64,000 bases of DNA, taken from positions 49,214-113,213 of the forward strand of contig JAKSLI010000001.1 in the NCBI GenBank assembly GCA_024401305.1, given 5' to 3'. Under the pieces are notes generated by a model. That model saw only the letters and a program-made list of their open reading frames with translations, was not told the DNA's origin and searched no databases. Shown piece after piece: positions 1 through 64,000 of this stretch (position 1 is the stretch's first letter; each line of letters opens with the position of its first letter). The position numbers and the translations under genes were made by a program. The stretch is from Bacteroidaceae bacterium (lineage in GTDB: Bacteria; Bacteroidota; Bacteroidia; Bacteroidales; Bacteroidaceae).

Positions 1-673
1 TACCAGGGTGCATTCCTGGCCAGATGGTGTTGGCACGAAGTCGCAGAAGCAGTTCGAAAATCTTCCGGTAAGTCTTGCATCCTATCTCTCCTTTTTCTGA
101 TGGTGAGAAGTTGGTGTGCGACCAATGGCGTGTTGACCAATCTTCGTCGTTTATGAAAATGCCACGGAGTTCTACGCTTGCCTTGTGTTTTATGTCGGTC
201 TTTGAGTCAATGCTAAGCACAGACTTCTTTTCTGGCACGACATCGCCCCACCATACCCAAGGCGAAACACCTGCCATTCGTGAAAATTCGAGCAATCCGT
301 AAGCAACACCCCTGCCGTTGGAACCAACCACAATAATCTTTTTGGCAGATACCACTTTCAGTTGGAAAGCGTCAATAGAGGTGGCAAGAAGTGTGATATC
401 GATGCCCTCTTTCTTGAGTTCCTTCTTCTGTTGATCAGTGGTTGTGTCAAATTCGTAAAGCAATATTTGGGCACGGTCAGTACACTGCGCTCTCTTACCA
501 GTTACATCAAACATGTCTTGCTCAAAAAGCGCAGCGCCGACGCGAACAACGCTTTCGACAGGCGTCATAAACTGATAGGTCACGGCATGGATTCCATCGT
601 ACCACCTAATGGAAGATGCGAAGGAAACTACAGCAAACGTGAAGAGGGCTATTGAGAACAGAACTCTTTTCAT
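1..673 (-). CDS. GH115 xylan alpha-glucuronidase, N-terminal part (cut by window edge)
   Basis: An open frame runs leftward from an ATG at 673 to the window edge without a stop, giving about 224 residues. It starts with a signal peptide (MKRVLFSIALFTFAVVSFAS). Later come KKIIVVGSNGRGVAYGLLEF, SPWVWWGDVVPEKK and ELRGIFINDEDW, the N-terminal blocks of glycoside hydrolase family 115. That family removes glucuronic or 4-O-methylglucuronic acid from xylan. The gene begins only 5 nt after the stop of the upstream GH35 gene, so the two are almost certainly co-transcribed. Catalytic residues lie outside the window. The family call rests on recognised motifs, not a search. Confidence 0.85.
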   Translation of the reverse strand, partial: MKRVLFSIALFTFAVVSFASSIRWYDGIHAVTYQFMTPVESVVRVGAALFEQDMFDVTGKRAQCTDRAQILLYEFDTTTDQQKKELKKEGIDITLLATSIDAFQLKVVSAKKIIVVGSNGRGVAYGLLEFSRMAGVSPWVWWGDVVPEKKSVLSIDSKTDIKHKASVELRGIFINDEDWSTRHWSHTNFSPSEKGEIGCKTYRKIFELLLRLRANTIWPGMHPG

Positions 674-678
674 GTATA

Positions 679-2754
679 TTAATGTCTCATTATTACGGAA
701 ATTCCGTTGAGTTTCAGAAGTGATTCGCCTTGTGCGTTTTCAAGAATAGCTTTCTGCTGTGATTGCAAATAAATAGGTGCATCCTTACGAAGTGGCAGAA
801 TGCGAAGCTCCACATTCTTGCCAATAATGTCTGATACTCGAACGAGCATAGGCTTTCCATTCCAGAAATTGTCAGCTACAAGATGTCCGTCAGCATAAAC
901 ACGAGCACAATCCGCCTCATAATTTATCTGCAAGAAGCATTCCGAAGTAAGATTAGCATCCATGGACTTTAACTTCAACTTCCAAATGGCAGCATTGTTG
1001 AAATCCTCGTTTGAAGGCATTTCAGCTACTTTCTGACTGCCCATAGTGATAGTTCTTGGAACTCCTGCTTCTTGTATCTTGTCATATTCAACCTGAATGT
1101 CGTGTGTTTCATTCCAAGATTCCGCAATTATCTGATTTCCGGAAGAGTAGATTATATCGTTAGGCATATCAGCATATACAAGAGAAGTATCGCACTTGAA
1201 TGCACGAAGAGCCTTCTCTTCAGAAAGAACACAGACAGTGATGTCTTTTATTTTTGATTCCTTGTCAAACTTTGCCGAATATTTCTTTCCGTCCACCCAC
1301 ACAATTGGTTTCTTTCCTTTTATAGGATAGAGGTAGAGAGTGTTGCCAATCTTGCAGAACGGTTGAGCATCAGCTGTGATCTTATGTCCACAGAAAGGCA
1401 TTTCCACTGGGCGAACATAACAAATACCGTCTTCGTTGAGGATTCGTATATAGTCGTTGTAGAACTCAAAGCAACCGCGGCGAGCATAATGATCAGAGAG
1501 TGTATCAACATTCATCATTGAAAGCTCTTCGCCCCAATCGGAAAGAAACTGATGAAGAAGACGGAGTTGATGGAAAGAGTTCGTGTTTAGTTGGCCCATT
1601 TCGCCGAGTGGACATTGAAAATCGTATGTCATGTACGGCATGTCGTTATAGTTCGTAACGGCAGTTTTCTGGGTTTCAGCCATTGTGCGAGGTTGTCCGT
1701 CCACTTCAAAGAGAGGGTTTGTGCCGCCGTGATACATGTAGTAACCAAGAAGATTGGAACCACTTCCGAGTTTGCAGATGGCAAGTGGAAGAGCTTCGTT
1801 GCCAGACATGTTTATACGGCGATGATATGAAGGCATCATACCTCCACCAAGTTCACAAGTGAGATAAGGATACTGAAGTTCACTGACATCCATCTTCGTA
1901 TCTTGATTTGTGCCAAATGTTTCCGTGGCAATTACAGCAGAAACGCGAGTGTCTTTCATAATGAATGCTTTCTTGTAGTCGCCCGGCATATCATTCAGAG
2001 TGCGATCCCAGAAACCGTCAGCATAGTCGCCATAAAGCGGAAGAAGCTTGCCGAATTCTTCTTTTCCGTTGAGCTTTGGCCAACCTGTACGAGTATAGAA
2101 AGGTACATCAAAACCTATCTGTACTGCCATGTCCTTGAGTGCCATGTAATATGCCCATGGCCCACGACATTCGTTCTCTATCTGAACTCCAACTATAGGT
2201 CCTCCATTCTTCCAAAGCATATCACTCGCCTGCGCATATATATTGCTATAAAGTCTCTGAGTGGCAGCCATGAACCCTGGTGCCAACGAGCGGTTCTTGT
2301 ATGCTTTAGGATCTTCCTTCATCTTGTCGGTAAGCCACTCAGGAATACCACCTTGATAGACTTCACCATGGCAGAAAGGACCAATACGGAGAACGACAGG
2401 CATTTCTGCCTCCTTGCAAGCTTGAAGGAATTTATGAAGATTGCGATTCCCGCTCCAATCCCACTTGCCTTCTTTCGATTCGTGATGATTCCAGAAAACA
2501 TATGTGGAAATAATGGTTATTCCCCCTGCCTTCATCTTCTGAATCTCTGTCAGCCAATCGTTTTCCGGCACGCGAGAGTAGTGGATTTCACCCATGACTC
2601 CAAGTTGGTGCTTTCCGTTAACCAAAAAGCCATAACGATCCACTTCAAACGACTCACCTTTTGGGTTTGTTTTCGTGCCAAAAGAAAATGTTTGAACTTG
2701 CGCAAAAGCAGTGAGAGACACTGCGCTAAGTATTGATAAAATTAGTTTTTTCAT
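679..2754 (-). CDS. GH35 beta-galactosidase, secreted
   Basis: The 691-residue protein opens with a signal peptide (MKKLILSILSAVSLTAFAQ). A GH35 TIM barrel follows: GEIHYSRVPENDW near residue 55, IGPFCHGEVYQGGIPEWL near 125, the probable acid/base Glu in GVQIENECRG near 192, the probable nucleophile Glu in TCELGGG near 299, then YYMYHGGTNP. A beta-rich C-terminal half should carry the jelly-roll domains. The family removes terminal beta-galactose from glycans, probably in the periplasm here. The gene sits just upstream of the GH115 gene, which suggests shared action on substituted hemicellulose. The nucleophile segment (CELGG) differs from the commoner TEF form, so exact specificity is open. 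Confidence 0.9.
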   Translation of the reverse strand: MKKLILSILSAVSLTAFAQVQTFSFGTKTNPKGESFEVDRYGFLVNGKHQLGVMGEIHYSRVPENDWLTEIQKMKAGGITIISTYVFWNHHESKEGKWDWSGNRNLHKFLQACKEAEMPVVLRIGPFCHGEVYQGGIPEWLTDKMKEDPKAYKNRSLAPGFMAATQRLYSNIYAQASDMLWKNGGPIVGVQIENECRGPWAYYMALKDMAVQIGFDVPFYTRTGWPKLNGKEEFGKLLPLYGDYADGFWDRTLNDMPGDYKKAFIMKDTRVSAVIATETFGTNQDTKMDVSELQYPYLTCELGGGMMPSYHRRINMSGNEALPLAICKLGSGSNLLGYYMYHGGTNPLFEVDGQPRTMAETQKTAVTNYNDMPYMTYDFQCPLGEMGQLNTNSFHQLRLLHQFLSDWGEELSMMNVDTLSDHYARRGCFEFYNDYIRILNEDGICYVRPVEMPFCGHKITADAQPFCKIGNTLYLYPIKGKKPIVWVDGKKYSAKFDKESKIKDITVCVLSEEKALRAFKCDTSLVYADMPNDIIYSSGNQIIAESWNETHDIQVEYDKIQEAGVPRTITMGSQKVAEMPSNEDFNNAAIWKLKLKSMDANLTSECFLQINYEADCARVYADGHLVADNFWNGKPMLVRVSDIIGKNVELRILPLRKDAPIYLQSQQKAILENAQGESLLKLNGISVIMRH

Positions 2755-2779
2755 GCCTTAATTGTTGTTTCCCAATTGT

Positions 2780-5155
2780 TTAGAATGGGTATCCGATTGC
2801 AAAATGAAGAGTGTGGCTGTCCTTGAATTTTGTGAAATTGTAGAAACCACTCTTGGATGTCTTGTATGGAGCGTGGAGCCCAAGTCCCCAGTCAAGTCGT
2901 AACACGAGGAAATCAAGGTCGTATCGGAAGCCAAATCCTGTGCCCACAGCCATTTCCTTTAGAATGTTTTTGAACTGGAATCGAGCGCCTGTTCGCACAT
3001 CATCGTCACGCATAGCCCAAACATTTCCTGCGTCAATGAATGCCGCACCATAGAGACTTCCGAAAAGGCGTTTGCGATATTCAAGGTTCAAAAGCAGGAG
3101 AATATCGCCTGTTTGGTCAACATAAGATGTAGCACGGTCGGTCGATCTGTAACTTCCTGGGCCAAGACTTCTTGCCGCAAAAGCACGAACAGAATTGGCA
3201 CCACCGATATAGAACTGCTCCGTATATGGCGTTTGACTCATGTTTCCGTAACTCCAAGCAACTCCCATGTTTGTATGGAAAACGAATTGGTCTTCGTCAT
3301 TCAGTCGCCATGTCTTACGAAAATCCGTCTCAAACTTCAGGAATTGTGCATAGACATTCTTGAACATTGTCTTGTTCGTTTCTAACCAAGCCTGACCAAA
3401 AAATGCCTTGTTTATCATGCTGGTAATATTGCCGGCTTCAGTAATGGTTGCGCTCCATTGAATTGGATTTAGTTTGGTTTGTGGAGAGATATATGTATAT
3501 GTGTATTGCAACTTCGGAATGAACATGTCCTGCATAGCAACCTTCAGGTAAGAATTCCTGTTAAGAATTGAATCGAACATTTCGGAGCGATAGTTCAATC
3601 TTTGGTAAGTGAGGACAAGTGGACTCAGCTGATGTGTTATGTTGAGCTTTGGTTTCCAGATATAACTCCATTCACCCGAAGCAGAGTGCATTCTGTAATA
3701 GCTTGGACGATGGATGATATTGAACGACTCGGTAATCTTTGTTGCAGGAGAAACTGCGTAATGAAGTCTGCGCTTACGTCGGCCGTTAGCGTCGCGTTTT
3801 CCGTTGATGAAAGGAATGAGCAAGCGTGGCCACTCGAGAGAAGCGTCCATACCATATTCGTATGAGTTGCGCTCAGATGTGCTGAGGGAACTTGATTCCT
3901 GCCATTCGTAAGAGGCGTGGAGATTGATGTCGAACTTCTCGCCACCGCGGAAAGCATTCTTCTTGGTAAGACCAACTTTTAACTCAGGTCCTGTACGCCC
4001 AGACATCTTGTGAATGAAATTCGATTGAATATAGAAATCGTAAGGCTTGTTAAGAACGCAGAGCACATTAAGGTCGAGCGAGTCGCGCCCACGAGGTGTG
4101 AACTGAAAATCAACGCTGCTGAACAATCCCATGGTAGATAGCGTGTTTACAGCATCAGAATGACTTTGATAACTGTAGATCTTACCACGGCGAATGTCTC
4201 TCATATTTTGAAGAATGACACGCGTGCGTACGGGAGATTTCTTTCCATTGAAGCGCACTTTCAATGAACTGCGGTTTGTGGAATCAGTTAGCTCTTCCTG
4301 ATATTGGCGCTTGATGTCGATTGTTCTCTTTCCAATAAACCACTGTCGTTGAGCTTCTTCCGGAATACTGTCTGCCATCTGCAAGCGAAGATCTGCCCAA
4401 TTTTTCTTTCGAAGAGTGTCGGCAAGATATGATGCGTAAGAAGGATGGTAGTAATAATAGCCTTGGTCGCGAAGGAGTTTTGCCACGCGATTTCTTTCAG
4501 CATCAAGGATGGAAGTAGTGAACGGAGTGCCGTGTTTGATGAATGAAGCGGCAGAATCGCTTACTATGAGTGCGTTGGCATGTTCCGGGAAATTCGTATA
4601 TGTAAGTGTATCTATACGATATACATTCCTTGGTTCGATGTGGTATGAAATCTTTTGCTTCTTTGGATTGTCAGTTTCAATGATTTCGTAATCGACATCA
4701 CCATTGAAATATCCATTGTTTTTTAGGATATTGTTTGCCACTTGCGAGCGAAGCACAGGATTAACATTCCTCATCAGCACTGGCTGTTTTCCGAAAGATT
4801 GCGTAAGCCATTTCGCAAACTTTCCGTTCTTCTCATGAAAAGCATTCCAAATCCACAAACTATAAGGGAAAGGAGTTCGATAAAAACTACTGCCAAAAAG
4901 AGCACCATTTGGAGCTGTCTGCAATGCTGCGTCAAGTTCCTCTTGAGTGGTTGAGAAATGGTCGGAATTCTCGTGTTCGCCGTATGTTATTTCCTTCAAT
5001 CCAATAAACAACTTTTCTCCCTCTGGAAGTCCTGAAGTTGTAGAACAGGAAATCGTAAGGGAGAAAATCGCTATAAGTAATATGAGATTTCGTAAATGCT
5101 TCAATGGAGTAATTCTTAGCTTTATTACTTTGCTGGGATTGATTCCGTAACCCAC
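2780..5155 (-). CDS. TamL-like outer-membrane lipoprotein (BamA/TamA superfamily)
   Basis: The protein has 791 residues from the first ATG. Its N-terminus holds a lipoprotein signal ending LTISC, then POTRA-like segments, then a C-terminal beta-barrel. The barrel contains IGGANSVRAFAARSLGPGSY, which matches the conserved L6 loop of BamA/TamA proteins, and ends in a terminal phenylalanine (HFAIGYPF). Bacteroidetes carry a lipidated TamA version (TamL) that works with TamB in outer-membrane assembly. The ATG at 5155 overlaps the end of cysE by 31 nt. A TTG at 5104 would remove the overlap and give a compact 20-residue lipoprotein signal, so the true start may be there. The gene follows cysE. 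Confidence 0.85.
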   Translation of the reverse strand: MGYGINPSKVIKLRITPLKHLRNLILLIAIFSLTISCSTTSGLPEGEKLFIGLKEITYGEHENSDHFSTTQEELDAALQTAPNGALFGSSFYRTPFPYSLWIWNAFHEKNGKFAKWLTQSFGKQPVLMRNVNPVLRSQVANNILKNNGYFNGDVDYEIIETDNPKKQKISYHIEPRNVYRIDTLTYTNFPEHANALIVSDSAASFIKHGTPFTTSILDAERNRVAKLLRDQGYYYYHPSYASYLADTLRKKNWADLRLQMADSIPEEAQRQWFIGKRTIDIKRQYQEELTDSTNRSSLKVRFNGKKSPVRTRVILQNMRDIRRGKIYSYQSHSDAVNTLSTMGLFSSVDFQFTPRGRDSLDLNVLCVLNKPYDFYIQSNFIHKMSGRTGPELKVGLTKKNAFRGGEKFDINLHASYEWQESSSLSTSERNSYEYGMDASLEWPRLLIPFINGKRDANGRRKRRLHYAVSPATKITESFNIIHRPSYYRMHSASGEWSYIWKPKLNITHQLSPLVLTYQRLNYRSEMFDSILNRNSYLKVAMQDMFIPKLQYTYTYISPQTKLNPIQWSATITEAGNITSMINKAFFGQAWLETNKTMFKNVYAQFLKFETDFRKTWRLNDEDQFVFHTNMGVAWSYGNMSQTPYTEQFYIGGANSVRAFAARSLGPGSYRSTDRATSYVDQTGDILLLLNLEYRKRLFGSLYGAAFIDAGNVWAMRDDDVRTGARFQFKNILKEMAVGTGFGFRYDLDFLVLRLDWGLGLHAPYKTSKSGFYNFTKFKDSHTLHFAIGYPF

Positions 5156-5994
5156 TTGTTTGCGCCTATGACAGTACCTTTGCCGATGGTTATTCTGCCT
5201 AGTACGGTTGCATTTGAATAGACGATTACATCATCTTCAAGAATAGGGTGGCGTGGAATACCCTTTATTGGGTTACCATCTTCGTCAAGTGGGAAGGATT
5301 TTGCACCAAGGGTTACACCCTGGTAAAGCTTCACATTATTACCAATGATGCAAGTACCGCCGATTACGACGCCAGTACCATGATCTATGCAGAAATGATG
5401 ACCAATTTGAGCACCAGGATGGATGTCGATTCCCGTTTCTGAATGTGCCATTTCCGTAAGCATTCTCGGTATGAGAGGCACCCCCATTATGAAGAGCTCA
5501 TGTGCCAGGCGATAGTTTGTAAGCGCCTTGATGCAAGGGTAGCAAGAGATGATTTCGCTCTGGTTATCAGCAGCAGGGTCGCCAAGATAAGCAGCTTCAA
5601 TGTCTGTAGCGAGTATTTCCTTCAGTTCCGGCAGCTTTTCTATTATCTTATTGGAAATATAGCGCGATTTGTTCTTGAGGATATCGAGTGTCATCTCACC
5701 CTCTATCGGCAATGTGTCAACGAAACAAAGTCCTGCAAGAACTTGCTCGGTGAGAAGCTTCTGCAATCGCTCCACACGAACGCCAATGTGATATTTTATC
5801 GTATTGATATTAACATTGGAACGACCATAGAAACCAGGGAAGATGATACTTCGGAGAATGTCTATGATGCTTTGCAACTGCTCTTGAGAAGGCAAAGGAT
5901 TGCCGAACTGCTGCTCATGAAACAGCTGCTTGAGTGAGTTTGAGTCGGAAAGCCTGTCAACGGCTTTGATTAGAGTTTGTGTTGTATTGTCCAT
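5125..5994 (-). CDS. cysE: Serine O-acetyltransferase
   Basis: The 289-residue enzyme transfers acetyl from acetyl-CoA to serine, the first committed step of cysteine synthesis. The N-terminal half is helical. The C-terminal part is a left-handed beta-helix of hexapeptide repeats that includes DIHPGAQIGHHFCIDHGTG, with the Asp-His pair used in catalysis, and IIGNNVKLYQGVTLGAKSF. The length matches the long form common in Bacteroidetes. The start codon directly follows the stop of the small upstream gene (5994/5995), and the tail overlaps the longest reading of the TamL-like gene, so the three form a tight leftward operon. Confidence 0.93.
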   Translation of the reverse strand: MDNTTQTLIKAVDRLSDSNSLKQLFHEQQFGNPLPSQEQLQSIIDILRSIIFPGFYGRSNVNINTIKYHIGVRVERLQKLLTEQVLAGLCFVDTLPIEGEMTLDILKNKSRYISNKIIEKLPELKEILATDIEAAYLGDPAADNQSEIISCYPCIKALTNYRLAHELFIMGVPLIPRMLTEMAHSETGIDIHPGAQIGHHFCIDHGTGVVIGGTCIIGNNVKLYQGVTLGAKSFPLDEDGNPIKGIPRHPILEDDVIVYSNATVLGRITIGKGTVIGANKWVTESIPAK

Positions 5995-6267
5995 TTAATA
6001 TAAATTGCCTATCATGTCGATTGTTTCATCAACATCCTTGTTGAATCCTTCGACAAGATCCTTGAAATATGTTTTTTGTGACATTCCCGGCTCTGGGTGA
6101 GAGATACGGCGAATGTAATCTTGGTTGATGCGAACTATTGAATGAAGAAGGTTGTCAACATTGTCGTTTTCAATATTCTTTTCAAGCATTCCTGCCACGA
6201 AAGTTTCTGACAGAAGTTCAGCGCAAACATAGTTGATTGTCTGCTTTAATTCACGTTTGTTTGCCAT
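5995..6267 (-). CDS. Conserved small helical protein, function unknown
   Basis: This 90-residue protein has no signal peptide or membrane segment. It looks all-helical, with acidic and amphipathic stretches such as MLEKNIENDNVDNLL and the C-terminal DETIDMIGNLY. I do not recognise a named domain. It is the first gene of the leftward cysE/TamL operon, with a clear promoter at 6300-6331, and its stop abuts the cysE start. This suggests a real expressed gene, perhaps with a cytosolic partner role. No function is assigned. Confidence 0.75.
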   Translation of the reverse strand: MANKRELKQTINYVCAELLSETFVAGMLEKNIENDNVDNLLHSIVRINQDYIRRISHPEPGMSQKTYFKDLVEGFNKDVDETIDMIGNLY

Positions 6268-6299
6268 GGGTTAATAGTGTTTTTGTTTATTACATGTAG

Positions 6300-6331
6300 C
6301 AAAATTAATACAAAGAATTTATTCTTGCAAA
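6300..6331 (-). promoter_or_regulatory. Bacteroidetes promoter for the small gene-cysE-tamL operon
   Basis: On the minus strand TAATTTTG (6300-6307) is the -7 element and TTTG (6328-6331) the -33 element, 20 nt apart. This fits the Bacteroidetes sigma-ABfr consensus and lies about 33 nt upstream of the start codon at 6267. Confidence 0.75.
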
Positions 6332-6370
6332 TATTTTCGATGATTTTTCCTTTTTTAGACGAAAATAATG

Positions 6371-6378
6371 TAACTTTG
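6371..6378 (+). promoter_or_regulatory. -7 promoter element of pfp
   Basis: TAACTTTG matches the Bacteroidetes -7 consensus 42 nt before the pfp start. No clean -33 TTTG is seen at the usual distance. The leader that follows is A-rich and has no Shine-Dalgarno sequence. Confidence 0.65.
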
Positions 6379-6420
6379 CGCCTGTAAGAAAACCAAAAAC
6401 ATAAAACTATAATAGAAAAA

Positions 6421-8070
6421 ATGGTAAAAAGTGCACTTCAGCAAGCCCGTGCGGCTTATGCTCCAAAATTGCCAACTGCTCTCCAAGGTCCTGTAAAGGC
6501 AGTAGAGGGCGAGGCAACTCAGTCAGTAGGTAATCAGGAAGAAATCAAGGCTCTCTTCCCTAACACTTATGGCATGCCAGTAATCACTTTCGAAGCTGGT
6601 GAGAAAGTTGAACTCCCTGCATTCAATGTGGGTATCATCCTTTCTGGTGGTCAGGCTCCTGGCGGTCACAATGTAATCTCTGGTCTTTTCGACGGTGTTA
6701 AGTCTCTTAACCCAGAGAACAAGCTCTACGGTTTCATCCTCGGCCCTGGTGGTCTTGTTGACCACAACTATATGGAAATTACTCCTGAACTCATGGACGA
6801 ATACCGCAACACTGGTGGTTTCGACATCATTGGTTCTGGTCGTACTAAGCTTGAGAAGGAAGAGCAGTTTGAGAAGGGTATCGAGATTCTTCGTGAGCTC
6901 GGCATCAAGGCTCTCGTAATCATCGGTGGTGACGACTCTAACACTAACGCTTGCGTTCTCGCTGAGTACTATGCTGCAAAGAAGTACGGCGTTCAGGTTA
7001 TCGGTTGTCCTAAGACTATCGACGGCGACCTCAAGAACGAGCAGATTGAGACTTCATTCGGTTTCGACACAGCTTGCAAGACTTATTCTGAACTCATCGG
7101 TAACATCCAGCGTGACTGTAACTCAGCTCGCAAGTACTGGCACTTCATTAAGCTCATGGGTCGTTCAGCTTCTCACATCGCTCTCGAGTGTGCTCTCCAG
7201 TGCCAGCCAAACATCTGCCTCGTTTCAGAGGAAGTTGAGACTAAGGCAATGTCTCTCGACGATGTTGTAACATATATCGCAGAAGCTGTTGCAGCTCGTG
7301 CAGCTGAAGGCAACAACTTCGGTACTGTTCTCATCCCAGAAGGTATCATTGAGTTCATCCCTGCTATCAAGAAGCTCATCGCAGAACTCAACGAAGTTCT
7401 CGTTGACCCAGCAACAGGCGAAATGCGCGAATTCCCTTCAAAGGACGAGCAGGTTAAGTTCGTAAAGAGCCACATCGCTGCAGAGAACCTCGCTGTTCTC
7501 GAATCTCTTCCAAAGGATGTTGAGCGTCAGCTCTGCCTCGACCGCGACCCACACGGTAACGTTCAGGTATCTCTCATCGAGACAGAAAAGCTCCTCTCTG
7601 CAATGGTTGCTACTAAGCTTGAGGCTTGGAAGGCAGAAGGCAAGTACGTAGGCAAGTTCGGTACACAGCACCACTTCTTCGGTTACGAAGGTCGTTGCGC
7701 TGCTCCTTCTAACTACGATGCTGACTACTGCTACTCACTCGGTTACAACGCTTCTCGCCTCATCGCTAACGGCAAGACAGGTTACATGTCAATTATCAAG
7801 AACACTACAGCTCCTGCTGCTGAGTGGATTGCTGGTGGTGTGCCTATCACAATGATGATGAACATCGAGCGTCGTAATGGTCAGAACAAGCCAGTTATCC
7901 GCAAGGCTCTCGTTGAGCTCGACGGTGCTCCATTCAAGTTCTTCGCTGCTCACCGTGAGGAATGGGCTAAGCAGACAGCTTATGTTTACCCAGGTCCTAT
8001 CCAGTACTGGGGTCCTACAGAGGTTTGCGACCAGTGTACTAAGACTCTCGCTCTCGAGCAGGCTAAGTAA
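6421..8070 (+). CDS. pfp: Pyrophosphate-dependent phosphofructokinase (PFP)
   Basis: The 549-residue enzyme converts fructose 6-phosphate to the 1,6-bisphosphate reversibly, using PPi instead of ATP. ILSGGQAPGGHN is near residue 73. GGDDS at 169-173 has the second Asp that blocks ATP binding, and PKTIDGDLKN around 197 has the Lys typical of PPi enzymes. MGRSASHIALECALQ follows. The length fits the long PFP class. Codon use is strongly biased (many CTC, GTT, GAG, AAG codons), which suggests high expression. It has its own promoter at 6371 and is followed after 5 nt by the GH25 gene. An ATP-type pfkA lies at 53404. Confidence 0.95.
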   Translation: MVKSALQQARAAYAPKLPTALQGPVKAVEGEATQSVGNQEEIKALFPNTYGMPVITFEAGEKVELPAFNVGIILSGGQAPGGHNVISGLFDGVKSLNPENKLYGFILGPGGLVDHNYMEITPELMDEYRNTGGFDIIGSGRTKLEKEEQFEKGIEILRELGIKALVIIGGDDSNTNACVLAEYYAAKKYGVQVIGCPKTIDGDLKNEQIETSFGFDTACKTYSELIGNIQRDCNSARKYWHFIKLMGRSASHIALECALQCQPNICLVSEEVETKAMSLDDVVTYIAEAVAARAAEGNNFGTVLIPEGIIEFIPAIKKLIAELNEVLVDPATGEMREFPSKDEQVKFVKSHIAAENLAVLESLPKDVERQLCLDRDPHGNVQVSLIETEKLLSAMVATKLEAWKAEGKYVGKFGTQHHFFGYEGRCAAPSNYDADYCYSLGYNASRLIANGKTGYMSIIKNTTAPAAEWIAGGVPITMMMNIERRNGQNKPVIRKALVELDGAPFKFFAAHREEWAKQTAYVYPGPIQYWGPTEVCDQCTKTLALEQAK

Positions 8071-8075
8071 TAATA

Positions 8076-8873
8076 ATGACTAAAAAGAAGAAATCCAAAC
8101 GCGTAATTTCGCGAAGCAATAGATTGCCACGATGGACTTGGTATGCAATATCAGGTGCCATCGTGGCACTTTACGTTTGGGTTTTCTACGCTTTCTTCGT
8201 AAGTCCTACAGGATTTCGTTGGCGTGCCTTGTTTGGCGAACCAAAGTATCCTGATGGCTACGAGATTCGTGGCATTGACATCAGCCACTACCAAAGAGAC
8301 ATCAATTGGAACAAGTTGCAGTTTGCCCGTATTGACAACTGCCCGCTTCGTTTCATTCTTATCAAGGCTACAGAAGGATCTACGCGCCTTGATCCAAAGT
8401 TCAACAACAATTTCTACAATGCAAAGGAATACGGCTTCAAGCGTGGAGCCTATCATTTTTGGTCAAACCGTTCTTCTGCAAAATCGCAGGCACAGTTTTT
8501 CTTGGATAAAGTAAAACTGGAGACGGGCGATCTACCTCCGGTGCTTGATGTTGAGAAGAAACCCGACAACAAGCCATTGGAAGATTTCCAGCGTGATTTG
8601 CTCACTTGGCTTCACGCAGTAGAGGATACTTACCACTGCAAACCAATCATTTATACTTACCATAACTTCAAGAAAAACTACCTGAACACGCCTGTATTTG
8701 ACCAATATCCGCTATGGATAGCCCACTATTACACGGAGGAAATGGAATACGATGGCGATTGGAAGTTCTGGCAGCACACAGATACTGGCCGTCTTCCAGG
8801 TATCAGCGGTTATGTTGATTTCAATGTTTACAACGGAAGCTTCTACGACCTTGAGCAGTTGTGCATAGATTAA
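8076..8873 (+). CDS. GH25 family lysozyme, membrane-anchored
   Basis: The 265-residue protein has a basic N-terminus, one transmembrane segment (WYAISGAIVALYVWVFYAFF, about residues 22-41) and then a GH25 barrel. Family signatures are GIDISHYQRDINW near residue 66, FILIKATEGSTRLDP, GAYHFW and PPVLDVEKK near 150-158, where the acidic catalytic residues sit. GH25 enzymes cleave the beta-1,4 bond of peptidoglycan. The uncleaved anchor suggests action at the periplasmic face of the inner membrane, in wall remodelling. It follows pfp by 5 nt and is probably co-transcribed with it. Confidence 0.9.
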   Translation: MTKKKKSKRVISRSNRLPRWTWYAISGAIVALYVWVFYAFFVSPTGFRWRALFGEPKYPDGYEIRGIDISHYQRDINWNKLQFARIDNCPLRFILIKATEGSTRLDPKFNNNFYNAKEYGFKRGAYHFWSNRSSAKSQAQFFLDKVKLETGDLPPVLDVEKKPDNKPLEDFQRDLLTWLHAVEDTYHCKPIIYTYHNFKKNYLNTPVFDQYPLWIAHYYTEEMEYDGDWKFWQHTDTGRLPGISGYVDFNVYNGSFYDLEQLCID

Positions 8874-8919
8874 TGCATATAATTATCTGCCAATAAAACC
8901 TATAACTACCCTTAAAATT

Positions 8920-11172
8920 ATGAAAAACAGTATTCTCTCAGACATAATTCTCTCTGCATTCTTCTTTGCCCTTGCAATTCTTTTGCCAAGACAAGCATTC
9001 AGTTCCAACTTGACGGAAAGTGGAAAGAAACAATCTGCACTCATGAAATATGAGGACAAGATAACGGAAATCATTAGCAAGATGACCATTGAGGAGAAGG
9101 TGGCTATGCTTCATGGCAAGCACATGTTCTCATCAGAAGGCGTGCCACGCTTGGGCATTGCTGATATAGAGTATGCCGACGGACCTTTCGGCATCCGTGA
9201 GGAAATGGAACACCACAGTTGGAAATCCATAGGCCTTGCCACCGACTCTGCCACATTCTTTCCAACAGGTTCTGCGCTTGCTGCCACTTGGAGTCGTGAC
9301 TATGCCTATCAGTATGGCAAGGGAATGGCAATAGAAGCTCGTCTGCGTGGCAAGGACATGATTCTTGGCCCTGCCATCAATATCCAGCGAATTCCAACAG
9401 GTGGTCGAACATACGAGTATATGAGTGAAGATCCATTGCTTTCCGGTGAACTTGCAGTGGGTTACACTCTTGGCGTTCAGGACAACGAAACTGCTGTTTG
9501 CCTCAAGCATTATGCTGTGAACAATCAAGAGAACTACCGCGGCTTCGTTGATGCACGACTTTCTGAACGAGCTTTACATGAAATTTACCTCAAACCATTC
9601 GAGATGGCAGTTCGTGAAGCTGATGCCTATGGCGTAATGGCTGCATACAACAAGGTCAACGGCTACTGGTGCTCTGAGAACTATGAGTTGGAAAACAAGA
9701 TTCTTCGCCAGACATGGGGTTTTAAGGGCATTGTAATTTCCGATTGGGGCGGAACACACAGCACAGTGGGTGCCGTTACTGCTGGCCTTAATGTGGAGAT
9801 GCCTGGACAGAGATACCTTGGCCAGGCATTGCTCGATTCTTTGAAGTCGGGTGCTGTTTCTGAATCTATTATTGATGAACGCGTGCGCGAGATTCTGCGC
9901 GTACGATACGCTGTAAAACCAGTTCCTGCAGAAGAGGCAAACAAACTGATGGCATCACAGCCGGAACAGCAGCATATTGCTTACGAAGTTGCTAAGCGTG
10001 CTGTAGTACTTCTCAAGAACGACAAAAAGCAACTGCCTCTCAACCTCAAGAAAATAAAGAAAATAGCCGTCATCGGTGAGAATGCCGTGGAAACACAGGC
10101 AGATGGCGGCGTTGGTGCAGGCGTAAAAGCGCTATACGAGATTACCCCATTGCAAGGAATAATGAACCGTGTAGGCAATCGTGCAGTGGTAAAGTACGCT
10201 CAAGGTTACAAGGACTTTACAAAAGAGGAGAAGCGTAGTGGAGTTTCGCCATACTGCGAACCTGACCCTCAAATGATGGTTGAGGCGGTGGCGTTGGCGA
10301 AGGAATCAGATGTTGTGATTTTCGTGGCAGGAAACAATCGTGAGATAGAATCAGAAGGTTCGGATCGCACTACTATTGCTCTGCCAGCAGGTCAAGATAT
10401 GCTCCTTGCTCGTCTTGCGGAGGTTAATCAGAACATCGTGACTGTTGTCGTGACTGGTGCTCCTGCCGACCTAAAGGAAGTCAACAAGTTTTCACCAGCA
10501 GTTCTCGTATCATGGTTCAATGGTTCAGAAGGAGGCAATGCCCTTGCCGACATTCTTCTTGGTAATGTGAACCCTTCTGGCAAGCTTCCATTCACTTTCC
10601 CTGTTAATCTCGAAGATAATCCTGCGTACAAGCTTGGCGTTTATCCTCAACAACTTGAAGGTGAGAAGGATGATGTCTTCGTGAACCTCGTCAACAGAGA
10701 TCAGAGAAGACGTGGCGAGCGTCATCTTGAAGCAGATTACAAGGAGGATATCCTTGTCGGTTACCGTTGGTACGATACTCGTAATGTGCCTGTGCTCTAT
10801 CCTTTCGGTCATGGACTTTCATACTCAATATTCAAGTACGGTAAGCCAAGCGTCACATCTACCACAGATGGCGTTCGCGTCTCTTTCACGGTGAAGAACG
10901 CTGGCAAACAAGATGCAGAGGAAGTCGTACAGGTTTATGCAGCACGCAAGCAGTCAATGATAGAACGCCCACAGAAAGAATTGAAATCATTCAAGCGCAT
11001 CGCCATAAAAGCAGGCGCAACAGAGAATGTCGAGCTTATGATGCCTCACTCTGTCTTCAGCCACTGGGATGAACAGACACATGATTGGGCGGTAGAGCCA
11101 GGAGCAATCACCCTTCTCATCGGAAGTTCGTCACAAGACATCCGTCAGACAATTGATGCCGAAGTGAAATAA
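8920..11172 (+). CDS. GH3 beta-glucosidase, secreted
   Basis: The 750-residue protein has an N-terminal signal peptide (SDIILSAFFFALAILLP core). The GH3 N-domain shows EEKVAMLHGKHMF, DGPFGIRE, NIQRIPTGGRTYEYMSEDP and CLKHYAVNNQE. The nucleophile Asp lies in GIVISDWGGTHS near residue 275. The alpha/beta sandwich domain has VLLKNDKKQLPL and GNNREIESEGSDRTT, and a C-terminal fibronectin-III-like domain starts near VQVYAARKQ. The family removes glucose, xylose or related sugars from oligosaccharide ends. It ends 14 nt from the convergent serB. Substrate cannot be set from sequence alone. Confidence 0.93.
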   Translation: MKNSILSDIILSAFFFALAILLPRQAFSSNLTESGKKQSALMKYEDKITEIISKMTIEEKVAMLHGKHMFSSEGVPRLGIADIEYADGPFGIREEMEHHSWKSIGLATDSATFFPTGSALAATWSRDYAYQYGKGMAIEARLRGKDMILGPAINIQRIPTGGRTYEYMSEDPLLSGELAVGYTLGVQDNETAVCLKHYAVNNQENYRGFVDARLSERALHEIYLKPFEMAVREADAYGVMAAYNKVNGYWCSENYELENKILRQTWGFKGIVISDWGGTHSTVGAVTAGLNVEMPGQRYLGQALLDSLKSGAVSESIIDERVREILRVRYAVKPVPAEEANKLMASQPEQQHIAYEVAKRAVVLLKNDKKQLPLNLKKIKKIAVIGENAVETQADGGVGAGVKALYEITPLQGIMNRVGNRAVVKYAQGYKDFTKEEKRSGVSPYCEPDPQMMVEAVALAKESDVVIFVAGNNREIESEGSDRTTIALPAGQDMLLARLAEVNQNIVTVVVTGAPADLKEVNKFSPAVLVSWFNGSEGGNALADILLGNVNPSGKLPFTFPVNLEDNPAYKLGVYPQQLEGEKDDVFVNLVNRDQRRRGERHLEADYKEDILVGYRWYDTRNVPVLYPFGHGLSYSIFKYGKPSVTSTTDGVRVSFTVKNAGKQDAEEVVQVYAARKQSMIERPQKELKSFKRIAIKAGATENVELMMPHSVFSHWDEQTHDWAVEPGAITLLIGSSSQDIRQTIDAEVK

Positions 11173-11186
11173 CCTCTGTTTTTATA

Positions 11187-12431
11187 CTACATTCTGCCTC
11201 GCTCGTCGAGATAAGAATCCTTGAAGCCTAGGAAGTAGAGCACACCGTCAAGGCCAATTGTTGAGATTGCCTGCTTTGCGTTTGCTACGACACGAGGCTT
11301 TGCATGGAAGGCGATGCCAAGACCTGCGAGAGCGAGCATTGGGAGGTCGTTCGCACCATCACCTACGGCAATTGTCTGTGCGAGATCCACCTTTTCCACT
11401 TGTGCTATGAGTCGGAGAAGCTCTGCCTTGCGATGTCCATCAACAATCTCGCCCACATAGCGACCTGTGAGGTGACCTGTTTCGTCAACTTCAAGTTCGT
11501 TTGCGTAAACATAGTCAATGCCGTATTTCTTCTGGATATATTCGCCGAAGAATGTGAATCCACCGCTCAGGATGGCAATCTTGTAGCCGTATTTCTTCAG
11601 CACATACATGAGTCGGTCAACACCCTCAGTGAAAGGAAGGTTCTCGGCAATGTCCTGCATAACCTTCACATCAAGTCCTTTCAGCAAAGAACAGCGCTTG
11701 GTGAACGACTCCTTGAAATCAATCTCGCCTCGCATAGCATTTTCCGTAATAGCTGCCACCTGGTCGTAAACGCCATGACGGCGTGCAAGTTCGTCGATAA
11801 CCTCTGCCTGAATGAGCGTAGAATCCATATCAAAACAGATGAGACGGCGCATACGGCGATACATGTCATCTACTTGGAAAGAGCAATCAACACCCTCGTC
11901 TTCATTGCTCATTCTGCTGCAAAGGCTCATCAGTTCCTTCTGCAGTTCAGCCTTGTCGGTGATGAGTCCTCGTACGGAGAACTCAATGCAAGAACGCTCC
12001 GAATGCTTTGGGTTCAAGATTGACTCGCGACCGGTAAGACGGCGAATGGAGTCGATGTTGAGCCCATGGGTGGCAATGAACTTCGTTACCTCTTCTATCT
12101 GGTGTGCAGTTAGTTTTCTACCAAGAAGCGTTAAGATATAGCGATTCTTGCCTTGGCGACTTACCCAATCTTCATATTCTTCAAGTGTGACTGGATAGAA
12201 CCTGATGGAAATTCCCATTTCGCTGGCTTTGAAAAGCAAATCCTTCATCACGCGACCTGAGTTCTCTTCATCCACTTGAATGAGGATGCCAAGAGAAAGG
12301 GTTGAATGAATGTCGGCTTGGCCAATGTCCTGGATGTTAGCGCCATATTTTGCCAACACATTCATCACGGATGCCGTAAGGCCAGGGCGATCTTCGCCTG
12401 TTATTCTCAACAATATAAGTTCTTTGTTCAT
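11187..12431 (-). CDS. serB: Phosphoserine phosphatase with N-terminal ACT domains
   Basis: The 414-residue enzyme hydrolyses phosphoserine to serine, the last step of serine synthesis. Two ACT-like modules come first (LILLRITGEDRPGLTASVMN at the start and NRYILTLLGRKLTAHQIEEV after residue 95). The HAD phosphatase core follows with the catalytic pair in CFDMDSTLIQAEVIDELA near residue 200, AILSGGFTFF as motif II and AVGDGANDLPML as motif IV. The tandem ACT layout matches Bacteroidetes SerB and suggests feedback sensing of amino acids. It is convergent with GH3 and divergent from the GNAT gene. Confidence 0.95.
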   Translation of the reverse strand: MNKELILLRITGEDRPGLTASVMNVLAKYGANIQDIGQADIHSTLSLGILIQVDEENSGRVMKDLLFKASEMGISIRFYPVTLEEYEDWVSRQGKNRYILTLLGRKLTAHQIEEVTKFIATHGLNIDSIRRLTGRESILNPKHSERSCIEFSVRGLITDKAELQKELMSLCSRMSNEDEGVDCSFQVDDMYRRMRRLICFDMDSTLIQAEVIDELARRHGVYDQVAAITENAMRGEIDFKESFTKRCSLLKGLDVKVMQDIAENLPFTEGVDRLMYVLKKYGYKIAILSGGFTFFGEYIQKKYGIDYVYANELEVDETGHLTGRYVGEIVDGHRKAELLRLIAQVEKVDLAQTIAVGDGANDLPMLALAGLGIAFHAKPRVVANAKQAISTIGLDGVLYFLGFKDSYLDERGRM

Positions 12432-12486
12432 ATTATAAATTCTTTCGTCTTTTTGGGTATTTATGGTATGATTTGAAAAATTTTAC

Positions 12487-12494
12487 TAATTTTG
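12487..12494 (+). promoter_or_regulatory. -7 promoter element very close to a start codon
   Basis: TAATTTTG ends 9 nt before the ATG at 12504. With the usual spacing from -7 to the start of transcription, the mRNA would have a leader of only a few nucleotides. No well-spaced -33 TTTG is present. Confidence 0.55.
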
Positions 12495-12503
12495 CATCAG
12501 ATT

Positions 12504-12947
12504 ATGAAGCAATTTGAAGTAATTCGAGCTACGGAGACATTCCAGCAGGCGGGTGCGTACTATGTGCGCATTCAAGCTATGGCGCGTAAGTACAATATTG
12601 GATTGCGTGAAGAATTTGACGACAACGACACTCCTGACACAAAATACATCCTGGTTACGGATGATGGGTTTCCTGTTGCCACATGCAGAATCCTTGATTT
12701 ATCGGATGGGACGGCAGAAATCGGACGTGTTGTTGTTCTCGATGACTACCGTGGTCAAGGATTGGGACGCCTTGTAGTGGAATCAGCCGAAGCGTGGATA
12801 AAGGAGATGGGATACGAGAAGGTCGTCGTGGAAAGTCGTGATGTTGCCGTGAAGTTCTATGAGAAACTTGGCTATGTCAGCGACTCTTCCGAACTCCATA
12901 ACACTGGTACATTTACTTGCCAGCACATGGAGAAGCGCTTGAAGTGA
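12504..12947 (+). CDS. GNAT family N-acetyltransferase
   Basis: The protein has 147 residues from ATG 12504. An in-frame TTG at 12492 lies inside the promoter -7 box and is unlikely to be used. The acetyl-CoA binding signature VVLDDYRGQGLGRLVVESAE and the C-terminal KFYEKLGYV are typical of GNAT enzymes. The target is unknown. The gene is divergent from serB, and its stop at 12947 lies 6 nt from the displaced end of the convergent esterase gene. Confidence 0.88.
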   Translation: MKQFEVIRATETFQQAGAYYVRIQAMARKYNIGLREEFDDNDTPDTKYILVTDDGFPVATCRILDLSDGTAEIGRVVVLDDYRGQGLGRLVVESAEAWIKEMGYEKVVVESRDVAVKFYEKLGYVSDSSELHNTGTFTCQHMEKRLK

Positions 12948-12953
12948 GTAACA

Positions 12954-13962
12954 TCATTTCCTTGACAGCACTCGTTGTACAAACGACTTTATTGCAGCCG
13001 CTGCTTCCGCACCGAGGTCACCATGAGGAGCGCGGTCGTTAAGTATCAACGCCAGCATCATAGAGCGCTTGGTACATCTTGATGGCTTGTGCGGAAGGGA
13101 CACGGATGTCGCGTTGTCCATTGATGATCAACACCGGAGGATCATCAGGTGTCACATGGAATATTGGACTTCCCAATTTTACCAGTGCATACTGCTCTGG
13201 GAATCGCTTTGGATTCGTACTTACTGTTCCGAGATTGCATTCGTCTGTTGTCAAGCCGAAAAGCTGCGAACGGCTTGAAGTCTTGTCTTCAACAAGTTCA
13301 TAAACCTGTTTGCCAGTTCTTCCCAGGTCAGGGCGTGCGTAGAGGTCGGATGCAAGGGTAAGGAAATCCGTCATACCGTAGCAGTCAACGCAACCTATCA
13401 CCTTGCTGTCGACATTCTGGTTGCCGCCAATGTTTCCTTCCAACGCTTCCTCTCCGTTTGACACGGCAGCAAGCAATGCAAGATGCGAACCTGCCGACTC
13501 GCCCATTGTCATTATGCGTGTCGGGTCAATGCCGTATTTGTCAGCATTGTTCTTCAAGTGACGAATTGCCGCCTTCACATCATGAATCTGTGCAGGGAAA
13601 ATCGCCTCGAAGGAGAAGCGGTAAGTGGCAGCAGCAATGGTCACGCCTTGTTCACGAAGTTCCATGATAGCTCGTATCTGTTCCGAACCGTTGGCATCAA
13701 TATTGTTGTCGCCTGACACCCAAGCACCACCATGTACGAAGAGCAGCACTGGCTGGGCAGCATCACCGCCTTTTCCTTTCCAGATGTTTATTTTAAGGCT
13801 CTTCGTGCCACCATTGGCAATAGGGGCTTCTGCAAACACCACATCACGGTAAACCTCGCTTTGCTTCTCTTGCTTACCTTTCGGTTTGCCAAGCTCATTG
13901 CTCGCGTTTAAGTTCAATGATGTCATCAGCAGAAGTGATGCAATAAGGGTTATTATCTTCAT
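12954..13962 (-). pseudogene. Alpha/beta-hydrolase esterase with C-terminal frameshift
   Basis: From ATG 13962 the frame encodes a signal peptide (MKIITLIASLLLMTSLNLNA) and a carboxylesterase-type fold. It has the oxyanion motif LLFVHGGAWVSGD, the nucleophile in TMGESAGSHLALL and the acid in LIINGQRDIRVP. The frame stops at 13039 after DAGVDT. The expected ending continues in another frame from 13043 to a stop at 12954 and reads LNDRAPHGDLGAEAAAAIKS and on, which contains the probable catalytic His (APHGD). A few codons seem deleted at the junction near 13041-13045. As it stands, the product lacks its triad His. It follows the HD-MsrA gene by 40 nt. A sequencing error is possible. Confidence 0.8.
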
Positions 13963-14002
13963 AGTTTTTTTTAGGTTATAAGTTTTTGAGGATGTGAGAG
14001 TG

Positions 14003-14941
14003 TCAGAACTTCCTTGTCCTGAAATGGCAGTAAGGTTCGCCGCCTGTCTTTTCGTAGTATTTCTGATGATATTCCTCGCCAATCCAGAACTTGCACTCCG
14101 GGAGGAGAAGTGTATTTACCTCGTAACCCTTTGAGCGCAGAAGGTTCATTACGGTTTCCGCATCTTCCTTTTGCTGTTCGTTTCGATGGAAAATGCAACT
14201 GCGGTACTGGGCACCAATGTTAGGACCTACTCCGTCTGTCTGTGATGGATCATGCATCTCGAAGAATATCTTGCACAAGTCGATGTAGCTTACCACAAGA
14301 GGATCGTATTCCACGATGACCGCTTCCACATGATGAGTGGCATGAGAGCGCACCTCTTCGTAGGTAGGATGGTCTTCATCGCCACCAGTATAGCCTACCA
14401 ATGTGTTCTTCACACCTTCCTGCTTGCCGAACTCATGCTGCACTCCCCAGAAGCATCCTCCAGCGAATATCGCAACCTCCGTGTCGGCATCTTTCTGAGC
14501 TTGGTACAACCCGACGCGCGACCTCTCCTCAACAGCTTTCCTTACCATTTCCAGAGCCTTGCCGTGTTTCTCCTGGAGTTGCGGATAAGCCTTGCCACGC
14601 TCATAGTTGTGCTGAAGATCATTGTATTTCACTTGCAACGCTATCGGATTGCCTGAGTCGATTATGCTCTGTACATAGTCGTAGTAGTCGGTATCCTTGT
14701 TATGGGTGAGCAGCCGTAACGCATTCACGATGCCCGATGGAATGCCAGCATCAAGAATATCTTCGAATGTCCACTCAGTATCCTCCACCACATCGTGCAG
14801 GAAACCAGCAACTTTCTCCTCGTCCGTACTTCCCATCATGCCCACTGTTATGGGGTGCAGAATCACAGGATTTCCGTCCTTGTCCTTCTGTCCATCGTGA
14901 GCTTTTGAGGCAATTTGCAATGCTATGTCTATAATGTTCAT
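14003..14941 (-). CDS. msrA: HD-domain (SpoT/MESH1-like) fused to peptide methionine sulfoxide reductase MsrA
   Basis: The protein has 312 residues from ATG 14941; longer readings are unlikely because the promoter lies at 14963-14993. Residues 1-145 form an HD hydrolase module with His29, the pair His49-Asp50 in GFLHDVVEDTEWT and Asp108 in VKYNDLQHN, the pattern of small (p)ppGpp hydrolases. Residues 155-312 are MsrA: AGGCFWGVQHEFG with catalytic Cys163, LVGYTGGDEDHPTYEEV, HHVEAVIVEYDP and GAQYRSCIF. MsrA reduces methionine-S-sulfoxide in proteins. The HD activity is inferred from motifs only. Both halves look intact. The downstream esterase is probably co-transcribed. Confidence 0.9.
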   Translation of the reverse strand: MNIIDIALQIASKAHDGQKDKDGNPVILHPITVGMMGSTDEEKVAGFLHDVVEDTEWTFEDILDAGIPSGIVNALRLLTHNKDTDYYDYVQSIIDSGNPIALQVKYNDLQHNYERGKAYPQLQEKHGKALEMVRKAVEERSRVGLYQAQKDADTEVAIFAGGCFWGVQHEFGKQEGVKNTLVGYTGGDEDHPTYEEVRSHATHHVEAVIVEYDPLVVSYIDLCKIFFEMHDPSQTDGVGPNIGAQYRSCIFHRNEQQKEDAETVMNLLRSKGYEVNTLLLPECKFWIGEEYHQKYYEKTGGEPYCHFRTRKF

Positions 14942-14962
14942 GAATACTGTTGTTTTTCGCTG

Positions 14963-14993
14963 CAAAATTACGAATAAGTGAGAAGAATACAAA
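14963..14993 (-). promoter_or_regulatory. Promoter of the HD-msrA gene
   Basis: On the minus strand TAATTTTG (14963-14970) and TTTG (14990-14993) are separated by 19 nt, a full Bacteroidetes promoter. The -7 box ends about 21 nt before the start codon at 14941. Confidence 0.75.
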
Positions 14994-15186
14994 ATGAAAG
15001 TCCATAAACTTTTATTTTTATTCTCGAACGCAAGCAATTAGACTTGCCTCTGTCCACAAAGATTAACTTACAACCCGCCTTGCGTCTTGTAAATCAAGGA
15101 CACGCTTTGCGAACAGTGGGATTGATACGTATGCGGATAGAGCTTGAATAATGAAGGATGGCTTGTTCGTGCCAAACAGACATCGT

Positions 15187-15221
15187 GTTTCTTGGAAACA
15201 GGGCCCTTGTTTCTTAGAAAC
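15187..15221. repeat. Pair of GTTTC-TTR-GAAAC palindromes, 22 bp apart
   Basis: GTTTCTTGGAAAC (15187-15199) and GTTTCTTAGAAAC (15209-15221) are near-identical 13-bp palindromes with starts 22 bp apart, about two helical turns. A GGGCCC lies between them. They sit in a gene-free region downstream of a leftward -7 box (15286-15293). They could be operator sites or small hairpins. Confidence 0.6.
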
Positions 15222-15249
15222 TCGCTTTCTGTCGTGCTGTCATGTATTA

Positions 15250-15293
15250 CTGATTACGGTTGCGGTTGAATTCTGATTACGGCTGCAAAGGTA
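15250..15293 (-). promoter_or_regulatory. Direct repeat and leftward -7 element in gene-free DNA
   Basis: CTGATTACGGTTGC (15250-15263) is repeated with one change at 15273-15286. It runs directly into a minus-strand TACCTTTG (15286-15293), a -7 match. No gene starts within reach except msrA 345 nt away, which has its own promoter. Between 15010 and 15280 I see no coding frame of note. Confidence 0.4.
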
Positions 15294-15387
15294 CGACTTC
15301 TTTCGCAATTACGCAATACTTTTCCCGCATGTTGTGCATCATTTTCCCGACACTTGTGTTTATAAACATATCGGGAGATGGTTCTTG

Positions 15388-15523
15388 TGGTCATTAAGGT
15401 CATTGGTCATTAAGGTCAAAAAGGATTTTGCACTCTCTTTTCGGTTCACTATAGACTATAGTGGCATGGAAATCGCATCGCCGAAACGTTAATGACCTTA
15501 ATGACACATGACCTTAATGACCA
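15388..15523. repeat. Large inverted repeat with nested palindrome
   Basis: Arms at 15388-15418 and 15493-15523 are inverse complements over 29 of 31 positions. Each arm is itself a doubled unit of the type GGTCATTAAGGTCA. The 74-nt loop holds a perfect palindrome, CACTATAG-A-CTATAGTG, at 15447-15463. No open frame lies within. It lies between the divergent HD-msrA leader region and the rhodanese gene and resembles a small non-coding element. Confidence 0.85.
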
Positions 15524-15603
15524 CGATGACCACATTAGTGAACAACCCTCGGGAAACTGCGAAATTATCTCAAATAAATCTTTGTTATATCAAAAAAAAA
15601 TCG

Positions 15604-15611
15604 TAACTTTG
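15604..15611 (+). promoter_or_regulatory. Rightward -7 element without an evident gene
   Basis: TAACTTTG followed by GCAGCG matches the local promoter style. The DNA from 15618 to 15732 has no convincing frame: an ATG at 15645 gives only nine codons (ends LKLY). It runs into the 3' end of the convergent rhodanese gene, so any transcript would be short or antisense to it. Confidence 0.4.
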
Positions 15612-15732
15612 CAGCGTCAAAATTGAATACCTGATTACATTGAGATGGGAGGACCTACCTTGAAGCTTTATTGAAGATCAGCGGCAGACATTCCGGGCCA
15701 TCTGTCGCATGTCCATGAGGTCAAGATTTGTG

Positions 15733-16119
15733 TCACTTTACCACAGGCTTTCCATTTCCGACCCAACCGTTGTAGCCGTCGTCGAGTTCTATGACATTAT
15801 AGCCATTCTTTACTAGGATTCTTGCAGCGTTCTTGCTTCGCCTACAGCTACGGCAGTTTATGGCTATCGTCCTGTCCTTGGGAAGAGTGGCAAGGGCTTT
15901 CTCCTCAAAATCGGATTTGAGAACATCAATGTTCATGGCGTTCGCTATATGTCCGTCAGCATATTCCTCTGCAGAACGTACATCAAGACGAACAACCGTC
16001 GTGTCTTCAATAGCCTTGGCATATTCCTCTACCGAAAGACTCTTGAAACCGTCTGTCTGAGCGCTGCATCCAAGCAAGCTACAGAGCATTGTCAGTATTC
16101 CCATAAGTTTTGTCTTCAT
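15733..16119 (-). CDS. Rhodanese-like lipoprotein
   Basis: The 128-residue protein has a lipobox (LGILTMLCSLLGC region, Cys18), then a single rhodanese domain: VVRLDVRSAEEYADGHI, the active-site loop INCRSCRRSKNAARIL with Cys at the expected position, and GYNGWVGNGKPVVK. Rhodaneses transfer sulfur atoms or bind sulfur and phosphate esters. Lipidation places it at the envelope. The loop has a second Cys (CRSC), which might form a disulfide and affect activity. It lies 27 nt downstream of the cation transporter gene on the same strand. Confidence 0.9.
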   Translation of the reverse strand: MKTKLMGILTMLCSLLGCSAQTDGFKSLSVEEYAKAIEDTTVVRLDVRSAEEYADGHIANAMNIDVLKSDFEEKALATLPKDRTIAINCRSCRRSKNAARILVKNGYNVIELDDGYNGWVGNGKPVVK

Positions 16120-16146
16120 TATACTTTGTTTTAGTGATTAGCCCTT

Positions 16147-17247
16147 TTACTCTGAATAGTTTGTATCAGTAGTGATGTGCACTTTCTTGCCTGGGTATTT
16201 CTCGTTTATCTGCTCTTCAAGCCAGCGGCAGATGGAAGGTGCGTCATGGTCGAAGGAAATGACGATGTCGAAGGCCATCTCTTCATCATCTACATAAAAG
16301 CCGTGTATCTGTTGCACACCGTCTTGCGACATAGCCAACTTGCGGATGTCTTCGCGCATGGCAACCACTTCTGCGTCTGTATCGTTCATGACATAGATGC
16401 CAACAGTCATTACTGCCTTGAATTCAGTATAGATGAGGGTGGAAACGCGGCGGCAGATCTTCTGAATCTGATGCGAAGACAACGTGTCGGACACCTCGAT
16501 ATGGATGGAACCGATGGCAGTGTCAGGACCATAGTCGTGAAGGATAAGGTCGTATGCGCCAAGCACGTCCGGCACTTCCTTCACCTTGCTCTTGATGGCT
16601 GTGGCGAGTTCTCCTTGCACCCTCTTGCCAACGACCTTTCCGAGCGGGTCAAGAAGCGTTTCTATACCTGTCTTTATGATGAAAGCGGAAATAATCACAC
16701 CGATGTAACCGTCGATGTTTATGCTCCATATCATCGACACTGCGGCACCAAGAAGCGTTGCGGCCGAAAGCACAGCGTCGAATGATGCCTCAAGACCACT
16801 TGCCACGAGTGCATCGGAGTTGAGCGCCTTGCCACGATTCTGGAAGTATCGTCCCAACAGGAGTTTTCCGACAATGGCTACAACGATAACCATCACCGAA
16901 ACCCAAGTGAAGGATGTCGGCTCAGGATTGATTATCGCCTTCACCGATTCTATCATTGAAGAAACACCGGCGGCAAAGATGATACCGGCAACCAGAATGG
17001 CGCTGAAATATTCCACCCTTCCGTAGCCGAAAGGATGCTTGCTGTCCGGCTTCTTTCCCGCCAGTTTTACGCCAATTATCGTGATGGCAGACGACAGAGC
17101 GTCGGACACATTATTGATGGCGTCGAGCAATACGGCAACAGAGTTGGAGAGAAGACCTACAATGACCTTGAATGTAGCAATCACCGCATTCGCGCCAATT
17201 CCAACAATGCTGACCTTCGTGATTTGGTTGTTCCTACTTTGTTTCAT
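16147..17247 (-). CDS. Cation diffusion facilitator (CDF) metal efflux transporter
   Basis: The 366-residue inner-membrane protein has about six transmembrane helices in residues 10-210. These include LLSNSVAVLLDAINNVSDALS with the metal-site Asp and Asn pattern, KHPFGYGRVEY, and IDGYIGVIISAFIIKTG with the second-site Asp. A cytosolic C-terminal domain follows, with YGPDTAIGSIHIEVSD, and an extra domain ends HITTDTNYSE. CDF proteins export Zn2+, Fe2+, Mn2+ or similar ions in exchange for protons. A minus-strand -7 box at 17279 lies just upstream. The metal cannot be set with confidence. Confidence 0.92.
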   Translation of the reverse strand: MKQSRNNQITKVSIVGIGANAVIATFKVIVGLLSNSVAVLLDAINNVSDALSSAITIIGVKLAGKKPDSKHPFGYGRVEYFSAILVAGIIFAAGVSSMIESVKAIINPEPTSFTWVSVMVIVVAIVGKLLLGRYFQNRGKALNSDALVASGLEASFDAVLSAATLLGAAVSMIWSINIDGYIGVIISAFIIKTGIETLLDPLGKVVGKRVQGELATAIKSKVKEVPDVLGAYDLILHDYGPDTAIGSIHIEVSDTLSSHQIQKICRRVSTLIYTEFKAVMTVGIYVMNDTDAEVVAMREDIRKLAMSQDGVQQIHGFYVDDEEMAFDIVISFDHDAPSICRWLEEQINEKYPGKKVHITTDTNYSE

Positions 17248-17278
17248 ACCGAAATATGTATTGGTTGATCTGTCGCTG

Positions 17279-17286
17279 CAAAATTA
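17279..17286 (-). promoter_or_regulatory. -7 element for the CDF transporter
   Basis: A minus-strand TAATTTTG lies about 31 nt before the start codon at 17247. No clear -33 box is seen. Confidence 0.6.
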
Positions 17287-17399
17287 CAAAATCTTCTCTA
17301 ATTATCGCATAGTTGCATGAAAAACCACCTATTCTCTACAAAAAGTCCCCATTTCCCTCACTTTTCAAACAAAGACAAGATGGATTTGCAAAAAAAGAC

Positions 17400-17407
17400 T
17401 AACTTTG
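17400..17407 (+). promoter_or_regulatory. -7 element for the GH28 gene
   Basis: TAACTTTG, followed by GCAGCGC, lies 44 nt before the start codon at 17452. Confidence 0.6.
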
Positions 17408-17451
17408 CAGCGCTAACCAATGATGCCCCAAATAACTAACCCTTAGAAATT

Positions 17452-18882
17452 ATGAATAAACACATACTTGCACTTGCCGCCCTTTTGCTCGGCTTCAGTT
17501 TCTGCCATGCAAAGATTCTAAATGTGAGAAGCTTTGGTGCTGTGGGCGATGGCAAGAGCATTGACTCGGAAGCCATTGATCGTGCCATAGCGGAAGCTTC
17601 GCGCCACAGGGGGGATACCGTCTTTCTGCCGGAAGGAAGATACCCTTGTTACTCAATACACCTGAAGAGCAATGTCACGCTGAAACTTGACAAGAACGCT
17701 ACGATTCTTGCTGCCGCACCTCGAGACGACAAGGGATATGACCTGCCGGAACATAATCCCGACTCGCTCTATCAAGATTTCGGTCATAGCCATTGGCACA
17801 ACTCACTGATGTGGGGCGAGAACCTGGAGAACATAGCCATCTGCGGCGAAGGACTTATTGACGGAACGGGAGTGCTGACCAGAGGTACTGGCAGAAGTCG
17901 TACTTCGAAAACCATTGTTGCCAACAAGGCTCTTGCCCTGAAGAACTGCAGGAATGTGAGAATCAGCGGCACGAGATTCCTGAACTGCGGACATTTCGCC
18001 ATACTGCTGACTGGTGTTGACTCGCTGATCATAGAAGATGTCATTGCCGATACCAACCGCGACGGCATAGACATTGACTGCTGCGAGGATGTCATTGTAA
18101 GGCGTTGCAAGGTGAATACTCTCAATGATGATGCCATCGTCCTGAAATGCTCTTACGCCTTGGGGATTCCCAAGCCCACGAGGAATGTCATCATTGAGGA
18201 TTGTGATGTAAGCGGTTATGATGTAGGCACATTCATGGACGGCACGAAGCAAACCACCGTAACCGTCGTTCCTGACAGGGACGGACCTACCGGGCGCATA
18301 AAACTTGGCACTGAGAGCAGCACTGCTTTTCGCGATATCATTGTGCGCAACTGCCGCTTCAACCATTGTCGAGGTCTTGCCATAGAAACTGTTGACGGTG
18401 CTGCACTTGAGAATGTTGAGTTCTCCGACATCACCATGAACGACATCTGCAACTCTCCCATCTACATACGCCTTGGCGACAGGATGCGTTCGCCAAAAGG
18501 CACTCCGCCATCGACAGTCAACGGCGTTAGGATAAACAACATCACCGTGAAGGATGCCGATGCGCGCTATGCTTGCCTTATCTACGGCATGGAGGGAAAT
18601 CCTATCCGCAATGTCTCGATAAGCAACCTCAGCGTGGAGTATCGTGGCGGTCTTACGATGCAGGATTACGAAGAGCAGCGAGGTCGCAACACCTTCTTCT
18701 CCTCACGAAACGAAAGCACCTATCCCGAACCTTCTGCCCACGGCATCCAACCTGCATGGGGATTCTCCATACAGCATGTTGACGGCATTCTCCTGAAGAA
18801 CATCCGCATGACGCTTATGAACCCAGACGAACGTCCTGAAATCTACAAGAAAGATGTAAGCAACATGTCCTTTTCGGAGTAA
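17452..18882 (+). CDS. GH28 polygalacturonase-type pectinase, secreted
   Basis: The 476-residue protein has a signal peptide (MNKHILALAALLLGFSFCHA) and a right-handed parallel beta-helix. Pectinase landmarks are RSFGAVGDGKSIDSEAI near residue 26, the catalytic Asp cluster in TNRDGIDIDCCEDV near 202 and NDDAIVLKC near 224, and a late RGLAIET. The family hydrolyses galacturonan or rhamnogalacturonan chains. The usual GHG histidine block is hard to see; DVGTFMDG occupies about that position, so the exact substrate may differ from simple polygalacturonate. It ends 6 nt from the convergent GH95-like gene. Confidence 0.88.
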   Translation: MNKHILALAALLLGFSFCHAKILNVRSFGAVGDGKSIDSEAIDRAIAEASRHRGDTVFLPEGRYPCYSIHLKSNVTLKLDKNATILAAAPRDDKGYDLPEHNPDSLYQDFGHSHWHNSLMWGENLENIAICGEGLIDGTGVLTRGTGRSRTSKTIVANKALALKNCRNVRISGTRFLNCGHFAILLTGVDSLIIEDVIADTNRDGIDIDCCEDVIVRRCKVNTLNDDAIVLKCSYALGIPKPTRNVIIEDCDVSGYDVGTFMDGTKQTTVTVVPDRDGPTGRIKLGTESSTAFRDIIVRNCRFNHCRGLAIETVDGAALENVEFSDITMNDICNSPIYIRLGDRMRSPKGTPPSTVNGVRINNITVKDADARYACLIYGMEGNPIRNVSISNLSVEYRGGLTMQDYEEQRGRNTFFSSRNESTYPEPSAHGIQPAWGFSIQHVDGILLKNIRMTLMNPDERPEIYKKDVSNMSFSE

Positions 18883-18888
18883 CTTCTC

Positions 18889-20730
18889 TTACTTCTTCCT
18901 TACCGTGATTGTTTCAGTGGTTCCTGGGGTGAGGTCGAATTGCTTGATGAAATGTCCACGCACATAGACGTCAAGCTTCATGTCGGTCCTTGATTCTATC
19001 GTTGCCTTGATTTCTCCACTCTCGTCCCATGTGAGTTCTTGAATGGTGAGACCTCCGCGCACTGGCATTCCTGTGAGTTCTCCGTTAGTCCAATCGTCTG
19101 GGGTTGCGGGGAGTATGTTGAGGTATGTACGGCTGGATTCAGGAGAGTAGTACGACTGCACAAGCATCTTCTTGATTATTGGCACCAGTTCACGGCTTCC
19201 TGCCTTGTCCCAATCCTGGCGTGCGTCGCAGAGAAGACGGTAGGTTGTCTTGCTGTCGCCAAGTGCTGCCGACGAGAGTGCGAGCTGAAGGAATCCCATG
19301 TCGATGCCCTTCAAGTTCTGCTGCTTGCGGTTTGCAAGGCAGGTTTCGATGGACGTACGGCACGCCTCGCGGATGTCGTAGTTGCGAGTGATGATAGGGT
19401 CGTTGCGATAGAAAAGTCCAAGGAGGTGTGACACTTCCGTATAATCTGTCTTGTTGGCGATGTCTCCGTAGAGGTTGCGACGGAAATCCTCGTTGATGTC
19501 AATCTTGAAAGGTGGCATCTTGGCAAGCATCTCCTGCATGCGCGCCACCTTCTCCTGATGCTCCATGAGCACATTGCAGGCTGTGACGAGGTCGCGAAGG
19601 AAGAAGATTGATGCGGTAACGTCGATCGTCGGACAATCCTTTGCGATGACATAGAAGCCGAAATCGTCGGTTGCCTTTAGGGTTTTCTCAAGCGCGTCGT
19701 ATGTGGTCATCATGTAGGGCAGCACTTTGTCGCGAAGGAAATCTGTGTCGAGTGTGTAGAGGTAATAGTCAAAATAGAACGACGACTGAATCTGCGCCTT
19801 GGTGAGATTGCTGAGTTTTGGAAGTGCCGAGAAATTGTCTTGCTCAATGTTCTGGATGTTGCCGTAACAGATGCCCTTGTAGTAAAGGCTGTTGTAGAGG
19901 TTGCCTATCTCCGTGTCGATGCTGTTGCCTGTTTTGAGGGTGAGCGAGACGGTCTTGCAAGCTGCATTGTGGAACGGAATGTTGCGCTTGAAGAGTGTGT
20001 TGTAGGCAACGGAAGACTTGTTCTTGCTCTTCTTGCTGGTGGTGGCTTCCGTGACGCCGCTTACAATGCTGTCGGCATTCTTACGGAGTTCCTCAAGAGC
20101 TGGATTTGCAAGCGACAAGAGTGGCTTTGAGGTGATGACGAGCAGCAACTGATTACACTTTGTAAGCGTAATCTCATCATTGGAGATGACAAGTTTTCCA
20201 CCGTCAGCAACGACCTTTACAAACGACTCGCTTCCATAGAGATTCTTATCTCCATCGGCAACGGGCTTATTGAAGGCGCTGTGTATCTCAATGCCGTCAG
20301 CTACTGCTGTAAACTGCGTGCGTGTGGAGAAATCCTGCTTCTTGCCACGATTTGTCGGCGCGTGGAACTTAATCTTCTGATTTATAGGCTGATCGCCATC
20401 AGAAGTGAGAAGGATGACTAGTGCGTCATCGCTTCGGGAAGAGAATATTCTTTGCTCGAAACGGCACTTGCTATTGAGTATCGTGTTAGCCATCTCGCCT
20501 GTTGAAACATCGGATTTGAAAGCCTCAATATGGGATTCCGGAAGAGAAATCTCGAACATTTGGAACAGGCTCTTGTGGTAAACAGAGAGCAATGGCTTTG
20601 CAGTTTTGCTGCTTTCAACGACCGTTTTTCCGTTGCCACTGAAATTCACTTCCTGCTTAGGCATTGTAGCGGCAGAAGCGGCTGTGAAGATAAGGAGGAA
20701 CGAGATGATGTGAGAGAGTATGGATTTCAT
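18889..20730 (-). CDS. Divergent GH95-like secreted protein
   Basis: The 613-residue protein has a signal peptide (HIISFLLIFTAASA). Its layout resembles GH95 fucosidase/galactosidase: an N-terminal beta domain, a helical middle with FDYYLYTLDTDFLRDKVLPYM, and a C-terminal segment NILPATPDDWTNGELTGMPV followed by RGGLTIQELTW. These match the helical-barrel and terminal blocks of that family. Yet the family's usual catalytic blocks (GIWN-like and the Asn-rich motif before the acid) are missing, and the protein is about 150-200 residues short. It may be a non-catalytic or altered-activity relative. The family call is an inference from local motifs. Confidence 0.6.
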   Translation of the reverse strand: MKSILSHIISFLLIFTAASAATMPKQEVNFSGNGKTVVESSKTAKPLLSVYHKSLFQMFEISLPESHIEAFKSDVSTGEMANTILNSKCRFEQRIFSSRSDDALVILLTSDGDQPINQKIKFHAPTNRGKKQDFSTRTQFTAVADGIEIHSAFNKPVADGDKNLYGSESFVKVVADGGKLVISNDEITLTKCNQLLLVITSKPLLSLANPALEELRKNADSIVSGVTEATTSKKSKNKSSVAYNTLFKRNIPFHNAACKTVSLTLKTGNSIDTEIGNLYNSLYYKGICYGNIQNIEQDNFSALPKLSNLTKAQIQSSFYFDYYLYTLDTDFLRDKVLPYMMTTYDALEKTLKATDDFGFYVIAKDCPTIDVTASIFFLRDLVTACNVLMEHQEKVARMQEMLAKMPPFKIDINEDFRRNLYGDIANKTDYTEVSHLLGLFYRNDPIITRNYDIREACRTSIETCLANRKQQNLKGIDMGFLQLALSSAALGDSKTTYRLLCDARQDWDKAGSRELVPIIKKMLVQSYYSPESSRTYLNILPATPDDWTNGELTGMPVRGGLTIQELTWDESGEIKATIESRTDMKLDVYVRGHFIKQFDLTPGTTETITVRKK

Positions 20731-20743
20731 TTACAATTTATTT

Positions 20744-22009
20744 TTATTTTTTTGTCTTTTCCTGCCATGCAGCAACAAGACGTGACTCGGAAGGTGATGA
20801 GAACTGTGGGGTGTAGAACTGTGCGTCAAGGAGTTCTTGCGGCAGATAATCTTGCGCCACGTAATTGCCCGGATAGTCGTGCGGATATTTGTAGCCATCA
20901 TGATAGCCGAGGTCCTTCATGAGGTTTGTTGGGGCGTTGCGAATATGCATCGGCACTGGCAGGTTTCCCGTCTGCTTGACCATGGCTAGAGCTGCGTCTA
21001 TGCCGAGATATGCGGAATTGCTCTTTGGTGAGAGTGCGAGATAAACAGTGGCTTCGGCAAGCGGTATGCGTGCCTCGGGGAAGCCAATCTTGTTGACTGC
21101 ATCGAAAGCTGCGTTGGCAAGAAGGAGGGCGTTGGGATTGGCAAGGCCGATGTCTTCCGTGCTGCTGATGATGAGTCGGCGGGCAATGAAAACGGGGTCT
21201 TCTCCACCTTCTATCATGCGAGCGAGATAATAGAGAGCTGCCTGAGGGTCGCTGCCTCGAATGCTCTTGATGAACGCAGAGATTATGTCGTAGTGCATGT
21301 CGCCGAGCTTGTCGTAGGCGAGGGGAGTGGCTTCAAGCTGCTTCTCTACGAGAGCATCGTCAATGGTGAGTTTTCCGTCAACGGCTGCTTCCTGGAGTAG
21401 TTCCAAGATGCCGAGCATACGGCGTGCGTCGCCACCACTGAAACGAAGCAATGCGCCTGTTTCCTTTACTTCTATCTGAAGTTTTGACAGTACGACATCT
21501 TTCGTTATGGCACGCTCAAGGAGTTGGAGCAAGTCTTCCTTCTCAAACTGCTTCAGCACATACACCTGACAGCGCGAGAGCAGAGGGCGAATGACTTCGA
21601 ACGAAGGGTTTTCCGTCGTTGCTCCGATGAGCGTGAATGTTCCTCGTTCCACAGCTCCGAGAAGGCTGTCCTGTTGCGATTTCGAGAAGCGGTGGATTTC
21701 GTCAATGAAGAGTATTGGGCGACCTTGCTGCGTAAAGAGCGAGGTTTGTTTGGCTTTGTCGATGACTTCGCGCACATCCTTCACACCGCTTGTCACGGCA
21801 GAAAGGGTGTAAAAAGGCACATGCACGGTGTGTGCAATGATCTCAGCGAGCGTGGTCTTGCCGACGCCGGGAGGTCCCCAGAGAATCATGGAAGGTATGT
21901 GCTGCTGCTCTATCATTGAGCGCAACATGCATCCATCACCAATAAGGTGCTGCTGACCAATGTAGTCGGCAAGTGTCTTTGGGCGAAGTCTTTCTGCGAG
22001 TGGTAACAT
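20744..22009 (-). CDS. rarA: Replication-associated recombination AAA+ ATPase RarA (MgsA)
   Basis: The protein has 421 residues from ATG 22009, chosen because the family begins PLAERLRPKTLADYIGQQHL. A Walker A (LWGPPGVGKTTLAEII), a Walker B (ILFIDEIHRFSKSQQD), a sensor (LIGATTENPSF) and the C-terminal tetramer domain (LPVPMHIRNAPTNLMKDLGY) are all present. RarA acts at stalled replication forks with the clamp-loader and SSB machinery. The 33-residue upstream extension of the longest frame is coded by a TTACTTATT-type repeat and is unlikely to be translated. Confidence 0.95.
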   Translation of the reverse strand: MLPLAERLRPKTLADYIGQQHLIGDGCMLRSMIEQQHIPSMILWGPPGVGKTTLAEIIAHTVHVPFYTLSAVTSGVKDVREVIDKAKQTSLFTQQGRPILFIDEIHRFSKSQQDSLLGAVERGTFTLIGATTENPSFEVIRPLLSRCQVYVLKQFEKEDLLQLLERAITKDVVLSKLQIEVKETGALLRFSGGDARRMLGILELLQEAAVDGKLTIDDALVEKQLEATPLAYDKLGDMHYDIISAFIKSIRGSDPQAALYYLARMIEGGEDPVFIARRLIISSTEDIGLANPNALLLANAAFDAVNKIGFPEARIPLAEATVYLALSPKSNSAYLGIDAALAMVKQTGNLPVPMHIRNAPTNLMKDLGYHDGYKYPHDYPGNYVAQDYLPQELLDAQFYTPQFSSPSESRLVAAWQEKTKK

Positions 22010-22020
22010 TCTATTGAAGT

Positions 22021-22066
22021 AATAAGTAAGAAGTAATAAGTAATAAGTATGATTACCTTTATAAAG
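22021..22066 (-). repeat. Dispersed TTACTTATT leader repeat, copy 1
   Basis: Read on the minus strand, this tract holds the same approximately 26-nt block as 46425-46466 (ATAAAGGTAATCATACTTAT and onward), followed by repeats of TTACTTATT. It ends 11 nt before the rarA start codon. Confidence 0.7.
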
Positions 22067-22118
22067 TCGGTCAGAGCCTTTAGCTTTTAGCCTATAGCCT
22101 CGCAACTTGTTGCGAACA

Positions 22119-23255
22119 TTACTTCTTCCGTTTTCCGAAATTGAAGCCTGCGTAGAGGTTTATTGTTGCAAACCAGTTTGCGGTATGGAATGCGCCTTTA
22201 TTATATGAATAATAGTGAAGAATGGCGCTGGTTCCGGCGTACCATTTCATATTGTTGTAAACGAAGGCGAAGCGACCGCAACCGTCGAAATTTATGTTCT
22301 TGAGTTTGAAGTCCTCGTATGAGAACCCGCGCTCGTATTTGTCGCCAATGGAACGCTTAAAACCTATACCAGCCGTGAGGGAACTTGCGAAGATAAGGTG
22401 TTTTGCAAGCACTTGGTTGTGAGCGTAACCACCTGATAATGTGAGTGCTGCATGTTCAATCTTGTTGAAATTGAATGTGCTGTCAAGGTTTACCTTGCAA
22501 TTTGCATCGGGAAAGCGATGGGCAAGTTCGCTGTTGAGCGTGCTTATGAGCTGCTCGTTGTCGTAATTGAGTTTGTGGTGCATGTAACTTATGCCCACGA
22601 TAGGCGAACCTGCGCTTCGTAACTGGCAACTGCTCTGCGCGAACGCAGCGGGGTATGAGAAGCGACGATGATTCAGGACATAGTAGAAATTGAGTCCGCG
22701 AATATAGGTATCGATGCCGGGGAAGGAAATGTCGTGAAATTTCTTAGTGCCGTAGGTTGTCTCGACGGAAGCATCACGAATCTTGTAGCTCTTGCCCGAT
22801 TCACGCCAGATGAGGTCTATGTTGAATATTGGGCTGTATAAACTGAAATCAATATCCACTCGCTCAGTGATGTGCAGCTTCTTGACATCGAAGGTGTAGC
22901 CAAGGAATGCCCAGCGCCAACCTGCGTAAGGTCCTATCTTGGTGCGTGCCTCAGGAGAGAAGGAAATTGATTCGCCCGTAGGACTTTGGAACTTGTAGGA
23001 TTCGAGGTTGGTCGTAGCTTGTACCATCACTGCCCAATTGTATTCCTGAGGACGAATGTAGAGCGTATCGACATCATTTACATAATCGAATACCTTCTCG
23101 CCAAGGTCTATTACTCTTTTTATGAAGTTCTTCTTTGGCTTCTCGATTCCTGTTTCCTCTGGTTCCATGTCGGTTATGGCGGCTATGGAATCTGTTGTCT
23201 CTGCCGATAATGGAAGAGCTATGATGGAGAGTAATATGATGAGAAACTTTTTCAA
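22119..23255 (-). CDS. DUF4421 family envelope protein
   Basis: The 378-residue protein has a signal peptide (MKKFLIILLSIIALPLSAET) and many alternating hydrophobic beta-strand segments, ending in the aromatic-rich WFATINLYAGFNFGKRKK. This fits the Bacteroidetes-specific DUF4421 family, which is probably an outer-membrane beta-barrel of unknown role. Landmarks include DTLYIRPQEYNWAVMVQ and PYAGWRWAFLGYTFD. It lies 10 nt downstream of the Gfo/Idh oxidoreductase gene on the same strand. Confidence 0.8.
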   Translation of the reverse strand: MKKFLIILLSIIALPLSAETTDSIAAITDMEPEETGIEKPKKNFIKRVIDLGEKVFDYVNDVDTLYIRPQEYNWAVMVQATTNLESYKFQSPTGESISFSPEARTKIGPYAGWRWAFLGYTFDVKKLHITERVDIDFSLYSPIFNIDLIWRESGKSYKIRDASVETTYGTKKFHDISFPGIDTYIRGLNFYYVLNHRRFSYPAAFAQSSCQLRSAGSPIVGISYMHHKLNYDNEQLISTLNSELAHRFPDANCKVNLDSTFNFNKIEHAALTLSGGYAHNQVLAKHLIFASSLTAGIGFKRSIGDKYERGFSYEDFKLKNINFDGCGRFAFVYNNMKWYAGTSAILHYYSYNKGAFHTANWFATINLYAGFNFGKRKK

Positions 23256-23265
23256 AGAGATTCGT

Positions 23266-24252
23266 TTAGAATTTGTCGAGAATGCGATCCATTACCCAGT
23301 TTGTTGGGGTTGCAGAGATGCTTGTGCAGTCGCAAGTATCCAGCTCAAGGAGGGTTTTTGCTACCTTTGTGATGAGCGGGAGTTGGACAACTGCCGGTGG
23401 GTCGATCACGATTTCCTTTTCGCCTTCAGTTGTAAGAAGAAGGATTGGCTCGTAGGTGAAGGTTGAGAACTTTAGCGTTCCTTTGTCGCCTATGACATAA
23501 ATGCGGTCTTCCTTTGCCGAAGGATGGCTTACGAATGTCCATGAACCTGAACCTGGCAAACCGTTCTCGAAGAGGAAACAAGCACTGACGGAATCTTCCA
23601 CCTTATCATAGATGCCACGACGATTGGCGTGCATACCCTTAGCTTCGGTGATGATGCCGAAAAGCTGCTGCAGAAAGTCAAGCTGATGAGCTGCGAGATC
23701 GTAGAAATAACCGCCGCCAGCAATGTCTGGTTGCAGGCGCCAAGGGAGTTTGCTCGGTGCGTTGTAATCCACCTCGTGAGGAGGGCATGCGAAGCGTATC
23801 TGGATATTAAGCACATTGCCCACAGCACCACCGTTGATGAGTTCCTTAACCTTCTTGAAATAAGGAAGTTCCCTGCGGTAATAAGCCACGAAACAAGGCA
23901 CGCCAGTACGCTCGCTGACGCGGTTTATTCGGACACATTCGTCGTAGTTTGCAGCAAGAGGCTTCTCTATGTAACAAGGCTTTCCCGCCTGCATTGCCAT
24001 GACAGCGAATGTGGCGTGTGACGATGGAGGTGTTGCGATGTAGATTGCGTTGACGTCAACATCATCAATGAGTTCCTGGGCATCTGTGTACCAGTGAGGT
24101 ATGTTGTGGCGACGAGCGTAATCCTTCGCCTTGTCAGCATTGCGACTCATTACGGCAACGACTTCCGAGTTTGGTATCATTGAGAAGGCAGGACCTGACT
24201 TTGTCTCTGTGACATCGCCACATCCGATGAAACCCCATTTTAGTTTCTTCAT
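23266..24252 (-). CDS. Gfo/Idh/MocA family NAD(P)-dependent oxidoreductase
   Basis: The 328-residue protein has a Rossmann start (KLKWGFIGCGDVTETKSGPA), then IYIATPPSSHATFAVMAMQA and the catalytic EKP motif in CYIEKPLAANYDEC. The C-terminal domain includes AGGGYFYDLAAHQLDFLQQL, the usual Asp/His substrate-site pattern. Such enzymes oxidise sugars, inositols or related polyols. Substrate is unknown. The start follows a GC-rich dispersed hairpin (24259-24300) that separates it from proA. Confidence 0.92.
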   Translation of the reverse strand: MKKLKWGFIGCGDVTETKSGPAFSMIPNSEVVAVMSRNADKAKDYARRHNIPHWYTDAQELIDDVDVNAIYIATPPSSHATFAVMAMQAGKPCYIEKPLAANYDECVRINRVSERTGVPCFVAYYRRELPYFKKVKELINGGAVGNVLNIQIRFACPPHEVDYNAPSKLPWRLQPDIAGGGYFYDLAAHQLDFLQQLFGIITEAKGMHANRRGIYDKVEDSVSACFLFENGLPGSGSWTFVSHPSAKEDRIYVIGDKGTLKFSTFTYEPILLLTTEGEKEIVIDPPAVVQLPLITKVAKTLLELDTCDCTSISATPTNWVMDRILDKF

Positions 24253-24258
24253 AATGAA

Positions 24259-24300
24259 AGCCCCACCCCCAACCCCTCCCCCTAATGGGAGGGGAGGAAT
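24259..24300. repeat. GC-rich dispersed hairpin repeat, copy 1
   Basis: A GCCCCACCCCC run is followed by a hairpin CCCCTCCC...GGGAGGGG. A very similar block follows the GT4 gene at 58588-58624, and shorter relatives lie at 46346-46391 and inside the CE7-like gene near 50501. It sits between proA and the oxidoreductase gene. Confidence 0.8.
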
Positions 24301-24348
24301 ATGTAATGGTGGGTAAGTTATTTATTGTTTTTTGAATTCTATTTATTA

Positions 24349-25569
24349 TTACGCGCGGGTTTGTCCGTTTCCGTTGATAAGCCACTTGTAAGTAGTCATT
24401 TCCATCAATCCCATAGGGCCGCGAGGACCGAGTTTCTGTGTGGAAATGCCTATTTCTGCTCCAAGTCCGAACTGTGCTCCATCGGTGAAGCTTGTCGGTG
24501 CATTGACATAAACGCAAGCAGCATCTACCTCGTTCTGGAAACGCTCTGCTGCAGCTTCGTCATCAGTGATGATGCTTTCACTATGGCCAGAGCCGAACTG
24601 TGCGATGTGGTTTATTGCTTCATCGAGTGAATCAACGACGCGGAGGTTCATTGAGTATGCCATGAATTCCTTGCTGAAGTCGCAATCATTGTCATGAATG
24701 TCAACATTCTTTGCCTGAAGTTTTGCAATGATGTCTGTGAGCTCTGCCACCTTGTCCTTGTGAACGAGGAGAGTGTCAAGGGCGTTGCAAACACTTACGC
24801 GACGAGTTTTTGCGTTAAGAACGATGTCTGCTGCCATCTGCATGTTAGCTGCTTTGTCAATATAAGCATGAACAACGCCAGCACCTGTCTCAATAACAGG
24901 AACTTTTGCGTTGTCGCGAACGAAGTCGATGAGACGACGACCACCGCGAGGAATGCAGATGTCAACATAGCCTACAGCGCCAAGGAGTTCTGCTGTTGCT
25001 TCGTGAGTGGCTTCGAGAAGGGAAACTGAATCAGAGAGCTTTGAAGCTGACGCTTCAAACACAGGTACTATACCTTTTGCTTCAAGTGATTCAAGAACCT
25101 CATAGATGAGTGCAATGGCAGCGCGGTTTGAGCAATCTGCATCACGACCTCCCTTGAGAATGCAAGCGTTGCCGCTCTTAAGACAGAGTGAGAATACATC
25201 GAAGGTTACATTAGGGCGTGCTTCATAGATTACGCCGATAACGCCAAATGGCACTGACTTCTTGCGAAGACGAAGACCGTTTGGAAGTGTTCTGTCCTCG
25301 AGTGTGATGCCAAGAGGAGAGGGGAGTGTAGCAACATTTCGCATGTCAGATGCAATGCCAGCAAGGCGCTCTGGAGTGAGCTGGAGACGGTCGTAAAGCG
25401 GATTTGCCTTGTCCATCTTTGCGAGGTCTTCTGCATTTGCAGCGAGGAGTTTGTCTGTGTTTGCCACGATAGCATCAGCTACGGCATTGAGTATCTGGTT
25501 GCGCTGCTCGTCTGTAAGGAGGGCGACGAAGCGCGAAGCTTCTTTTGCAGCTTTGAATATTGGGTTCAT
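24349..25569 (-). CDS. proA: Glutamate-5-semialdehyde dehydrogenase
   Basis: The 406-residue enzyme reduces glutamyl-5-phosphate to the semialdehyde in proline synthesis. The family blocks LRKKSVPFGVIGVIYEARPN, GNACILKGGRDADCSNRA, DICIPRGGRRLIDFVRD and the probable Cys in RRVSVCNALDTLLVHK are all present. Residues near 180 (PVFEASASKLSDSVS) look like an insertion relative to family members I know. This segment is coded by a palindromic repeat at 25040-25059 that also occurs between genes. It is the last gene of the proC-proB-proA operon. Confidence 0.95.
   Translation of the reverse strand: MNPIFKAAKEASRFVALLTDEQRNQILNAVADAIVANTDKLLAANAEDLAKMDKANPLYDRLQLTPERLAGIASDMRNVATLPSPLGITLEDRTLPNGLRLRKKSVPFGVIGVIYEARPNVTFDVFSLCLKSGNACILKGGRDADCSNRAAIALIYEVLESLEAKGIVPVFEASASKLSDSVSLLEATHEATAELLGAVGYVDICIPRGGRRLIDFVRDNAKVPVIETGAGVVHAYIDKAANMQMAADIVLNAKTRRVSVCNALDTLLVHKDKVAELTDIIAKLQAKNVDIHDNDCDFSKEFMAYSMNLRVVDSLDEAINHIAQFGSGHSESIITDDEAAAERFQNEVDAACVYVNAPTSFTDGAQFGLGAEIGISTQKLGPRGPMGLMEMTTYKWLINGNGQTRA
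25040..25059. repeat. GAAGC-TGAC-GCTTC palindrome inside proA
   Basis: TTTGAAGCTGACGCTTCAAA is a near-perfect palindrome and a relative of the intergenic hairpins at 26372-26391 and 58671-58690. It encodes the EASASK part of an apparent ProA insertion. Confidence 0.65.
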
Positions 25570-25578
25570 AGGGGGCTA

Positions 25579-26346
25579 TTATGCTTGGAATTCTGTGTGC
25601 AATACTGTTTCTGGAGATGTGATAAGGTCAACGAGGATGTTGTCGCGAGTACCGTTTGCGATGATTACGTCGATGCCTTCCTTGGCAACGGAAGAAGCGG
25701 TGTGGTACTTTGATTCCATGCCGCCACGACCGAAGCTGCTCTTCTCGCGATGGATATACTCGCTGAGATCTGTGCCTGGAGCGACCTTTTCAATGACTTT
25801 CGACTCAGGATTCTTTGGATCGCCGTCGTAGATGCCATCGATATTTGAAAGCAATATGAGTTTATCTGCCTTCAGCATCTTTGCGATAAGCCCTGAGAGC
25901 TCGTCGTTGTCGGTAAACATAAGCTCTGTGAGAGCTACCGTGTCGTTCTCGTTGACAATAGGAAGAACACCCATGTCGAGCATGAGTTGCATACAAGCTT
26001 TCTGGTTCTGATACTGCTCTCCTGCCTGGAAGTTCTCCTTCATTGTGAGTACCTGTCCGATGTGGATGTTGTGCTCGCGGAAGAGGTCGTAGTAATGGTT
26101 GATGAGACGAACCTGACCGATAGCCGAGAACAACTGACGCTGCTCAACACTGTCAAGGTGTGACTCAACACGCAGTTCGCTTCTTCCGCTTGCAACGGCA
26201 CCAGAGGAAACAAGAATTACCTCATGGCGTAGTTTGCGAAGCTCTGCAATCTGATCAACGATGGCAGAGATGCGAGTGATATTCAGTGTGCCGTCAGCGC
26301 GTGTCAAGACATTGCTTCCGACCTTTATTACTAATCTTTGTTTCAT
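25579..26346 (-). CDS. proB: Glutamate 5-kinase
   Basis: The protein has 255 residues from ATG 26346; the family start is KQRLVIKVGSNVLTRADG. The amino-acid kinase fold has VILVSSGAVASGRSEL, NENDTVALTELMFTDNDELS and LSNIDGIYDGDPKNP. There is no C-terminal PUA domain, as in other short Bacteroidetes forms. The enzyme phosphorylates glutamate and starts proline synthesis. It is flanked by proA, 9 nt downstream, and proC. The longer in-frame upstream start would read through the palindromic hairpin and is unlikely. Confidence 0.95.
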   Translation of the reverse strand: MKQRLVIKVGSNVLTRADGTLNITRISAIVDQIAELRKLRHEVILVSSGAVASGRSELRVESHLDSVEQRQLFSAIGQVRLINHYYDLFREHNIHIGQVLTMKENFQAGEQYQNQKACMQLMLDMGVLPIVNENDTVALTELMFTDNDELSGLIAKMLKADKLILLSNIDGIYDGDPKNPESKVIEKVAPGTDLSEYIHREKSSFGRGGMESKYHTASSVAKEGIDVIIANGTRDNILVDLITSPETVLHTEFQA

Positions 26347-26371
26347 GTTCCTTGTTATTCTAAGCGCTATT

Positions 26372-26391
26372 CCCGAAGCTAACGCTTCGGG
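26372..26391. repeat. CCCGAAGC-TAAC-GCTTCGGG hairpin between proC and proB
   Basis: This is a perfect 8-bp stem with a 4-nt loop in the 64-nt proC-proB spacer. It belongs to the same palindrome family as 25040-25059 and 58671-58690. As there is no T-run, it looks like a repeat or mRNA-processing hairpin and not a terminator. Confidence 0.75.
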
Positions 26392-26410
26392 CACGGGGGC
26401 TCAGTTCTTT

Positions 26411-27181
26411 TTATGCCAAGAGTCCTTGAATTACGGCGTTTGAGAAGCCGTTCTTTTCCATTGTGTTAAGGCCGCGGATAGTGAGGCCGCCAGGAGTTGT
26501 GACCTTATCGATTTCTGCCTCTGGATGATTGCCACTTGCCTGGAGAAGTTCGACAGCGCCCTTCATTGTCTGAAGAACGATGTCCTTTGCCATATCTGCC
26601 TTGAAACCGAGCTGAACGCCACCTTCTGATGCCGCACGAACATAGCGCATTGCGTAAGCGATACCACAAGAAGCTAGGACAGTGCCTGCAGAAAGTTGCT
26701 TTTCCTCTACCTTCATGCAAGAGCCGGTAGCGTTGAAAAGTTTCTCAACGAGTGCAATCTGCTCCGCTGTAGCATTATTGTCAGGAACGATGAATGTCAT
26801 GCTTGCCTTTACTGCTATTGCTGTGTTTGGAATGCAGAGAACAACAGTTATTTCATTGCCAACGACTGCCTTCACCTTTTCAAGAGAAACACCTGCTGCA
26901 ACGACGATAAGAATCTGGTTTGGCTTGAGGGAATCCTTGATTCCACCGAGAACCTGCTCAACGAGCCAAGGCTTTACTACTACGCAAACAACATCCTTGC
27001 CTGAAGCGGCAGCATTGTTGTCTGTTGTTATATTGGCACCAGCGTCAGCAAAACGCTTTAGTGATGATTCATAGAGGTCTGCAGCAGTGATGTCTGCTGG
27101 TGAAATGAGTTCTGGAGTGTTGAGCCAGCCTTCTACCATTGAGCCGCCCATTGCTCCGCAGCCGATTACTGATAAAGTCAT
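26411..27181 (-). CDS. proC: Pyrroline-5-carboxylate reductase
   Basis: The 256-residue enzyme makes proline from pyrroline-5-carboxylate with NAD(P)H. It shows the dinucleotide-binding start LSVIGCGAMGGSMVEGWL, VVVKPWLVEQVL, CIPNTAIAVKASMTF and the C-terminal signature TTPGGLTIRGLNTMEKNGF. It is the first gene of a leftward proC-proB-proA operon that holds the whole glutamate-to-proline route. No Bacteroidetes promoter box was seen in the 87 nt upstream, so transcription may enter from the clpC side or use an atypical promoter. Confidence 0.95.
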   Translation of the reverse strand: MTLSVIGCGAMGGSMVEGWLNTPELISPADITAADLYESSLKRFADAGANITTDNNAAASGKDVVCVVVKPWLVEQVLGGIKDSLKPNQILIVVAAGVSLEKVKAVVGNEITVVLCIPNTAIAVKASMTFIVPDNNATAEQIALVEKLFNATGSCMKVEEKQLSAGTVLASCGIAYAMRYVRAASEGGVQLGFKADMAKDIVLQTMKGAVELLQASGNHPEAEIDKVTTPGGLTIRGLNTMEKNGFSNAVIQGLLA

Positions 27182-27225
27182 AATTTTATGTTTTTTGAGG
27201 GTTGTTTTTATTTATGTAGTTATAA

Positions 27226-27258
27226 ACGGACAAACCCTCGCACGAATGCGAGGGCACA
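27226..27258 (-). terminator. Hairpin between clpC and proC
   Basis: CCCTCGC (27235-27241) pairs with GCGAGGG (27248-27254) around a 6-nt loop, and flanking GGACA/TGTCC can extend it. It follows the clpC stop by about 15 nt. The T-tract after it is weak, so it may only partly terminate. Confidence 0.5.
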
Positions 27259-27268
27259 GTGGCTGTCC

Positions 27269-29968
27269 TTATGATTCTGTTTCTATTTCATTTGAAACGC
27301 TTTCTTCTTGCTTATTGGAGGCATTTTCCTTCTTTTCTGCGAATATCTTTTCGTCTTCCTTTCGGATGAGAATAGTGTCGCCTTCGGAAAGCGTGTCAGA
27401 GAGAAGAAGTTCGCAAACATTGTCTTCAATGTATGTCTGGATAGCTCGCTTCAAAGGTCTTGCTCCATACTGAATGTCATAGCCCTTTTCTGCAACGAAA
27501 TCCTTTGCATCTGCTTCTATCTCAATATGATAACCGAGTTCTTCCACGCGAGAAATGAGATCCTTGAGCTCAAGGTCAATGATCTTCTTGATGGCATCTT
27601 TCGAGAGTTGGTCGAACATGATGATCTCGTCAAGACGGTTTAGAAACTCAGGAGCAAATTGCTTTGAAAGACTTTTCTGGATAATGCTGCGAGCATACTC
27701 CTTGTTCTTCTCGTCCTGAAGGTCGCGAGAGTGGATGCGCTCAAAACCAATACCCATTCCGAAGTCCTTGAGTTGGCGAGTACCAGCATTACTTGTCATT
27801 ATAATAATTGTGTTCGAGAAGTCAATGAGACGACCGTTACCGTCAGTCATTCGTCCTTCGTCAAGCACTTGAAGCAGCATGTTGAACACATTGCTATGAG
27901 CCTTCTCAATTTCGTCAAGGAGCACAATAGAATAAGGCTTGCGACGAACACGCTCCGTAAGCTGACCGCCCTCGTCATATCCAACATATCCAGGAGGCGC
28001 ACCAACAAGGCGTGATGTGTTGAAACTCTCTGAATATTCGCTCATGTCAACACGAATTATTGCGTCTGAAGAGCCGAACATCTCCTCTGCGAGTTTCTTT
28101 GCAAGGTGAGTCTTACCAACACCTGTAGGACCTAAGAACATGAAAGCACCAATAGGATGATTCTTTGAGCGAAGACCAATGCGATTGCGCTGAATAGCCT
28201 TAACCATCTTCGTGATAGCGTCATCCTGAGCAATAACCTTTGACTTCAGCACTTCTGCCATCGTCTTGAGTCGCTTGCCCTCAGCTTCCTTCACGCGATT
28301 TACAGGCACGCCGCTCATCATTGAAACGACATCAGCAACATTCTCCTCGTCAACTGGAGTATAGTTGTCGCGGTTGTTGTTGTCGTAATCGTCCCTGAGT
28401 TGCCGGAGTTCCTTTTCAAGAACAGTTTGCTTGTCACGAAGACTTGCTGCCATCTCAAAATCCTGATTGTCAACGGCTTCCATCTTCTGCTTGCGAACTT
28501 CCTTTATTTCGTCTTCCTTGTCAACGATAGGTTGTGGAACGGATGAGTTCTTCAAGTGAATGCGAGAACCCACTTCATCCATGGCATCTATTGCCTTGTC
28601 TGGGAAATGACGATCAGAAATGTAGCGATCAGTGAGGTCAACGCATGCCTTGAGAGCTTCGTCAGAATAGCATACATGATGATGCTTCTCGTAACGATCC
28701 TTGAGATTATGGAGAATTTCGAGAGTTTCCTCCTTTGTTGTAGGTTCTACGATAACCTTCTGGAAACGACGTTCCATAGCACCATCCTTCTCAATGGATT
28801 TGCGATATTCATCGAGAGTGGTAGCACCAATGCACTGAACAGTGCCACGAGCAAGAGCTGGCTTGAGAATATTCGCACCATCCATGCTTCCTGCTGCGGA
28901 ACCTGAACCAATGAGAGTGTGGATCTCGTCAAGGAAGATGATGATGTCCGGATTCTCTTCAAGTTCTTGGATTATGCCTTTCATTCGCTCTTCAAACTGT
29001 CCGCGATACTTAGTACCAGCAACAACGGCAGTCAAGTCGAGCGAGAGCAATCGCTTGTCGAAGAGAACAGGAGAAGTCTTCTTATCGGCAATCATCTGTG
29101 CAAGGCCTTCCACGATAGCACTCTTACCAACACCTGGCTCACCGATGAGAACCGGATTGTTCTTCTTGCGACGGCAAAGAATTTCCTCAACACGCTCTAT
29201 CTCTCTTTGGCGACCAACCATTGGGTCGAGCTTTGACTGACGAGCTGCAAGAGTAAGATCAGAAGAGAAATTGTCAAGGATAGGCGTCTTGGATTGAGTT
29301 TCACCCTTCTTTCCCTTCTTCACGGAAGCAGAGTTGTCGCCCATTATCTCGCTTTCAAATTCCTCTGCATCGTCATCATCGCCAATGTTGTTAGAGAATG
29401 GCAACCTGTTGTCAAAGTTTCTCCTTGAAGAAGAACTTGAAGATGAGCTTGTTTGCTGAGGTTGAGAATTAACATTTGATTCTTCAGAATCAGAAACAGC
29501 ATTTTGGTTGTTTCTCATTGATTCTGTATTCTTGGCAGGAGGCATCACGATGTCTTTCAATGTGTTGTAGTTCATGTGACGCTCCTCAAGATAGTCCTTT
29601 ACATTGTTCCTGCTGCGATTGTTAATCATTGCCATAAGAACATGAATAGGCTCCACACTCTGACTTCCTGCTTTTGCTGACTCGATTACAGCCAAGCGAA
29701 TAAGATGGTTGGCAGAAGATGAAAGATCAATGTTGAGTATATTTTCAGTTACCTGTGAATCTGTGGAACATGAAGACTCCATAGCACCTTTCATCTCATT
29801 GATGTCGATGTTATTGTCGGTAAAAATCCTTAAGTTTGTGTCTGAATCCAAGCGCAAGAAAGCGAGCAACAAATGCTCTGGATCCACACACTTACAGTGC
29901 AGACGCTGAGCCTCCTGTCTTGAAAACGATAGCATTCTTGATGTTTGTTCTGAGAATTTCTGTGCCAT
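27269..29968 (-). CDS. clpC: ClpC-type Clp protease ATPase subunit
   Basis: The 899-residue AAA+ unfoldase feeds proteins to ClpP. It has two N-terminal Clp repeats (residues 1-140), then a low-complexity Ser- and Asp-rich linker (about 145-225). The first ATPase domain has GEPGVGKS at 276-283 and IIFLDEIHTLIGSG. A UVR-like coiled coil follows (RKQKMEAVDNQDFEMAASLR). The second ATPase domain has GPTGVGKTHLAKKL and VLLDEIEKAH. The UVR segment in place of a long ClpB middle domain marks the ClpC type. The linker is longer than usual. It follows the S41 protease gene on the same strand. Confidence 0.93.
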   Translation of the reverse strand: MAQKFSEQTSRMLSFSRQEAQRLHCKCVDPEHLLLAFLRLDSDTNLRIFTDNNIDINEMKGAMESSCSTDSQVTENILNIDLSSSANHLIRLAVIESAKAGSQSVEPIHVLMAMINNRSRNNVKDYLEERHMNYNTLKDIVMPPAKNTESMRNNQNAVSDSEESNVNSQPQQTSSSSSSSSRRNFDNRLPFSNNIGDDDDAEEFESEIMGDNSASVKKGKKGETQSKTPILDNFSSDLTLAARQSKLDPMVGRQREIERVEEILCRRKKNNPVLIGEPGVGKSAIVEGLAQMIADKKTSPVLFDKRLLSLDLTAVVAGTKYRGQFEERMKGIIQELEENPDIIIFLDEIHTLIGSGSAAGSMDGANILKPALARGTVQCIGATTLDEYRKSIEKDGAMERRFQKVIVEPTTKEETLEILHNLKDRYEKHHHVCYSDEALKACVDLTDRYISDRHFPDKAIDAMDEVGSRIHLKNSSVPQPIVDKEDEIKEVRKQKMEAVDNQDFEMAASLRDKQTVLEKELRQLRDDYDNNNRDNYTPVDEENVADVVSMMSGVPVNRVKEAEGKRLKTMAEVLKSKVIAQDDAITKMVKAIQRNRIGLRSKNHPIGAFMFLGPTGVGKTHLAKKLAEEMFGSSDAIIRVDMSEYSESFNTSRLVGAPPGYVGYDEGGQLTERVRRKPYSIVLLDEIEKAHSNVFNMLLQVLDEGRMTDGNGRLIDFSNTIIIMTSNAGTRQLKDFGMGIGFERIHSRDLQDEKNKEYARSIIQKSLSKQFAPEFLNRLDEIIMFDQLSKDAIKKIIDLELKDLISRVEELGYHIEIEADAKDFVAEKGYDIQYGARPLKRAIQTYIEDNVCELLLSDTLSEGDTILIRKEDEKIFAEKKENASNKQEESVSNEIETES

Positions 29969-30020
29969 TAATTTAGATGTATGTTGAACTCTTTCTTTAC
30001 AATTTGTGTGCCAATGGCAT

Positions 30021-31628
30021 TTATTTTACCTTCAAAGCTGCCTGGACAATGTCGTTCGTTTCGTTCATTATGCGGAAATATTCGGTCATTGTCCAAATGT
30101 CGCGAGCAACGAGTGCTTTCAACTGAAGTTTCACTGCTTCTGTTGTCTTTGCCTTTTCCTCGTCGTCCTTGGCAGTAATCTTCTGCTTCTCGCCTTCCTT
30201 GTAGATGTCTTCGATTACGGCATCAGGAATCTCGAAGCGAGCGTTAAAGTCATCGAAATCCTTGTATTCCGCAACAATGTTCTTGCGTTCCTTGTCAATG
30301 AACTTCAAGTTTGCGTTTACGACCAAGCTCTTTGCTGCGAGCGAGCGGTGAAGCTTTGTGTATTTCATCGTGTCGAGTGGCACGAAAACATCAGGCATGA
30401 TACCACCTCCACCATATACAACGCGATGCTTCTTGAGAGTGTAGCACTTCAGTGAATCATTGAAATGGATGCTATCTGCGTTTGTGAGTTCTCCGTTCTT
30501 CAAGCGAATCTCAATGTCTTTCTCGTAAGCTTTCTTATCACCCTTTGTGTAAGGCTTCTGGATGCAACGACCAGAAGGAGTGTAATAATGAGCTACGGTG
30601 AGGCGAATCATTGACTCGTCTGGGAGTGGGAGAGGGCGCTGTACAAGACCTTTACCGAATGTGCGACGACCAACGATTGTTCCCCTGTCATGATCCTGCA
30701 AGGCACCCGAGAGAATCTCAGATGCTGAAGCCGAATATTCGTTGACGAGAACAATGACCTTAGTCTTTGTAAGTTCACCGTTGCTGTCTGCTGCATAATC
30801 CTGACGCTTCTGTGCACGACCTTCCGTGTAAACGATGAGATCGCCTTTCTCAAGGAACTGGTTTGCGAGTTGCACAGCAGTGTTGAGATAACCTCCGCCA
30901 TTGTCCTGAAGGTCTATGATGAGTGTCTTGAACTGATCCTTAAGGAGTTTGTGCTTGCCATCCTTTGTCTCGGACATGTCCATGAGTGCTTCGAGGAACT
31001 CCTTGTAAGTGGTTGCGCCGAAACTTCCGATGCGAATGTAACCAACACCTGGGCGAATCATGTAATAAGCATCAATGGTCTTAACCGGAATCTTGTCACG
31101 CTTTATGTTGAAGTATAGTGTTTCGTCTATGCCACGACGCAAAACGCCAACTTTCACCATTGTGCCTTTAGGACCACGGAGTTTCTTCATGATCTTGTTT
31201 CTTTCCATCTTTACTCCTGCAATGGCAGTGTCATTGACGGAAATGATGCGGTCGCCTGCAAGGATTCCTACTTTCTCAGAAGGTCCGTCGTTGATGGTTT
31301 GGATTACCATGAGCGTATCTTCCACCATATTGAATTGCACGCCAATGCCATCGAAGTTGCCCTGGAGCGGTTCGTTAAGCTCGCGAACTTCATCCGGTGT
31401 AGAGTAAGAAGAGTGTGGGTCGAGCTTTTCAAGCATACCGCGAATGGCATCCTCCGCAAGCTTTTCCTCGTTTACCGTGTCAACATAAAGGCTGTTGATT
31501 GCACTTTCCGCAATCATAATCTTCTGCAAAGGCGATCCTTTACCGTTGTTGATTCGAATCTGTGCCGATGCTGTTGTGCAGAAAAGCGCAAGGGCTATGG
31601 TTATTATTGAAAATGTCTTTGCTTTCAT
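30021..31628 (-). CDS. S41 family C-terminal processing peptidase
   Basis: The 535-residue protein has a signal peptide (ITIALALFCTTASAQ). Its PDZ domain is around residues 90-180 (GIGVQFNMVEDTLMVIQTI and GDRIISVNDTAIAGVKM). The S41 core has LIIDLQDNGGGYLNTAVQLA, the catalytic Ser in VNEYSASASEILSGALQDH and the Lys in GRRTFGKGLVQRPLPL. Such periplasmic proteases trim C-termini of envelope proteins. It is 17 nt downstream of parE and 52 nt upstream of clpC, giving a parE-protease-clpC run that may be one transcript. Confidence 0.93.
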   Translation of the reverse strand: MKAKTFSIITIALALFCTTASAQIRINNGKGSPLQKIMIAESAINSLYVDTVNEEKLAEDAIRGMLEKLDPHSSYSTPDEVRELNEPLQGNFDGIGVQFNMVEDTLMVIQTINDGPSEKVGILAGDRIISVNDTAIAGVKMERNKIMKKLRGPKGTMVKVGVLRRGIDETLYFNIKRDKIPVKTIDAYYMIRPGVGYIRIGSFGATTYKEFLEALMDMSETKDGKHKLLKDQFKTLIIDLQDNGGGYLNTAVQLANQFLEKGDLIVYTEGRAQKRQDYAADSNGELTKTKVIVLVNEYSASASEILSGALQDHDRGTIVGRRTFGKGLVQRPLPLPDESMIRLTVAHYYTPSGRCIQKPYTKGDKKAYEKDIEIRLKNGELTNADSIHFNDSLKCYTLKKHRVVYGGGGIMPDVFVPLDTMKYTKLHRSLAAKSLVVNANLKFIDKERKNIVAEYKDFDDFNARFEIPDAVIEDIYKEGEKQKITAKDDEEKAKTTEAVKLQLKALVARDIWTMTEYFRIMNETNDIVQAALKVK

Positions 31629-31645
31629 TGTTAGTCGTTTTTGTG

Positions 31646-33595
31646 TTAATCCAAGAAGAAATCCTCTGCCTTGTCTTCTTCAATCACGATGTTGTCTATG
31701 ATGAAGCTTTGTCGTTCCAGGGTGTTCTTGCCCATGTAGTATTCAAGGAGCTTTTGCACTTGGTCGGTTTTCTGGAGTGTTACCTGCTCAAGTCGCATAT
31801 CTTCTCCGATGAAACCGCGGAACTCATCCGGAGATATTTCTCCAAGACCCTTGAATCGAGTAATCTCTGGTTCCTTGCCAAGAGCTGCAATAGCTGCCTG
31901 TCGCTCTTCGTCAGAATAGCAGTAGCGAGTGATGAAATCGCCCTTTGACTGCTGCTCTTTCTCCGTGAGGGATTTCTTGTCCTTTATCTTCGTGCGCTTG
32001 TTTCGAACGCGGAAAAGAGGTGTCTGAAGCACATAGACATGCCCCTTCTTGATAAGGTCAGGGAAGAACTGAAGGAAGAATGTGATGATGAGAAGTCGGA
32101 TGTGCATTCCATCAACATCGGCATCGGTAGCCACAATCACCTTGTTGTAACGCAGAGTGTCAAGACCTTGCTCAATATCGAGGGCTGCCTGAAGCAGGTT
32201 GAATTCCTCGTTCTCGTAAACCACCTTCTTTGTCAATCCAAAGCAGTTGAGCGGTTTTCCTCGAAGTGAGAATACTGCTTGCGTGTTTGGATCGCGGCTC
32301 TTTGTGATAGAACCAGAAGCAGAGTCACCCTCGGTAATGAATATTGCGCTTTCCTCCTTGCGGTCGTTCTTTGTATCGGAGAAGTGGATTCGGCAGTCGC
32401 GAAGCTTGCGGTTATGAAGGTTAGCCTTCTTCGCACGCTCCTTTGCAATCTTTGCCACACCAGCCATTGCCTTTCGTGCCTGCTCGCTTTGTGCCACCTT
32501 CTGCAAGATAACTTCGGCAATATCAGGATTCTTGTGAAGGAAGTTATCAACATGAAGCTTGATGAAATCGCCAACATATTTGTTGATGCTCACGCCTTCT
32601 GGTGCCATGGCGAGCGAACCGAGCTTGATCTTTGTCTGTGACTCGAAAACAGGTTCTTCCACATTCACGGCGATAGCTGCGCAAAGTCCAGTGCGGATGT
32701 CAACAGGTTCGTAGTTCTTGCCCGAGAAATCCTTGATTGTCTTTGCGATATGCTCCTTGAAAGCCGACTGATGCGTACCACCTTGTGTTGTGTATTGGCC
32801 GTTTACGAAAGAATAATACTCATCGCTGTTCTGCTTGTCAACATGAGTGAAAGCTATCTCGATGTCTTCGCCTACAAGATGAATGATAGGGTAGAGACTC
32901 TCTGCTGTCATTCTGTCCGTAAGAAGGTCGGCAAGACCATTTCTGGAAGCAATGCGCTTTCCGTTGTAGATGATGGCAAGTCCAGTGTTAAGGTAAGTGT
33001 AGTTTCTGAGCATGTCGCCCACGAAAGCCTGCACGAACTTGTAGTTCTTGAAGAGGGTATCGTCAGGAGTGAACTTCACCATTGTTCCGTTCTCCTCCTC
33101 AGAAGCAGCCGTGTTGTCTGTCTTTAGCTGACCTTTCTCGAAAGTAAGGATGCGAACCTTGCCTTCACGATATGAGCGAACCTCAAAATAAGAGCTGAGT
33201 GCATTAACCGCCTTAAGACCAACACCGTTCAATCCGACGCTCTTCTTGAAAGCCTTTGAGTCATACTTACCACCAGTGTTGAGCATGCTTACCGCTTCCA
33301 CGAGTTTGCCTTGCGGAATGCCTCGGCCATAGTCGCGAATTGAAACGCGGAGATTGTCCTCAATATCCACCTCAATGCGTTTGCCGGCATTCATCTTGAA
33401 CTCGTCGATAGAGTTGTCGATGACTTCCTTCAAAAGCACATAAATACCATCTTCCTGAAGCGAACCGTCGCCAAGGCGTCCGATGTACATTCCGGGACGA
33501 AGGCGCACATGCTCCATGTCAGACAAGTGTCGTATATTGTCGTCTTCGTATGAGACGAGTTCTTCTGAGTTGATTATGATGTCTTTTTCTTCCAT
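31646..33595 (-). CDS. parE: DNA topoisomerase IV subunit B (GyrB/ParE family)
   Basis: The 649-residue ATPase subunit is a type II topoisomerase. The GHKL ATPase part has [32 protein letters not shown] and [17 protein letters not shown]. The TOPRIM domain has [20 protein letters not shown] and the Asp cluster in [14 protein letters not shown]. The C-terminus is of ParE length. The partner parC is not adjacent in this window. A full promoter lies at 33619-33650. Confidence 0.9.
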
Positions 33596-33618
33596 TATTT
33601 CAAGTGCATATTACGCGG

Positions 33619-33650
33619 CAAAGTTAAGAAAAATATTCTTTTCGTCCAAA
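33619..33650 (-). promoter_or_regulatory. Promoter of the parE gene run
   Basis: On the minus strand TAACTTTG (33619-33626) and TTTG (33647-33650) are 20 nt apart, a complete Bacteroidetes promoter 24 nt before the parE start. Confidence 0.8.
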
Positions 33651-33679
33651 TAATAATATAAATTATTAACTTTCGTTAT

Positions 33680-33715
33680 GAAAAACAAAACCGCAGCGTA
33701 TTGCTACACTGCGGT
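33680..33715 (-). terminator. Rho-independent terminator after glmM
   Basis: An 11-bp stem (33690-33700 with 33705-33715, one G-U pair) with a TTGC loop is followed on the minus strand by TTTTGTTTTT. It lies 45 nt past the glmM stop. Confidence 0.85.
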
Positions 33716-33760
33716 AATTGAAAAATATGCGGATTATTTGTGCTGTTTATTTTCCCGTTC

Positions 33761-35167
33761 TTACACCATTCCGTAAACGATGTCGATGATTTTCTGAGCT
33801 ACTGCATTTGCTTCTTCCATTGTTGCAGCCTCAGAATAAACGCGGATGATTGGCTCTGTATTTGACTTGCGGAGGTGTACCCATGAATCAGCGAAATCAA
33901 TCTTCACACCATCGATGTCGTTGATTTCCTCTTCCTTGTAAAGTTCCTTTACCTTAGCGAGGATAGCGTCAACATCTGTAGATGCAGTAAGGTCAATGCG
34001 GTTCTTTGCGATAGAGTACTCAGGGAGAGTCTTGCGGAGTTCAGAAACCTTGATTTGCTTCTCTGCAAGCATAGTAAGGAAGAGTGCGATGCCTACAAGA
34101 GCGTCACGACCGTAGTGGCTTTCTGGGTAGATGACTCCACCATTGCCCTCACCACCGATGATTGCGCCGACAGCCTTCATCTTAGTAGTGACATTAACCT
34201 CACCTACAGCAGCTGCTGAGTACTGGCAACCTTCGTACTTGTTTGTAACATCACGAAGAGCGCGAGTAGAAGAGAGGTTGCTGACAGTGTTGCCAGGAGT
34301 CTTTGAGAGGACATAATCTGCGATAGAAACGAGAGTATATTCCTCGCCAAACATTGTGCCATCCTCAGAAATGAACGCAAGGCGGTCAACATCTGGGTCA
34401 ACAACGATACCGAGGTCATACTTGCCGCTCTTCATTTCGTTCATGATGCCCTGGAGGTTCTTCTCAAGTGGCTCTGGATTATGAGCGAAGTCACCGTTTG
34501 GCTCTGGGTTGAGGATTGTTGCCTCTACGCCAAGCTGTGCAAGAAGTTCTGGAAGGATAACGCCACCAACAGAGTTGATTGCATCAACGCAAACCTTGAA
34601 GCCCTGCTTCTTAATTGCCTCTACATCAACGAGATTGAGAGCCTTCACTGAGTCGATGTGACGCTGGTTGTAAGTGTCGTCGTAAATAATCTTGCCAAGA
34701 CCGTCAACCTCAGCATACTGGAAGTTCTCTTCCTCAGCTACGCGAAGCACTTCGTTGCCTGCTTCCTTGTCGAGGAATTCGCCTTCGTTGTTGAGAAGCT
34801 TGAGAGCATTCCACTGGCGTGGGTTGTGGGAAGCTGTGATGATGATACCACCGTCAGCACCCGACATCTGGACAGCGAGCTCAGTAGTTGGAGTTGTAGC
34901 AAGACCGATGTTAAGGACATCGAAGCCGCAACCTACGAGAGTACCTGTAACAACCTGGTCAACCATCTGACCTGAGATACGGGCATCGCGACCAACAACA
35001 ATCTTGTTTGATGGCTGGCGACCGTTTGCCTTCAGCGCCTCGTTGTTCTTACGGATGTAAGCAGAATATGAAGTTACGAACTTAACGATGTCAAGTGGGT
35101 TGAGCGTATCGCCTGTAGCACCGCCGATAGTGCCACGGATACCAGAGATTGATTTTATTAATGTCAT
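33761..35167 (-). CDS. glmM: Phosphoglucosamine mutase / phosphohexomutase
   Basis: The 468-residue alpha-D-phosphohexomutase has the phosphoserine loop GIIITASHNPRQWNALKLL near residue 100, the Mg2+-binding DPDVDRLAFI near 245, the sugar-binding GGEGNGGVIYPE near 320 and the phosphate site in RKSNTEPIIRVY near 435. It converts glucosamine 6- to 1-phosphate for UDP-GlcNAc synthesis; related phosphomannomutase activity cannot be excluded. It begins a run with the DUF4827 lipoprotein and DHH phosphoesterase genes upstream. Confidence 0.9.
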   Translation of the reverse strand: MTLIKSISGIRGTIGGATGDTLNPLDIVKFVTSYSAYIRKNNEALKANGRQPSNKIVVGRDARISGQMVDQVVTGTLVGCGFDVLNIGLATTPTTELAVQMSGADGGIIITASHNPRQWNALKLLNNEGEFLDKEAGNEVLRVAEEENFQYAEVDGLGKIIYDDTYNQRHIDSVKALNLVDVEAIKKQGFKVCVDAINSVGGVILPELLAQLGVEATILNPEPNGDFAHNPEPLEKNLQGIMNEMKSGKYDLGIVVDPDVDRLAFISEDGTMFGEEYTLVSIADYVLSKTPGNTVSNLSSTRALRDVTNKYEGCQYSAAAVGEVNVTTKMKAVGAIIGGEGNGGVIYPESHYGRDALVGIALFLTMLAEKQIKVSELRKTLPEYSIAKNRIDLTASTDVDAILAKVKELYKEEEINDIDGVKIDFADSWVHLRKSNTEPIIRVYSEAATMEEANAVAQKIIDIVYGMV

Positions 35168-35180
35168 AATATGAAGCTTT

Positions 35181-35867
35181 TTATTTACCTTCCATATAGG
35201 TTATTTCGTAAAGGCAAGGTATTACGCCTTGTGACGCAGAAGCTTGTCCTTGAGAGTGTGGGACGATGAGCTTAACTCTTGCTATTTCGTCAAACTCCGT
35301 GCCGCAACGACCGATGTTCATGTAAATGAGCGGAACCAACCAACCAGTTGGCACTGAAGCACTTCCGTAACTAGAGTACATCGTGCTCTTGCCTGCGACA
35401 AACGAGCCGCTGAAGGTGTCTGTAGAGCGAGTCACGGTCATTGTCTCAGGGATTGCTATTGCGGTGTAATCGTTGTTCGAGAGAGTTGGATAGCCTGTGA
35501 AAAGGTTAGTCTCAGTGAAGCGACAAAGTATCGTAGAAGTCTGTCCTGGCTTCATGCGCTTGTCGAGTTCCACCTTGCGACCTTCGTTCTCAAGAATATC
35601 CTGGTCGTAGAATGTGCCCTTGTTGATTACCTGCATGTAAACGCTTGATTTCGCAAGCAAGACCCATTCGTGGTTGGCTGTATCCGTAACACAACCATTA
35701 GCCTTGAATTCGTCTTCCGAGATTACTTTCGCATTAACCGATAGCATGTAAGCCTTGATGGCATCACGCTCTTTGTCTTTCTTCTCTGCGTAGGTTTCGT
35801 AATCCTGGCAGGAAGTGAAAGCCAATGCTGCCACGAAGGTGAGCAGTAGGAATTTTATCTTGTTCAT
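35181..35867 (-). CDS. DUF4827 lipoprotein
   Basis: The 228-residue protein has a lipoprotein signal (FVAALAFTSC, Cys20). Its fold resembles FKBP-like peptidyl-prolyl isomerase domains (LDKRMKPGQTSTILCRF and VPTGWLVPLIYMNIGR), matching the Bacteroidales family DUF4827. Function is unknown. It overlaps the upstream DHH gene by 4 nt and precedes glmM by 13 nt, so it is part of a tight operon. Confidence 0.8.
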   Translation of the reverse strand: MNKIKFLLLTFVAALAFTSCQDYETYAEKKDKERDAIKAYMLSVNAKVISEDEFKANGCVTDTANHEWVLLAKSSVYMQVINKGTFYDQDILENEGRKVELDKRMKPGQTSTILCRFTETNLFTGYPTLSNNDYTAIAIPETMTVTRSTDTFSGSFVAGKSTMYSSYGSASVPTGWLVPLIYMNIGRCGTEFDEIARVKLIVPHSQGQASASQGVIPCLYEITYMEGK

Positions 35868-36883
35868 AGTTCGTTGATTGCTTTTCGTGCTATTTCTTCT
35901 GCCTCTTGGATAGAGCAGTTGAGCTGTCCACCAGAAGCGTTAAAATGACCACCGCCATTGAAGTATTTCTCCGCTATTGCGATGCAGTTCATGTCATCTA
36001 CCGAGCGAAGGCTTACCCACACCTTGTTTTCCACCTTCGTATCTTCACGGAGAGAGATGCTGAGTCGGCAACCTTTTATCTGAAGTGGTTGGTTTACAAG
36101 ACTTTCGCAGAATCCCTTGATGTAATGATACTTGATGAGTTCTTCCTTCGAGATGGCGTAATAAGCAGCGCCTTTGCTCTCGATGTAATGGAGCTTTTCG
36201 CTAAGCACATATCCCCAGAACCTCAGTTTGAAGATCGAGAAATTGTTGAACACATTGCGGTAGATTTTGTCCTTGTCAATGCCTTTCGTGAGAAGCAAAC
36301 CGATAATCTCGTATATCTCAGGGCGAGTGGAAGCGTAAGTGAAGCCACCTGTGTCTGTCATCATACCGCAGTAGATGCAAGTTGCACCACGCTTCGTGAT
36401 CTTGTCGAAGTCGCCCATCTCTTTGATGAGTCGGAAAACGAGTTCGCTGGCGCTTGACATTTCCGGGAAGGAGAACATCCAAGGTGTCTCTATCGTAGGA
36501 CCTTCGTGATGGTCGATGACAAGCTTCTGCGCAGGTGATTTTTCCACGACTTCGCCAAGGTCGTCAAGGCGAGAGTAAACGGCATAGTCAAGACATACGA
36601 TAAGGTCTGCTCCCATGATTTGGTCTTTCACCAGATTAGGGACCTTGTCGTATCGAATAGCCTTCTCTATCGTTGGCATCCATTTGAAGAAGTCGGGAAA
36701 CTGGTCGGGGATGACCACTACCGGCATCTTGCCCATCACACGGAGATAGTCGGCAAAGCCAAGAGTGGAGCCAAGGGCATCGCCGTCAGGACTGCGGTGG
36801 CAGGTAAGTACTATTTTGCGAGAAGTGCGCAGAAGAGTTTTTAGCTCCGCTGCGCGCTCTTGTGTGATAAGATTATTCATCAA
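35864..36883 (-). CDS. DHH/DHHA1 phosphoesterase, NrnA-like
   Basis: The 339-residue protein has the DHH motifs CHRSPDGDALGSTLGF, VCLDYAVYSRLDDL, LVIDHHEGPTIETP and the C-terminal DHHA1 signature YFNGGGHFNASGGQ. NrnA-like enzymes degrade very short RNAs and hydrolyse the sulfur-metabolism by-product pAp. It lies 3 nt downstream of the nucleotidyltransferase gene and overlaps the DUF4827 gene by 4 nt. Confidence 0.92.
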   Translation of the reverse strand: MMNNLITQERAAELKTLLRTSRKIVLTCHRSPDGDALGSTLGFADYLRVMGKMPVVVIPDQFPDFFKWMPTIEKAIRYDKVPNLVKDQIMGADLIVCLDYAVYSRLDDLGEVVEKSPAQKLVIDHHEGPTIETPWMFSFPEMSSASELVFRLIKEMGDFDKITKRGATCIYCGMMTDTGGFTYASTRPEIYEIIGLLLTKGIDKDKIYRNVFNNFSIFKLRFWGYVLSEKLHYIESKGAAYYAISKEELIKYHYIKGFCESLVNQPLQIKGCRLSISLREDTKVENKVWVSLRSVDDMNCIAIAEKYFNGGGHFNASGGQLNCSIQEAEEIARKAINEL

Positions 36884-36886
36884 TAA

Positions 36887-37798
36887 TTAATAAAGTGGTG
36901 AAGGATAAACACCTTCATTTACGAGGTTCTGGATGCGCTCAACAGTGCCTGGACGGTCTTCTGTGTATGTTACGCCGAACCACTTTGAAGTAGTGTCGAG
37001 AACCTTCACTGAAGCTGTGCCTTCGTTGATGAGCTTGTTCACCATGAGCGGAATGAAGAATTCGCTCTTGATGTTCTCCATGTTCTTTGGATCAGAAAGG
37101 AACTCTTTGAAGTATTCCTCTGAATATGCGAAGTAGTCAGGAGTGAAGCCCCAAACATTCATTGAAACAGGAGTGTTGTCTTCAACAGAAACCCATTCGT
37201 CGTTGTCGTCCATGTACTGAACCTTGCCGTCGCGACGCTCAATCTTTGTGCGCTCAACAACTGTTGTGAGATTGCCGCCTTCGTCAGTAGAGCAGATACC
37301 GCGAGATACAGTACCGTTCTCAGAGAGTGTGTTGCCTACGCGGAAGCCAACCATGGCATACTTGTTCTTTGCACCTTCCTCAAGGTCAGCGAGGAACTTA
37401 CCGATTACCATGAAGCAGTCGCGGTTGTAGAAGTCGTCGCAGTTGATAACGCAGAATGGTTCCTTGACAACATCCTTTGCCATGAGAACAGCGTGGTTAG
37501 TACCCCAAGGCTTAACGCGTCCTTCTGGAACAGAGAATCCTTCTGGGAGAGAGTCGAGTGCCTGGAAGCAGAGTTCACAAGGAATCTTGCCTTCATATTT
37601 TGAGAGAACCTGCTTGCGGAAGTCCTCTTCGAAATCTTTACGGATAATCCATACAATCTTGCCGAAGCCAGCCTGGATAGCGTCATAGATAGAGTAGTCC
37701 ATGATAGTTTCACCGTTAGGTCCGAGAGTGTCAAGCTGCTTCAAACCACCATAGCGGCTGCCCATGCCGGCAGCGAGAAGTACAAGTGTAGGTTTCAT
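36887..37798 (-). CDS. Sugar nucleotidyltransferase family protein
   Basis: The 303-residue protein begins with a nucleotidyltransferase signature (PTLVLLAAGMGSRYGGLKQL), has the metal-site pair in FCVINCDDFYNRD, and contains KPWGTNHAVLMAKDVV. It resembles enzymes that activate sugars as NDP-sugars, but the acceptor is unknown. It starts a leftward run through the DHH, DUF4827 and glmM genes. A -7 box lies at 37857-37864. Confidence 0.85.
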   Translation of the reverse strand: MKPTLVLLAAGMGSRYGGLKQLDTLGPNGETIMDYSIYDAIQAGFGKIVWIIRKDFEEDFRKQVLSKYEGKIPCELCFQALDSLPEGFSVPEGRVKPWGTNHAVLMAKDVVKEPFCVINCDDFYNRDCFMVIGKFLADLEEGAKNKYAMVGFRVGNTLSENGTVSRGICSTDEGGNLTTVVERTKIERRDGKVQYMDDNDEWVSVEDNTPVSMNVWGFTPDYFAYSEEYFKEFLSDPKNMENIKSEFFIPLMVNKLINEGTASVKVLDTTSKWFGVTYTEDRPGTVERIQNLVNEGVYPSPLY

Positions 37799-37856
37799 AT
37801 ATATAGTTTTGGTTTATGGTTATTGTTTTTGGTTATTACCATTGCTTAATTCTGTG

Positions 37857-37864
37857 CAAAATTA
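37857..37864 (-). promoter_or_regulatory. -7 element of the nucleotidyltransferase-glmM run
   Basis: A minus-strand TAATTTTG lies about 58 nt before the start codon at 37798. No clean -33 is seen. Confidence 0.6.
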
Positions 37865-37951
37865 TGAAATCTTTTCCTTTTTATATTAAATAATGTGTTA
37901 AAATAGAATAATTTTACGGAATTTCTTGTCTTTATTCGGGTATTTGCACGA

Positions 37952-38899
37952 TTAACCTTCCTTTGAGAAATTCTTTACTATTTCAATGATTTCGCTGTCA
38001 TCATCGGTCAGATGAAGCAGCAGATTCTTGTATCTACCGCTCTTCATCATATCGTCGAGCAGCGTATAGATCGGCATTTCCTTTGTCCAGAAATCGCTGC
38101 CATAGAATATCATCGGACTGCTATAGCCAAAGCTCAGGTAGTGGTTTTGCGTAGCATCCTGGAAGATTTCTTGAACCGTTCCTGCACTTCCCGGCGTATA
38201 TATAATGCCGCCGAAGGCTATTGTCAGGATGGTATCTTCGCGAATGCTGTTGTCGAAGTATTTCGCTATGTGTGTAGCAAACGGAGTTGCCGGCTCATGA
38301 CCATAAAGCCAGGTAGGTATTCCGAGGCTCTTGAACTTGGTCTGAGGGAAGCGTTTTATGACGGCAAAGGCTGTCTCAAGCCATCTTTCGTCCTTGAAGG
38401 AAGGTGCTACGCTGAGCATTTTCAGTGCTAGATACACTTCGCTATTATCCCTTCCTGCCATCCATGAACCAAGATGTGCTGCTTCCATGGCACCAGGACC
38501 GCCACCGGTTATCATGAGGAAACCTTCCTCCGTGAGTCGTTTGCTTAGGAATACCACATCCCAATAGCCCTTGTCCGTGCGCATCAATCCGTGGCCGCCC
38601 ATGATTCCGATCTGTGTTCTTTCGGGATAAGCCTCAAGGAATTTGCGCATGTGTCGGCTGATACAACTGTCATGGAGCGCACGGGCGAGAAGTTCATCCT
38701 CACTTGCCTTTGCGCCCTTGCCACTTTTCATGTAGTGACTATACACCTTTGTGTCGTACGCTTCGCTGTAACTGCCTGGACTACAGAGGCTAAAACCTTT
38801 ATACAACGACTCAGCATCATAGAGCGAGTCAAGGAAAAGATTATAAGGTTTGTCGGCAACAGCGTTGCGGAACTGCTGGATTATTTCGGTTTTGGTCAT
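37952..38899 (-). CDS. LOG-like Rossmann-fold nucleotide-binding protein
   Basis: The 315-residue protein has the lysine-decarboxylase-like (LOG) pattern FLMITGGGPGAMEAAHLGSW and YTPGSAGTVQEIFQDA, where the family usually has PGGxGTxxE; here one Gly is Ser. LOG proteins cleave nucleoside 5'-monophosphates at the base. The long N-terminal region (about 100 residues) and the Ser change suggest a divergent member. It lies 39 nt downstream of the M3 peptidase gene. Confidence 0.8.
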   Translation of the reverse strand: MTKTEIIQQFRNAVADKPYNLFLDSLYDAESLYKGFSLCSPGSYSEAYDTKVYSHYMKSGKGAKASEDELLARALHDSCISRHMRKFLEAYPERTQIGIMGGHGLMRTDKGYWDVVFLSKRLTEEGFLMITGGGPGAMEAAHLGSWMAGRDNSEVYLALKMLSVAPSFKDERWLETAFAVIKRFPQTKFKSLGIPTWLYGHEPATPFATHIAKYFDNSIREDTILTIAFGGIIYTPGSAGTVQEIFQDATQNHYLSFGYSSPMIFYGSDFWTKEMPIYTLLDDMMKSGRYKNLLLHLTDDDSEIIEIVKNFSKEG

Positions 38900-38938
38900 C
38901 GAAGGGATTAACGAATTTTCGGATTTACAATTTGCAAT

Positions 38939-41056
38939 TTACTTCAACCCGCGGCTGCGGAGCAACGCATCTGGCGAAGGCTTGTGACCGCGGAATCTTA
39001 CATAAAGCGTCATGGCGTCTTCGCTATCACCCATCTCGAGGATGTTTTCGCGATATGATTTTGCCGTTGCCGGGTCGAAGATGCCGCGCTCCTTGAAGAG
39101 TTCGAAGCCATCGGTGTCAAGGACGGCTGCCCAGAGGTAAGTGAAATAGCCTGAAGCATAACCGTCGCTTGCAAAGATATGACGGAAATAAGGACTGCGG
39201 TAACGGTATTCCACGAGCTCTGGCTTGCCAAGTTTCTCGGAAACCTTCTTCTCGAATTCCATGACATCAACTGTACCTGTATAAGGCATCTTGTGCCATT
39301 CGAGGTCGAGTAGGGAAGCAGCTACGAGTTCCGTTGTCATGAAACCTTGGTTGAACTTGCCTGCTGCTTCCATCTTTGCGATGAGTTCGTCTGGGATTAC
39401 CTCGCCTGTCTTGTAGTGCTTGGCATAAACCTTAAGAACCTCTGGCTCTGTTGCCCAATGCTCGTTTATCTGTGACGGAAGCTCAACCATGTTGCGATCG
39501 ACGCTTGTTCCCGACTGCGAACGATAGGCTGCCGTTGTGAACATTCCGTGCATGCCGTGGCCGAACTCATGGAAAACGGTTTCCACCTCATCCAGAGTGA
39601 GCAGCGAAGGGGTGTCCTTGGTAGGTTTTGTCATGTTTCCTACATTATAAATAATAGGACGCTCTTCTACGCCATTGATGTTCGATTCGCCCTTGAGTTC
39701 GCTCATCCAGGCGCCACCACGCTTCGTTTCACGAGGGAAATAGTCAGTCATGAAGATGGCAAGATGCTTGCCTTCTGCGTTCTTCACATCATAGACATTA
39801 ACCTCAGGATTGTATTTTGGGGCGTCAGGAAGCGGAGTGAATGTAGTGCCGTGAAGGCGGTTTGCGACATAGAACATGCCCTTCACCACGCTGTCGAGTG
39901 CGAAGTATGGTCGGATGTCGTCGTCTGAAAGATTGAAACGCTCCTTCTTCACCTTCTCCTGATAGTATGAATAGTCCCAAGGAGCAATCTTTATGCCGGC
40001 ACCTTCGCGATCGGCAAGAGCCTGCATGTCTCGAACTTCCTCCTCAACCTTCTTCTTCGCAGGTTCCCAAAGTTTGTACATCAGTTCCTCTGCGTTGGCA
40101 ACGGTCTTCGCCATCACATTGTCGAGCATGAAGTCTGCGAAAGTGTTGAAGCCGAGAAGCTTTGCCCTCTTGTAGCGGAGTTCCAGAATCTTGTTGATGT
40201 TTGCCTCGTTGTTGTACTCGTTGTTGTTGGAGCATAGTGAAGTGTATGCCTTGTACATGCGCTCACGGAGGTTGCGGGAATCAGCGGAAGCAAGTACGGC
40301 AAGTCGGCTTGGAGCGTGGAGAGTGAACGACCAGCCGCTCTCATGACCGCGCTTCTTTGCCTCTTCGCGAGCCGTTTCTATCGTGTTTGAAGGAAGACCG
40401 GAGAGCTCTTTCTCGTCGTCAACATAAATCTCTATGGCGTTTGTTTCCTTCAGGATGTTCTGTCCGAAGCTCTTCATTGCTTCCGAGGCCTCTTGGTTTA
40501 TGCCTTTGAGAATCTCCTTGTCGGCATCCGAGAGCAGGGCGCCGCTACGCACAAAGTTCTTGTATTTCTTCTCGAGAAGACGCATCTGCGCAGTGTTCAA
40601 TCCAAGGGATTCGCGCTTGTCGTAAACCTTCTTTATGCGGGCGAAGAGCTTGTCGTTCATCGCAATCTCGTCTTCTGCAGCTGTCAGGAGCGGAAGGATG
40701 TCTTCGGTCACCTTCTCGAGTTCGTCGGTATTGTCGGTGCCTTGCAGGAGTCCCCAAACGGCGGTAGCCTTCTCAAGGTCTTGTCCGCAGTTGTCAAGGG
40801 CGAGAATCGTGTTGTCGAAAGTAGGTTCCGCAGGATTGTTGATGATGGCTTCCACCTCTTTCTTCTGTTGTGCTATGCCAAGTTGCACTGCTGGTAGGTA
40901 GTCAGCATATTTTATCTTCGAGAAAGCAGGGAGCTCGTACTTGTTTGTAGGTTCTTGGAGGAGAGGATTGTCCGTTTTTATAGCCATGTCTTCAGTTACT
41001 TTAGGACTGCAAGCTGTAATGGCAGCTGTTGCGCAAATTATTAGAGTCTTTTTCAT
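38939..41056 (-). CDS. M3 family zinc peptidase (peptidyl-dipeptidase Dcp type), lipoprotein
   Basis: The 705-residue protein has a lipoprotein signal (IICATAAITAC, Cys16) and a large helical thimet-oligopeptidase fold. The zinc motif is in TVFHEFGHGMHGMF near residue 480, with TSVDRNMVELPSQINEHW after it, matching the Dcp/OpdA group. It breaks down short peptides, probably in the periplasm or at the envelope. Its own -7 box lies at 41078-41085. Confidence 0.93.
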   Translation of the reverse strand: MKKTLIICATAAITACSPKVTEDMAIKTDNPLLQEPTNKYELPAFSKIKYADYLPAVQLGIAQQKKEVEAIINNPAEPTFDNTILALDNCGQDLEKATAVWGLLQGTDNTDELEKVTEDILPLLTAAEDEIAMNDKLFARIKKVYDKRESLGLNTAQMRLLEKKYKNFVRSGALLSDADKEILKGINQEASEAMKSFGQNILKETNAIEIYVDDEKELSGLPSNTIETAREEAKKRGHESGWSFTLHAPSRLAVLASADSRNLRERMYKAYTSLCSNNNEYNNEANINKILELRYKRAKLLGFNTFADFMLDNVMAKTVANAEELMYKLWEPAKKKVEEEVRDMQALADREGAGIKIAPWDYSYYQEKVKKERFNLSDDDIRPYFALDSVVKGMFYVANRLHGTTFTPLPDAPKYNPEVNVYDVKNAEGKHLAIFMTDYFPRETKRGGAWMSELKGESNINGVEERPIIYNVGNMTKPTKDTPSLLTLDEVETVFHEFGHGMHGMFTTAAYRSQSGTSVDRNMVELPSQINEHWATEPEVLKVYAKHYKTGEVIPDELIAKMEAAGKFNQGFMTTELVAASLLDLEWHKMPYTGTVDVMEFEKKVSEKLGKPELVEYRYRSPYFRHIFASDGYASGYFTYLWAAVLDTDGFELFKERGIFDPATAKSYRENILEMGDSEDAMTLYVRFRGHKPSPDALLRSRGLK

Positions 41057-41077
41057 GTTTTATTATTTTTACTGCTG

Positions 41078-41085
41078 CAAAGTTA
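41078..41085 (-). promoter_or_regulatory. -7 element of the M3 peptidase gene
   Basis: A minus-strand TAACTTTG lies 21 nt before the start codon at 41056. Confidence 0.65.
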
Positions 41086-41180
41086 TAAAAAAATGAAAGA
41101 AAATGGAAAGAAAAATCAAGAATAATATACAGAGTTCTGCTAAATGCTTACATTTTAGTGTTTTATAGCGAGTTTTTGTT

Positions 41181-41188
41181 TAACTTTG
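41181..41188 (+). promoter_or_regulatory. -7 element of asd
   Basis: TAACTTTG lies 58 nt before the asd start. The leader that follows is A-rich and holds a 14-nt tandem repeat (AACCAAAAACTAAA at 41207-41220 and 41221-41234). Confidence 0.65.
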
Positions 41189-41246
41189 CAGCCTGTAATC
41201 CAACAAAACCAAAAACTAAAAACCAAAAACTAAAAACCGATATAAG

Positions 41247-42263
41247 ATGAAAGTAGCAATCGTTGGCGCAAGTGGCGCCGTAGGACAGGAATTCCTCCGT
41301 ATTCTTGAGGAGAGAAACTTCCCAATGGATGAACTCGTATTGTTTGGTTCTCAGCGTTCAGCTGGTACCAAGTACACATTCAAGGGCAAGGAAATAGAAG
41401 TGAAGCTTCTTCAGCATAATGACGATTTCAAGGATGTTGACATCGCATTCACATCTGCTGGCGCTGGCACTTCAAAGGAGTTCTGCGAAGACATCACAAA
41501 GTACGGCGCAGTAATGATTGACAACTCATCTGCATTCCGCATGGAAGACGATGTGCCATTGGTAGTGCCTGAGTGCAACGCAGAAGATGCCCTCGCTCGT
41601 CCACGCAATATCATCGCAAACCCTAACTGTACAACAATCATGATGGTTGTCGTACTTAAGCCACTCGAAGCCCTCTCTCACATCAAGCGCATCCATGTAG
41701 CTTCTTACCAGAGTGCTTCAGGTGCTGGTGCTGCTGCTATGGCAGAACTTCAGAAGCAGTACGAGGAAATCCTCAATGGTGATCCTGTAACTATCAAGAA
41801 GTTCGCTCATCAGCTTGCTTACAATGTAATCCCACAGATTGACGTCTTCCAGCCAAACGGCTATACAAAGGAAGAAATGAAGATGTACAACGAGACTCGC
41901 AAGATCATGCACACAGACGCTCAGTGCTCTGCAATGTGTGTTCGCGTATCTTCTCTCCGTTCACACTCTGAGTCTGTTTGGATCGAGACAGAAGCTCCAA
42001 TCTCTGTTGAGGATGCACAGAAGGCTATCGCAGCTGCTCCAGGTTGTACACTCAAGGACGATCCTGCAAACCTCGTTTACCCAATGCCACTCGAGACAGC
42101 AGGCAAGGACGATGTTTATGTAGGTCGTGTTCGTAAGGACATCTCTAACGAGAACGGCTTGACATTCTGGCTCTCAGGCGACCAGATCCGCAAGGGTGCT
42201 GCACTGAACGCCGTTCAGATTGGCGAGTGGCTCATTGAGAACGACCCTAAGTTCAAGAAGTAA
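41247..42263 (+). CDS. asd: Aspartate-semialdehyde dehydrogenase
   Basis: The 338-residue enzyme makes aspartate semialdehyde from aspartyl phosphate, the branch point to lysine, diaminopimelate, threonine and methionine. It has the NADP loop [20 protein letters not shown], the active-site Cys in [14 protein letters not shown] near residue 132, and a late catalytic-His region ([14 protein letters not shown]). Strong codon bias suggests high expression. It is followed by a perfect bidirectional terminator shared with the convergent transporter gene. Confidence 0.95.
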
Positions 42264-42291
42264 ATATGTAATAGATAATCCCAATATACAC

Positions 42292-42329
42292 AAAAGTCTC
42301 AGCAAACGAATAGCTTTGCTGAGACTTTT
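42292..42329. terminator. Bidirectional terminator between asd and the YidE-type transporter
   Basis: A perfect 15-bp stem (42292-42306 with 42315-42329) with an 8-nt loop ends in T-runs on both strands. It lies 29 nt after the asd stop. Confidence 0.85.
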
Positions 42330-42436
42330 CTTTTATAAAGGAAGACATTTTTATATTTACGTTTGGTTGATTTGCTTGCCTGAAATGATTGGAGCAAATC
42401 TTTATATCCCTATTATTTTTATGGTTATAATATTCT

Positions 42437-42483
42437 GCTTGTTTGTGTGTTTGGTTGAAAAAAACAAGCACACACAAACAAGC
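42437..42483. terminator. Second long hairpin downstream of the transporter gene
   Basis: A perfect 14-bp stem of GT/CA-rich sequence (42437-42450 with 42470-42483) with a 19-nt A-rich loop lies 17 nt after the transporter stop. The region following it on the minus strand is not T-rich, so its role as a terminator is less certain than the 42292 hairpin. Confidence 0.5.
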
Positions 42484-42500
42484 AAAAATGCATGAAACCC

Positions 42501-44198
42501 TTATCCGCAAGCAAAGAGAACTACCAACTGCGCTGTGAGTATTCTGAGGAACATCGAGAGTGGGTAAACGGTAGAATAACCTACTGCAGGTGCCTCCTTT
42601 GAGCAAACGCTGTTGGCATAGGCGAGTGCTGGTGGGTCAGTGTAGGTACCAGCAAGCATACCCATGATGGTGAAGTAGTTGAACTTGAACTTCAATCGTG
42701 CAACTGTTCCTATTATTAATATAGGTATAACGGTAATAAGTAAACCGCAAAGCACATACTTTAATCCGTCACCTGCAACAACAGTGTCAACGAAGCTTGC
42801 ACCTGCCTTTATTCCAACAGAAGCGAGGAAGAGCACAAGACCTATCTCACGAAGCATGAGATTAGCAGATGTCGTGGTATATGTGACGAGCTTTACCTTG
42901 TAACCGTAACGACCGATGAGGATTGCAATGATAAGTGGACCGCCAGCAAGGCCAAGCTTCAAAGGAACTGGCATGCCAGGAATAGCAATTGGAAGTGAAC
43001 CGAAGATGAGTCCGACGATTATGCCAACGAAGATCGTTGCAATGTTTGGTGCGTTAAGGCGCTTCACGGAGTTGCCCATCATGTCCTTTACTCGCTCTAC
43101 ATTGTCTTCACGACCAACGACCATCACCTTGTCACCTACCTGAAGGGCGAGGGATGGATTCGCAAAGATGTCCATTCCCTGACGAGTGACACGAGTGATG
43201 TTAACGCCGTACATGCGAGAGAGGTGAAGGTCGATGAGACGCTTGCCGTTCATCTTTGGGTTTGTCACAAGCAGACGCTTTGAAACCATAGAGATCTTGT
43301 CGTCTTCTGTGCTCCAATCCACTTCTACCTCAGGGCCAAGGAATGTGTGGATGGCTTCTGCGTCACTTGCCGAGCATACGATGTAGAGAATGTCGTTCTC
43401 ATGAACCACGGAAAGACCCTTTGCTGTGTGAACATTGCCTTCATGCATGATTCGTGTGCAGACAAAGTCACGATTAAGGAATTCCCTGAGCTGCTGGATA
43501 GTCTTGCCTTCGAGTGCTTTATTGAGCACCTTAAGGTTAAGGAAGTGTGGCTTTACCTCTGCATTTTCCGATGCTTCCATTTCAAGCTGCTTCTCTTCTT
43601 CCTCAAGTTTTGCACGTGTTATGAAGCGAATGGCAATTGAGGCAAGTATTATGCCAACAACACCAAGTGGATATGCGCAAGCATAACCGTTGGCAATAGG
43701 TGGAACTTCCCCTTCAGCGAAGATTGCATTCAGCGCCTCGTTTGCGGCACCGAGGCCAGGGGTGTTTGTCACTGCTCCATAGAGTGTACCGACCATCATT
43801 GGAAGATTGCTCTTGTCTGTTGTGTCGAAGAAGCAGAAGTAACATGCAAACATCACCGCCACATTTAATAATATACCACAAGCAGCAAGGCAGTTCAGTT
43901 CAACGCCGCCCTTCTTGAAGCTCTCGAAGAAACCTGGTCCTACCTGAAGACCGATCATGAAGACGAAGAGTATCAGTCCGAAGTCTTGTACGAAAGTAAG
44001 AATAGGTGTTGGCGCCGTCATGCCGAAATGGCCGGCAATGATGCCTGCAAACAATACGAAAGTTACTCCGAGAGAGATTCCTGCTATCTTGATTTTACCA
44101 AGATATACACCAACGGCAATTACCAAAGCGTAAAGCAAGGCTATATGAGCAACGGAATCGGTTGATGTGAAAAGATTAGTGAGCCACGATAAATCCAT
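42501..44198 (-). CDS. YidE/AspT-family transporter with TrkA-C domains
   Basis: The 565-residue inner-membrane protein has two blocks of about five transmembrane helices flanking a cytosolic region with two TrkA-C (RCK-C) domains (about residues 205-375). Family motifs include [20 protein letters not shown] and [15 protein letters not shown] in the paired repeats. AspT relatives exchange aspartate and alanine; the substrate of this group is unknown. It is convergent with asd and has a -7 box at 44309. Confidence 0.9.
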
Positions 44199-44308
44199 AA
44201 GTTTTTTCGGTTGTTTATCTTTTTTATGATTTTATTATCCTTTTGATTTTTTTCGGAATGAAAACAATTAAGAGTGAAAAAGTGACATTATTAGCCATTA
44301 AATCGGTG

Positions 44309-44316
44309 CAAAATTA
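44309..44316 (-). promoter_or_regulatory. -7 element of the YidE-type transporter gene
   Basis: A minus-strand TAATTTTG lies about 110 nt before the start codon at 44198, leaving a long leader. Confidence 0.5.
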
Positions 44317-44410
44317 AGCAAATCTTGCATAAAAGAGAACCTTTTTGGGAATATTTTTGCGTTTTGAAGAAATTTATATGATTTCGCTTTTTTGTTAAGA
44401 TATTATTTTA

Positions 44411-44418
44411 TAACTTTG
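44411..44418 (+). promoter_or_regulatory. -7 element of the decarboxylase operon
   Basis: TAACTTTG lies 56 nt before the LTD-OadG start at 44475. Confidence 0.65.
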
Positions 44419-44474
44419 TCGGCTGAAACTTGAACCTATATTAAAAAATTAATTTAACAACACTAAAATAATTC

Positions 44475-45482
44475 ATGAAACGCATTCTTTTGTTTCTCTC
44501 ATTGATTACAATTGTTGGATCTTCCGCTTATGCGCAAGGTGCAAAGAACATTAAGATTAATGAGGTGCTGACAAACAACACTCAGAGCATGCTCGATGAA
44601 TACGGCGAAAATCTGCCGTGGTTGGAGCTTGCTAACACTTCTTTCTCTACTTACGATATACGCGGAATGTATATCGCAACAGACAGAAAAGTTCTTGATC
44701 AAAAGCTTTCAGTGCCAGAGCGTATCAAACTGATGAGCCAGATTCCTAACGGAAGCGAGCGCACCTCCCTCTCTGCACAGGAGCATGTTCTCTACTTCCT
44801 GAATTCAAACCCTGCGAAGAGCGATATGCATCTTGCTGCAAATATCGACAACGGCAAGGAGGTTTGGATTGCTCTTTACGACGGAAATGCAGTTGACCTT
44901 ATCGACTCTGTAACAGTTCCTGTCCTCAAGGAGAATTATTCTTTTGCTCGTATCAAGAACAAGGACAAGCAGATTGTATGGGAGGAAAAGACTCCTGAAT
45001 TTGCTTCTCCAAGTACAGCTAACATCACTACTGTAAGTGAAAGCAAGATTGCAAAGCTTAAGCGTGAGGACCCTCACGGTTTCGGTATCACTATTCTCGC
45101 TATGGGCGTGGTGTTCACTTGTCTTGCTCTCCTTTACATCGCCTTCATGCTTCTCGGCAAGTTCATGACTCGCAGTAAGCACATAAAGGTAGTTATCGAT
45201 ATGGATAAGCCTGAAAACCGCAAGCTTGAGGTTGTTCGCCATGCTGATGATGACGACGAAGAAGAGGAAAAGCCTTCTTCTGCCGTTGCTTCACAACCTG
45301 CAACAGAAAAGCCAGAGGAAAAGAAACTTGATATGGATCCTGAGATTGCAGCTGTCATCGCACAGGCTATCAAGGATTACCAGGACGATGTCCATGTGGA
45401 GGAATCTGGCGTTATCACAGTCATTCCAAAGCAGTCTCCTTGGGCTACAAGAATTCCATCTGCTCCAAAGGCTCACTGGTAA
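44475..45482 (+). CDS. Lamin-tail-domain protein fused to OadG-type decarboxylase gamma subunit
   Basis: The 335-residue protein has a signal peptide (ending SSAYAQ). A lamin-tail-like beta domain follows (NIKINEVLTNNTQSMLDEYG and LPWLELANTSFSTYDIRGMY). One transmembrane helix is near residues 203-228 (ITILAMGVVFTCLALLYIAF). The acidic and Pro-rich cytosolic tail ends in a conserved-looking PWATRIPSAPKAHW. The helix and tail match the OadG gamma subunit that anchors Na+-pumping oxaloacetate or methylmalonyl-CoA decarboxylases. It is the first gene before the biotin carrier and beta subunit. The fusion places an extracytoplasmic domain on the pump. Confidence 0.82.
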   Translation: MKRILLFLSLITIVGSSAYAQGAKNIKINEVLTNNTQSMLDEYGENLPWLELANTSFSTYDIRGMYIATDRKVLDQKLSVPERIKLMSQIPNGSERTSLSAQEHVLYFLNSNPAKSDMHLAANIDNGKEVWIALYDGNAVDLIDSVTVPVLKENYSFARIKNKDKQIVWEEKTPEFASPSTANITTVSESKIAKLKREDPHGFGITILAMGVVFTCLALLYIAFMLLGKFMTRSKHIKVVIDMDKPENRKLEVVRHADDDDEEEEKPSSAVASQPATEKPEEKKLDMDPEIAAVIAQAIKDYQDDVHVEESGVITVIPKQSPWATRIPSAPKAHW

Positions 45483-45554
45483 AAAGTGAAAATGGAAAGT
45501 GAAAAAAAGTAAAGTGAAAATAGAAAATAAATCGTCAAAATAGTAAATTTCATT

Positions 45555-46346
45555 ATGGCAAAATATATTATCAACGGTAACGAATACAATGTTGAAATAA
45601 CTGATGTGCAGGGTAAACTTGCAAGAGTAGTGGTTAACGGTCAGGCATACGAAGTGGAAACAGAAGAGAAGCTTCACGCAATGCCAACCCAGAAGGCTCC
45701 AACAGCTCGTCCTCAGGTAGCACAAGTAGCTGCTCCTGCTCAGGCTGCTGTTGCGTATGTAGCACCTGTAGCTCCTGCAGCTGCTCCAGTTAGCAAACCT
45801 GCTGCCGCTCCTGCCGCTGCTGGTTCTGGTTCAAAGATTGCCGCCCCACTCCCTGGTACAATTACAGAAGTTAAGTGTTCTGTAGGTCAGAAGGTTAAGG
45901 CTGGTGATACAGTCATTATCCTTGAGGCTATGAAGATGCAGAACAATATTGAGGCTGACTGCGACGGCGTAATCCAGCAGGTGCTCGTAAGCAAGGGTGA
46001 CTCTGTATTGGAAGGCGCTCCAATGGTTGTCATTGCTGCCGAAGGCGCTCCTGCTGCTCCTGCAGCTGCACCTGTTGCTGCCGCTCCTGTAGCTGCTGCA
46101 CCAGCAGCTACTCCTGCTCCTACTGCCGGCGCTGGTTCACAGGTTACAGCTCCACTCCCAGGTACTATCACAGAAATCAAGTGTACAGTAGGTCAGGCTG
46201 TTAAGCCTGGTGATACTGTCATCATTCTTGAGGCAATGAAGATGCAGAACAACATTGAAGCTGAGACTGGTGGTGTTGTAAAGCAGATCCTCGTAGGTAA
46301 GGGTGATGCTGTAATGGAAGGTGCACCATTGGTAGTAATCGGATAA
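45555..46346 (+). CDS. Biotin carrier protein with two biotinyl domains
   Basis: The 263-residue protein starts with a short beta domain (residues 1-40). Two full biotinyl-lipoyl domains follow, at about 93-162 and 195-263, joined by Ala/Pro-rich linkers. Each has the biotinylation motif EAMKM, with target lysines at 127 and 229. The two domains are close duplicates (GTITEVKCSVGQ and GTITEIKCTVGQ). It carries carboxyl groups between the alpha subunit and the membrane pump. Single-domain carriers are the norm. It lies between OadG and OadB genes. The 72 nt before it is A-rich. Confidence 0.93.
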   Translation: MAKYIINGNEYNVEITDVQGKLARVVVNGQAYEVETEEKLHAMPTQKAPTARPQVAQVAAPAQAAVAYVAPVAPAAAPVSKPAAAPAAAGSGSKIAAPLPGTITEVKCSVGQKVKAGDTVIILEAMKMQNNIEADCDGVIQQVLVSKGDSVLEGAPMVVIAAEGAPAAPAAAPVAAAPVAAAPAATPAPTAGAGSQVTAPLPGTITEIKCTVGQAVKPGDTVIILEAMKMQNNIEAETGGVVKQILVGKGDAVMEGAPLVVIG

Positions 46347-46391
46347 GAAAAGCCCAAACAAGAGCCCAAACAAGCCCTCCCAAGGGAGAAA
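46346..46391. repeat. Dispersed GC-rich repeat, short copy
   Basis: Doubled GAGCCCAAACAAG-type units are followed by CCCTCCCAAGGGAG, related to the repeats at 24259, 58588 and near 50501. It sits just after the biotin-carrier stop. Confidence 0.55.
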
Positions 46392-46424
46392 TGTTAAAAT
46401 GAACTTGTGTAAGGGTATCTAAAT

Positions 46425-46466
46425 AAAGGTAATCATACTTATTACTTAATACTTATTACTTATTAC
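46425..46466 (+). repeat. Dispersed TTACTTATT leader repeat, copy 2
   Basis: This tract shares about 26 nt (ATAAAGGTAATCATACTTAT and onward) with the minus-strand tract before rarA. It ends 10 nt before the oadB start codon at 46477. A short third copy (TTAATACTTATTACTTG, 47641-47657) precedes the HAD gene. Confidence 0.7.
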
Positions 46467-46476
46467 TTTCAATCAA

Positions 46477-47628
46477 ATGTTTGATTTTATATCTGAAAAC
46501 TTCATAGAATTTCTCTCATATACAGGCTTCGCCAATGCAGAATGGCAGAATCTTGTTATGATTGCCGTAGGTATGTTCTTCATCTGGCTTGCCATAAAGA
46601 AGGACTTTGAACCACTTCTTCTCGTACCTATCGGACTCGGTATCATTCTCGGTAATATTCCTTTCCGTGCTGACGCTGGTTTGGAAATTGGTCTTTATGA
46701 GGATCATTCCGTATTGAACATCTTCTATCAGGGTGTTCGTCAGGGTTGGTATCCGCCACTTGTGTTCCTCGGAATCGGTGCGATGACTGACTTCTCTGCC
46801 TTGATTTCAAATCCAAAGCTCGTGCTTATCGGTGCTGCTGCCCAGTTCGGTATCTTCGGTGCCTATATGGCAGCCCTTGCTCTCGGTTTCGAACCAAACC
46901 AGGCTGCTGGTATCGCTATCATCGGTGGTGCTGACGGTCCTACAGCTATCTTCCTTTCAAGCAAGCTTTGTCCTAACCTCATGGGTGCCATCGCCGTATG
47001 TGCTTACTCATACATGGCTCTCGTGCCAGTGATCCAGCCACCTTTGATGCGTCTTCTCACTACAAAGAAGGAGCGCGTCATCAAGATGAAGTCACCACGC
47101 CAGGTATCACAGACAGAGCGCATTCTCTTCCCAATCATCGGTCTTCTCCTCACAACCTTCATCGTGCCTTCAGGCTTGCCACTCCTCGGTATGCTCTTCT
47201 TCGGTAACCTCTTGAAGGAGTCTGGTAAGACAACTCGTTTGGCAAAGACTGCTGGTTCTGCCCTCAACGATGTTATCGTTTCTTTGCTCGGTCTCACAGT
47301 AGGTTGCTCTACTCAGGCTTCTGAGTTCCTTACATTGAATACAATCTTCATCTTCTTCGTAGGTGCTTGTGCATTCGTTGTTGCTTCAACATCAGGCGTT
47401 TGCTTCGTTAAGTTGATGAACCTCTTCCTCCCTAAGGACAATAAGATCAACCCTCTCATCGGTAATGCTGGTGTATCAGCCGTTCCAATGAGTGCTCGTA
47501 TCTCTAACAACCTCGGTCTTGAGTACGACAAGCGCAACTTCCTCCTCATGCACGCTATGGGCCCTAATGTAGCAGGTGTGATTGGTTCTGCCGTTGCTGC
47601 TGGTGCATTGCTCGGATTCTTAAGTTAA
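46477..47628 (+). CDS. oadB: Sodium-ion-translocating decarboxylase beta subunit
   Basis: The 383-residue integral membrane protein has about nine helices and the conserved signatures IAIIGGADGPTAIFLSSKL and LLGLTVGCSTQASEFL and a C-terminal GNAGVSAVPMSARISN. It couples decarboxylation of a carboxybiotin carrier to Na+ export. It completes a gamma-carrier-beta set at 44475-47628; no carboxyltransferase alpha subunit is seen in the window, so the substrate (oxaloacetate or methylmalonyl-CoA) is not fixed. Codon bias suggests strong expression. Confidence 0.95.
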   Translation: MFDFISENFIEFLSYTGFANAEWQNLVMIAVGMFFIWLAIKKDFEPLLLVPIGLGIILGNIPFRADAGLEIGLYEDHSVLNIFYQGVRQGWYPPLVFLGIGAMTDFSALISNPKLVLIGAAAQFGIFGAYMAALALGFEPNQAAGIAIIGGADGPTAIFLSSKLCPNLMGAIAVCAYSYMALVPVIQPPLMRLLTTKKERVIKMKSPRQVSQTERILFPIIGLLLTTFIVPSGLPLLGMLFFGNLLKESGKTTRLAKTAGSALNDVIVSLLGLTVGCSTQASEFLTLNTIFIFFVGACAFVVASTSGVCFVKLMNLFLPKDNKINPLIGNAGVSAVPMSARISNNLGLEYDKRNFLLMHAMGPNVAGVIGSAVAAGALLGFLS

Positions 47629-47661
47629 AGAGCCCACCTATTAATACTTATTACTTGAAAA

Positions 47662-48336
47662 GTGAATTACATCTTTGATTACGGTGCAACGATAGACACA
47701 CCGGGAAATCATTGGGGAAAAACAATATGGCACGCCTACGAAAGAGCAGGCGTGCCTATTTGTGAAGATAGGTTTCGCGATGCTTATGTCTATGCGGAAC
47801 GCTATCTCGGTTCTCACAATGTCATTTCCGTAACTGACACTTTCCATACAACTTTATCCGTAAAACTGAAACTTCAGTTGGAGCATCTGGGACTTTTCAC
47901 GGAAGAACTACACTCAGCCTTGCTTGATGATCTGTATTCAATGACAAAGAAGAATGTCGCAGCGAGCAGGATAGTTCTTGAAAAGTTGAAGGCTGATGGA
48001 CATATACTTGGAGTTGTCAGCAACTTCTATGGCAACATTGAGGCGGTATTGGCAGAGTTTGGACTTCGTGAATTGTTCAATGCAGTCGTAGAATCGGCGA
48101 CCGAGGGAATAAGGAAACCCGACCCACGCCTGCTCGGTCTTTGCTTAGAACGAATGAATGCCTTGCCAGAAGATACCATCGTCGTTGGCGATCATCTTTC
48201 AAAAGACATCAAACCAGCAAAGACACTTGGTTGCAAGGCGGTGTGGATAAAAGGCGAACCTTGGAGCGATGAACATGACAAACTTTCGGAGATAAAACCG
48301 GATTGCAGTATCACGACTCTTGAGGAGCTTTTATGA
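47662..48336 (+). CDS. HAD-like hydrolase with Gly in motif I
   Basis: The 224-residue protein starts at a GTG. Motif I reads FDYGATIDT, so the second Asp of the usual DxD is Gly. Motif II (VVSNFYGN), motif III (RKPDPRLL) and motif IV (VVGDHLSKDI) are normal. The change resembles dehalogenase- and phosphonatase-like branches more than standard phosphatases, so its chemistry is uncertain. A short TTACTTATT repeat precedes the start. It lies 33 nt after oadB and just before a TPR gene. Confidence 0.82.
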   Translation: MNYIFDYGATIDTPGNHWGKTIWHAYERAGVPICEDRFRDAYVYAERYLGSHNVISVTDTFHTTLSVKLKLQLEHLGLFTEELHSALLDDLYSMTKKNVAASRIVLEKLKADGHILGVVSNFYGNIEAVLAEFGLRELFNAVVESATEGIRKPDPRLLGLCLERMNALPEDTIVVGDHLSKDIKPAKTLGCKAVWIKGEPWSDEHDKLSEIKPDCSITTLEELL

Positions 48337-48362
48337 TACATTTGGCAAAATACTAATTGAAA

Positions 48363-48608
48363 ATGAACGAAGAAATATTTATAGACATGGCGAAAGCGCA
48401 GTTTGTTGCAGGCAAAATCCAGGATGCCTTGACCATACTGACTTCAGCCTTGAAGGAATATCCTAAAAGTTCACAACTCTATTTGGAGCGTGGCAGGATA
48501 TACAATGCTATCGGTAACAAAGAAGCAGCTTTGTATGATTTGGAGAAAGCTACGGAGATAAATCCCGAAATCATTTCTACCATAAATTATACAATGACGA
48601 AAGAATAG
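48363..48608 (+). CDS. Small TPR protein
   Basis: The protein has 81 residues from ATG 48363; an in-frame TTG two codons earlier is possible. It contains about two tetratricopeptide repeats (AKAQFVAGKIQDALTILTSA and LYLERGRIYNAIGNKEAALY). No signal peptide. TPR modules mediate protein contacts. It may be co-transcribed with the HAD and pseudouridine synthase genes on either side (26 and 32 nt spacers). Confidence 0.8.
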   Translation: MNEEIFIDMAKAQFVAGKIQDALTILTSALKEYPKSSQLYLERGRIYNAIGNKEAALYDLEKATEINPEIISTINYTMTKE

Positions 48609-48640
48609 GAACAAAATATAAACAAGGACAACTTGTATTC

Positions 48641-50005
48641 ATGATTCATTCTCTCCCATATCAAGGAACTCTTCCCGAAAAGTTCACCTATCCTTTCTGC
48701 TATCAGCCTCATGAATCGGCAAAGATGGCGGCAGAAGAGGTGATTCGATATGTGGAGTCAAGACAAGAATGGAAGGATGAATTAATGAAAGGGAAGATGT
48801 TCGGTGTGCTGGTTGCCAAGGACTTGGATGAAGAATTGTGCTTTATCGCAGCATACAGCGGACTTCTAGCCGGTAGAAATGACCACGATTATTTTGTGCC
48901 ACCAGTTTTTGACTCGCAAGAGCCGAATGGACATTTCAAGACAAATGAGCGAAGAATATCTGCCTTGAGCAGAGCCGGAAGGACAACGAGGCAACATTCC
49001 ATCAATTTGCAACGCTGGCTTTTCTCGCAATATGACCTGCAAAATGGAGTGGGAGAGAAGCGAAATGTGCTTGACATCTTCCGTGAATATTACACCGATT
49101 CAAAGGCATACGAGAAGAAGGCGAATGGAGTTCCACCTTCAGGGACTGGCGACTGTTGTGCTCCGAAACTGCTGCAATATGCATTCTTGAACAAGTTGAA
49201 ACCCGTTTGCATGGCAGAGTTCTGGTATGGCGAGTCCCCAAAAGGCGAGATAAGACATCATTTGCAGTATTATCCAGCTTGCTCTGGAAAGTGCAAACCA
49301 ATTCTCTCACACATGCTGAAAGGACTGGATGTAGAGCCGAATCCACAAGAGAAAGCCATCCAAGGAACACTCTCGATAGTTTACGAGGATGAGTTTCTTG
49401 TTGCAGTCAACAAGCCTGCCGGAATGCCATCAGTGCCAGGAAAACTCGATTTGCCAGATGTTGTTAGCGAATTGCGGAATAATGATAAATTATCAATTGC
49501 CAATTATCCATTCCTCCAGCCAATCCATCGCCTTGATATGGCAACGAGCGGATTGCTATTGCTCGCAAAAGAGGAAATGTTTTTCAAGACGATGCAAAGC
49601 ATGTTCGCTAGGCGTGATGTGAAAAAGGAATATGTGGCAAGATTGAGCTGTAAACCAAGAATTTTAAACGGAGAAATCTCCCTGCCGCTATCGCCAGATT
49701 TCCTCAACCGTCCTTGTCAGAAGGTGGATTACGAAAAGGGAAAGGAAGCTGTGAGCGTTGTGCAATTGTTGGAAGAAACAAACGGAATGTTTACCGTCCT
49801 ACTTTATCCGCTGACTGGAAGAACGCACCAACTTCGCGTACATTGCGCTCATTCCGATGGACTTGACGCCCCAATAGTGGGTGACGAACTCTATGGAACG
49901 CCGGCAGACAGACTTTACCTTCACTGCCAAAGATTGGAATTTACGCATCCTATATATAATAATGTGGTGAAGTTGTATAGCAAAGCCGAATTCCAATGTG
50001 AATAA
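48641..50005 (+). CDS. RluA-family pseudouridine synthase with N-terminal extension
   Basis: The 454-residue protein has an N-terminal 240 residues that form an extra domain with paired cysteines (GTGDCCAPKLL and YYPACSGKC), seen in a subset of RluA-type proteins and perhaps metal-binding. The catalytic half has VNKPAGMPSVPGK and the catalytic Asp in IHRLDMATSGLLLLAK, then LTGRTHQLRVHCAH. It converts uridine to pseudouridine in rRNA or tRNA. The target is not set by sequence. Confidence 0.9.
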   Translation: MIHSLPYQGTLPEKFTYPFCYQPHESAKMAAEEVIRYVESRQEWKDELMKGKMFGVLVAKDLDEELCFIAAYSGLLAGRNDHDYFVPPVFDSQEPNGHFKTNERRISALSRAGRTTRQHSINLQRWLFSQYDLQNGVGEKRNVLDIFREYYTDSKAYEKKANGVPPSGTGDCCAPKLLQYAFLNKLKPVCMAEFWYGESPKGEIRHHLQYYPACSGKCKPILSHMLKGLDVEPNPQEKAIQGTLSIVYEDEFLVAVNKPAGMPSVPGKLDLPDVVSELRNNDKLSIANYPFLQPIHRLDMATSGLLLLAKEEMFFKTMQSMFARRDVKKEYVARLSCKPRILNGEISLPLSPDFLNRPCQKVDYEKGKEAVSVVQLLEETNGMFTVLLYPLTGRTHQLRVHCAHSDGLDAPIVGDELYGTPADRLYLHCQRLEFTHPIYNNVVKLYSKAEFQCE

Positions 50006-50047
50006 TAGCCGTTTTGGCATTTGATAGTCATTTATACAAAAAATCTA

Positions 50048-50151
50048 CCGAGAGCTTGTTATATAGATTTTTTGAAAAAATGTAAAGTTAAAATGGCAAA
50101 AACATTTTTTGTGCCGAGACCCTGTTATATATAATTTTCAAGAAAATGTAT
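50048..50151. repeat. Direct repeat of about 40 nt in the RluA-esterase gap
   Basis: Two copies that begin CCGAGAGCTTGTTATATA (50048) and CCGAGACCCTGTTATATA (50114) are 66 nt apart and stay similar for about 40 nt. The block is AT-rich and non-coding. Confidence 0.6.
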
Positions 50152-50248
50152 ATCTAATTATTATGAAATATGAATATAAAGTCAACTCTTTTAAAGAAAA
50201 TTCCCTTTGTTTTTACATAGAATAAAAGGACTTTCCGAAATGAAATCA

Positions 50249-50465
50249 CCAATGTTCAACGTCGGATCGAACATGAATACGCATGTTTGACCTCGAACGG
50301 AGGTCGAATACGCATGTTTGACCTCCAACCGAAGGCGAAAACGCATGTTTGGGGTAGAAAACAACCCCGAACACCAGTGTTCAATGTAGAAAAGTACCTC
50401 GAACACGCATGTTCAAGGTAGAAAAGTAGGTCGTACACCCATGTTCAATGTAGAAAATAACTAAA
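50249..50465. repeat. Array of seven 31-32-nt hairpin units before the CE7-like esterase gene
   Basis: Units start at 50249, 50280, 50311, 50342, 50374, 50406 and 50438. Most open with (C)GCATGTT or a one-base variant and end near GAACA or GAATA. The outer arms (TGTT with AACA) and a variable inner stem can pair within most units: GACCTC with GAGGTC in the second, GGGGT with ACCCC in the fourth, GTA with TAC in the fifth. Inner stems change in compensating ways. The last unit runs to about 4 nt before the esterase ATG at 50469. The 50166-50248 stretch has no other feature. Confidence 0.8.
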
Positions 50466-50468
50466 ATT

Positions 50469-51821
50469 ATGATGAATATAACTATTAAACAATCTTCCCT
50501 TGGGGAGGGCTTGGTTAGGCCTCTTATCCTAACCCTTATCTGCTTGCTGTCAATGACATTCGCAAGCGCAGAGAACTATCCTTACCGTAGTGACTATCTT
50601 TTCACTACAATTCCAAACCATGCCGACTGGCTTTACAAAGTAGGCGAGAAGGCAGAGGTGGAAGTCATCTTCCAACTTTATGGCGTGAACAAGACGGTCG
50701 AGTGTGAATATTCCATAGAAAACGATATGGCGAAACATACCGAATTCAAGAAAATCACACTGAAAGACGGCCGTGGAAAGATAAACATGGGCACTCGAAA
50801 GACACCTGGTTTCAATGATCTGATGATTAGGACAAATCTCAATGGAAAGTCCGTTTCGCATCATATCAAGGTGGGCTATGATGTTGACAAGATTCAGGCT
50901 TGGACAAAAGAACCTGCCGATTTCAAGTCTTTCTGGGACGGTGTCCTTAAAGAGCAGCAGAAGTCGAAACTGTCTTACACAAAGACACTTGCGAAGGAAT
51001 ATTGCACAGATAAGTTTGACTGCTATCTCGTGAAACTCCAACTCGTGGACAATCACGCAATGTATGGCTATCTCTTCATCCCTCTTGCAGCAAAGCAAGG
51101 CAAGAAATGTCCTGTTGTGCTTTGTCCTCCGGGTGCTGGTATCAAGACTATCAAGGAACCTCTTCGCCATCGCTATTACGCAGAGAACGACATGATCCGC
51201 TTCGAGATTGAGATACATGGACTTAACCCAACTATGTCAGATGAGCAGTTCAAGGAAATCAGCAATGCCTTCAACGAGAACAACGGCGGTTACATGGCAA
51301 ATGGCATCGAGAATCCTAACCGAATGTATCTGAAGCATGTTTATGCAGGAATGGTACGCTGCTTCGATTTCCTCACATCCCTTCCTGAATGGGACGGCAA
51401 GAACTGCGCAGTGCAAGGTGGTTCACAGGGCGGTGCACTCTCCATCATAGCAGCTGCTCTTGATCCTCGCGTTAACATCTGCGTGGCAAATCATCCCGCA
51501 CTTTCCGACATGGGAGCCTACAGCGCAGACGGCGTTACGGAAGGTTGGCCACACTTCAATGCCAATAAACTGAAACCAACGAAGGAGGTGCTCAGCACGC
51601 TTGCCTACTATGATGTCGTGAACTTCGCGAAGTATGTGAAAGCCGACACCTACATGACTTGGGGCTATAACGACAACACATGTCCTCCAACAACATCTTA
51701 TGCCGTTTGGAACAACTTCACATGTCCAAAAGAGTCGTTGATAACTCCTGTTAATGAGCATTGGACAAGCGAAAACACCGAATATGGTCACATGGTTTGG
51801 ATAAAGAACCACCTAAAATAA
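50469..51821 (+). CDS. CE7-like acetyl xylan esterase, secreted
   Basis: The 450-residue protein has a signal peptide (LILTLICLLSMTFASA core) and an N-terminal beta domain. The alpha/beta-hydrolase fold has the nucleophile in QGGSQGGALSIIAAAL, the acid Asp in WGYNDNTCPPTTSY and the His in TEYGHMVW. This matches the AXE1/CE7 group, which removes acetyl groups from xylan or other carbohydrates. The N-terminal residues SLGEGLVRP are coded by a copy of the GC-rich dispersed repeat (about 50499-50524). The start is preceded by an array of hairpin repeats and no clear promoter was found. Confidence 0.85.
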   Translation: MMNITIKQSSLGEGLVRPLILTLICLLSMTFASAENYPYRSDYLFTTIPNHADWLYKVGEKAEVEVIFQLYGVNKTVECEYSIENDMAKHTEFKKITLKDGRGKINMGTRKTPGFNDLMIRTNLNGKSVSHHIKVGYDVDKIQAWTKEPADFKSFWDGVLKEQQKSKLSYTKTLAKEYCTDKFDCYLVKLQLVDNHAMYGYLFIPLAAKQGKKCPVVLCPPGAGIKTIKEPLRHRYYAENDMIRFEIEIHGLNPTMSDEQFKEISNAFNENNGGYMANGIENPNRMYLKHVYAGMVRCFDFLTSLPEWDGKNCAVQGGSQGGALSIIAAALDPRVNICVANHPALSDMGAYSADGVTEGWPHFNANKLKPTKEVLSTLAYYDVVNFAKYVKADTYMTWGYNDNTCPPTTSYAVWNNFTCPKESLITPVNEHWTSENTEYGHMVWIKNHLK

Positions 51822-51884
51822 AAAATATTTATTAAAATAAGAGCATTTTTTCGTGGAAGGGATTGTTGGTAACAAAAAACTTTG

Positions 51885-51892
51885 TAACTTTG
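51885..51892 (+). promoter_or_regulatory. -7 element of the NhaD-like transporter gene
   Basis: TAACTTTG lies 71 nt before the start codon. The leader holds two AAATTGTAAAT units. Confidence 0.6.
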
Positions 51893-51963
51893 TACCCGAA
51901 AGAATGGTACATTGTACATGGTAAATTGTAAATCTGTGAATCAGTAAATTGTAAATTCCATCG

Positions 51964-53331
51964 ATGCTCTACATTATTATAATAATATTCATTGCCGCAC
52001 TCCTGTTTTTTTCTACTGAACACATCACTGGAATAAACAGGGCTGCGGTTTCTGTGTTCTGTGCCGCAATGGGTTGGTTTGCCTATATTAGCTACGGCAC
52101 CGACTTCGTTATGGCAGAGCATCCGACGGAGTATCTCGCTTTCTTGGATGGAGAGAACATCAACTCATCGAATGTAAAGTCGTTCATTTCCTCGCATTTG
52201 TTCATTCCATACGTCGGAAGGGCTGCGGAACTTGTGCTTTACCTTCTTGCTACGGTTACGATCGTTCAGATTCTTCAAGCCAACGGTTGCTTCGACCCGC
52301 TTGCAAAATGGATTCAGGATTCTTCGGCAAAGAAGATGTTCTGGAAGATGTCATGCGTTACATTCCTGCTTTCCATGAACATCAACAACCTCACCACAGC
52401 CATGCTTATGCTCGTGCTTATGCGCTCCATGATTAGCGAACAGCGCTATCGCTTCTTCTTCGGATGCATGATTGTCATAGCGGCAAACTGCGGTGGAGCG
52501 TTGACTGTTATTGGAGATCCTGTAGGACTTACATATTGGAATATGGAGTATGTTTCGGCTACTACTTATTCATTTACGATGCTCGTCCCTGTACTTCTTG
52601 TATGGCTGCTGCCTTCTTACATGATATCACGCCGATTGCCGGGCAGAATGCAACGCCCAATAGGAAGCATCTTCCCATACAGAGGCAATGACACTATACT
52701 TCGAGGATGGCAGAAACTGGCTATGCTTGTCGTTGGCATTTGCGGATTGTGGCTTATTCCAAGTTTCCGCAACTATACGAAGCTGAGTCCATTCGTAGCA
52801 GCTCTCCTTGTACTTTCCGTACTTTGGATATTCGATGAGATTGCCAACCGCCGTCTTATTGCAAGTGGAATGAACACCTCGAAGCAGCGTATGCCTCAGG
52901 CCATGCAGTATTCCGCTGTGCAGATGATGTTTTACATCTCAGGTATCATCCTACTTGTAGCCGTAGTTCAGGAAACGGGTATCTTCAACACCATTCCTTC
53001 GTGGATAGAAAGCAATAGCGACAATGTATGGGTAATCGCTGTTGCCGGCTCTCTCCTCGCTTCCGTTACCGACACATTCGCCGTTGCCGAGTCATGCGCA
53101 GCACTTCATCCTGTTGTAAACGCAATAGGACAGGGTAGTATGAACTCTACTTACTGGATGGCTACAGCCTTCACGGCGCAGATGGCAGGCAACCTTCTCC
53201 TCATTGGCTCTTGGGCAGGTCTTACGCTTGTTCGTACAGAACGTTTGCCGATTGGCTGGTATGCGAAGAATGTAATGCCATGGGTTGCTATAGCGATGGT
53301 TGCTGGCGTGGCATTTATCCTTTATATATAA
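51964..53331 (+). CDS. NhaD-like Na+/H+ antiporter (ion transporter superfamily)
   Basis: The 455-residue integral membrane protein has about 11-12 helices. The signature LLSMNINNLTTAMLMLVLMR, NCGGALTVIGDPVGLTYWNM and the second repeat with VTDTFAVAESCAALHP fit the NhaD/arsenite-permease type of the IT superfamily. Such proteins exchange Na+ or anions for protons. Na+ export would fit the sodium-pumping decarboxylase nearby, but the substrate is inferred. Confidence 0.82.
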   Translation: MLYIIIIIFIAALLFFSTEHITGINRAAVSVFCAAMGWFAYISYGTDFVMAEHPTEYLAFLDGENINSSNVKSFISSHLFIPYVGRAAELVLYLLATVTIVQILQANGCFDPLAKWIQDSSAKKMFWKMSCVTFLLSMNINNLTTAMLMLVLMRSMISEQRYRFFFGCMIVIAANCGGALTVIGDPVGLTYWNMEYVSATTYSFTMLVPVLLVWLLPSYMISRRLPGRMQRPIGSIFPYRGNDTILRGWQKLAMLVVGICGLWLIPSFRNYTKLSPFVAALLVLSVLWIFDEIANRRLIASGMNTSKQRMPQAMQYSAVQMMFYISGIILLVAVVQETGIFNTIPSWIESNSDNVWVIAVAGSLLASVTDTFAVAESCAALHPVVNAIGQGSMNSTYWMATAFTAQMAGNLLLIGSWAGLTLVRTERLPIGWYAKNVMPWVAIAMVAGVAFILYI

Positions 53332-53403
53332 CGAAAAAGTTCTCTCGGAGATAGTTCCGAAATAATCTACATCTAAATAATAAAACTCTAAATTAAAATA
53401 ACT

Positions 53404-54378
53404 ATGAAAATCAAGACTATCGGTATCCTCACATCTGGTGGCGATGCTCCAGGTATGAACGCAGCCATCCGTGCCGTCACTCGCGCTGGTATTTACAACG
53501 GCTTCAAAATGAAAGGTATTTACCGCGGTTGGGAAGGTCTTATCAACAATGAGATAAAGGAATTTACCACAGAAAATGTGTCTGGTATCATCAACACTGG
53601 TGGTACAATCCTCAAGACAGCCCGCTCTAAGGAGTTCATGACACCGGAAGGTCGTCAGAAGGCTTACGACAACATGATAGCTGCTGGCATTGATGCTCTC
53701 GTAGTCATAGGTGGTAACGGTTCCCTTACAGGTGCGAAGATCTTCGCCCAGGAGTTTGATGTTTGCTGTATCGGTCTTCCTGGCACAATCGACAATGACC
53801 TCTATGGCACAGACTCTACCATCGGTTATGACACAACAATGAACACTATCATGGAGTGTGTTGACCGTATTCGCGATACCGCTTCTTCTCACTCTCGCAT
53901 CTTCTTTGTTGAAGTTATGGGTCGTGACGCTGGTTTCCTTGCACAGAACTCTGCAATCGCTTGTGGTGCGGAAGCTGCAATCATTCCTGAGGAATCAACT
54001 GATGTTGACCAGTTGGCACAGTTCATGGAGCGCGGTATCCGTAAGTCCAAGAAGTCTTGTATCGTGATCGTGTCAGAAAGTCCAAAGTGCGGTGCGATGT
54101 ACTATGCAGAGCGTGTTAAGAAGGAGTTCCCTGAATATGATGTTCGCGTGTCAATTCTCGGTCACTTGCAGCGTGGTGGTACTCCAACAGCCCACGACCG
54201 TATCCTTGCATCTCGCACAGGTGTCGGCGCTATCGAGGCTATCATGCAGGGACAGCGTAATGTCATGATTGGTATTCGCTACAATGAGGTTGTCTATGTG
54301 CCATTCTCAGAAGCAATCCGTAGCGACAAGCCATTCAACAAGAAACTCATCAAGGTGCTTGATAACCTCAGCATCTAA
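53404..54378 (+). CDS. pfkA: 6-phosphofructokinase, ATP type with Asn in the Mg site
   Basis: The 324-residue protein has the ATP-type landmarks [17 protein letters not shown] and the catalytic base Asp130 in [14 protein letters not shown], followed by [11 protein letters not shown]. The motif around residues 103-107 is GGNGS, where E. coli PfkA has GGDGS with an Mg2+-binding Asp. The Gly after it still fits ATP rather than PPi use (PFP has GGDDS). It carries out the committed step of glycolysis. A second, PPi-type enzyme is at 6421. Confidence 0.93.
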
Positions 54379-54457
54379 ATTATAATTATTAGTTTTTGAT
54401 TATTAATTATTTCTAAGTTTGCAATAATTCATAATTTATAATTCATAATTATTAGGT

Positions 54458-55162
54458 GTGAACTACGCAATAATAGCAGCAGGCAACGGCTCTCGGCTTG
54501 CACAGGAAGGTGTGCCACAGCCAAAGCCTCTTGTCAAGGTTCAGAGCGAATGCCTTATAGAAAGACTTCTCCGTATCTTCTCTCAGAATGATGCGGAGAA
54601 CATCTTTGTTATCTGCAACGAAGAAATGAAGGATGTTGCCGATTTCATTCGTGAGAAACAGAAGTGTTATCCTATTCATTTGTTGGTGAAATCAACTCCA
54701 TCTTCCATGCATAGCCTTTATGAGCTAAGTCTGATTATGCGAAAGGAGATGAAGTCAGAGAAATTCATCTTGACAACTGTCGATACAATCTTCAGCGAAG
54801 TGGAGTTTTCCGATTATGTGTCAAGCTTTGCAACCGACGCAACGGCAGATTCCATGATGGGACTTACCACATATATTGACGACGAAAAGCCGCTCTATGT
54901 GGAAGTTCGTTCGGATGTCATTACAGGATATTTCGACACACAGTCTGGTTGCACGCATATCTCAGCAGGCATTTACGGATTGTCGCAGAAAGCGTTTTCC
55001 GTGCTCGACAATTGCATAGAAACAGGTCAGAGCCGCATGCGTAATTTCCAGCGCGCCCTCGTGTCTGAAGGTCTGCTTTTGCGTCCTTTTGTGTTCACGA
55101 ATGTGTTTGATATCGACCACGCATCCGACATTGAAAAAGCAGAAAAATATCTTGCAAAGTAG
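54458..55162 (+). CDS. NTP-transferase (sugar nucleotidyltransferase-like)
   Basis: The 234-residue protein starts at a GTG. It opens with NYAIIAAGNGSRLAQEGVPQ and PKPLVKVQ, a nucleotidyltransferase loop, with an Asp in FILTTVDTIFSEVEF as the likely metal site. The substrate is unknown. It follows pfkA by 79 AT-rich nt with repeated ATAATTCATAATTTATA-type units and is closed by a terminator at 55243-55278. Confidence 0.82.
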   Translation: MNYAIIAAGNGSRLAQEGVPQPKPLVKVQSECLIERLLRIFSQNDAENIFVICNEEMKDVADFIREKQKCYPIHLLVKSTPSSMHSLYELSLIMRKEMKSEKFILTTVDTIFSEVEFSDYVSSFATDATADSMMGLTTYIDDEKPLYVEVRSDVITGYFDTQSGCTHISAGIYGLSQKAFSVLDNCIETGQSRMRNFQRALVSEGLLLRPFVFTNVFDIDHASDIEKAEKYLAK

Positions 55163-55242
55163 TTCTTTGACTCTAAAAATTGTTACATATAGGTAATAAT
55201 TGGGCGAAAAAACTATTAATTTTGGTTCATTTGATTAAAAAG

Positions 55243-55278
55243 TCCTTGATTTTCTTGCAGCATATCAAGGATTTTTTT
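55243..55278 (+). terminator. Terminator after the NTP-transferase gene
   Basis: TCCTTGAT (55243-55250) pairs with ATCAAGGA (55264-55271) and is followed by seven T. The last T starts a -7 promoter box. Confidence 0.8.
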
Positions 55279-55285
55279 AATTTTG
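55278..55285 (+). promoter_or_regulatory. -7 element of the glycogen locus
   Basis: TAATTTTG begins on the last T of the preceding terminator and lies 71 nt before the debranching-enzyme start. Confidence 0.6.
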
Positions 55286-55356
55286 TAGTGCTTAAAACCA
55301 ATTAAAGCATACATTTTCTAACTCTATTAATACCGAAAACATTCTAAACAAATAAC

Positions 55357-57303
55357 ATGAGTTATATTAAATTTGAGAAAGCTCTGATGACTAACCTGGA
55401 GGAATCGTTGCAGCGTGAATTGCTGCGTACGAATCGTTCGGGAGCTTACTCTTGTTCTACAATCGTTGATTGCAACACAAGAAAGTATCACGGTCTGCTC
55501 GTAGTTCCTGTTCCAGAATTGGACGATGAGAACCATGTGTTGCTTTCTTCGCTCGACTGTACTGTTGTACAGCACGGCGTTGAGTTCAATCTCGGTTTGC
55601 ACAAGTATCAGGGAAACAACTATGCCCCAAAGGGACATAAGTACATTCGCGAGTTCTCTTGCGACTTGATGCCAACGACTATCTATCGCGTTGGTGGTGT
55701 TATTCTTAAAAAGGAGGTAATCTTCCAGACTTTCGAAGACAGAATTCTTCTTCGTTACACATTGGAAGATGCACATTCCCCAACGAAGCTTCGCCTTCGT
55801 CCATTCCTCGCTTTCCGCAGTGTTCGCCAGTTTACTCACGAGAACAATGTTGCTTCTCGCGAGTATAAGCATGTGCCTAATGGCATCAAGACTTGCATGT
55901 ACGCAGGTTATCCAGACCTCTTCATGCAACTCTCAAAGAAGAACGAGTTTGTCTTCCAGCCAGATTGGTATCGTGGCATTGAATATCCAAAGGAGCAGGA
56001 ACGCGGTTATGCTTCAAACGAGGACCTCTATGTACCAGGATATTTCGAGGTTGACTTGAAGAAGGGCGAGAGCATCGTCTTCGCAGCTTCTACTTCTGAA
56101 TACAAGAGCTCACAGCTTACAAAGCTCTTCGATTCTGAATGTACAAAGCGTGTTGCTCGCGACAACTTCTATGACTGTCTCGTAGGTTCTGCCCACCAGT
56201 TCTCTAACTATGATGGCGACGAAAGCTACATCCTTGCTGGTTATCCTTGGTTCAAGGCACGCGCTCGCGATACATTCATCGCACTTCCTGGCTTGACACT
56301 CTCAATTGATGAGGTTGAGAAGTTTGAGAAGTTCATGAGCACTGGCGAGAAGGCTATCCGTGAGTTCATGGAAGGCAAGCCTCTCTCTGTCAAGATCTAT
56401 GAGATGGAGCAGCCAGATGTAATGCTTTGGGCTATTTGGTCTATACAACAATATAATAAGGTAGTAGGCGATGCTAAGACTTTCCAGAAGTACGGCAAGC
56501 TCATCGTAGATATTGCAGAGTACATCCACAACAACCAGCACCCAAATCTTCGTTATGATGACAACGGACTTGTATGGGTTGATGGCAAGGACAAGGCTAT
56601 GACTTGGATGAACTCTACTGCAAACGGTCGTCCGGTTGTTCCTCGTACTGGTTATGTTGTTGAAATCAACGCTCTTTGGTACAACACCTTGAAGTATTGC
56701 GCTAAGCTCGCCGTTTACAACAACGACGCAAAGAATGCTCAGATGCTTGAGGAATTGGCTTCTACTACAAAGCAGTCTTTCATTTCAACATTCGTAAATG
56801 AATACGGCTATCTCTTCGACTATGTTGACGGCAACTATATGGATTGGAGCGTCCGTCCAAACATGATTTTTGCGGCAGCTCTCGACTATTCTCCACTTTC
56901 TCAGGAGCAGAAGAAGAGTGTTGTTGACTATTGTACACGCGAACTCCTCACTCCACGCGGTCTCCGTTCTCTCTCTCCAAAGAGTGGCGGCTACAACCCA
57001 ATGTATGTTGGTCCACAGCATCAGCGCGACTATGCTTATCATCAGGGCACTGCTTGGCCATGGCTCGGCTGCTTCTATCTTGAGGCTGTTCTTCGCCTCT
57101 ACAAGAAGTCACGCCTCAGCTTCATCCAGCGCCAGATGGCAGGTTACGAGGACGAGATGACGCTCAACTGCGTTACAACAATCCCTGAGCTTGCTGACGG
57201 TAACCCTCCATTCCGCGCTCGTGGAGCCGTTTCTTTCGCTATGAATGTAGCTGAGATTCTCCGCACTATCAGTATTATCGGTAAATATACATATAACAAA
57301 TAA
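55357..57303 (+). CDS. Glycogen debranching enzyme (amylo-alpha-1,6-glucosidase, GH133)
   Basis: The 648-residue protein has an N-terminal beta domain (RSGAYSCSTIVDCNTRKYHG and LLVVPVPEL) and a C-terminal helical barrel with the GDE signatures LAGYPWFKARARDTFIALPG and NPMYVGPQHQRDYAYHQGTA. It removes alpha-1,6 branch glucoses from glycogen. The GT4 gene follows 15 nt after it. Strong codon bias suggests high expression. The start was taken at ATG 55357 downstream of the terminator/promoter pair. Confidence 0.93.
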   Translation: MSYIKFEKALMTNLEESLQRELLRTNRSGAYSCSTIVDCNTRKYHGLLVVPVPELDDENHVLLSSLDCTVVQHGVEFNLGLHKYQGNNYAPKGHKYIREFSCDLMPTTIYRVGGVILKKEVIFQTFEDRILLRYTLEDAHSPTKLRLRPFLAFRSVRQFTHENNVASREYKHVPNGIKTCMYAGYPDLFMQLSKKNEFVFQPDWYRGIEYPKEQERGYASNEDLYVPGYFEVDLKKGESIVFAASTSEYKSSQLTKLFDSECTKRVARDNFYDCLVGSAHQFSNYDGDESYILAGYPWFKARARDTFIALPGLTLSIDEVEKFEKFMSTGEKAIREFMEGKPLSVKIYEMEQPDVMLWAIWSIQQYNKVVGDAKTFQKYGKLIVDIAEYIHNNQHPNLRYDDNGLVWVDGKDKAMTWMNSTANGRPVVPRTGYVVEINALWYNTLKYCAKLAVYNNDAKNAQMLEELASTTKQSFISTFVNEYGYLFDYVDGNYMDWSVRPNMIFAAALDYSPLSQEQKKSVVDYCTRELLTPRGLRSLSPKSGGYNPMYVGPQHQRDYAYHQGTAWPWLGCFYLEAVLRLYKKSRLSFIQRQMAGYEDEMTLNCVTTIPELADGNPPFRARGAVSFAMNVAEILRTISIIGKYTYNK

Positions 57304-57318
57304 AGAAAGGACGCACAA

Positions 57319-58587
57319 ATGAAGATATTAATGTTCGGTTGGGAGTACCCACCTCATGTATTTGGCGGACTTGCTACTGCTAACTACGGTATCACTCAAG
57401 GCCTCAAGGCTCAGAGCGACCTCGAGATAACTCTCTGTCTCCCACACCCATTCGGCGACGAAGAGAAGAATGCTGCAAAGATCATTGACCTCGGTAGTGT
57501 GCCTATCGCATGGCGCGACCCTGCTTGGGACACTGTCGTTGAGCGCATCGGCACAAAGATGGATCCACAGATCTATTTCCAGATGCGTGACCACATCTAC
57601 GCAGACTTCAACTACATGCCTGTCAACGACATGGGTTGTCTCTATTTCTCACCAGGTTATACTGGCAATCTTCCAGAGGAAATCAACAATTATTCTATCG
57701 TAGCAGGTGTTGTTGCTCGCGCTGAAGAGTTCGACATCATCCATGCTCACGACTGGCTTACTTATCCAGCAGGTATTCACGCAAAGCAGGTTTCAGGCAA
57801 ACCTCTCTGCATCCACGTTCACGCAACCGATTTCGACCGCTCTCGTGGTAATGTGAACCCTACAGTTTATGCTATCGAGAAGAATGGTATGGACAATGCC
57901 GACTGCATCATGTGTGTATCTGAACTTACACGCCAGACTGTCATCAACCACTACCATCAGGATCCTGCGAAGTGCTTCGCTGTACATAACGCCGTTTATC
58001 CTCTCAACGAAGAGTATCAGGCTATTCCTCGCCCTGACCACAGAGGCAAGGAGAAGGTCGTTACGTTCCTCGGTCGTCTTACGATGCAGAAGGGTCCTGA
58101 GTACTTCGTTGAAGCTGCAAAGATAGTGCTCGACCGTACTCACAACGTTCGTTTCTGCATGGCAGGTTCGGGCGATATGATGGAAGCAATGATTCAGATG
58201 GCAGCCGATCGCGGCATCGCTGACCGTTTCCACTTCCCTGGCTTCATGCGCGGAAAGCAGGTTTACGAATGCTTGAAGGATTCCGATGTCTATGTGATGC
58301 CTTCAGTATCAGAGCCTTTCGGAATCTCTCCTCTTGAGGCAATGCAGTGCGGAACTCCTACCATCATCTCTTACCAGTCTGGTTGTGGCGAAATCCTTAC
58401 CAACTGTATTAAGACCGACTATTGGGACATTCAGGCAATGGCAGACGCCATCTACTCTATCTGTTCAAACGAATCTCTCTTCGAATACCTCTCTGTCGAG
58501 GGCAAGAAGGAAGTTGACCAGATTACATGGGAGAAGGTTGGCCTCTGGATTCGCGAACTCTACGACCGCACTCTCGGACTAAAGTAA
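57319..58587 (+). CDS. GT4 glycosyltransferase, probable glycogen synthase
   Basis: The 422-residue GT-B enzyme has the N-terminal donor loop MFGWEYPPHVFGGLATANYG, the acceptor-site IIHAHDWLTYPAGI, the nucleotide-binding VVTFLGRLTMQKGPEYFVEA and the late E-x7-E region in VSEPFGISPLEAMQCGTPT. Its position between a debranching enzyme and a GH57 amylase suggests it extends alpha-1,4-glucan (glycogen). Donor preference (UDP- or ADP-glucose) is unknown. Confidence 0.9.
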   Translation: MKILMFGWEYPPHVFGGLATANYGITQGLKAQSDLEITLCLPHPFGDEEKNAAKIIDLGSVPIAWRDPAWDTVVERIGTKMDPQIYFQMRDHIYADFNYMPVNDMGCLYFSPGYTGNLPEEINNYSIVAGVVARAEEFDIIHAHDWLTYPAGIHAKQVSGKPLCIHVHATDFDRSRGNVNPTVYAIEKNGMDNADCIMCVSELTRQTVINHYHQDPAKCFAVHNAVYPLNEEYQAIPRPDHRGKEKVVTFLGRLTMQKGPEYFVEAAKIVLDRTHNVRFCMAGSGDMMEAMIQMAADRGIADRFHFPGFMRGKQVYECLKDSDVYVMPSVSEPFGISPLEAMQCGTPTIISYQSGCGEILTNCIKTDYWDIQAMADAIYSICSNESLFEYLSVEGKKEVDQITWEKVGLWIRELYDRTLGLK

Positions 58588-58624
58588 AGCCCCACCCCCG
58601 GCCCCTCCCTTATAAGGAGGGGAG
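58588..58624. repeat. GC-rich dispersed hairpin repeat, copy 2
   Basis: An AGCCCCACCCCC run, then CCCCTCC paired with GGAGGGG around a short loop. Nearly the same as 24259-24300. It follows the GT4 stop directly. Confidence 0.8.
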
Positions 58625-58670
58625 AAATTACACTTCAAGGTCAGAGGCAAAACATTAATAAGCCACCGTG

Positions 58671-58690
58671 TTCGGAGCGTCAGCTTCGAA
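58671..58690. repeat. TTCGGAGCGTCAGCTTCGAA palindrome before the GH57 gene
   Basis: This imperfect palindrome of the GAAGCGTYAGCTTC family is shared with 25040-25059 and 26372-26391. It lies 26 nt before the GH57 start codon. Confidence 0.6.
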
Positions 58691-58716
58691 TTTTCAAAAA
58701 CAAAACCTAAATAACG

Positions 58717-60171
58717 ATGAAAACAATACAATTATACTTTGAGATTCACCAGATAATTCATCTCAAGCGCTACCGTTTCTTCGACATCGGTACAGACCAC
58801 TATTACTATGACGACTACGAGAACGAGCGTAGCATCACAGACATCGCAGAGCGCTCTTACATGCCTGCTCTCAACACATTCCAGGAAATGATCAAGGAGC
58901 ATGGCAAATACTTCAAGCTCGCTTTCTCTATCTCAGGTGTAGGTATGGAGCAGCTCGAAATGCACGCGCCACAGGTTATCGCAAAGCTTCAGGAACTCAA
59001 TGAGACTGGTTGCGTGGAATTCCTCGCAGAGCCATATTCTCACGGTCTCTCTTCACTCGCTAACGCAGAGTGCTTCGCAGAGGACGTTAAGAAGCAGGCA
59101 GAGAAGATGAAGGAATACTTCGGCAAGTATCCTACTGTTCTCCGCAACTCTTCACTCATCTACTCTGACGACATCGCTATGCAGGCTCAGGCTATGGGCT
59201 TCAAGGGAATGCTCACAGAGGGAGCTAAGCACGTTCTCGGATGGAAGTCTCCACACTATGTCTATAGCTCAGCTGTTGCTCCAGACATCAAGCTCCTTCT
59301 CCGCGACGTAGAACTCTCTGACGACATCTCTCTCCGCTTCAACAATCCTGAGTGGTCAGGTTATCCTCTCTTCGCCGACTCTTACATCAGCCGCATCGCT
59401 GAAACTCCAAAGGAGGAGCAGATCATCAATATCTTCATGGAGCTTTCTGCTCTCGGTATCGCTCAGCCACTCTCTTCTAACATCCTCGACTTCATCAAGG
59501 CACTTCCTACATGCGCAAAGGAAAAAGGCATTGAGTTCGCTACACCTTCAGAAGTGTTCAACAAGGTTAAGGCTGTTGACTACATCTCGGTTCCTGACAC
59601 CCTCTCATGGGTTGACGAGGAGCGCGACTGCTCTTGCTGGCTTGGCAACAACATGCAGCGTGAGGCATTCAACAAGCTCTACTCTGTTGCAGAGCGCGTT
59701 CGCATCATGAAGGATCCTGCCATCTCGCAGGATTGGGATTATCTCCAGGCTTCAAACAACTTCCGCTTCATGACTACCAAGGCTTCAAATGTAGGTCTCG
59801 ACCGTGGCATCTACATCACTCCGTTCGACGCCTTCACTAACTACATGAACATCCTCGGCGACTTCATGAACCGCGTGAAGAACAAGTATCAGTCTCTCGA
59901 TGACGATGAGCTCAACGACCTTCTCACTACTATCCGCAACCAGGGTGAGGAAATCTCTATGAAGGATCAGGAGATCAGCCGTCTCAAGGCTCTCATCACA
60001 AAGATTTCACCAGACGCTCTTGAAGCTCCAAAGGCAAAGAAGCCAGCAGCAAAGAAGGCACCTGCAAAGAAGGCTGCTCCTAAGAAGGAGGCAAAGCCAG
60101 CAGCTGAGAAGAAGCCAGCAACAAAGAAAGCTCCTGCTAAGAAGGCAGCAAAGCCAGCAGAAGAAAAGTAA
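58717..60171 (+). CDS. GH57 alpha-amylase-like enzyme with histone-H1-like tail
   Basis: The 484-residue protein opens with QLYFEIHQIIHLKRYRFFDI, the first GH57 motif. The likely nucleophile Glu lies in GCVEFLAEPYSHGL near residue 110, and YSDDIAMQAQAMGFKGML follows. A short coiled-coil-like stretch (DDDELNDLLTTIRNQGEEIS) leads to a 49-residue tail (436-484) built of AKKPA and KKAPAK units, like histone H1 tails. GH57 enzymes cleave or transfer alpha-1,4-glucans, so this is the amylase of the glycogen locus. The tail has no known role here and may bind nucleic acid or polyanions. Confidence 0.88.
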   Translation: MKTIQLYFEIHQIIHLKRYRFFDIGTDHYYYDDYENERSITDIAERSYMPALNTFQEMIKEHGKYFKLAFSISGVGMEQLEMHAPQVIAKLQELNETGCVEFLAEPYSHGLSSLANAECFAEDVKKQAEKMKEYFGKYPTVLRNSSLIYSDDIAMQAQAMGFKGMLTEGAKHVLGWKSPHYVYSSAVAPDIKLLLRDVELSDDISLRFNNPEWSGYPLFADSYISRIAETPKEEQIINIFMELSALGIAQPLSSNILDFIKALPTCAKEKGIEFATPSEVFNKVKAVDYISVPDTLSWVDEERDCSCWLGNNMQREAFNKLYSVAERVRIMKDPAISQDWDYLQASNNFRFMTTKASNVGLDRGIYITPFDAFTNYMNILGDFMNRVKNKYQSLDDDELNDLLTTIRNQGEEISMKDQEISRLKALITKISPDALEAPKAKKPAAKKAPAKKAAPKKEAKPAAEKKPATKKAPAKKAAKPAEEK

Positions 60172-60196
60172 ACATTTCTTTTCAAACCATAAACAG

Positions 60197-60235
60197 AATC
60201 CACCACATCATATCCGTTTGATGTGGTGGATTTTT
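60197..60235 (+). terminator. Terminator of the glycogen locus
   Basis: A perfect 14-bp stem (60197-60210 with 60219-60232) with an 8-nt loop ends in TTTTT. It lies 26 nt past the GH57 stop. The rest of 60236-60406 shows no gene or repeat I can support. Confidence 0.88.
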
Positions 60236-60406
60236 ATTGGTATCACGTTTTATTCAAACATCACTTCACCAGAACCTTATAGCTAAACAAAAATCAGCGC
60301 CATCCGCATCATCAGCGAGACAAGCAACTCAGGCACGCTGAGTGAATTTGATTTGTCTCGCAGAAGACGCAGATGGCGCAGAAGGATGTTGTTAGGATTG
60401 GATGTG

Positions 60407-60574
60407 TTATTCTACATCGAAATCATCATCATCTTTGAGCAGATCATGAGCCATTGGTATGTAGATAGGCTGTGTACCGTCTGCGTTGCCGCCCTTTACA
60501 GGCACTGATGCTGCGAGCAAGGTCTCTGCCTCGCCCTTGAAGATTTCCATCTCTGGTTTTATGTACTGTTTCAT
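60407..60574 (-). CDS. Small 55-residue peptide, unlisted, co-transcribed with the surface protein
   Basis: On the minus strand an ATG at 60574 opens a 55-codon frame that ends at 60407. The peptide starts MKQYIKPEMEIFKGEAETLL, then AASVPVKGG, and ends in an acidic tail (KDDDDFDVE). It begins 16 nt after the stop of the surface-protein gene, so translation is likely coupled. The layout (short basic start, central LLAASVPVKGG, acidic end) resembles families of small peptides seen in Bacteroidetes next to surface proteins. It has no signal peptide or lipobox and no named domain. Function is unknown. Confidence 0.65.
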   Translation of the reverse strand: MKQYIKPEMEIFKGEAETLLAASVPVKGGNADGTQPIYIPMAHDLLKDDDDFDVE

Positions 60575-60590
60575 AGTCGTTTCATTTTTT

Positions 60591-63248
60591 TTATTTTACA
60601 ATCATCTTCACGCCACTTACGATGTAGATCTTGCCCTTCTCCATCGTCTTCACGCGCTTGCCGTCAAGAGTATAGACTGAGTCTGTAGTCTGTAGTTTGT
60701 AGCCTGTAGCCTCTATTGCGTTTGCATCCTCATCGAAGCCTACTGGCACGAATGCTGGTGCAGCACTTACGGAAGCACCGTCAAGCACTGTGCGGAATGC
60801 TGGCACTGTGAGCGCGTCTGCTATCTTGTAGAAGCCGAGACCGTCAGAGAGGTTCTGGAGCACATAGCCGCTATTGCTCTCTGCTGGAACGAGTGAAGAC
60901 TTGAGCGAACCTACGCTGTATTCAAACTCATCAGCATCGCTGTTGTCGCCAGAGAAGTTGTAAGTGCCGGCAGTACCTTCGATGATGAGCGGAGTGCAAG
61001 CAGCGATGCTTGTCTGTTCCTCAACCACTACCATGCCGTTCTTAACGCCTGTAGCCTTGTAAGCCTTCAAGCCTGTAGGAACTGTGGCATTGTATGGCAA
61101 GCAGAGAGTTGCGTAGCCGCCCTCAGGAACAACGAGTGATATTGCCTCCTCGCCGAATGCGCGGAAGTAGCCTTCAGTTGCAGCAAATTGGTCTTCCACT
61201 TCTTCAGTAGAGAAGCGAACCTTTGTGATGGAAATCTCATGATTGCCTGCTTCCACGCTAGCGTCTGCCTGAACCTTCACAGTGAAGAGAGACTCGTCGC
61301 CATCCTCACCGAAATAGATTGGGTCAAGGCTCATTGATGCGATACCGATTCGCAATGTTCTGCTGTCAACGATCTTCACTGAGGCAGAGTGTGTCTCGCA
61401 GCGGTATGAGTTTGGAGTGACAACCACAGCACCCTTCTTGTTTGTCACATAGCTAAAGCCTTCTGGGAGTTGCATTTCAAGCTGACAACCTACATAGTCC
61501 TCTGTGTTGAGATGTGCGTTGACAGTCAGTGTCTGCTGTGCGCCAGGCTCAATGTAAAGGTTCTCTGCATAAAGCTTCTGTGAATCCTTTGCAGCAACCT
61601 TCGCCATCTTCCTTGCGGCAGGAGCGGAAGCTGCCTCTACAGGACCTTCGTTGAGCATGTACTGGATGACCTTCGTTACGTCAAGGATGGTTATCGCGCC
61701 GTCCCCGTTCATGTCGCCAGCTTCTGTGTATGTCTCTTCGAGCATGTGCTTGATTGTGAGGGTAACGTCAAGGATTGTCCAGTCGCCATCGTCGTTGAGG
61801 TCGCCGAGAGTGAAGTTCTTCACCTCAAGAGCCTGTGTGATTGTAGGGCATTGAATTTCCTCGTCTTCCGTAGAAAGGCGCACGTTACTGATCTGCATAG
61901 CATACTCGCCGTCTGCCATACCTTCCTTTGCCATTACGCTAACATACATGATTGCGCCGTCCAAGTCTGTGAATGCACCGAGGCTCATTGAAGCACAACC
62001 GATGTTGAGAGTGCCGTCTGCCTTGAGCATAGATGTTACAGAGTGACCGTCAATGCGATTCTGGTTAAGGGTAATCACGGCATTGCCCTTTGCATTCTTT
62101 ATAAAGTCGAAGCCCTCAGGAAGCTTGATGTTGCACTGGAAGCCAACGATTTCTTCCTCATACTGCTCATCTACCACAAGTTCTACAGGTATCTGCACAA
62201 CCTGCCCCGGCTTCACCGTCTGCTTCTCAACATACATGTAGTTGCCCGATGTTGGGCGTGGGGTAACAGTAATGTCTTGAATTGCAACGATTGTTCCGAA
62301 ATCGCTCCAAGGAGCTGTTGATTTGTATGCTTCCAATGCAGATGCAGGCACATGGAGAGTTGCATTTTCTATGAAAGCGTCAAAGAAAGTCCCCGTCCCC
62401 ATTGCACCATCATAATATTTATTTTCTACAGCAGAAGGAACTTCTTCTGAAAAGCAAAAGAAATCTTTTAATAATTGGCAAACTTGGAATGCACCTTTAC
62501 CAATATTCTTTACAGAACCTCCTAAAGTTACAGAAGAAAGATTCCAACAACAGCCAAAAGCATAATCTTCTATATTTGTTACTGAATTTGGAATAATTAT
62601 TGACTCTAATTCTCCTATACCATAGAAAGCAAGTGATTTGATTCTAACAATTCCATTTGGTATAATTGTTTCGCCAGATCCTTGAATTAGATTGTTTGAG
62701 GTTGTCTCAATAATAGCATTGCAATTATCTCTACTATCATACTTTGTGTTAAACTTATCAACAACGATTGATTTGAGATATTCATTACTTTCAAAAGCAC
62801 TTTGACCGATTGAGCTAACGTAAGCAGGAATCTCAATAGAGGTTAGACCGCAATATGCGAATGCTCTCTCACCTATACTTGTTACAGAGCTCGGTATGGA
62901 AATCGATGTTAGTCCATTACAAAAGCAGAAAGCATATTTACCAATGCTCGTCACGCTGTTTGGAATTTCCACGGAGGTGAGGACATAGCATCCAGGAAAT
63001 GTATTATCTCCTATGCTTGTTACTCCTTCTTTTATTTGTATCCTACGAATTTCACGTATTTTATTATACCATGGAGTATTACTATCTGAAGTGTAATTTG
63101 ACATGTTTCCGCTACCAGAGATTACCAAGGTACCGTCATCATTGAGGACATAAGTGACATTCGTGCCACATGAGCCTGATTGAACAACTGCGGCATTGGC
63201 GGTTATAGTCACAACCATGAACGCCAAAAGAATTAATAGTTTTTTCAT
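60591..63248 (-). CDS. Secreted BspA-like LRR protein with cohesin-like and dockerin domains
   Basis: The protein has 885 residues from ATG 63248, chosen because the signal peptide (MKKLLILLAFMVVTITANA) starts there. Residues about 40-290 are BspA-type leucine-rich repeats (IPNSVTSIGKYAFCFCNGLT pattern). A cohesin-like module (about 325-470) follows, then a dockerin-like pair of Ca-binding loops (DLNDDGDWTILDVTL and DMNGDGAITILDVTK, about 480-535). A second cohesin-like module (about 555-690) and a C-terminal domain end in DSVYTLDGKRVKTMEKGKIY. A scaffold or adhesin role at the cell surface is likely. It is preceded by a structured leader RNA and followed by the 55-residue peptide gene. Confidence 0.85.
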   Translation of the reverse strand: MKKLLILLAFMVVTITANAAVVQSGSCGTNVTYVLNDDGTLVISGSGNMSNYTSDSNTPWYNKIREIRRIQIKEGVTSIGDNTFPGCYVLTSVEIPNSVTSIGKYAFCFCNGLTSISIPSSVTSIGERAFAYCGLTSIEIPAYVSSIGQSAFESNEYLKSIVVDKFNTKYDSRDNCNAIIETTSNNLIQGSGETIIPNGIVRIKSLAFYGIGELESIIIPNSVTNIEDYAFGCCWNLSSVTLGGSVKNIGKGAFQVCQLLKDFFCFSEEVPSAVENKYYDGAMGTGTFFDAFIENATLHVPASALEAYKSTAPWSDFGTIVAIQDITVTPRPTSGNYMYVEKQTVKPGQVVQIPVELVVDEQYEEEIVGFQCNIKLPEGFDFIKNAKGNAVITLNQNRIDGHSVTSMLKADGTLNIGCASMSLGAFTDLDGAIMYVSVMAKEGMADGEYAMQISNVRLSTEDEEIQCPTITQALEVKNFTLGDLNDDGDWTILDVTLTIKHMLEETYTEAGDMNGDGAITILDVTKVIQYMLNEGPVEAASAPAARKMAKVAAKDSQKLYAENLYIEPGAQQTLTVNAHLNTEDYVGCQLEMQLPEGFSYVTNKKGAVVVTPNSYRCETHSASVKIVDSRTLRIGIASMSLDPIYFGEDGDESLFTVKVQADASVEAGNHEISITKVRFSTEEVEDQFAATEGYFRAFGEEAISLVVPEGGYATLCLPYNATVPTGLKAYKATGVKNGMVVVEEQTSIAACTPLIIEGTAGTYNFSGDNSDADEFEYSVGSLKSSLVPAESNSGYVLQNLSDGLGFYKIADALTVPAFRTVLDGASVSAAPAFVPVGFDEDANAIEATGYKLQTTDSVYTLDGKRVKTMEKGKIYIVSGVKMIVK

Positions 63249-63289
63249 TTTATAAGTTTTTATGAAATTAAACAATCGTAACCATCATA

Positions 63290-63324
63290 AAAACAAAAAA
63301 GTGGAACCCGTCTGCCCGTTCCAC
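63290..63324 (-). terminator. Terminator between the leader RNA and the surface-protein gene
   Basis: GTGGAAC (63301-63307) pairs with GTTCCAC (63318-63324). On the minus strand the stem is followed by TTTTTTGTTTTT. It ends 42 nt before the start codon at 63248, so it could attenuate that gene or end an independent RNA. Confidence 0.8.
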
Positions 63325-63679
63325 TCATTGAGGTCTTCGCATTACCCATCTACGTTGAACGAGCAATGCCGAAGCCCCACCTGATATGATTATACAAACT
63401 ATAACTCTAACCTTGACCATGACTTTGATAATATGGTCAAAGCCTATTAGTCAACAGCCACAGATAGCTCTTGATATAACCATTCCGAAAGGACGTCACC
63501 ATTGCATTGTTCTTGACGTAGATTTTGAAAGTTGCGAAGTTTCAATGAGCCAAGCACAAGCGTAGTTACGCTCTTTTGTCATTATGTCTTGTTCCCATAA
63601 ACTCCCGAAAGAGTTCAGGAACGCCCTCCCACCTGAGGTGCCTCGGCATTGCCGTTAACATCCCAAACATGGTAAAGGA
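63295..63679 (-). ncRNA. Structured leader or stand-alone RNA, about 385 nt
   Basis: A full promoter upstream (63685-63716) and the terminator at 63290-63324 bound this RNA. The ends of its core pair over 13 positions (63363-63375 with 63640-63652, one G-U). Inside, several clear hairpins form, for example GTTCC...GGAAC around AACTC/GAGTT (63586-63619 region), AGCGTA/TACGCT, TTGAAA/TTTCAA and ACGTCA/TGACGT. CTTTGA/TCAAAG and TTGACCAT/ATGGTCAA overlap and exclude each other. There is no open frame of note. I do not see the marks of tmRNA, RNase P, SRP or a known riboswitch. It could be an attenuating leader of the surface-protein gene. Confidence 0.65.
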
Positions 63680-63684
63680 CGCTG

Positions 63685-63716
63685 CAAAAGTAATCAATAA
63701 TTTTCAATCTGCCAAA
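63685..63716 (-). promoter_or_regulatory. Promoter of the leader RNA / surface-protein gene
   Basis: On the minus strand TACTTTTG (63685-63692) and TTTG (63713-63716) are 20 nt apart. Transcription would start near 63678 and read through the structured region. Confidence 0.75.
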
Positions 63717-63770
63717 TAATTAGGCAAGAAAAACGAAAAAAGTTAAGGTCACTTTTGACCAGAGTTCCTT

Positions 63771-63900
63771 AGTAACTCGTGTTGAGTTATCGTGAGTTTT
63801 GCCTCGAGTTACCGTGGGTTATGAAATTATCTTCGTTAGTTACGAAATTATCTTCGTAAGTTATGAAATTATCTCTATGAGTTATGATTTTTTTCCTTAG
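63771..63900. repeat. Degenerate tandem repeat of period 21-22 nt
   Basis: Three near-identical 21-nt units (63819-63839, 63840-63860, 63861-63881) share TTAyGAAATTATCT and are flanked by decayed copies from 63771 and to 63900. The array is non-coding. From 63901 to 64000 I see no gene. Confidence 0.8.
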
Positions 63901-64000
63901 AGATAATTATTTTCCCCTTGGTGGCATGAAGTTTTCACGATTTTTTAGAAAATTACTAAAGAGCCTACACCCTACATCTATCGCTTCTAAATACTTGTAT

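Follow-up and report, generated by a model that had tools for sequence, protein, structure and literature searches.

The window, by which we mean the entire 64,000-nucleotide stretch of DNA that was analysed, carries on its minus strand the gene of a BspA-type LRR protein with a dockerin domain, and the several hundred nucleotides that precede this gene hold a promoter, a structured RNA and an intrinsic terminator. By eye, the N-terminus of the 885-residue protein resembles a signal peptide. A frame of 55 codons directly behind the gene possibly belongs to the same operon. The features of the locus, all on the minus strand and listed in the direction of transcription, are as follows.

63685-63716, minus: promoter, with TTTG at 63713-63716, a 20-nt spacer and TACTTTTG at 63685-63692
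63294-63680, minus: leader RNA from its expected start to the end of the U-run, about 380 bases
63640-63652, minus: 5' strand of helix PX, pairing with 63363-63375
63564-63574, minus: strand AGAGCGUAACU, local partner at about 63559-63563; in the family it also matches the stretch after GCAACGG (P2L)
63549-63563, minus: 5' strand of the hairpin I stem and 3' strand of the local hairpin (alignment counts)
63543-63548, minus: 5' strand of PA, pairing 6/6 with 63325-63330
63533-63539, minus: 5' strand of PC, CUUCGCA, the loop of mini-hairpin hp1, pairing 7/7 with 63335-63341
63518-63523, minus: 5' strand of PD, pairing 6/6 with 63348-63353
63504-63517, minus: 3' strand of the hairpin I stem (alignment counts)
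63382-63486, minus: variable apical region with two mutually exclusive hairpins (sequence)
63375-63381, minus: X1 (GGUGGGG core), pairing with the terminator 3' arm or the 5' strands of the RNA
63357-63368, minus: II5, putative antiterminator 5' strand, pairing 10/11 with 63311-63321
63325-63356, minus: loop II, with PD2 (63348-63353), hp2, PC2 (63335-63341) and PA2 (63325-63330) (covariation)
63311-63324, minus: X2, the terminator 5' arm (63318-63324), overlapping II3, the putative antiterminator 3' strand (63311-63321)
63295-63324, minus: terminator, a perfect 7-bp stem (63301-63324) and six U (63295-63300)
63301-63309, minus: terminator 3' arm (pairing tests)
63294-63300, minus: U-run (sequence)
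63249-63293, minus: spacer with a weak possible hairpin (sequence)
60594-63248, minus: 885-aa BspA-type LRR protein with dockerin domain (Pfam PF13306, PF00404)
60407-60574, minus: 55-aa reading frame directly 3' of the LRR gene

The Bacteroidota promoter consensus consists of TTTG and TAnnTTTG, and both elements are present at the position where an earlier note on this DNA had placed a promoter; transcription would be expected to start near 63680. The same note had described one unit running from promoter to terminator with some 385 nt devoid of a long frame, and both statements held. The only reading frames in the leader are of 30-43 aa on the minus strand and of at most 59 aa on the plus strand, and the two boundaries are kept across the relatives described below: the TAnnTTTG box occurs in the expected 245-nt stretch of 131 of 143 testable copies (8 of 98 control stretches), and the U-run in 131 of 139 (14 of 98 controls). 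A TTTG or TTG, loosely matched 18-22 nt above the box, was found in only 74 of the 131 copies with a box. The terminator itself was confirmed; its stated distance of 42 nt from the start codon was not, as the codon at 63248 lies 46 nt past the U-run. A simple terminator scan did not return it, because its loop is longer than the scan permits. Upstream of the promoter, at 63815-63885, imperfect tandem repeats of GTTATGAAATTATCTTCG can be seen by eye.

The RNA is predicted to be strongly folded. Folding of the stretch 63294-63687 gave -146.7; its 100 dinucleotide shuffles averaged -105.9, and none was as low (z -6.9). Sixteen sampled copies of the family had a mean z of -7.1. The minimum-energy fold that a nested model gives for the window copy is a long rod. 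The closing helix of 13 pairs previously noted between 63640-63652 and 63363-63375 (PX) exists, with 12 Watson-Crick pairs and one G-U, and it recurs in part of the family. The hairpins CTTTGA/TCAAAG and TTGACCAT/ATGGTCAA, which the earlier note had considered as a switch, likewise exist and exclude each other; we rejected this role for them, since they lie in the variable apical part, at 63430-63460, and are unconserved beyond three close copies in the window's own genome.

Relatives of the leader and the genes behind them

The genome from which the window derives has five strong copies: that of the window, two with 87-88% identity to it that also precede LRR-type genes, and two more divergent ones. 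One of these, C78, has a different gene behind it, and the other, C72, has no U-run and is close to the end of a contig. At two further places the score is weak (E 0.001 and 0.005). Named genomes, searched by pattern, gave at least 119 stretches, and the matches listed include Bacteroides, Parabacteroides, Phocaeicola, Prevotella, Segatella, Alloprevotella, Odoribacter, Tidjanibacter, Muribaculaceae and Paludibacteraceae. Two viral contigs were also found by pattern and were read by their frames; blastn with the window sequence against phage and plasmid records gave no match. A profile built from 113 copies matched 176 of the 179 collected sequences, its own 113 included, and 162 copies were left when duplicates had been removed.

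The order and the phylum were sampled with R1, a covariance model of the 3' domain of the leader, under stricter filters by which weak matches are lost. R1 matched 42 of 295 genomes in the order sample, the window's own among them (41 of the 294 others), with 126 matches in all and one to nine per genome; in four of these genomes the only match is a weak one (E 1e-4 to 1e-3). Within the phylum sample of 296 genomes only the window's genome was matched (0 of the 295 others). A genus search at E up to 1 gave matches in 150 of 200 genomes, mostly by chance, and only the strong ones were used. The leader is, in the samples searched, a patchy, multi-copy element of the Bacteroidales.

Some copies have unusual surroundings. 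In L007, L152 and L178 (loci are cited by our own numbers) the U-run is absent directly behind the arm and the copy runs into other sequence, with GATAATCAGTAT- and TGTTCCC-like words after the RNA in L007 and L178; such ends may be those of an inserted element. In L038 the promoter region of the leader occurs a second time, at about 3218-3280 and there without the RNA, near what by eye is a nucleotidyltransferase/HEPN-like pair. In L044 a direct repeat of 242 bp, 98% identical (2741-2982 and 7442-7683), flanks the leader and its genes, and in L086 (Segatella copri iA622) a frame that by eye is integrase-like lies directly upstream of the leader copy, at 2774-4990 in the leader's orientation.

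What follows the leader is nearly always a gene on the same strand. A frame of at least 60 aa starts within 900 nt of the RNA in 138 of the 162 copies, and 133 of these 138 frames have the orientation of the leader; the distance from the estimated end of the RNA to the next frame has a median of 46 nt (quartiles 39 and 91). The nearest upstream frames are of mixed orientation (86 versus 57). We scanned 121 of the 133 first genes, leaving out those more than 250 nt away and cutting long ones at 1200 aa, and found 71 Pfam families, 61 of which occur in at most two members. The most frequent family, LRR_5, accounts for 17 of the 121, and the tie to the surface-protein gene that had been suggested for the window's leader was abandoned, as the leader precedes many unrelated genes. 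Four first genes of the SNF2/PLD type match antiphage models, and there are single cases of an SspB homologue, a protein kinase, a UvrD-like helicase, LytTR and SDR proteins; seven of ten proteins scanned singly had no match among the defence models. Nowhere among the 121 did we find the control of one pathway that would be expected of a riboswitch. The genes behind the leaders are unrelated accessory genes that form no coherent set.

Several of these loci contain further elements. L134, L151 and L056 are related accessory operons, with an Hsp70-like protein in L134 (Pfam) and a similar one, by eye, in L151; L053 and L131 are likewise related, and by eye perhaps L023 too, and L053 encodes a tubulin/FtsZ-like protein that scores below the curated Pfam cut-off. 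Both the Hsp70-like and the tubulin-like proteins are encoded further along their operons. In L137 the RNA is followed, as the first frame of 60 aa or more, by what by eye is a UpxY/NusG-like antiterminator, and a UpxY-like frame (also by eye) lies further on from the leader copy in L038. In L060, from Prevotella ihumii, an abiF RNA (RF03085) and an Abi-like frame (the latter by eye) lie side by side at 1254-2208, a few hundred bases away from the UvrD-like gene of the leader.

The leader RNA belongs to no Rfam family tested. None of the 4227 covariance models of Rfam 15 matched the window leader at its gathering cut-off, and a search with a 541-nt stretch at E up to 10 gave only weak matches to unrelated families, all far below the cut-offs (best E 0.43). 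When 18 loci with leader copies were searched, the leader remained unmatched and only tRNA, 5S and abiF were found elsewhere in them. ARAGORN detected neither a tRNA-like domain nor a tag frame, the features by which a tmRNA would be recognized, and the earlier opinion that the RNA lacks the marks of tmRNA, RNase P, SRP and familiar riboswitches was upheld in so far as no Rfam class matched. Our literature searches returned no description of the leader in the parts of the sources that were accessible, and it could be an unnamed entry among the 3161 candidates reported in PMC8040213. The accessible text of PMC2864571 names Bacteroidetes motifs, among them Bacteroides-2 and GUCCY-hairpin without accession; those of its motifs that are present in Rfam, a comparison that excludes these two, do not match the leader.

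The conserved core and its competing pairings

The 162 copies were aligned by sequence only, and 158 of them were tested in the style of R-scape, by G-test against 20 tree-based null alignments. The covariation among homologues by which the earlier note had proposed to judge the RNA was found: PA, PC and PD covary far above the tree-based null, and hp1 also exceeds it. Twenty-six column pairs lie above all 20 nulls, and 14 of them fall in PA (6), PD (5), PC (2) and hp1 (1); the other 12 are off-register neighbours or lie outside helices (columns 136, 161, 200, 277 and 347), so that part of the covariation signal is due to shared ancestry or misalignment. In this test hp2 reached only E 0.3, and hairpin I, stem II and the pairings of X2 and X1 with the arm were below threshold.

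The helices were also compared, in the 158 copies, with 200 shuffles, a count that ignores relatedness. PA is 93.7% paired with 396 cells changed on both sides (shuffled maximum 136), PC 98.9% with 138 (72), hairpin I 95.3% with 43 (27) and stem II 98.3% with 18 (13), and PD (75.0%, 282 cells) and hp2 (98.2%, 10 cells) are likewise beyond the 200 shuffles. The pairs of PA use all Watson-Crick types. PC has the form YYUCGCA with UGCGARR; its tree-based support falls on its two variable pairs, and its conserved core changes from C-G to G-C in four copies. Hairpin I is UUUUGAC:GUCAAAA and stem II is GUUGCUCGUU:GAACGAGCAAC. The variation in stem II is mostly from A to G opposite an invariant U, which keeps the pairs in RNA only and argues that the conserved structure is one of RNA and not of DNA.

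PA, PC and PD link two distant loops, those of hairpins I and II, and as modelled the three helices would fit either a pseudoknot with both hairpins or one long rod without them. All pairs of PA (6/6), PC (7/7), PD (6/6) and the terminator (7/7) are retained in the window copy, as are 10/11 of II.

Around this core several strands compete. In the family X1, X2 and X3 are rivals for the terminator 3' arm, hairpin II is a rival of the arm for X2, and the 5' module has alternatives of its own. In the 158 copies the pairing of X2 with the arm is 85.4% complete with 34 both-side cells (shuffled maximum 27), one position being A-C in 92 of 156 copies, and that of X1, which lies about 75 nt upstream of the arm, is 93.4% complete with 20 (10). 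A second alignment, A2, comprises 90 of 108 listed stretches. There II with hp2 is 98.2% paired (17 both-side cells) and X2 with the arm 89.4% (53 both-side cells), values that none of 500 shuffles equalled, and partners slid by 1-3 columns pair to at most 54.9% and 59.2%, respectively; the number of X2-arm pairs with both sides changed does not exceed that in shuffles (311 of 500). As hairpin II and the X2-arm stem occupy the same columns, they are mutually exclusive alternatives.

The third rival, X3, is the loop of a hairpin with a variable stem, situated between the U-run and the start codon, and it matches the terminator 3' arm. In 96 copies the mean score of X3 with the arm was 15.6, compared with 13.0 when permuted, and 0 of 5000 permutations were as high; the score reaches 14 in 66 of the 96 copies and in 14.5% of shuffled spacers, and the excess is also seen in the 57 copies without GGCUCC in the arm. 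Neither the window copy nor its close relatives have an X3 that matches the arm.

The strands of PX match each other better than permuted pairs in 132 copies (z 9.9), strongly only in a subset of the family. The 5'-module strand, in 135 copies, has a z of 12.5 for its long-range partner P2L and of 5.9 for the local one; the P2L match is weak in the window copy, and the cell counts of the local hairpin barely exceed the shuffles (9 both-side cells against at most 8). The tests of PX, P2L, X1, X2, X3 and hairpins I and II are shuffles or permutations that ignore relatedness, and none of these pairings is on the tree-based list. We also considered GCAACG:CGUUGC as an anti-antiterminator and rejected it, for it is nearly invariant, is statistically weak (6 both-side cells, shuffled maximum 5) and has one double-changed column, three of whose four changes are T-A, the window copy's own pair; GTC:GAC beside this helix was unsupported.

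Proposed attenuation and its alternatives

We consider it somewhat better than an even bet (about 0.55), judging from sequence and alignment, that these RNAs constitute a new Bacteroidales family of cis-acting leaders which act as transcription attenuators. RNA polymerase would start at the dedicated promoter and make a folded core, composed of hairpins I and II with loops complementary over PA, PC and PD, and then the intrinsic terminator. X2, the 5' arm of the terminator, would belong to the stem of hairpin II as well: with hairpin II formed, the terminator would be blocked and the genes behind it read, and with X2 paired to the 3' arm, transcription would stop. In a read-through RNA the loop of the X3 hairpin, just before the start codon, could capture the 3' arm, an action open to X3 only once transcription has passed the terminator. 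Termination would be conditional, hairpin II would mark the 'on' state, and a factor or ligand would tip the balance; as the controlled genes are unrelated, the signal is probably a general one and not the metabolite of one pathway. An attenuating leader with exclusive pairings had been envisaged before, and attenuation is indeed the most likely reading; the competing pairings of the family, however, sit at the terminator and in the 5' module and not at 63430-63460.

The arrangement by which the leader seems to work like an intrinsic-terminator attenuator comprises its place as a same-strand 5' leader (133 of 138), the terminator stem with its U-run, and an alternative helix, beyond shuffles, that excludes the terminator. 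The energies qualify the scheme. In the nested model, which omits pseudoknot energy and folding during transcription, the median cost over the minimum in 142 copies was 10.9 kcal/mol for II and 3.3 for the terminator; the minimum fold contains II in 1 of the 142 and the terminator stem in 43, II beats the terminator in 13, and in the window copy the cost is 32.6 kcal/mol when II is forced and 17.0 when the terminator is. Such costs suggest that the leader is 'off' by default and that a factor or ligand, folding in the order of transcription or the energy of the pseudoknot is needed to open it. X1 paired with the arm would likewise lie against the U-run and might act as a terminator of its own, so that the core need not be 'on'.

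Attenuators and riboswitch platforms with intrinsic terminators are alike in having a 5' leader, exclusive antiterminator and terminator helices that share a strand, and a U-run before the gene. The present leader differs from them in its three rival strands for the terminator 3' arm, one of which comes after the terminator, in its loop-loop core over three helices, in its unrelated genes and in its restriction, in our samples, to the Bacteroidales. In C4-type antisense RNAs and P4 immunity leaders, similar strands flank a middle strand that pairs with both, and this controls termination; the leader resembles them in that arrangement of strands and has no Rfam match to the C4 family (RF01695). 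The leaders of Bacteroides capsule operons with UpxY antiterminators are long and subject to premature termination, and they come from the same bacterial order as the leader RNA; the likeness is one of description, UpxY-like frames having been seen, by eye, near two copies only (L137 and L038).

The best of the other explanations, which we nonetheless hold to be unlikely, is an independent, trans-acting sRNA with a constitutive terminator, the downstream gene being expressed by leak-through and the terminated RNA perhaps binding X3 of the read-through mRNAs. The promoter and U-run are well defined, as such an RNA would have them, and in the family, the window copy excepted, X3 in the mRNA leader matches the 3' arm of the RNA. 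A proven precedent for a single promoter serving an sRNA and its mRNA target is IsrK of the Salmonella Gifsy-1 prophage, where, according to the accessible part of PMC4825925, a short terminated RNA and a read-through mRNA arise from one promoter, the leader of the mRNA has a stretch complementary to the short RNA, and the short RNA acts on its own long form. The succession of promoter, RNA, terminator and a gene beyond the terminator recurs here, as far as sequence can tell, and the short RNA is complementary to the mRNA leader in the family, though not in the window copy; in contrast to IsrK, as described in that part of the source, a prophage locus of another phylum, the leader is a 380-nt family with a large conserved core. 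The same arm is, moreover, present in cis on every read-through mRNA, the mutually exclusive antiterminator and terminator pairings would be superfluous for an sRNA, and a same-strand frame follows in 133 of 138 cases.

Decidedly less probable is a mobile DNA unit, of which the RNA would be the end or the recombination site of an operon-carrying cassette, with promoter and terminator secondary. The patchy, multi-copy spread is what such a unit would produce, and in L068/L162, L105/L123, L021/L175 and L026/L138 homology starts approximately at the promoter, with none upstream; L058/L104 and L145/L163, on the other hand, share upstream sequence as well. There are mosaics as well. The RNA and some 200-250 nt upstream are common to L060 (Prevotella ihumii) and L154 (Segatella copri Indica), whose genes differ from the U-run on; L032 and L055 have the RNA and 1.4 kb upstream in common, diverge directly behind it and later share a 120-nt stretch; L065 and L161 agree at 97% in the core and the 350 nt that follow it, and do not share the 5' part of the RNA. 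Recombination within the repeated leader is the simplest cause of these mosaics and accounts for them without a cassette. Integrase- or transposase-like frames were seen, by eye, in single loci only (L060, L042, L086), and no arrays of integron-type cassettes were seen in the loci read, an integrase-like frame lying, by eye, beside one copy (L086). A mobile unit would explain the patchiness but not the conservation at the level of RNA, to which the tolerance of G-U and the conserved promoter and terminator point. Least probable of all is a metabolite or ion riboswitch proper, whose pseudoknotted core would bind a small signal molecule: the compact core, the nearly invariant loops and the terminator/antiterminator platform would suit it, but genes without common ground suggest no ligand.

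Taken as an attenuator, the leader RNA looks like an undescribed on/off leader shared by unrelated accessory genes of the Bacteroidales. A wider proposal, which we put forward tentatively and with considerably more doubt, is that it is a gene-agnostic module, spread by recombination among these bacteria, which provides one RNA switch to unrelated accessory operons (surface LRR proteins; SspB- and SNF2/PLD-type defence; Hsp70- and tubulin-like proteins), and that X3 and the terminator arm fall into matched specificity classes by which each copy controls its own read-through mRNA and perhaps acts in trans too. If the attenuator reading is true, the guts of humans and animals would harbour a class of structured RNA with long-range loop-loop pairing that is absent from Rfam 15, and an attenuator that has a control strand placed after its own terminator; and if the switch is indeed shared, many accessory operons of gut Bacteroidales would answer to one signal.
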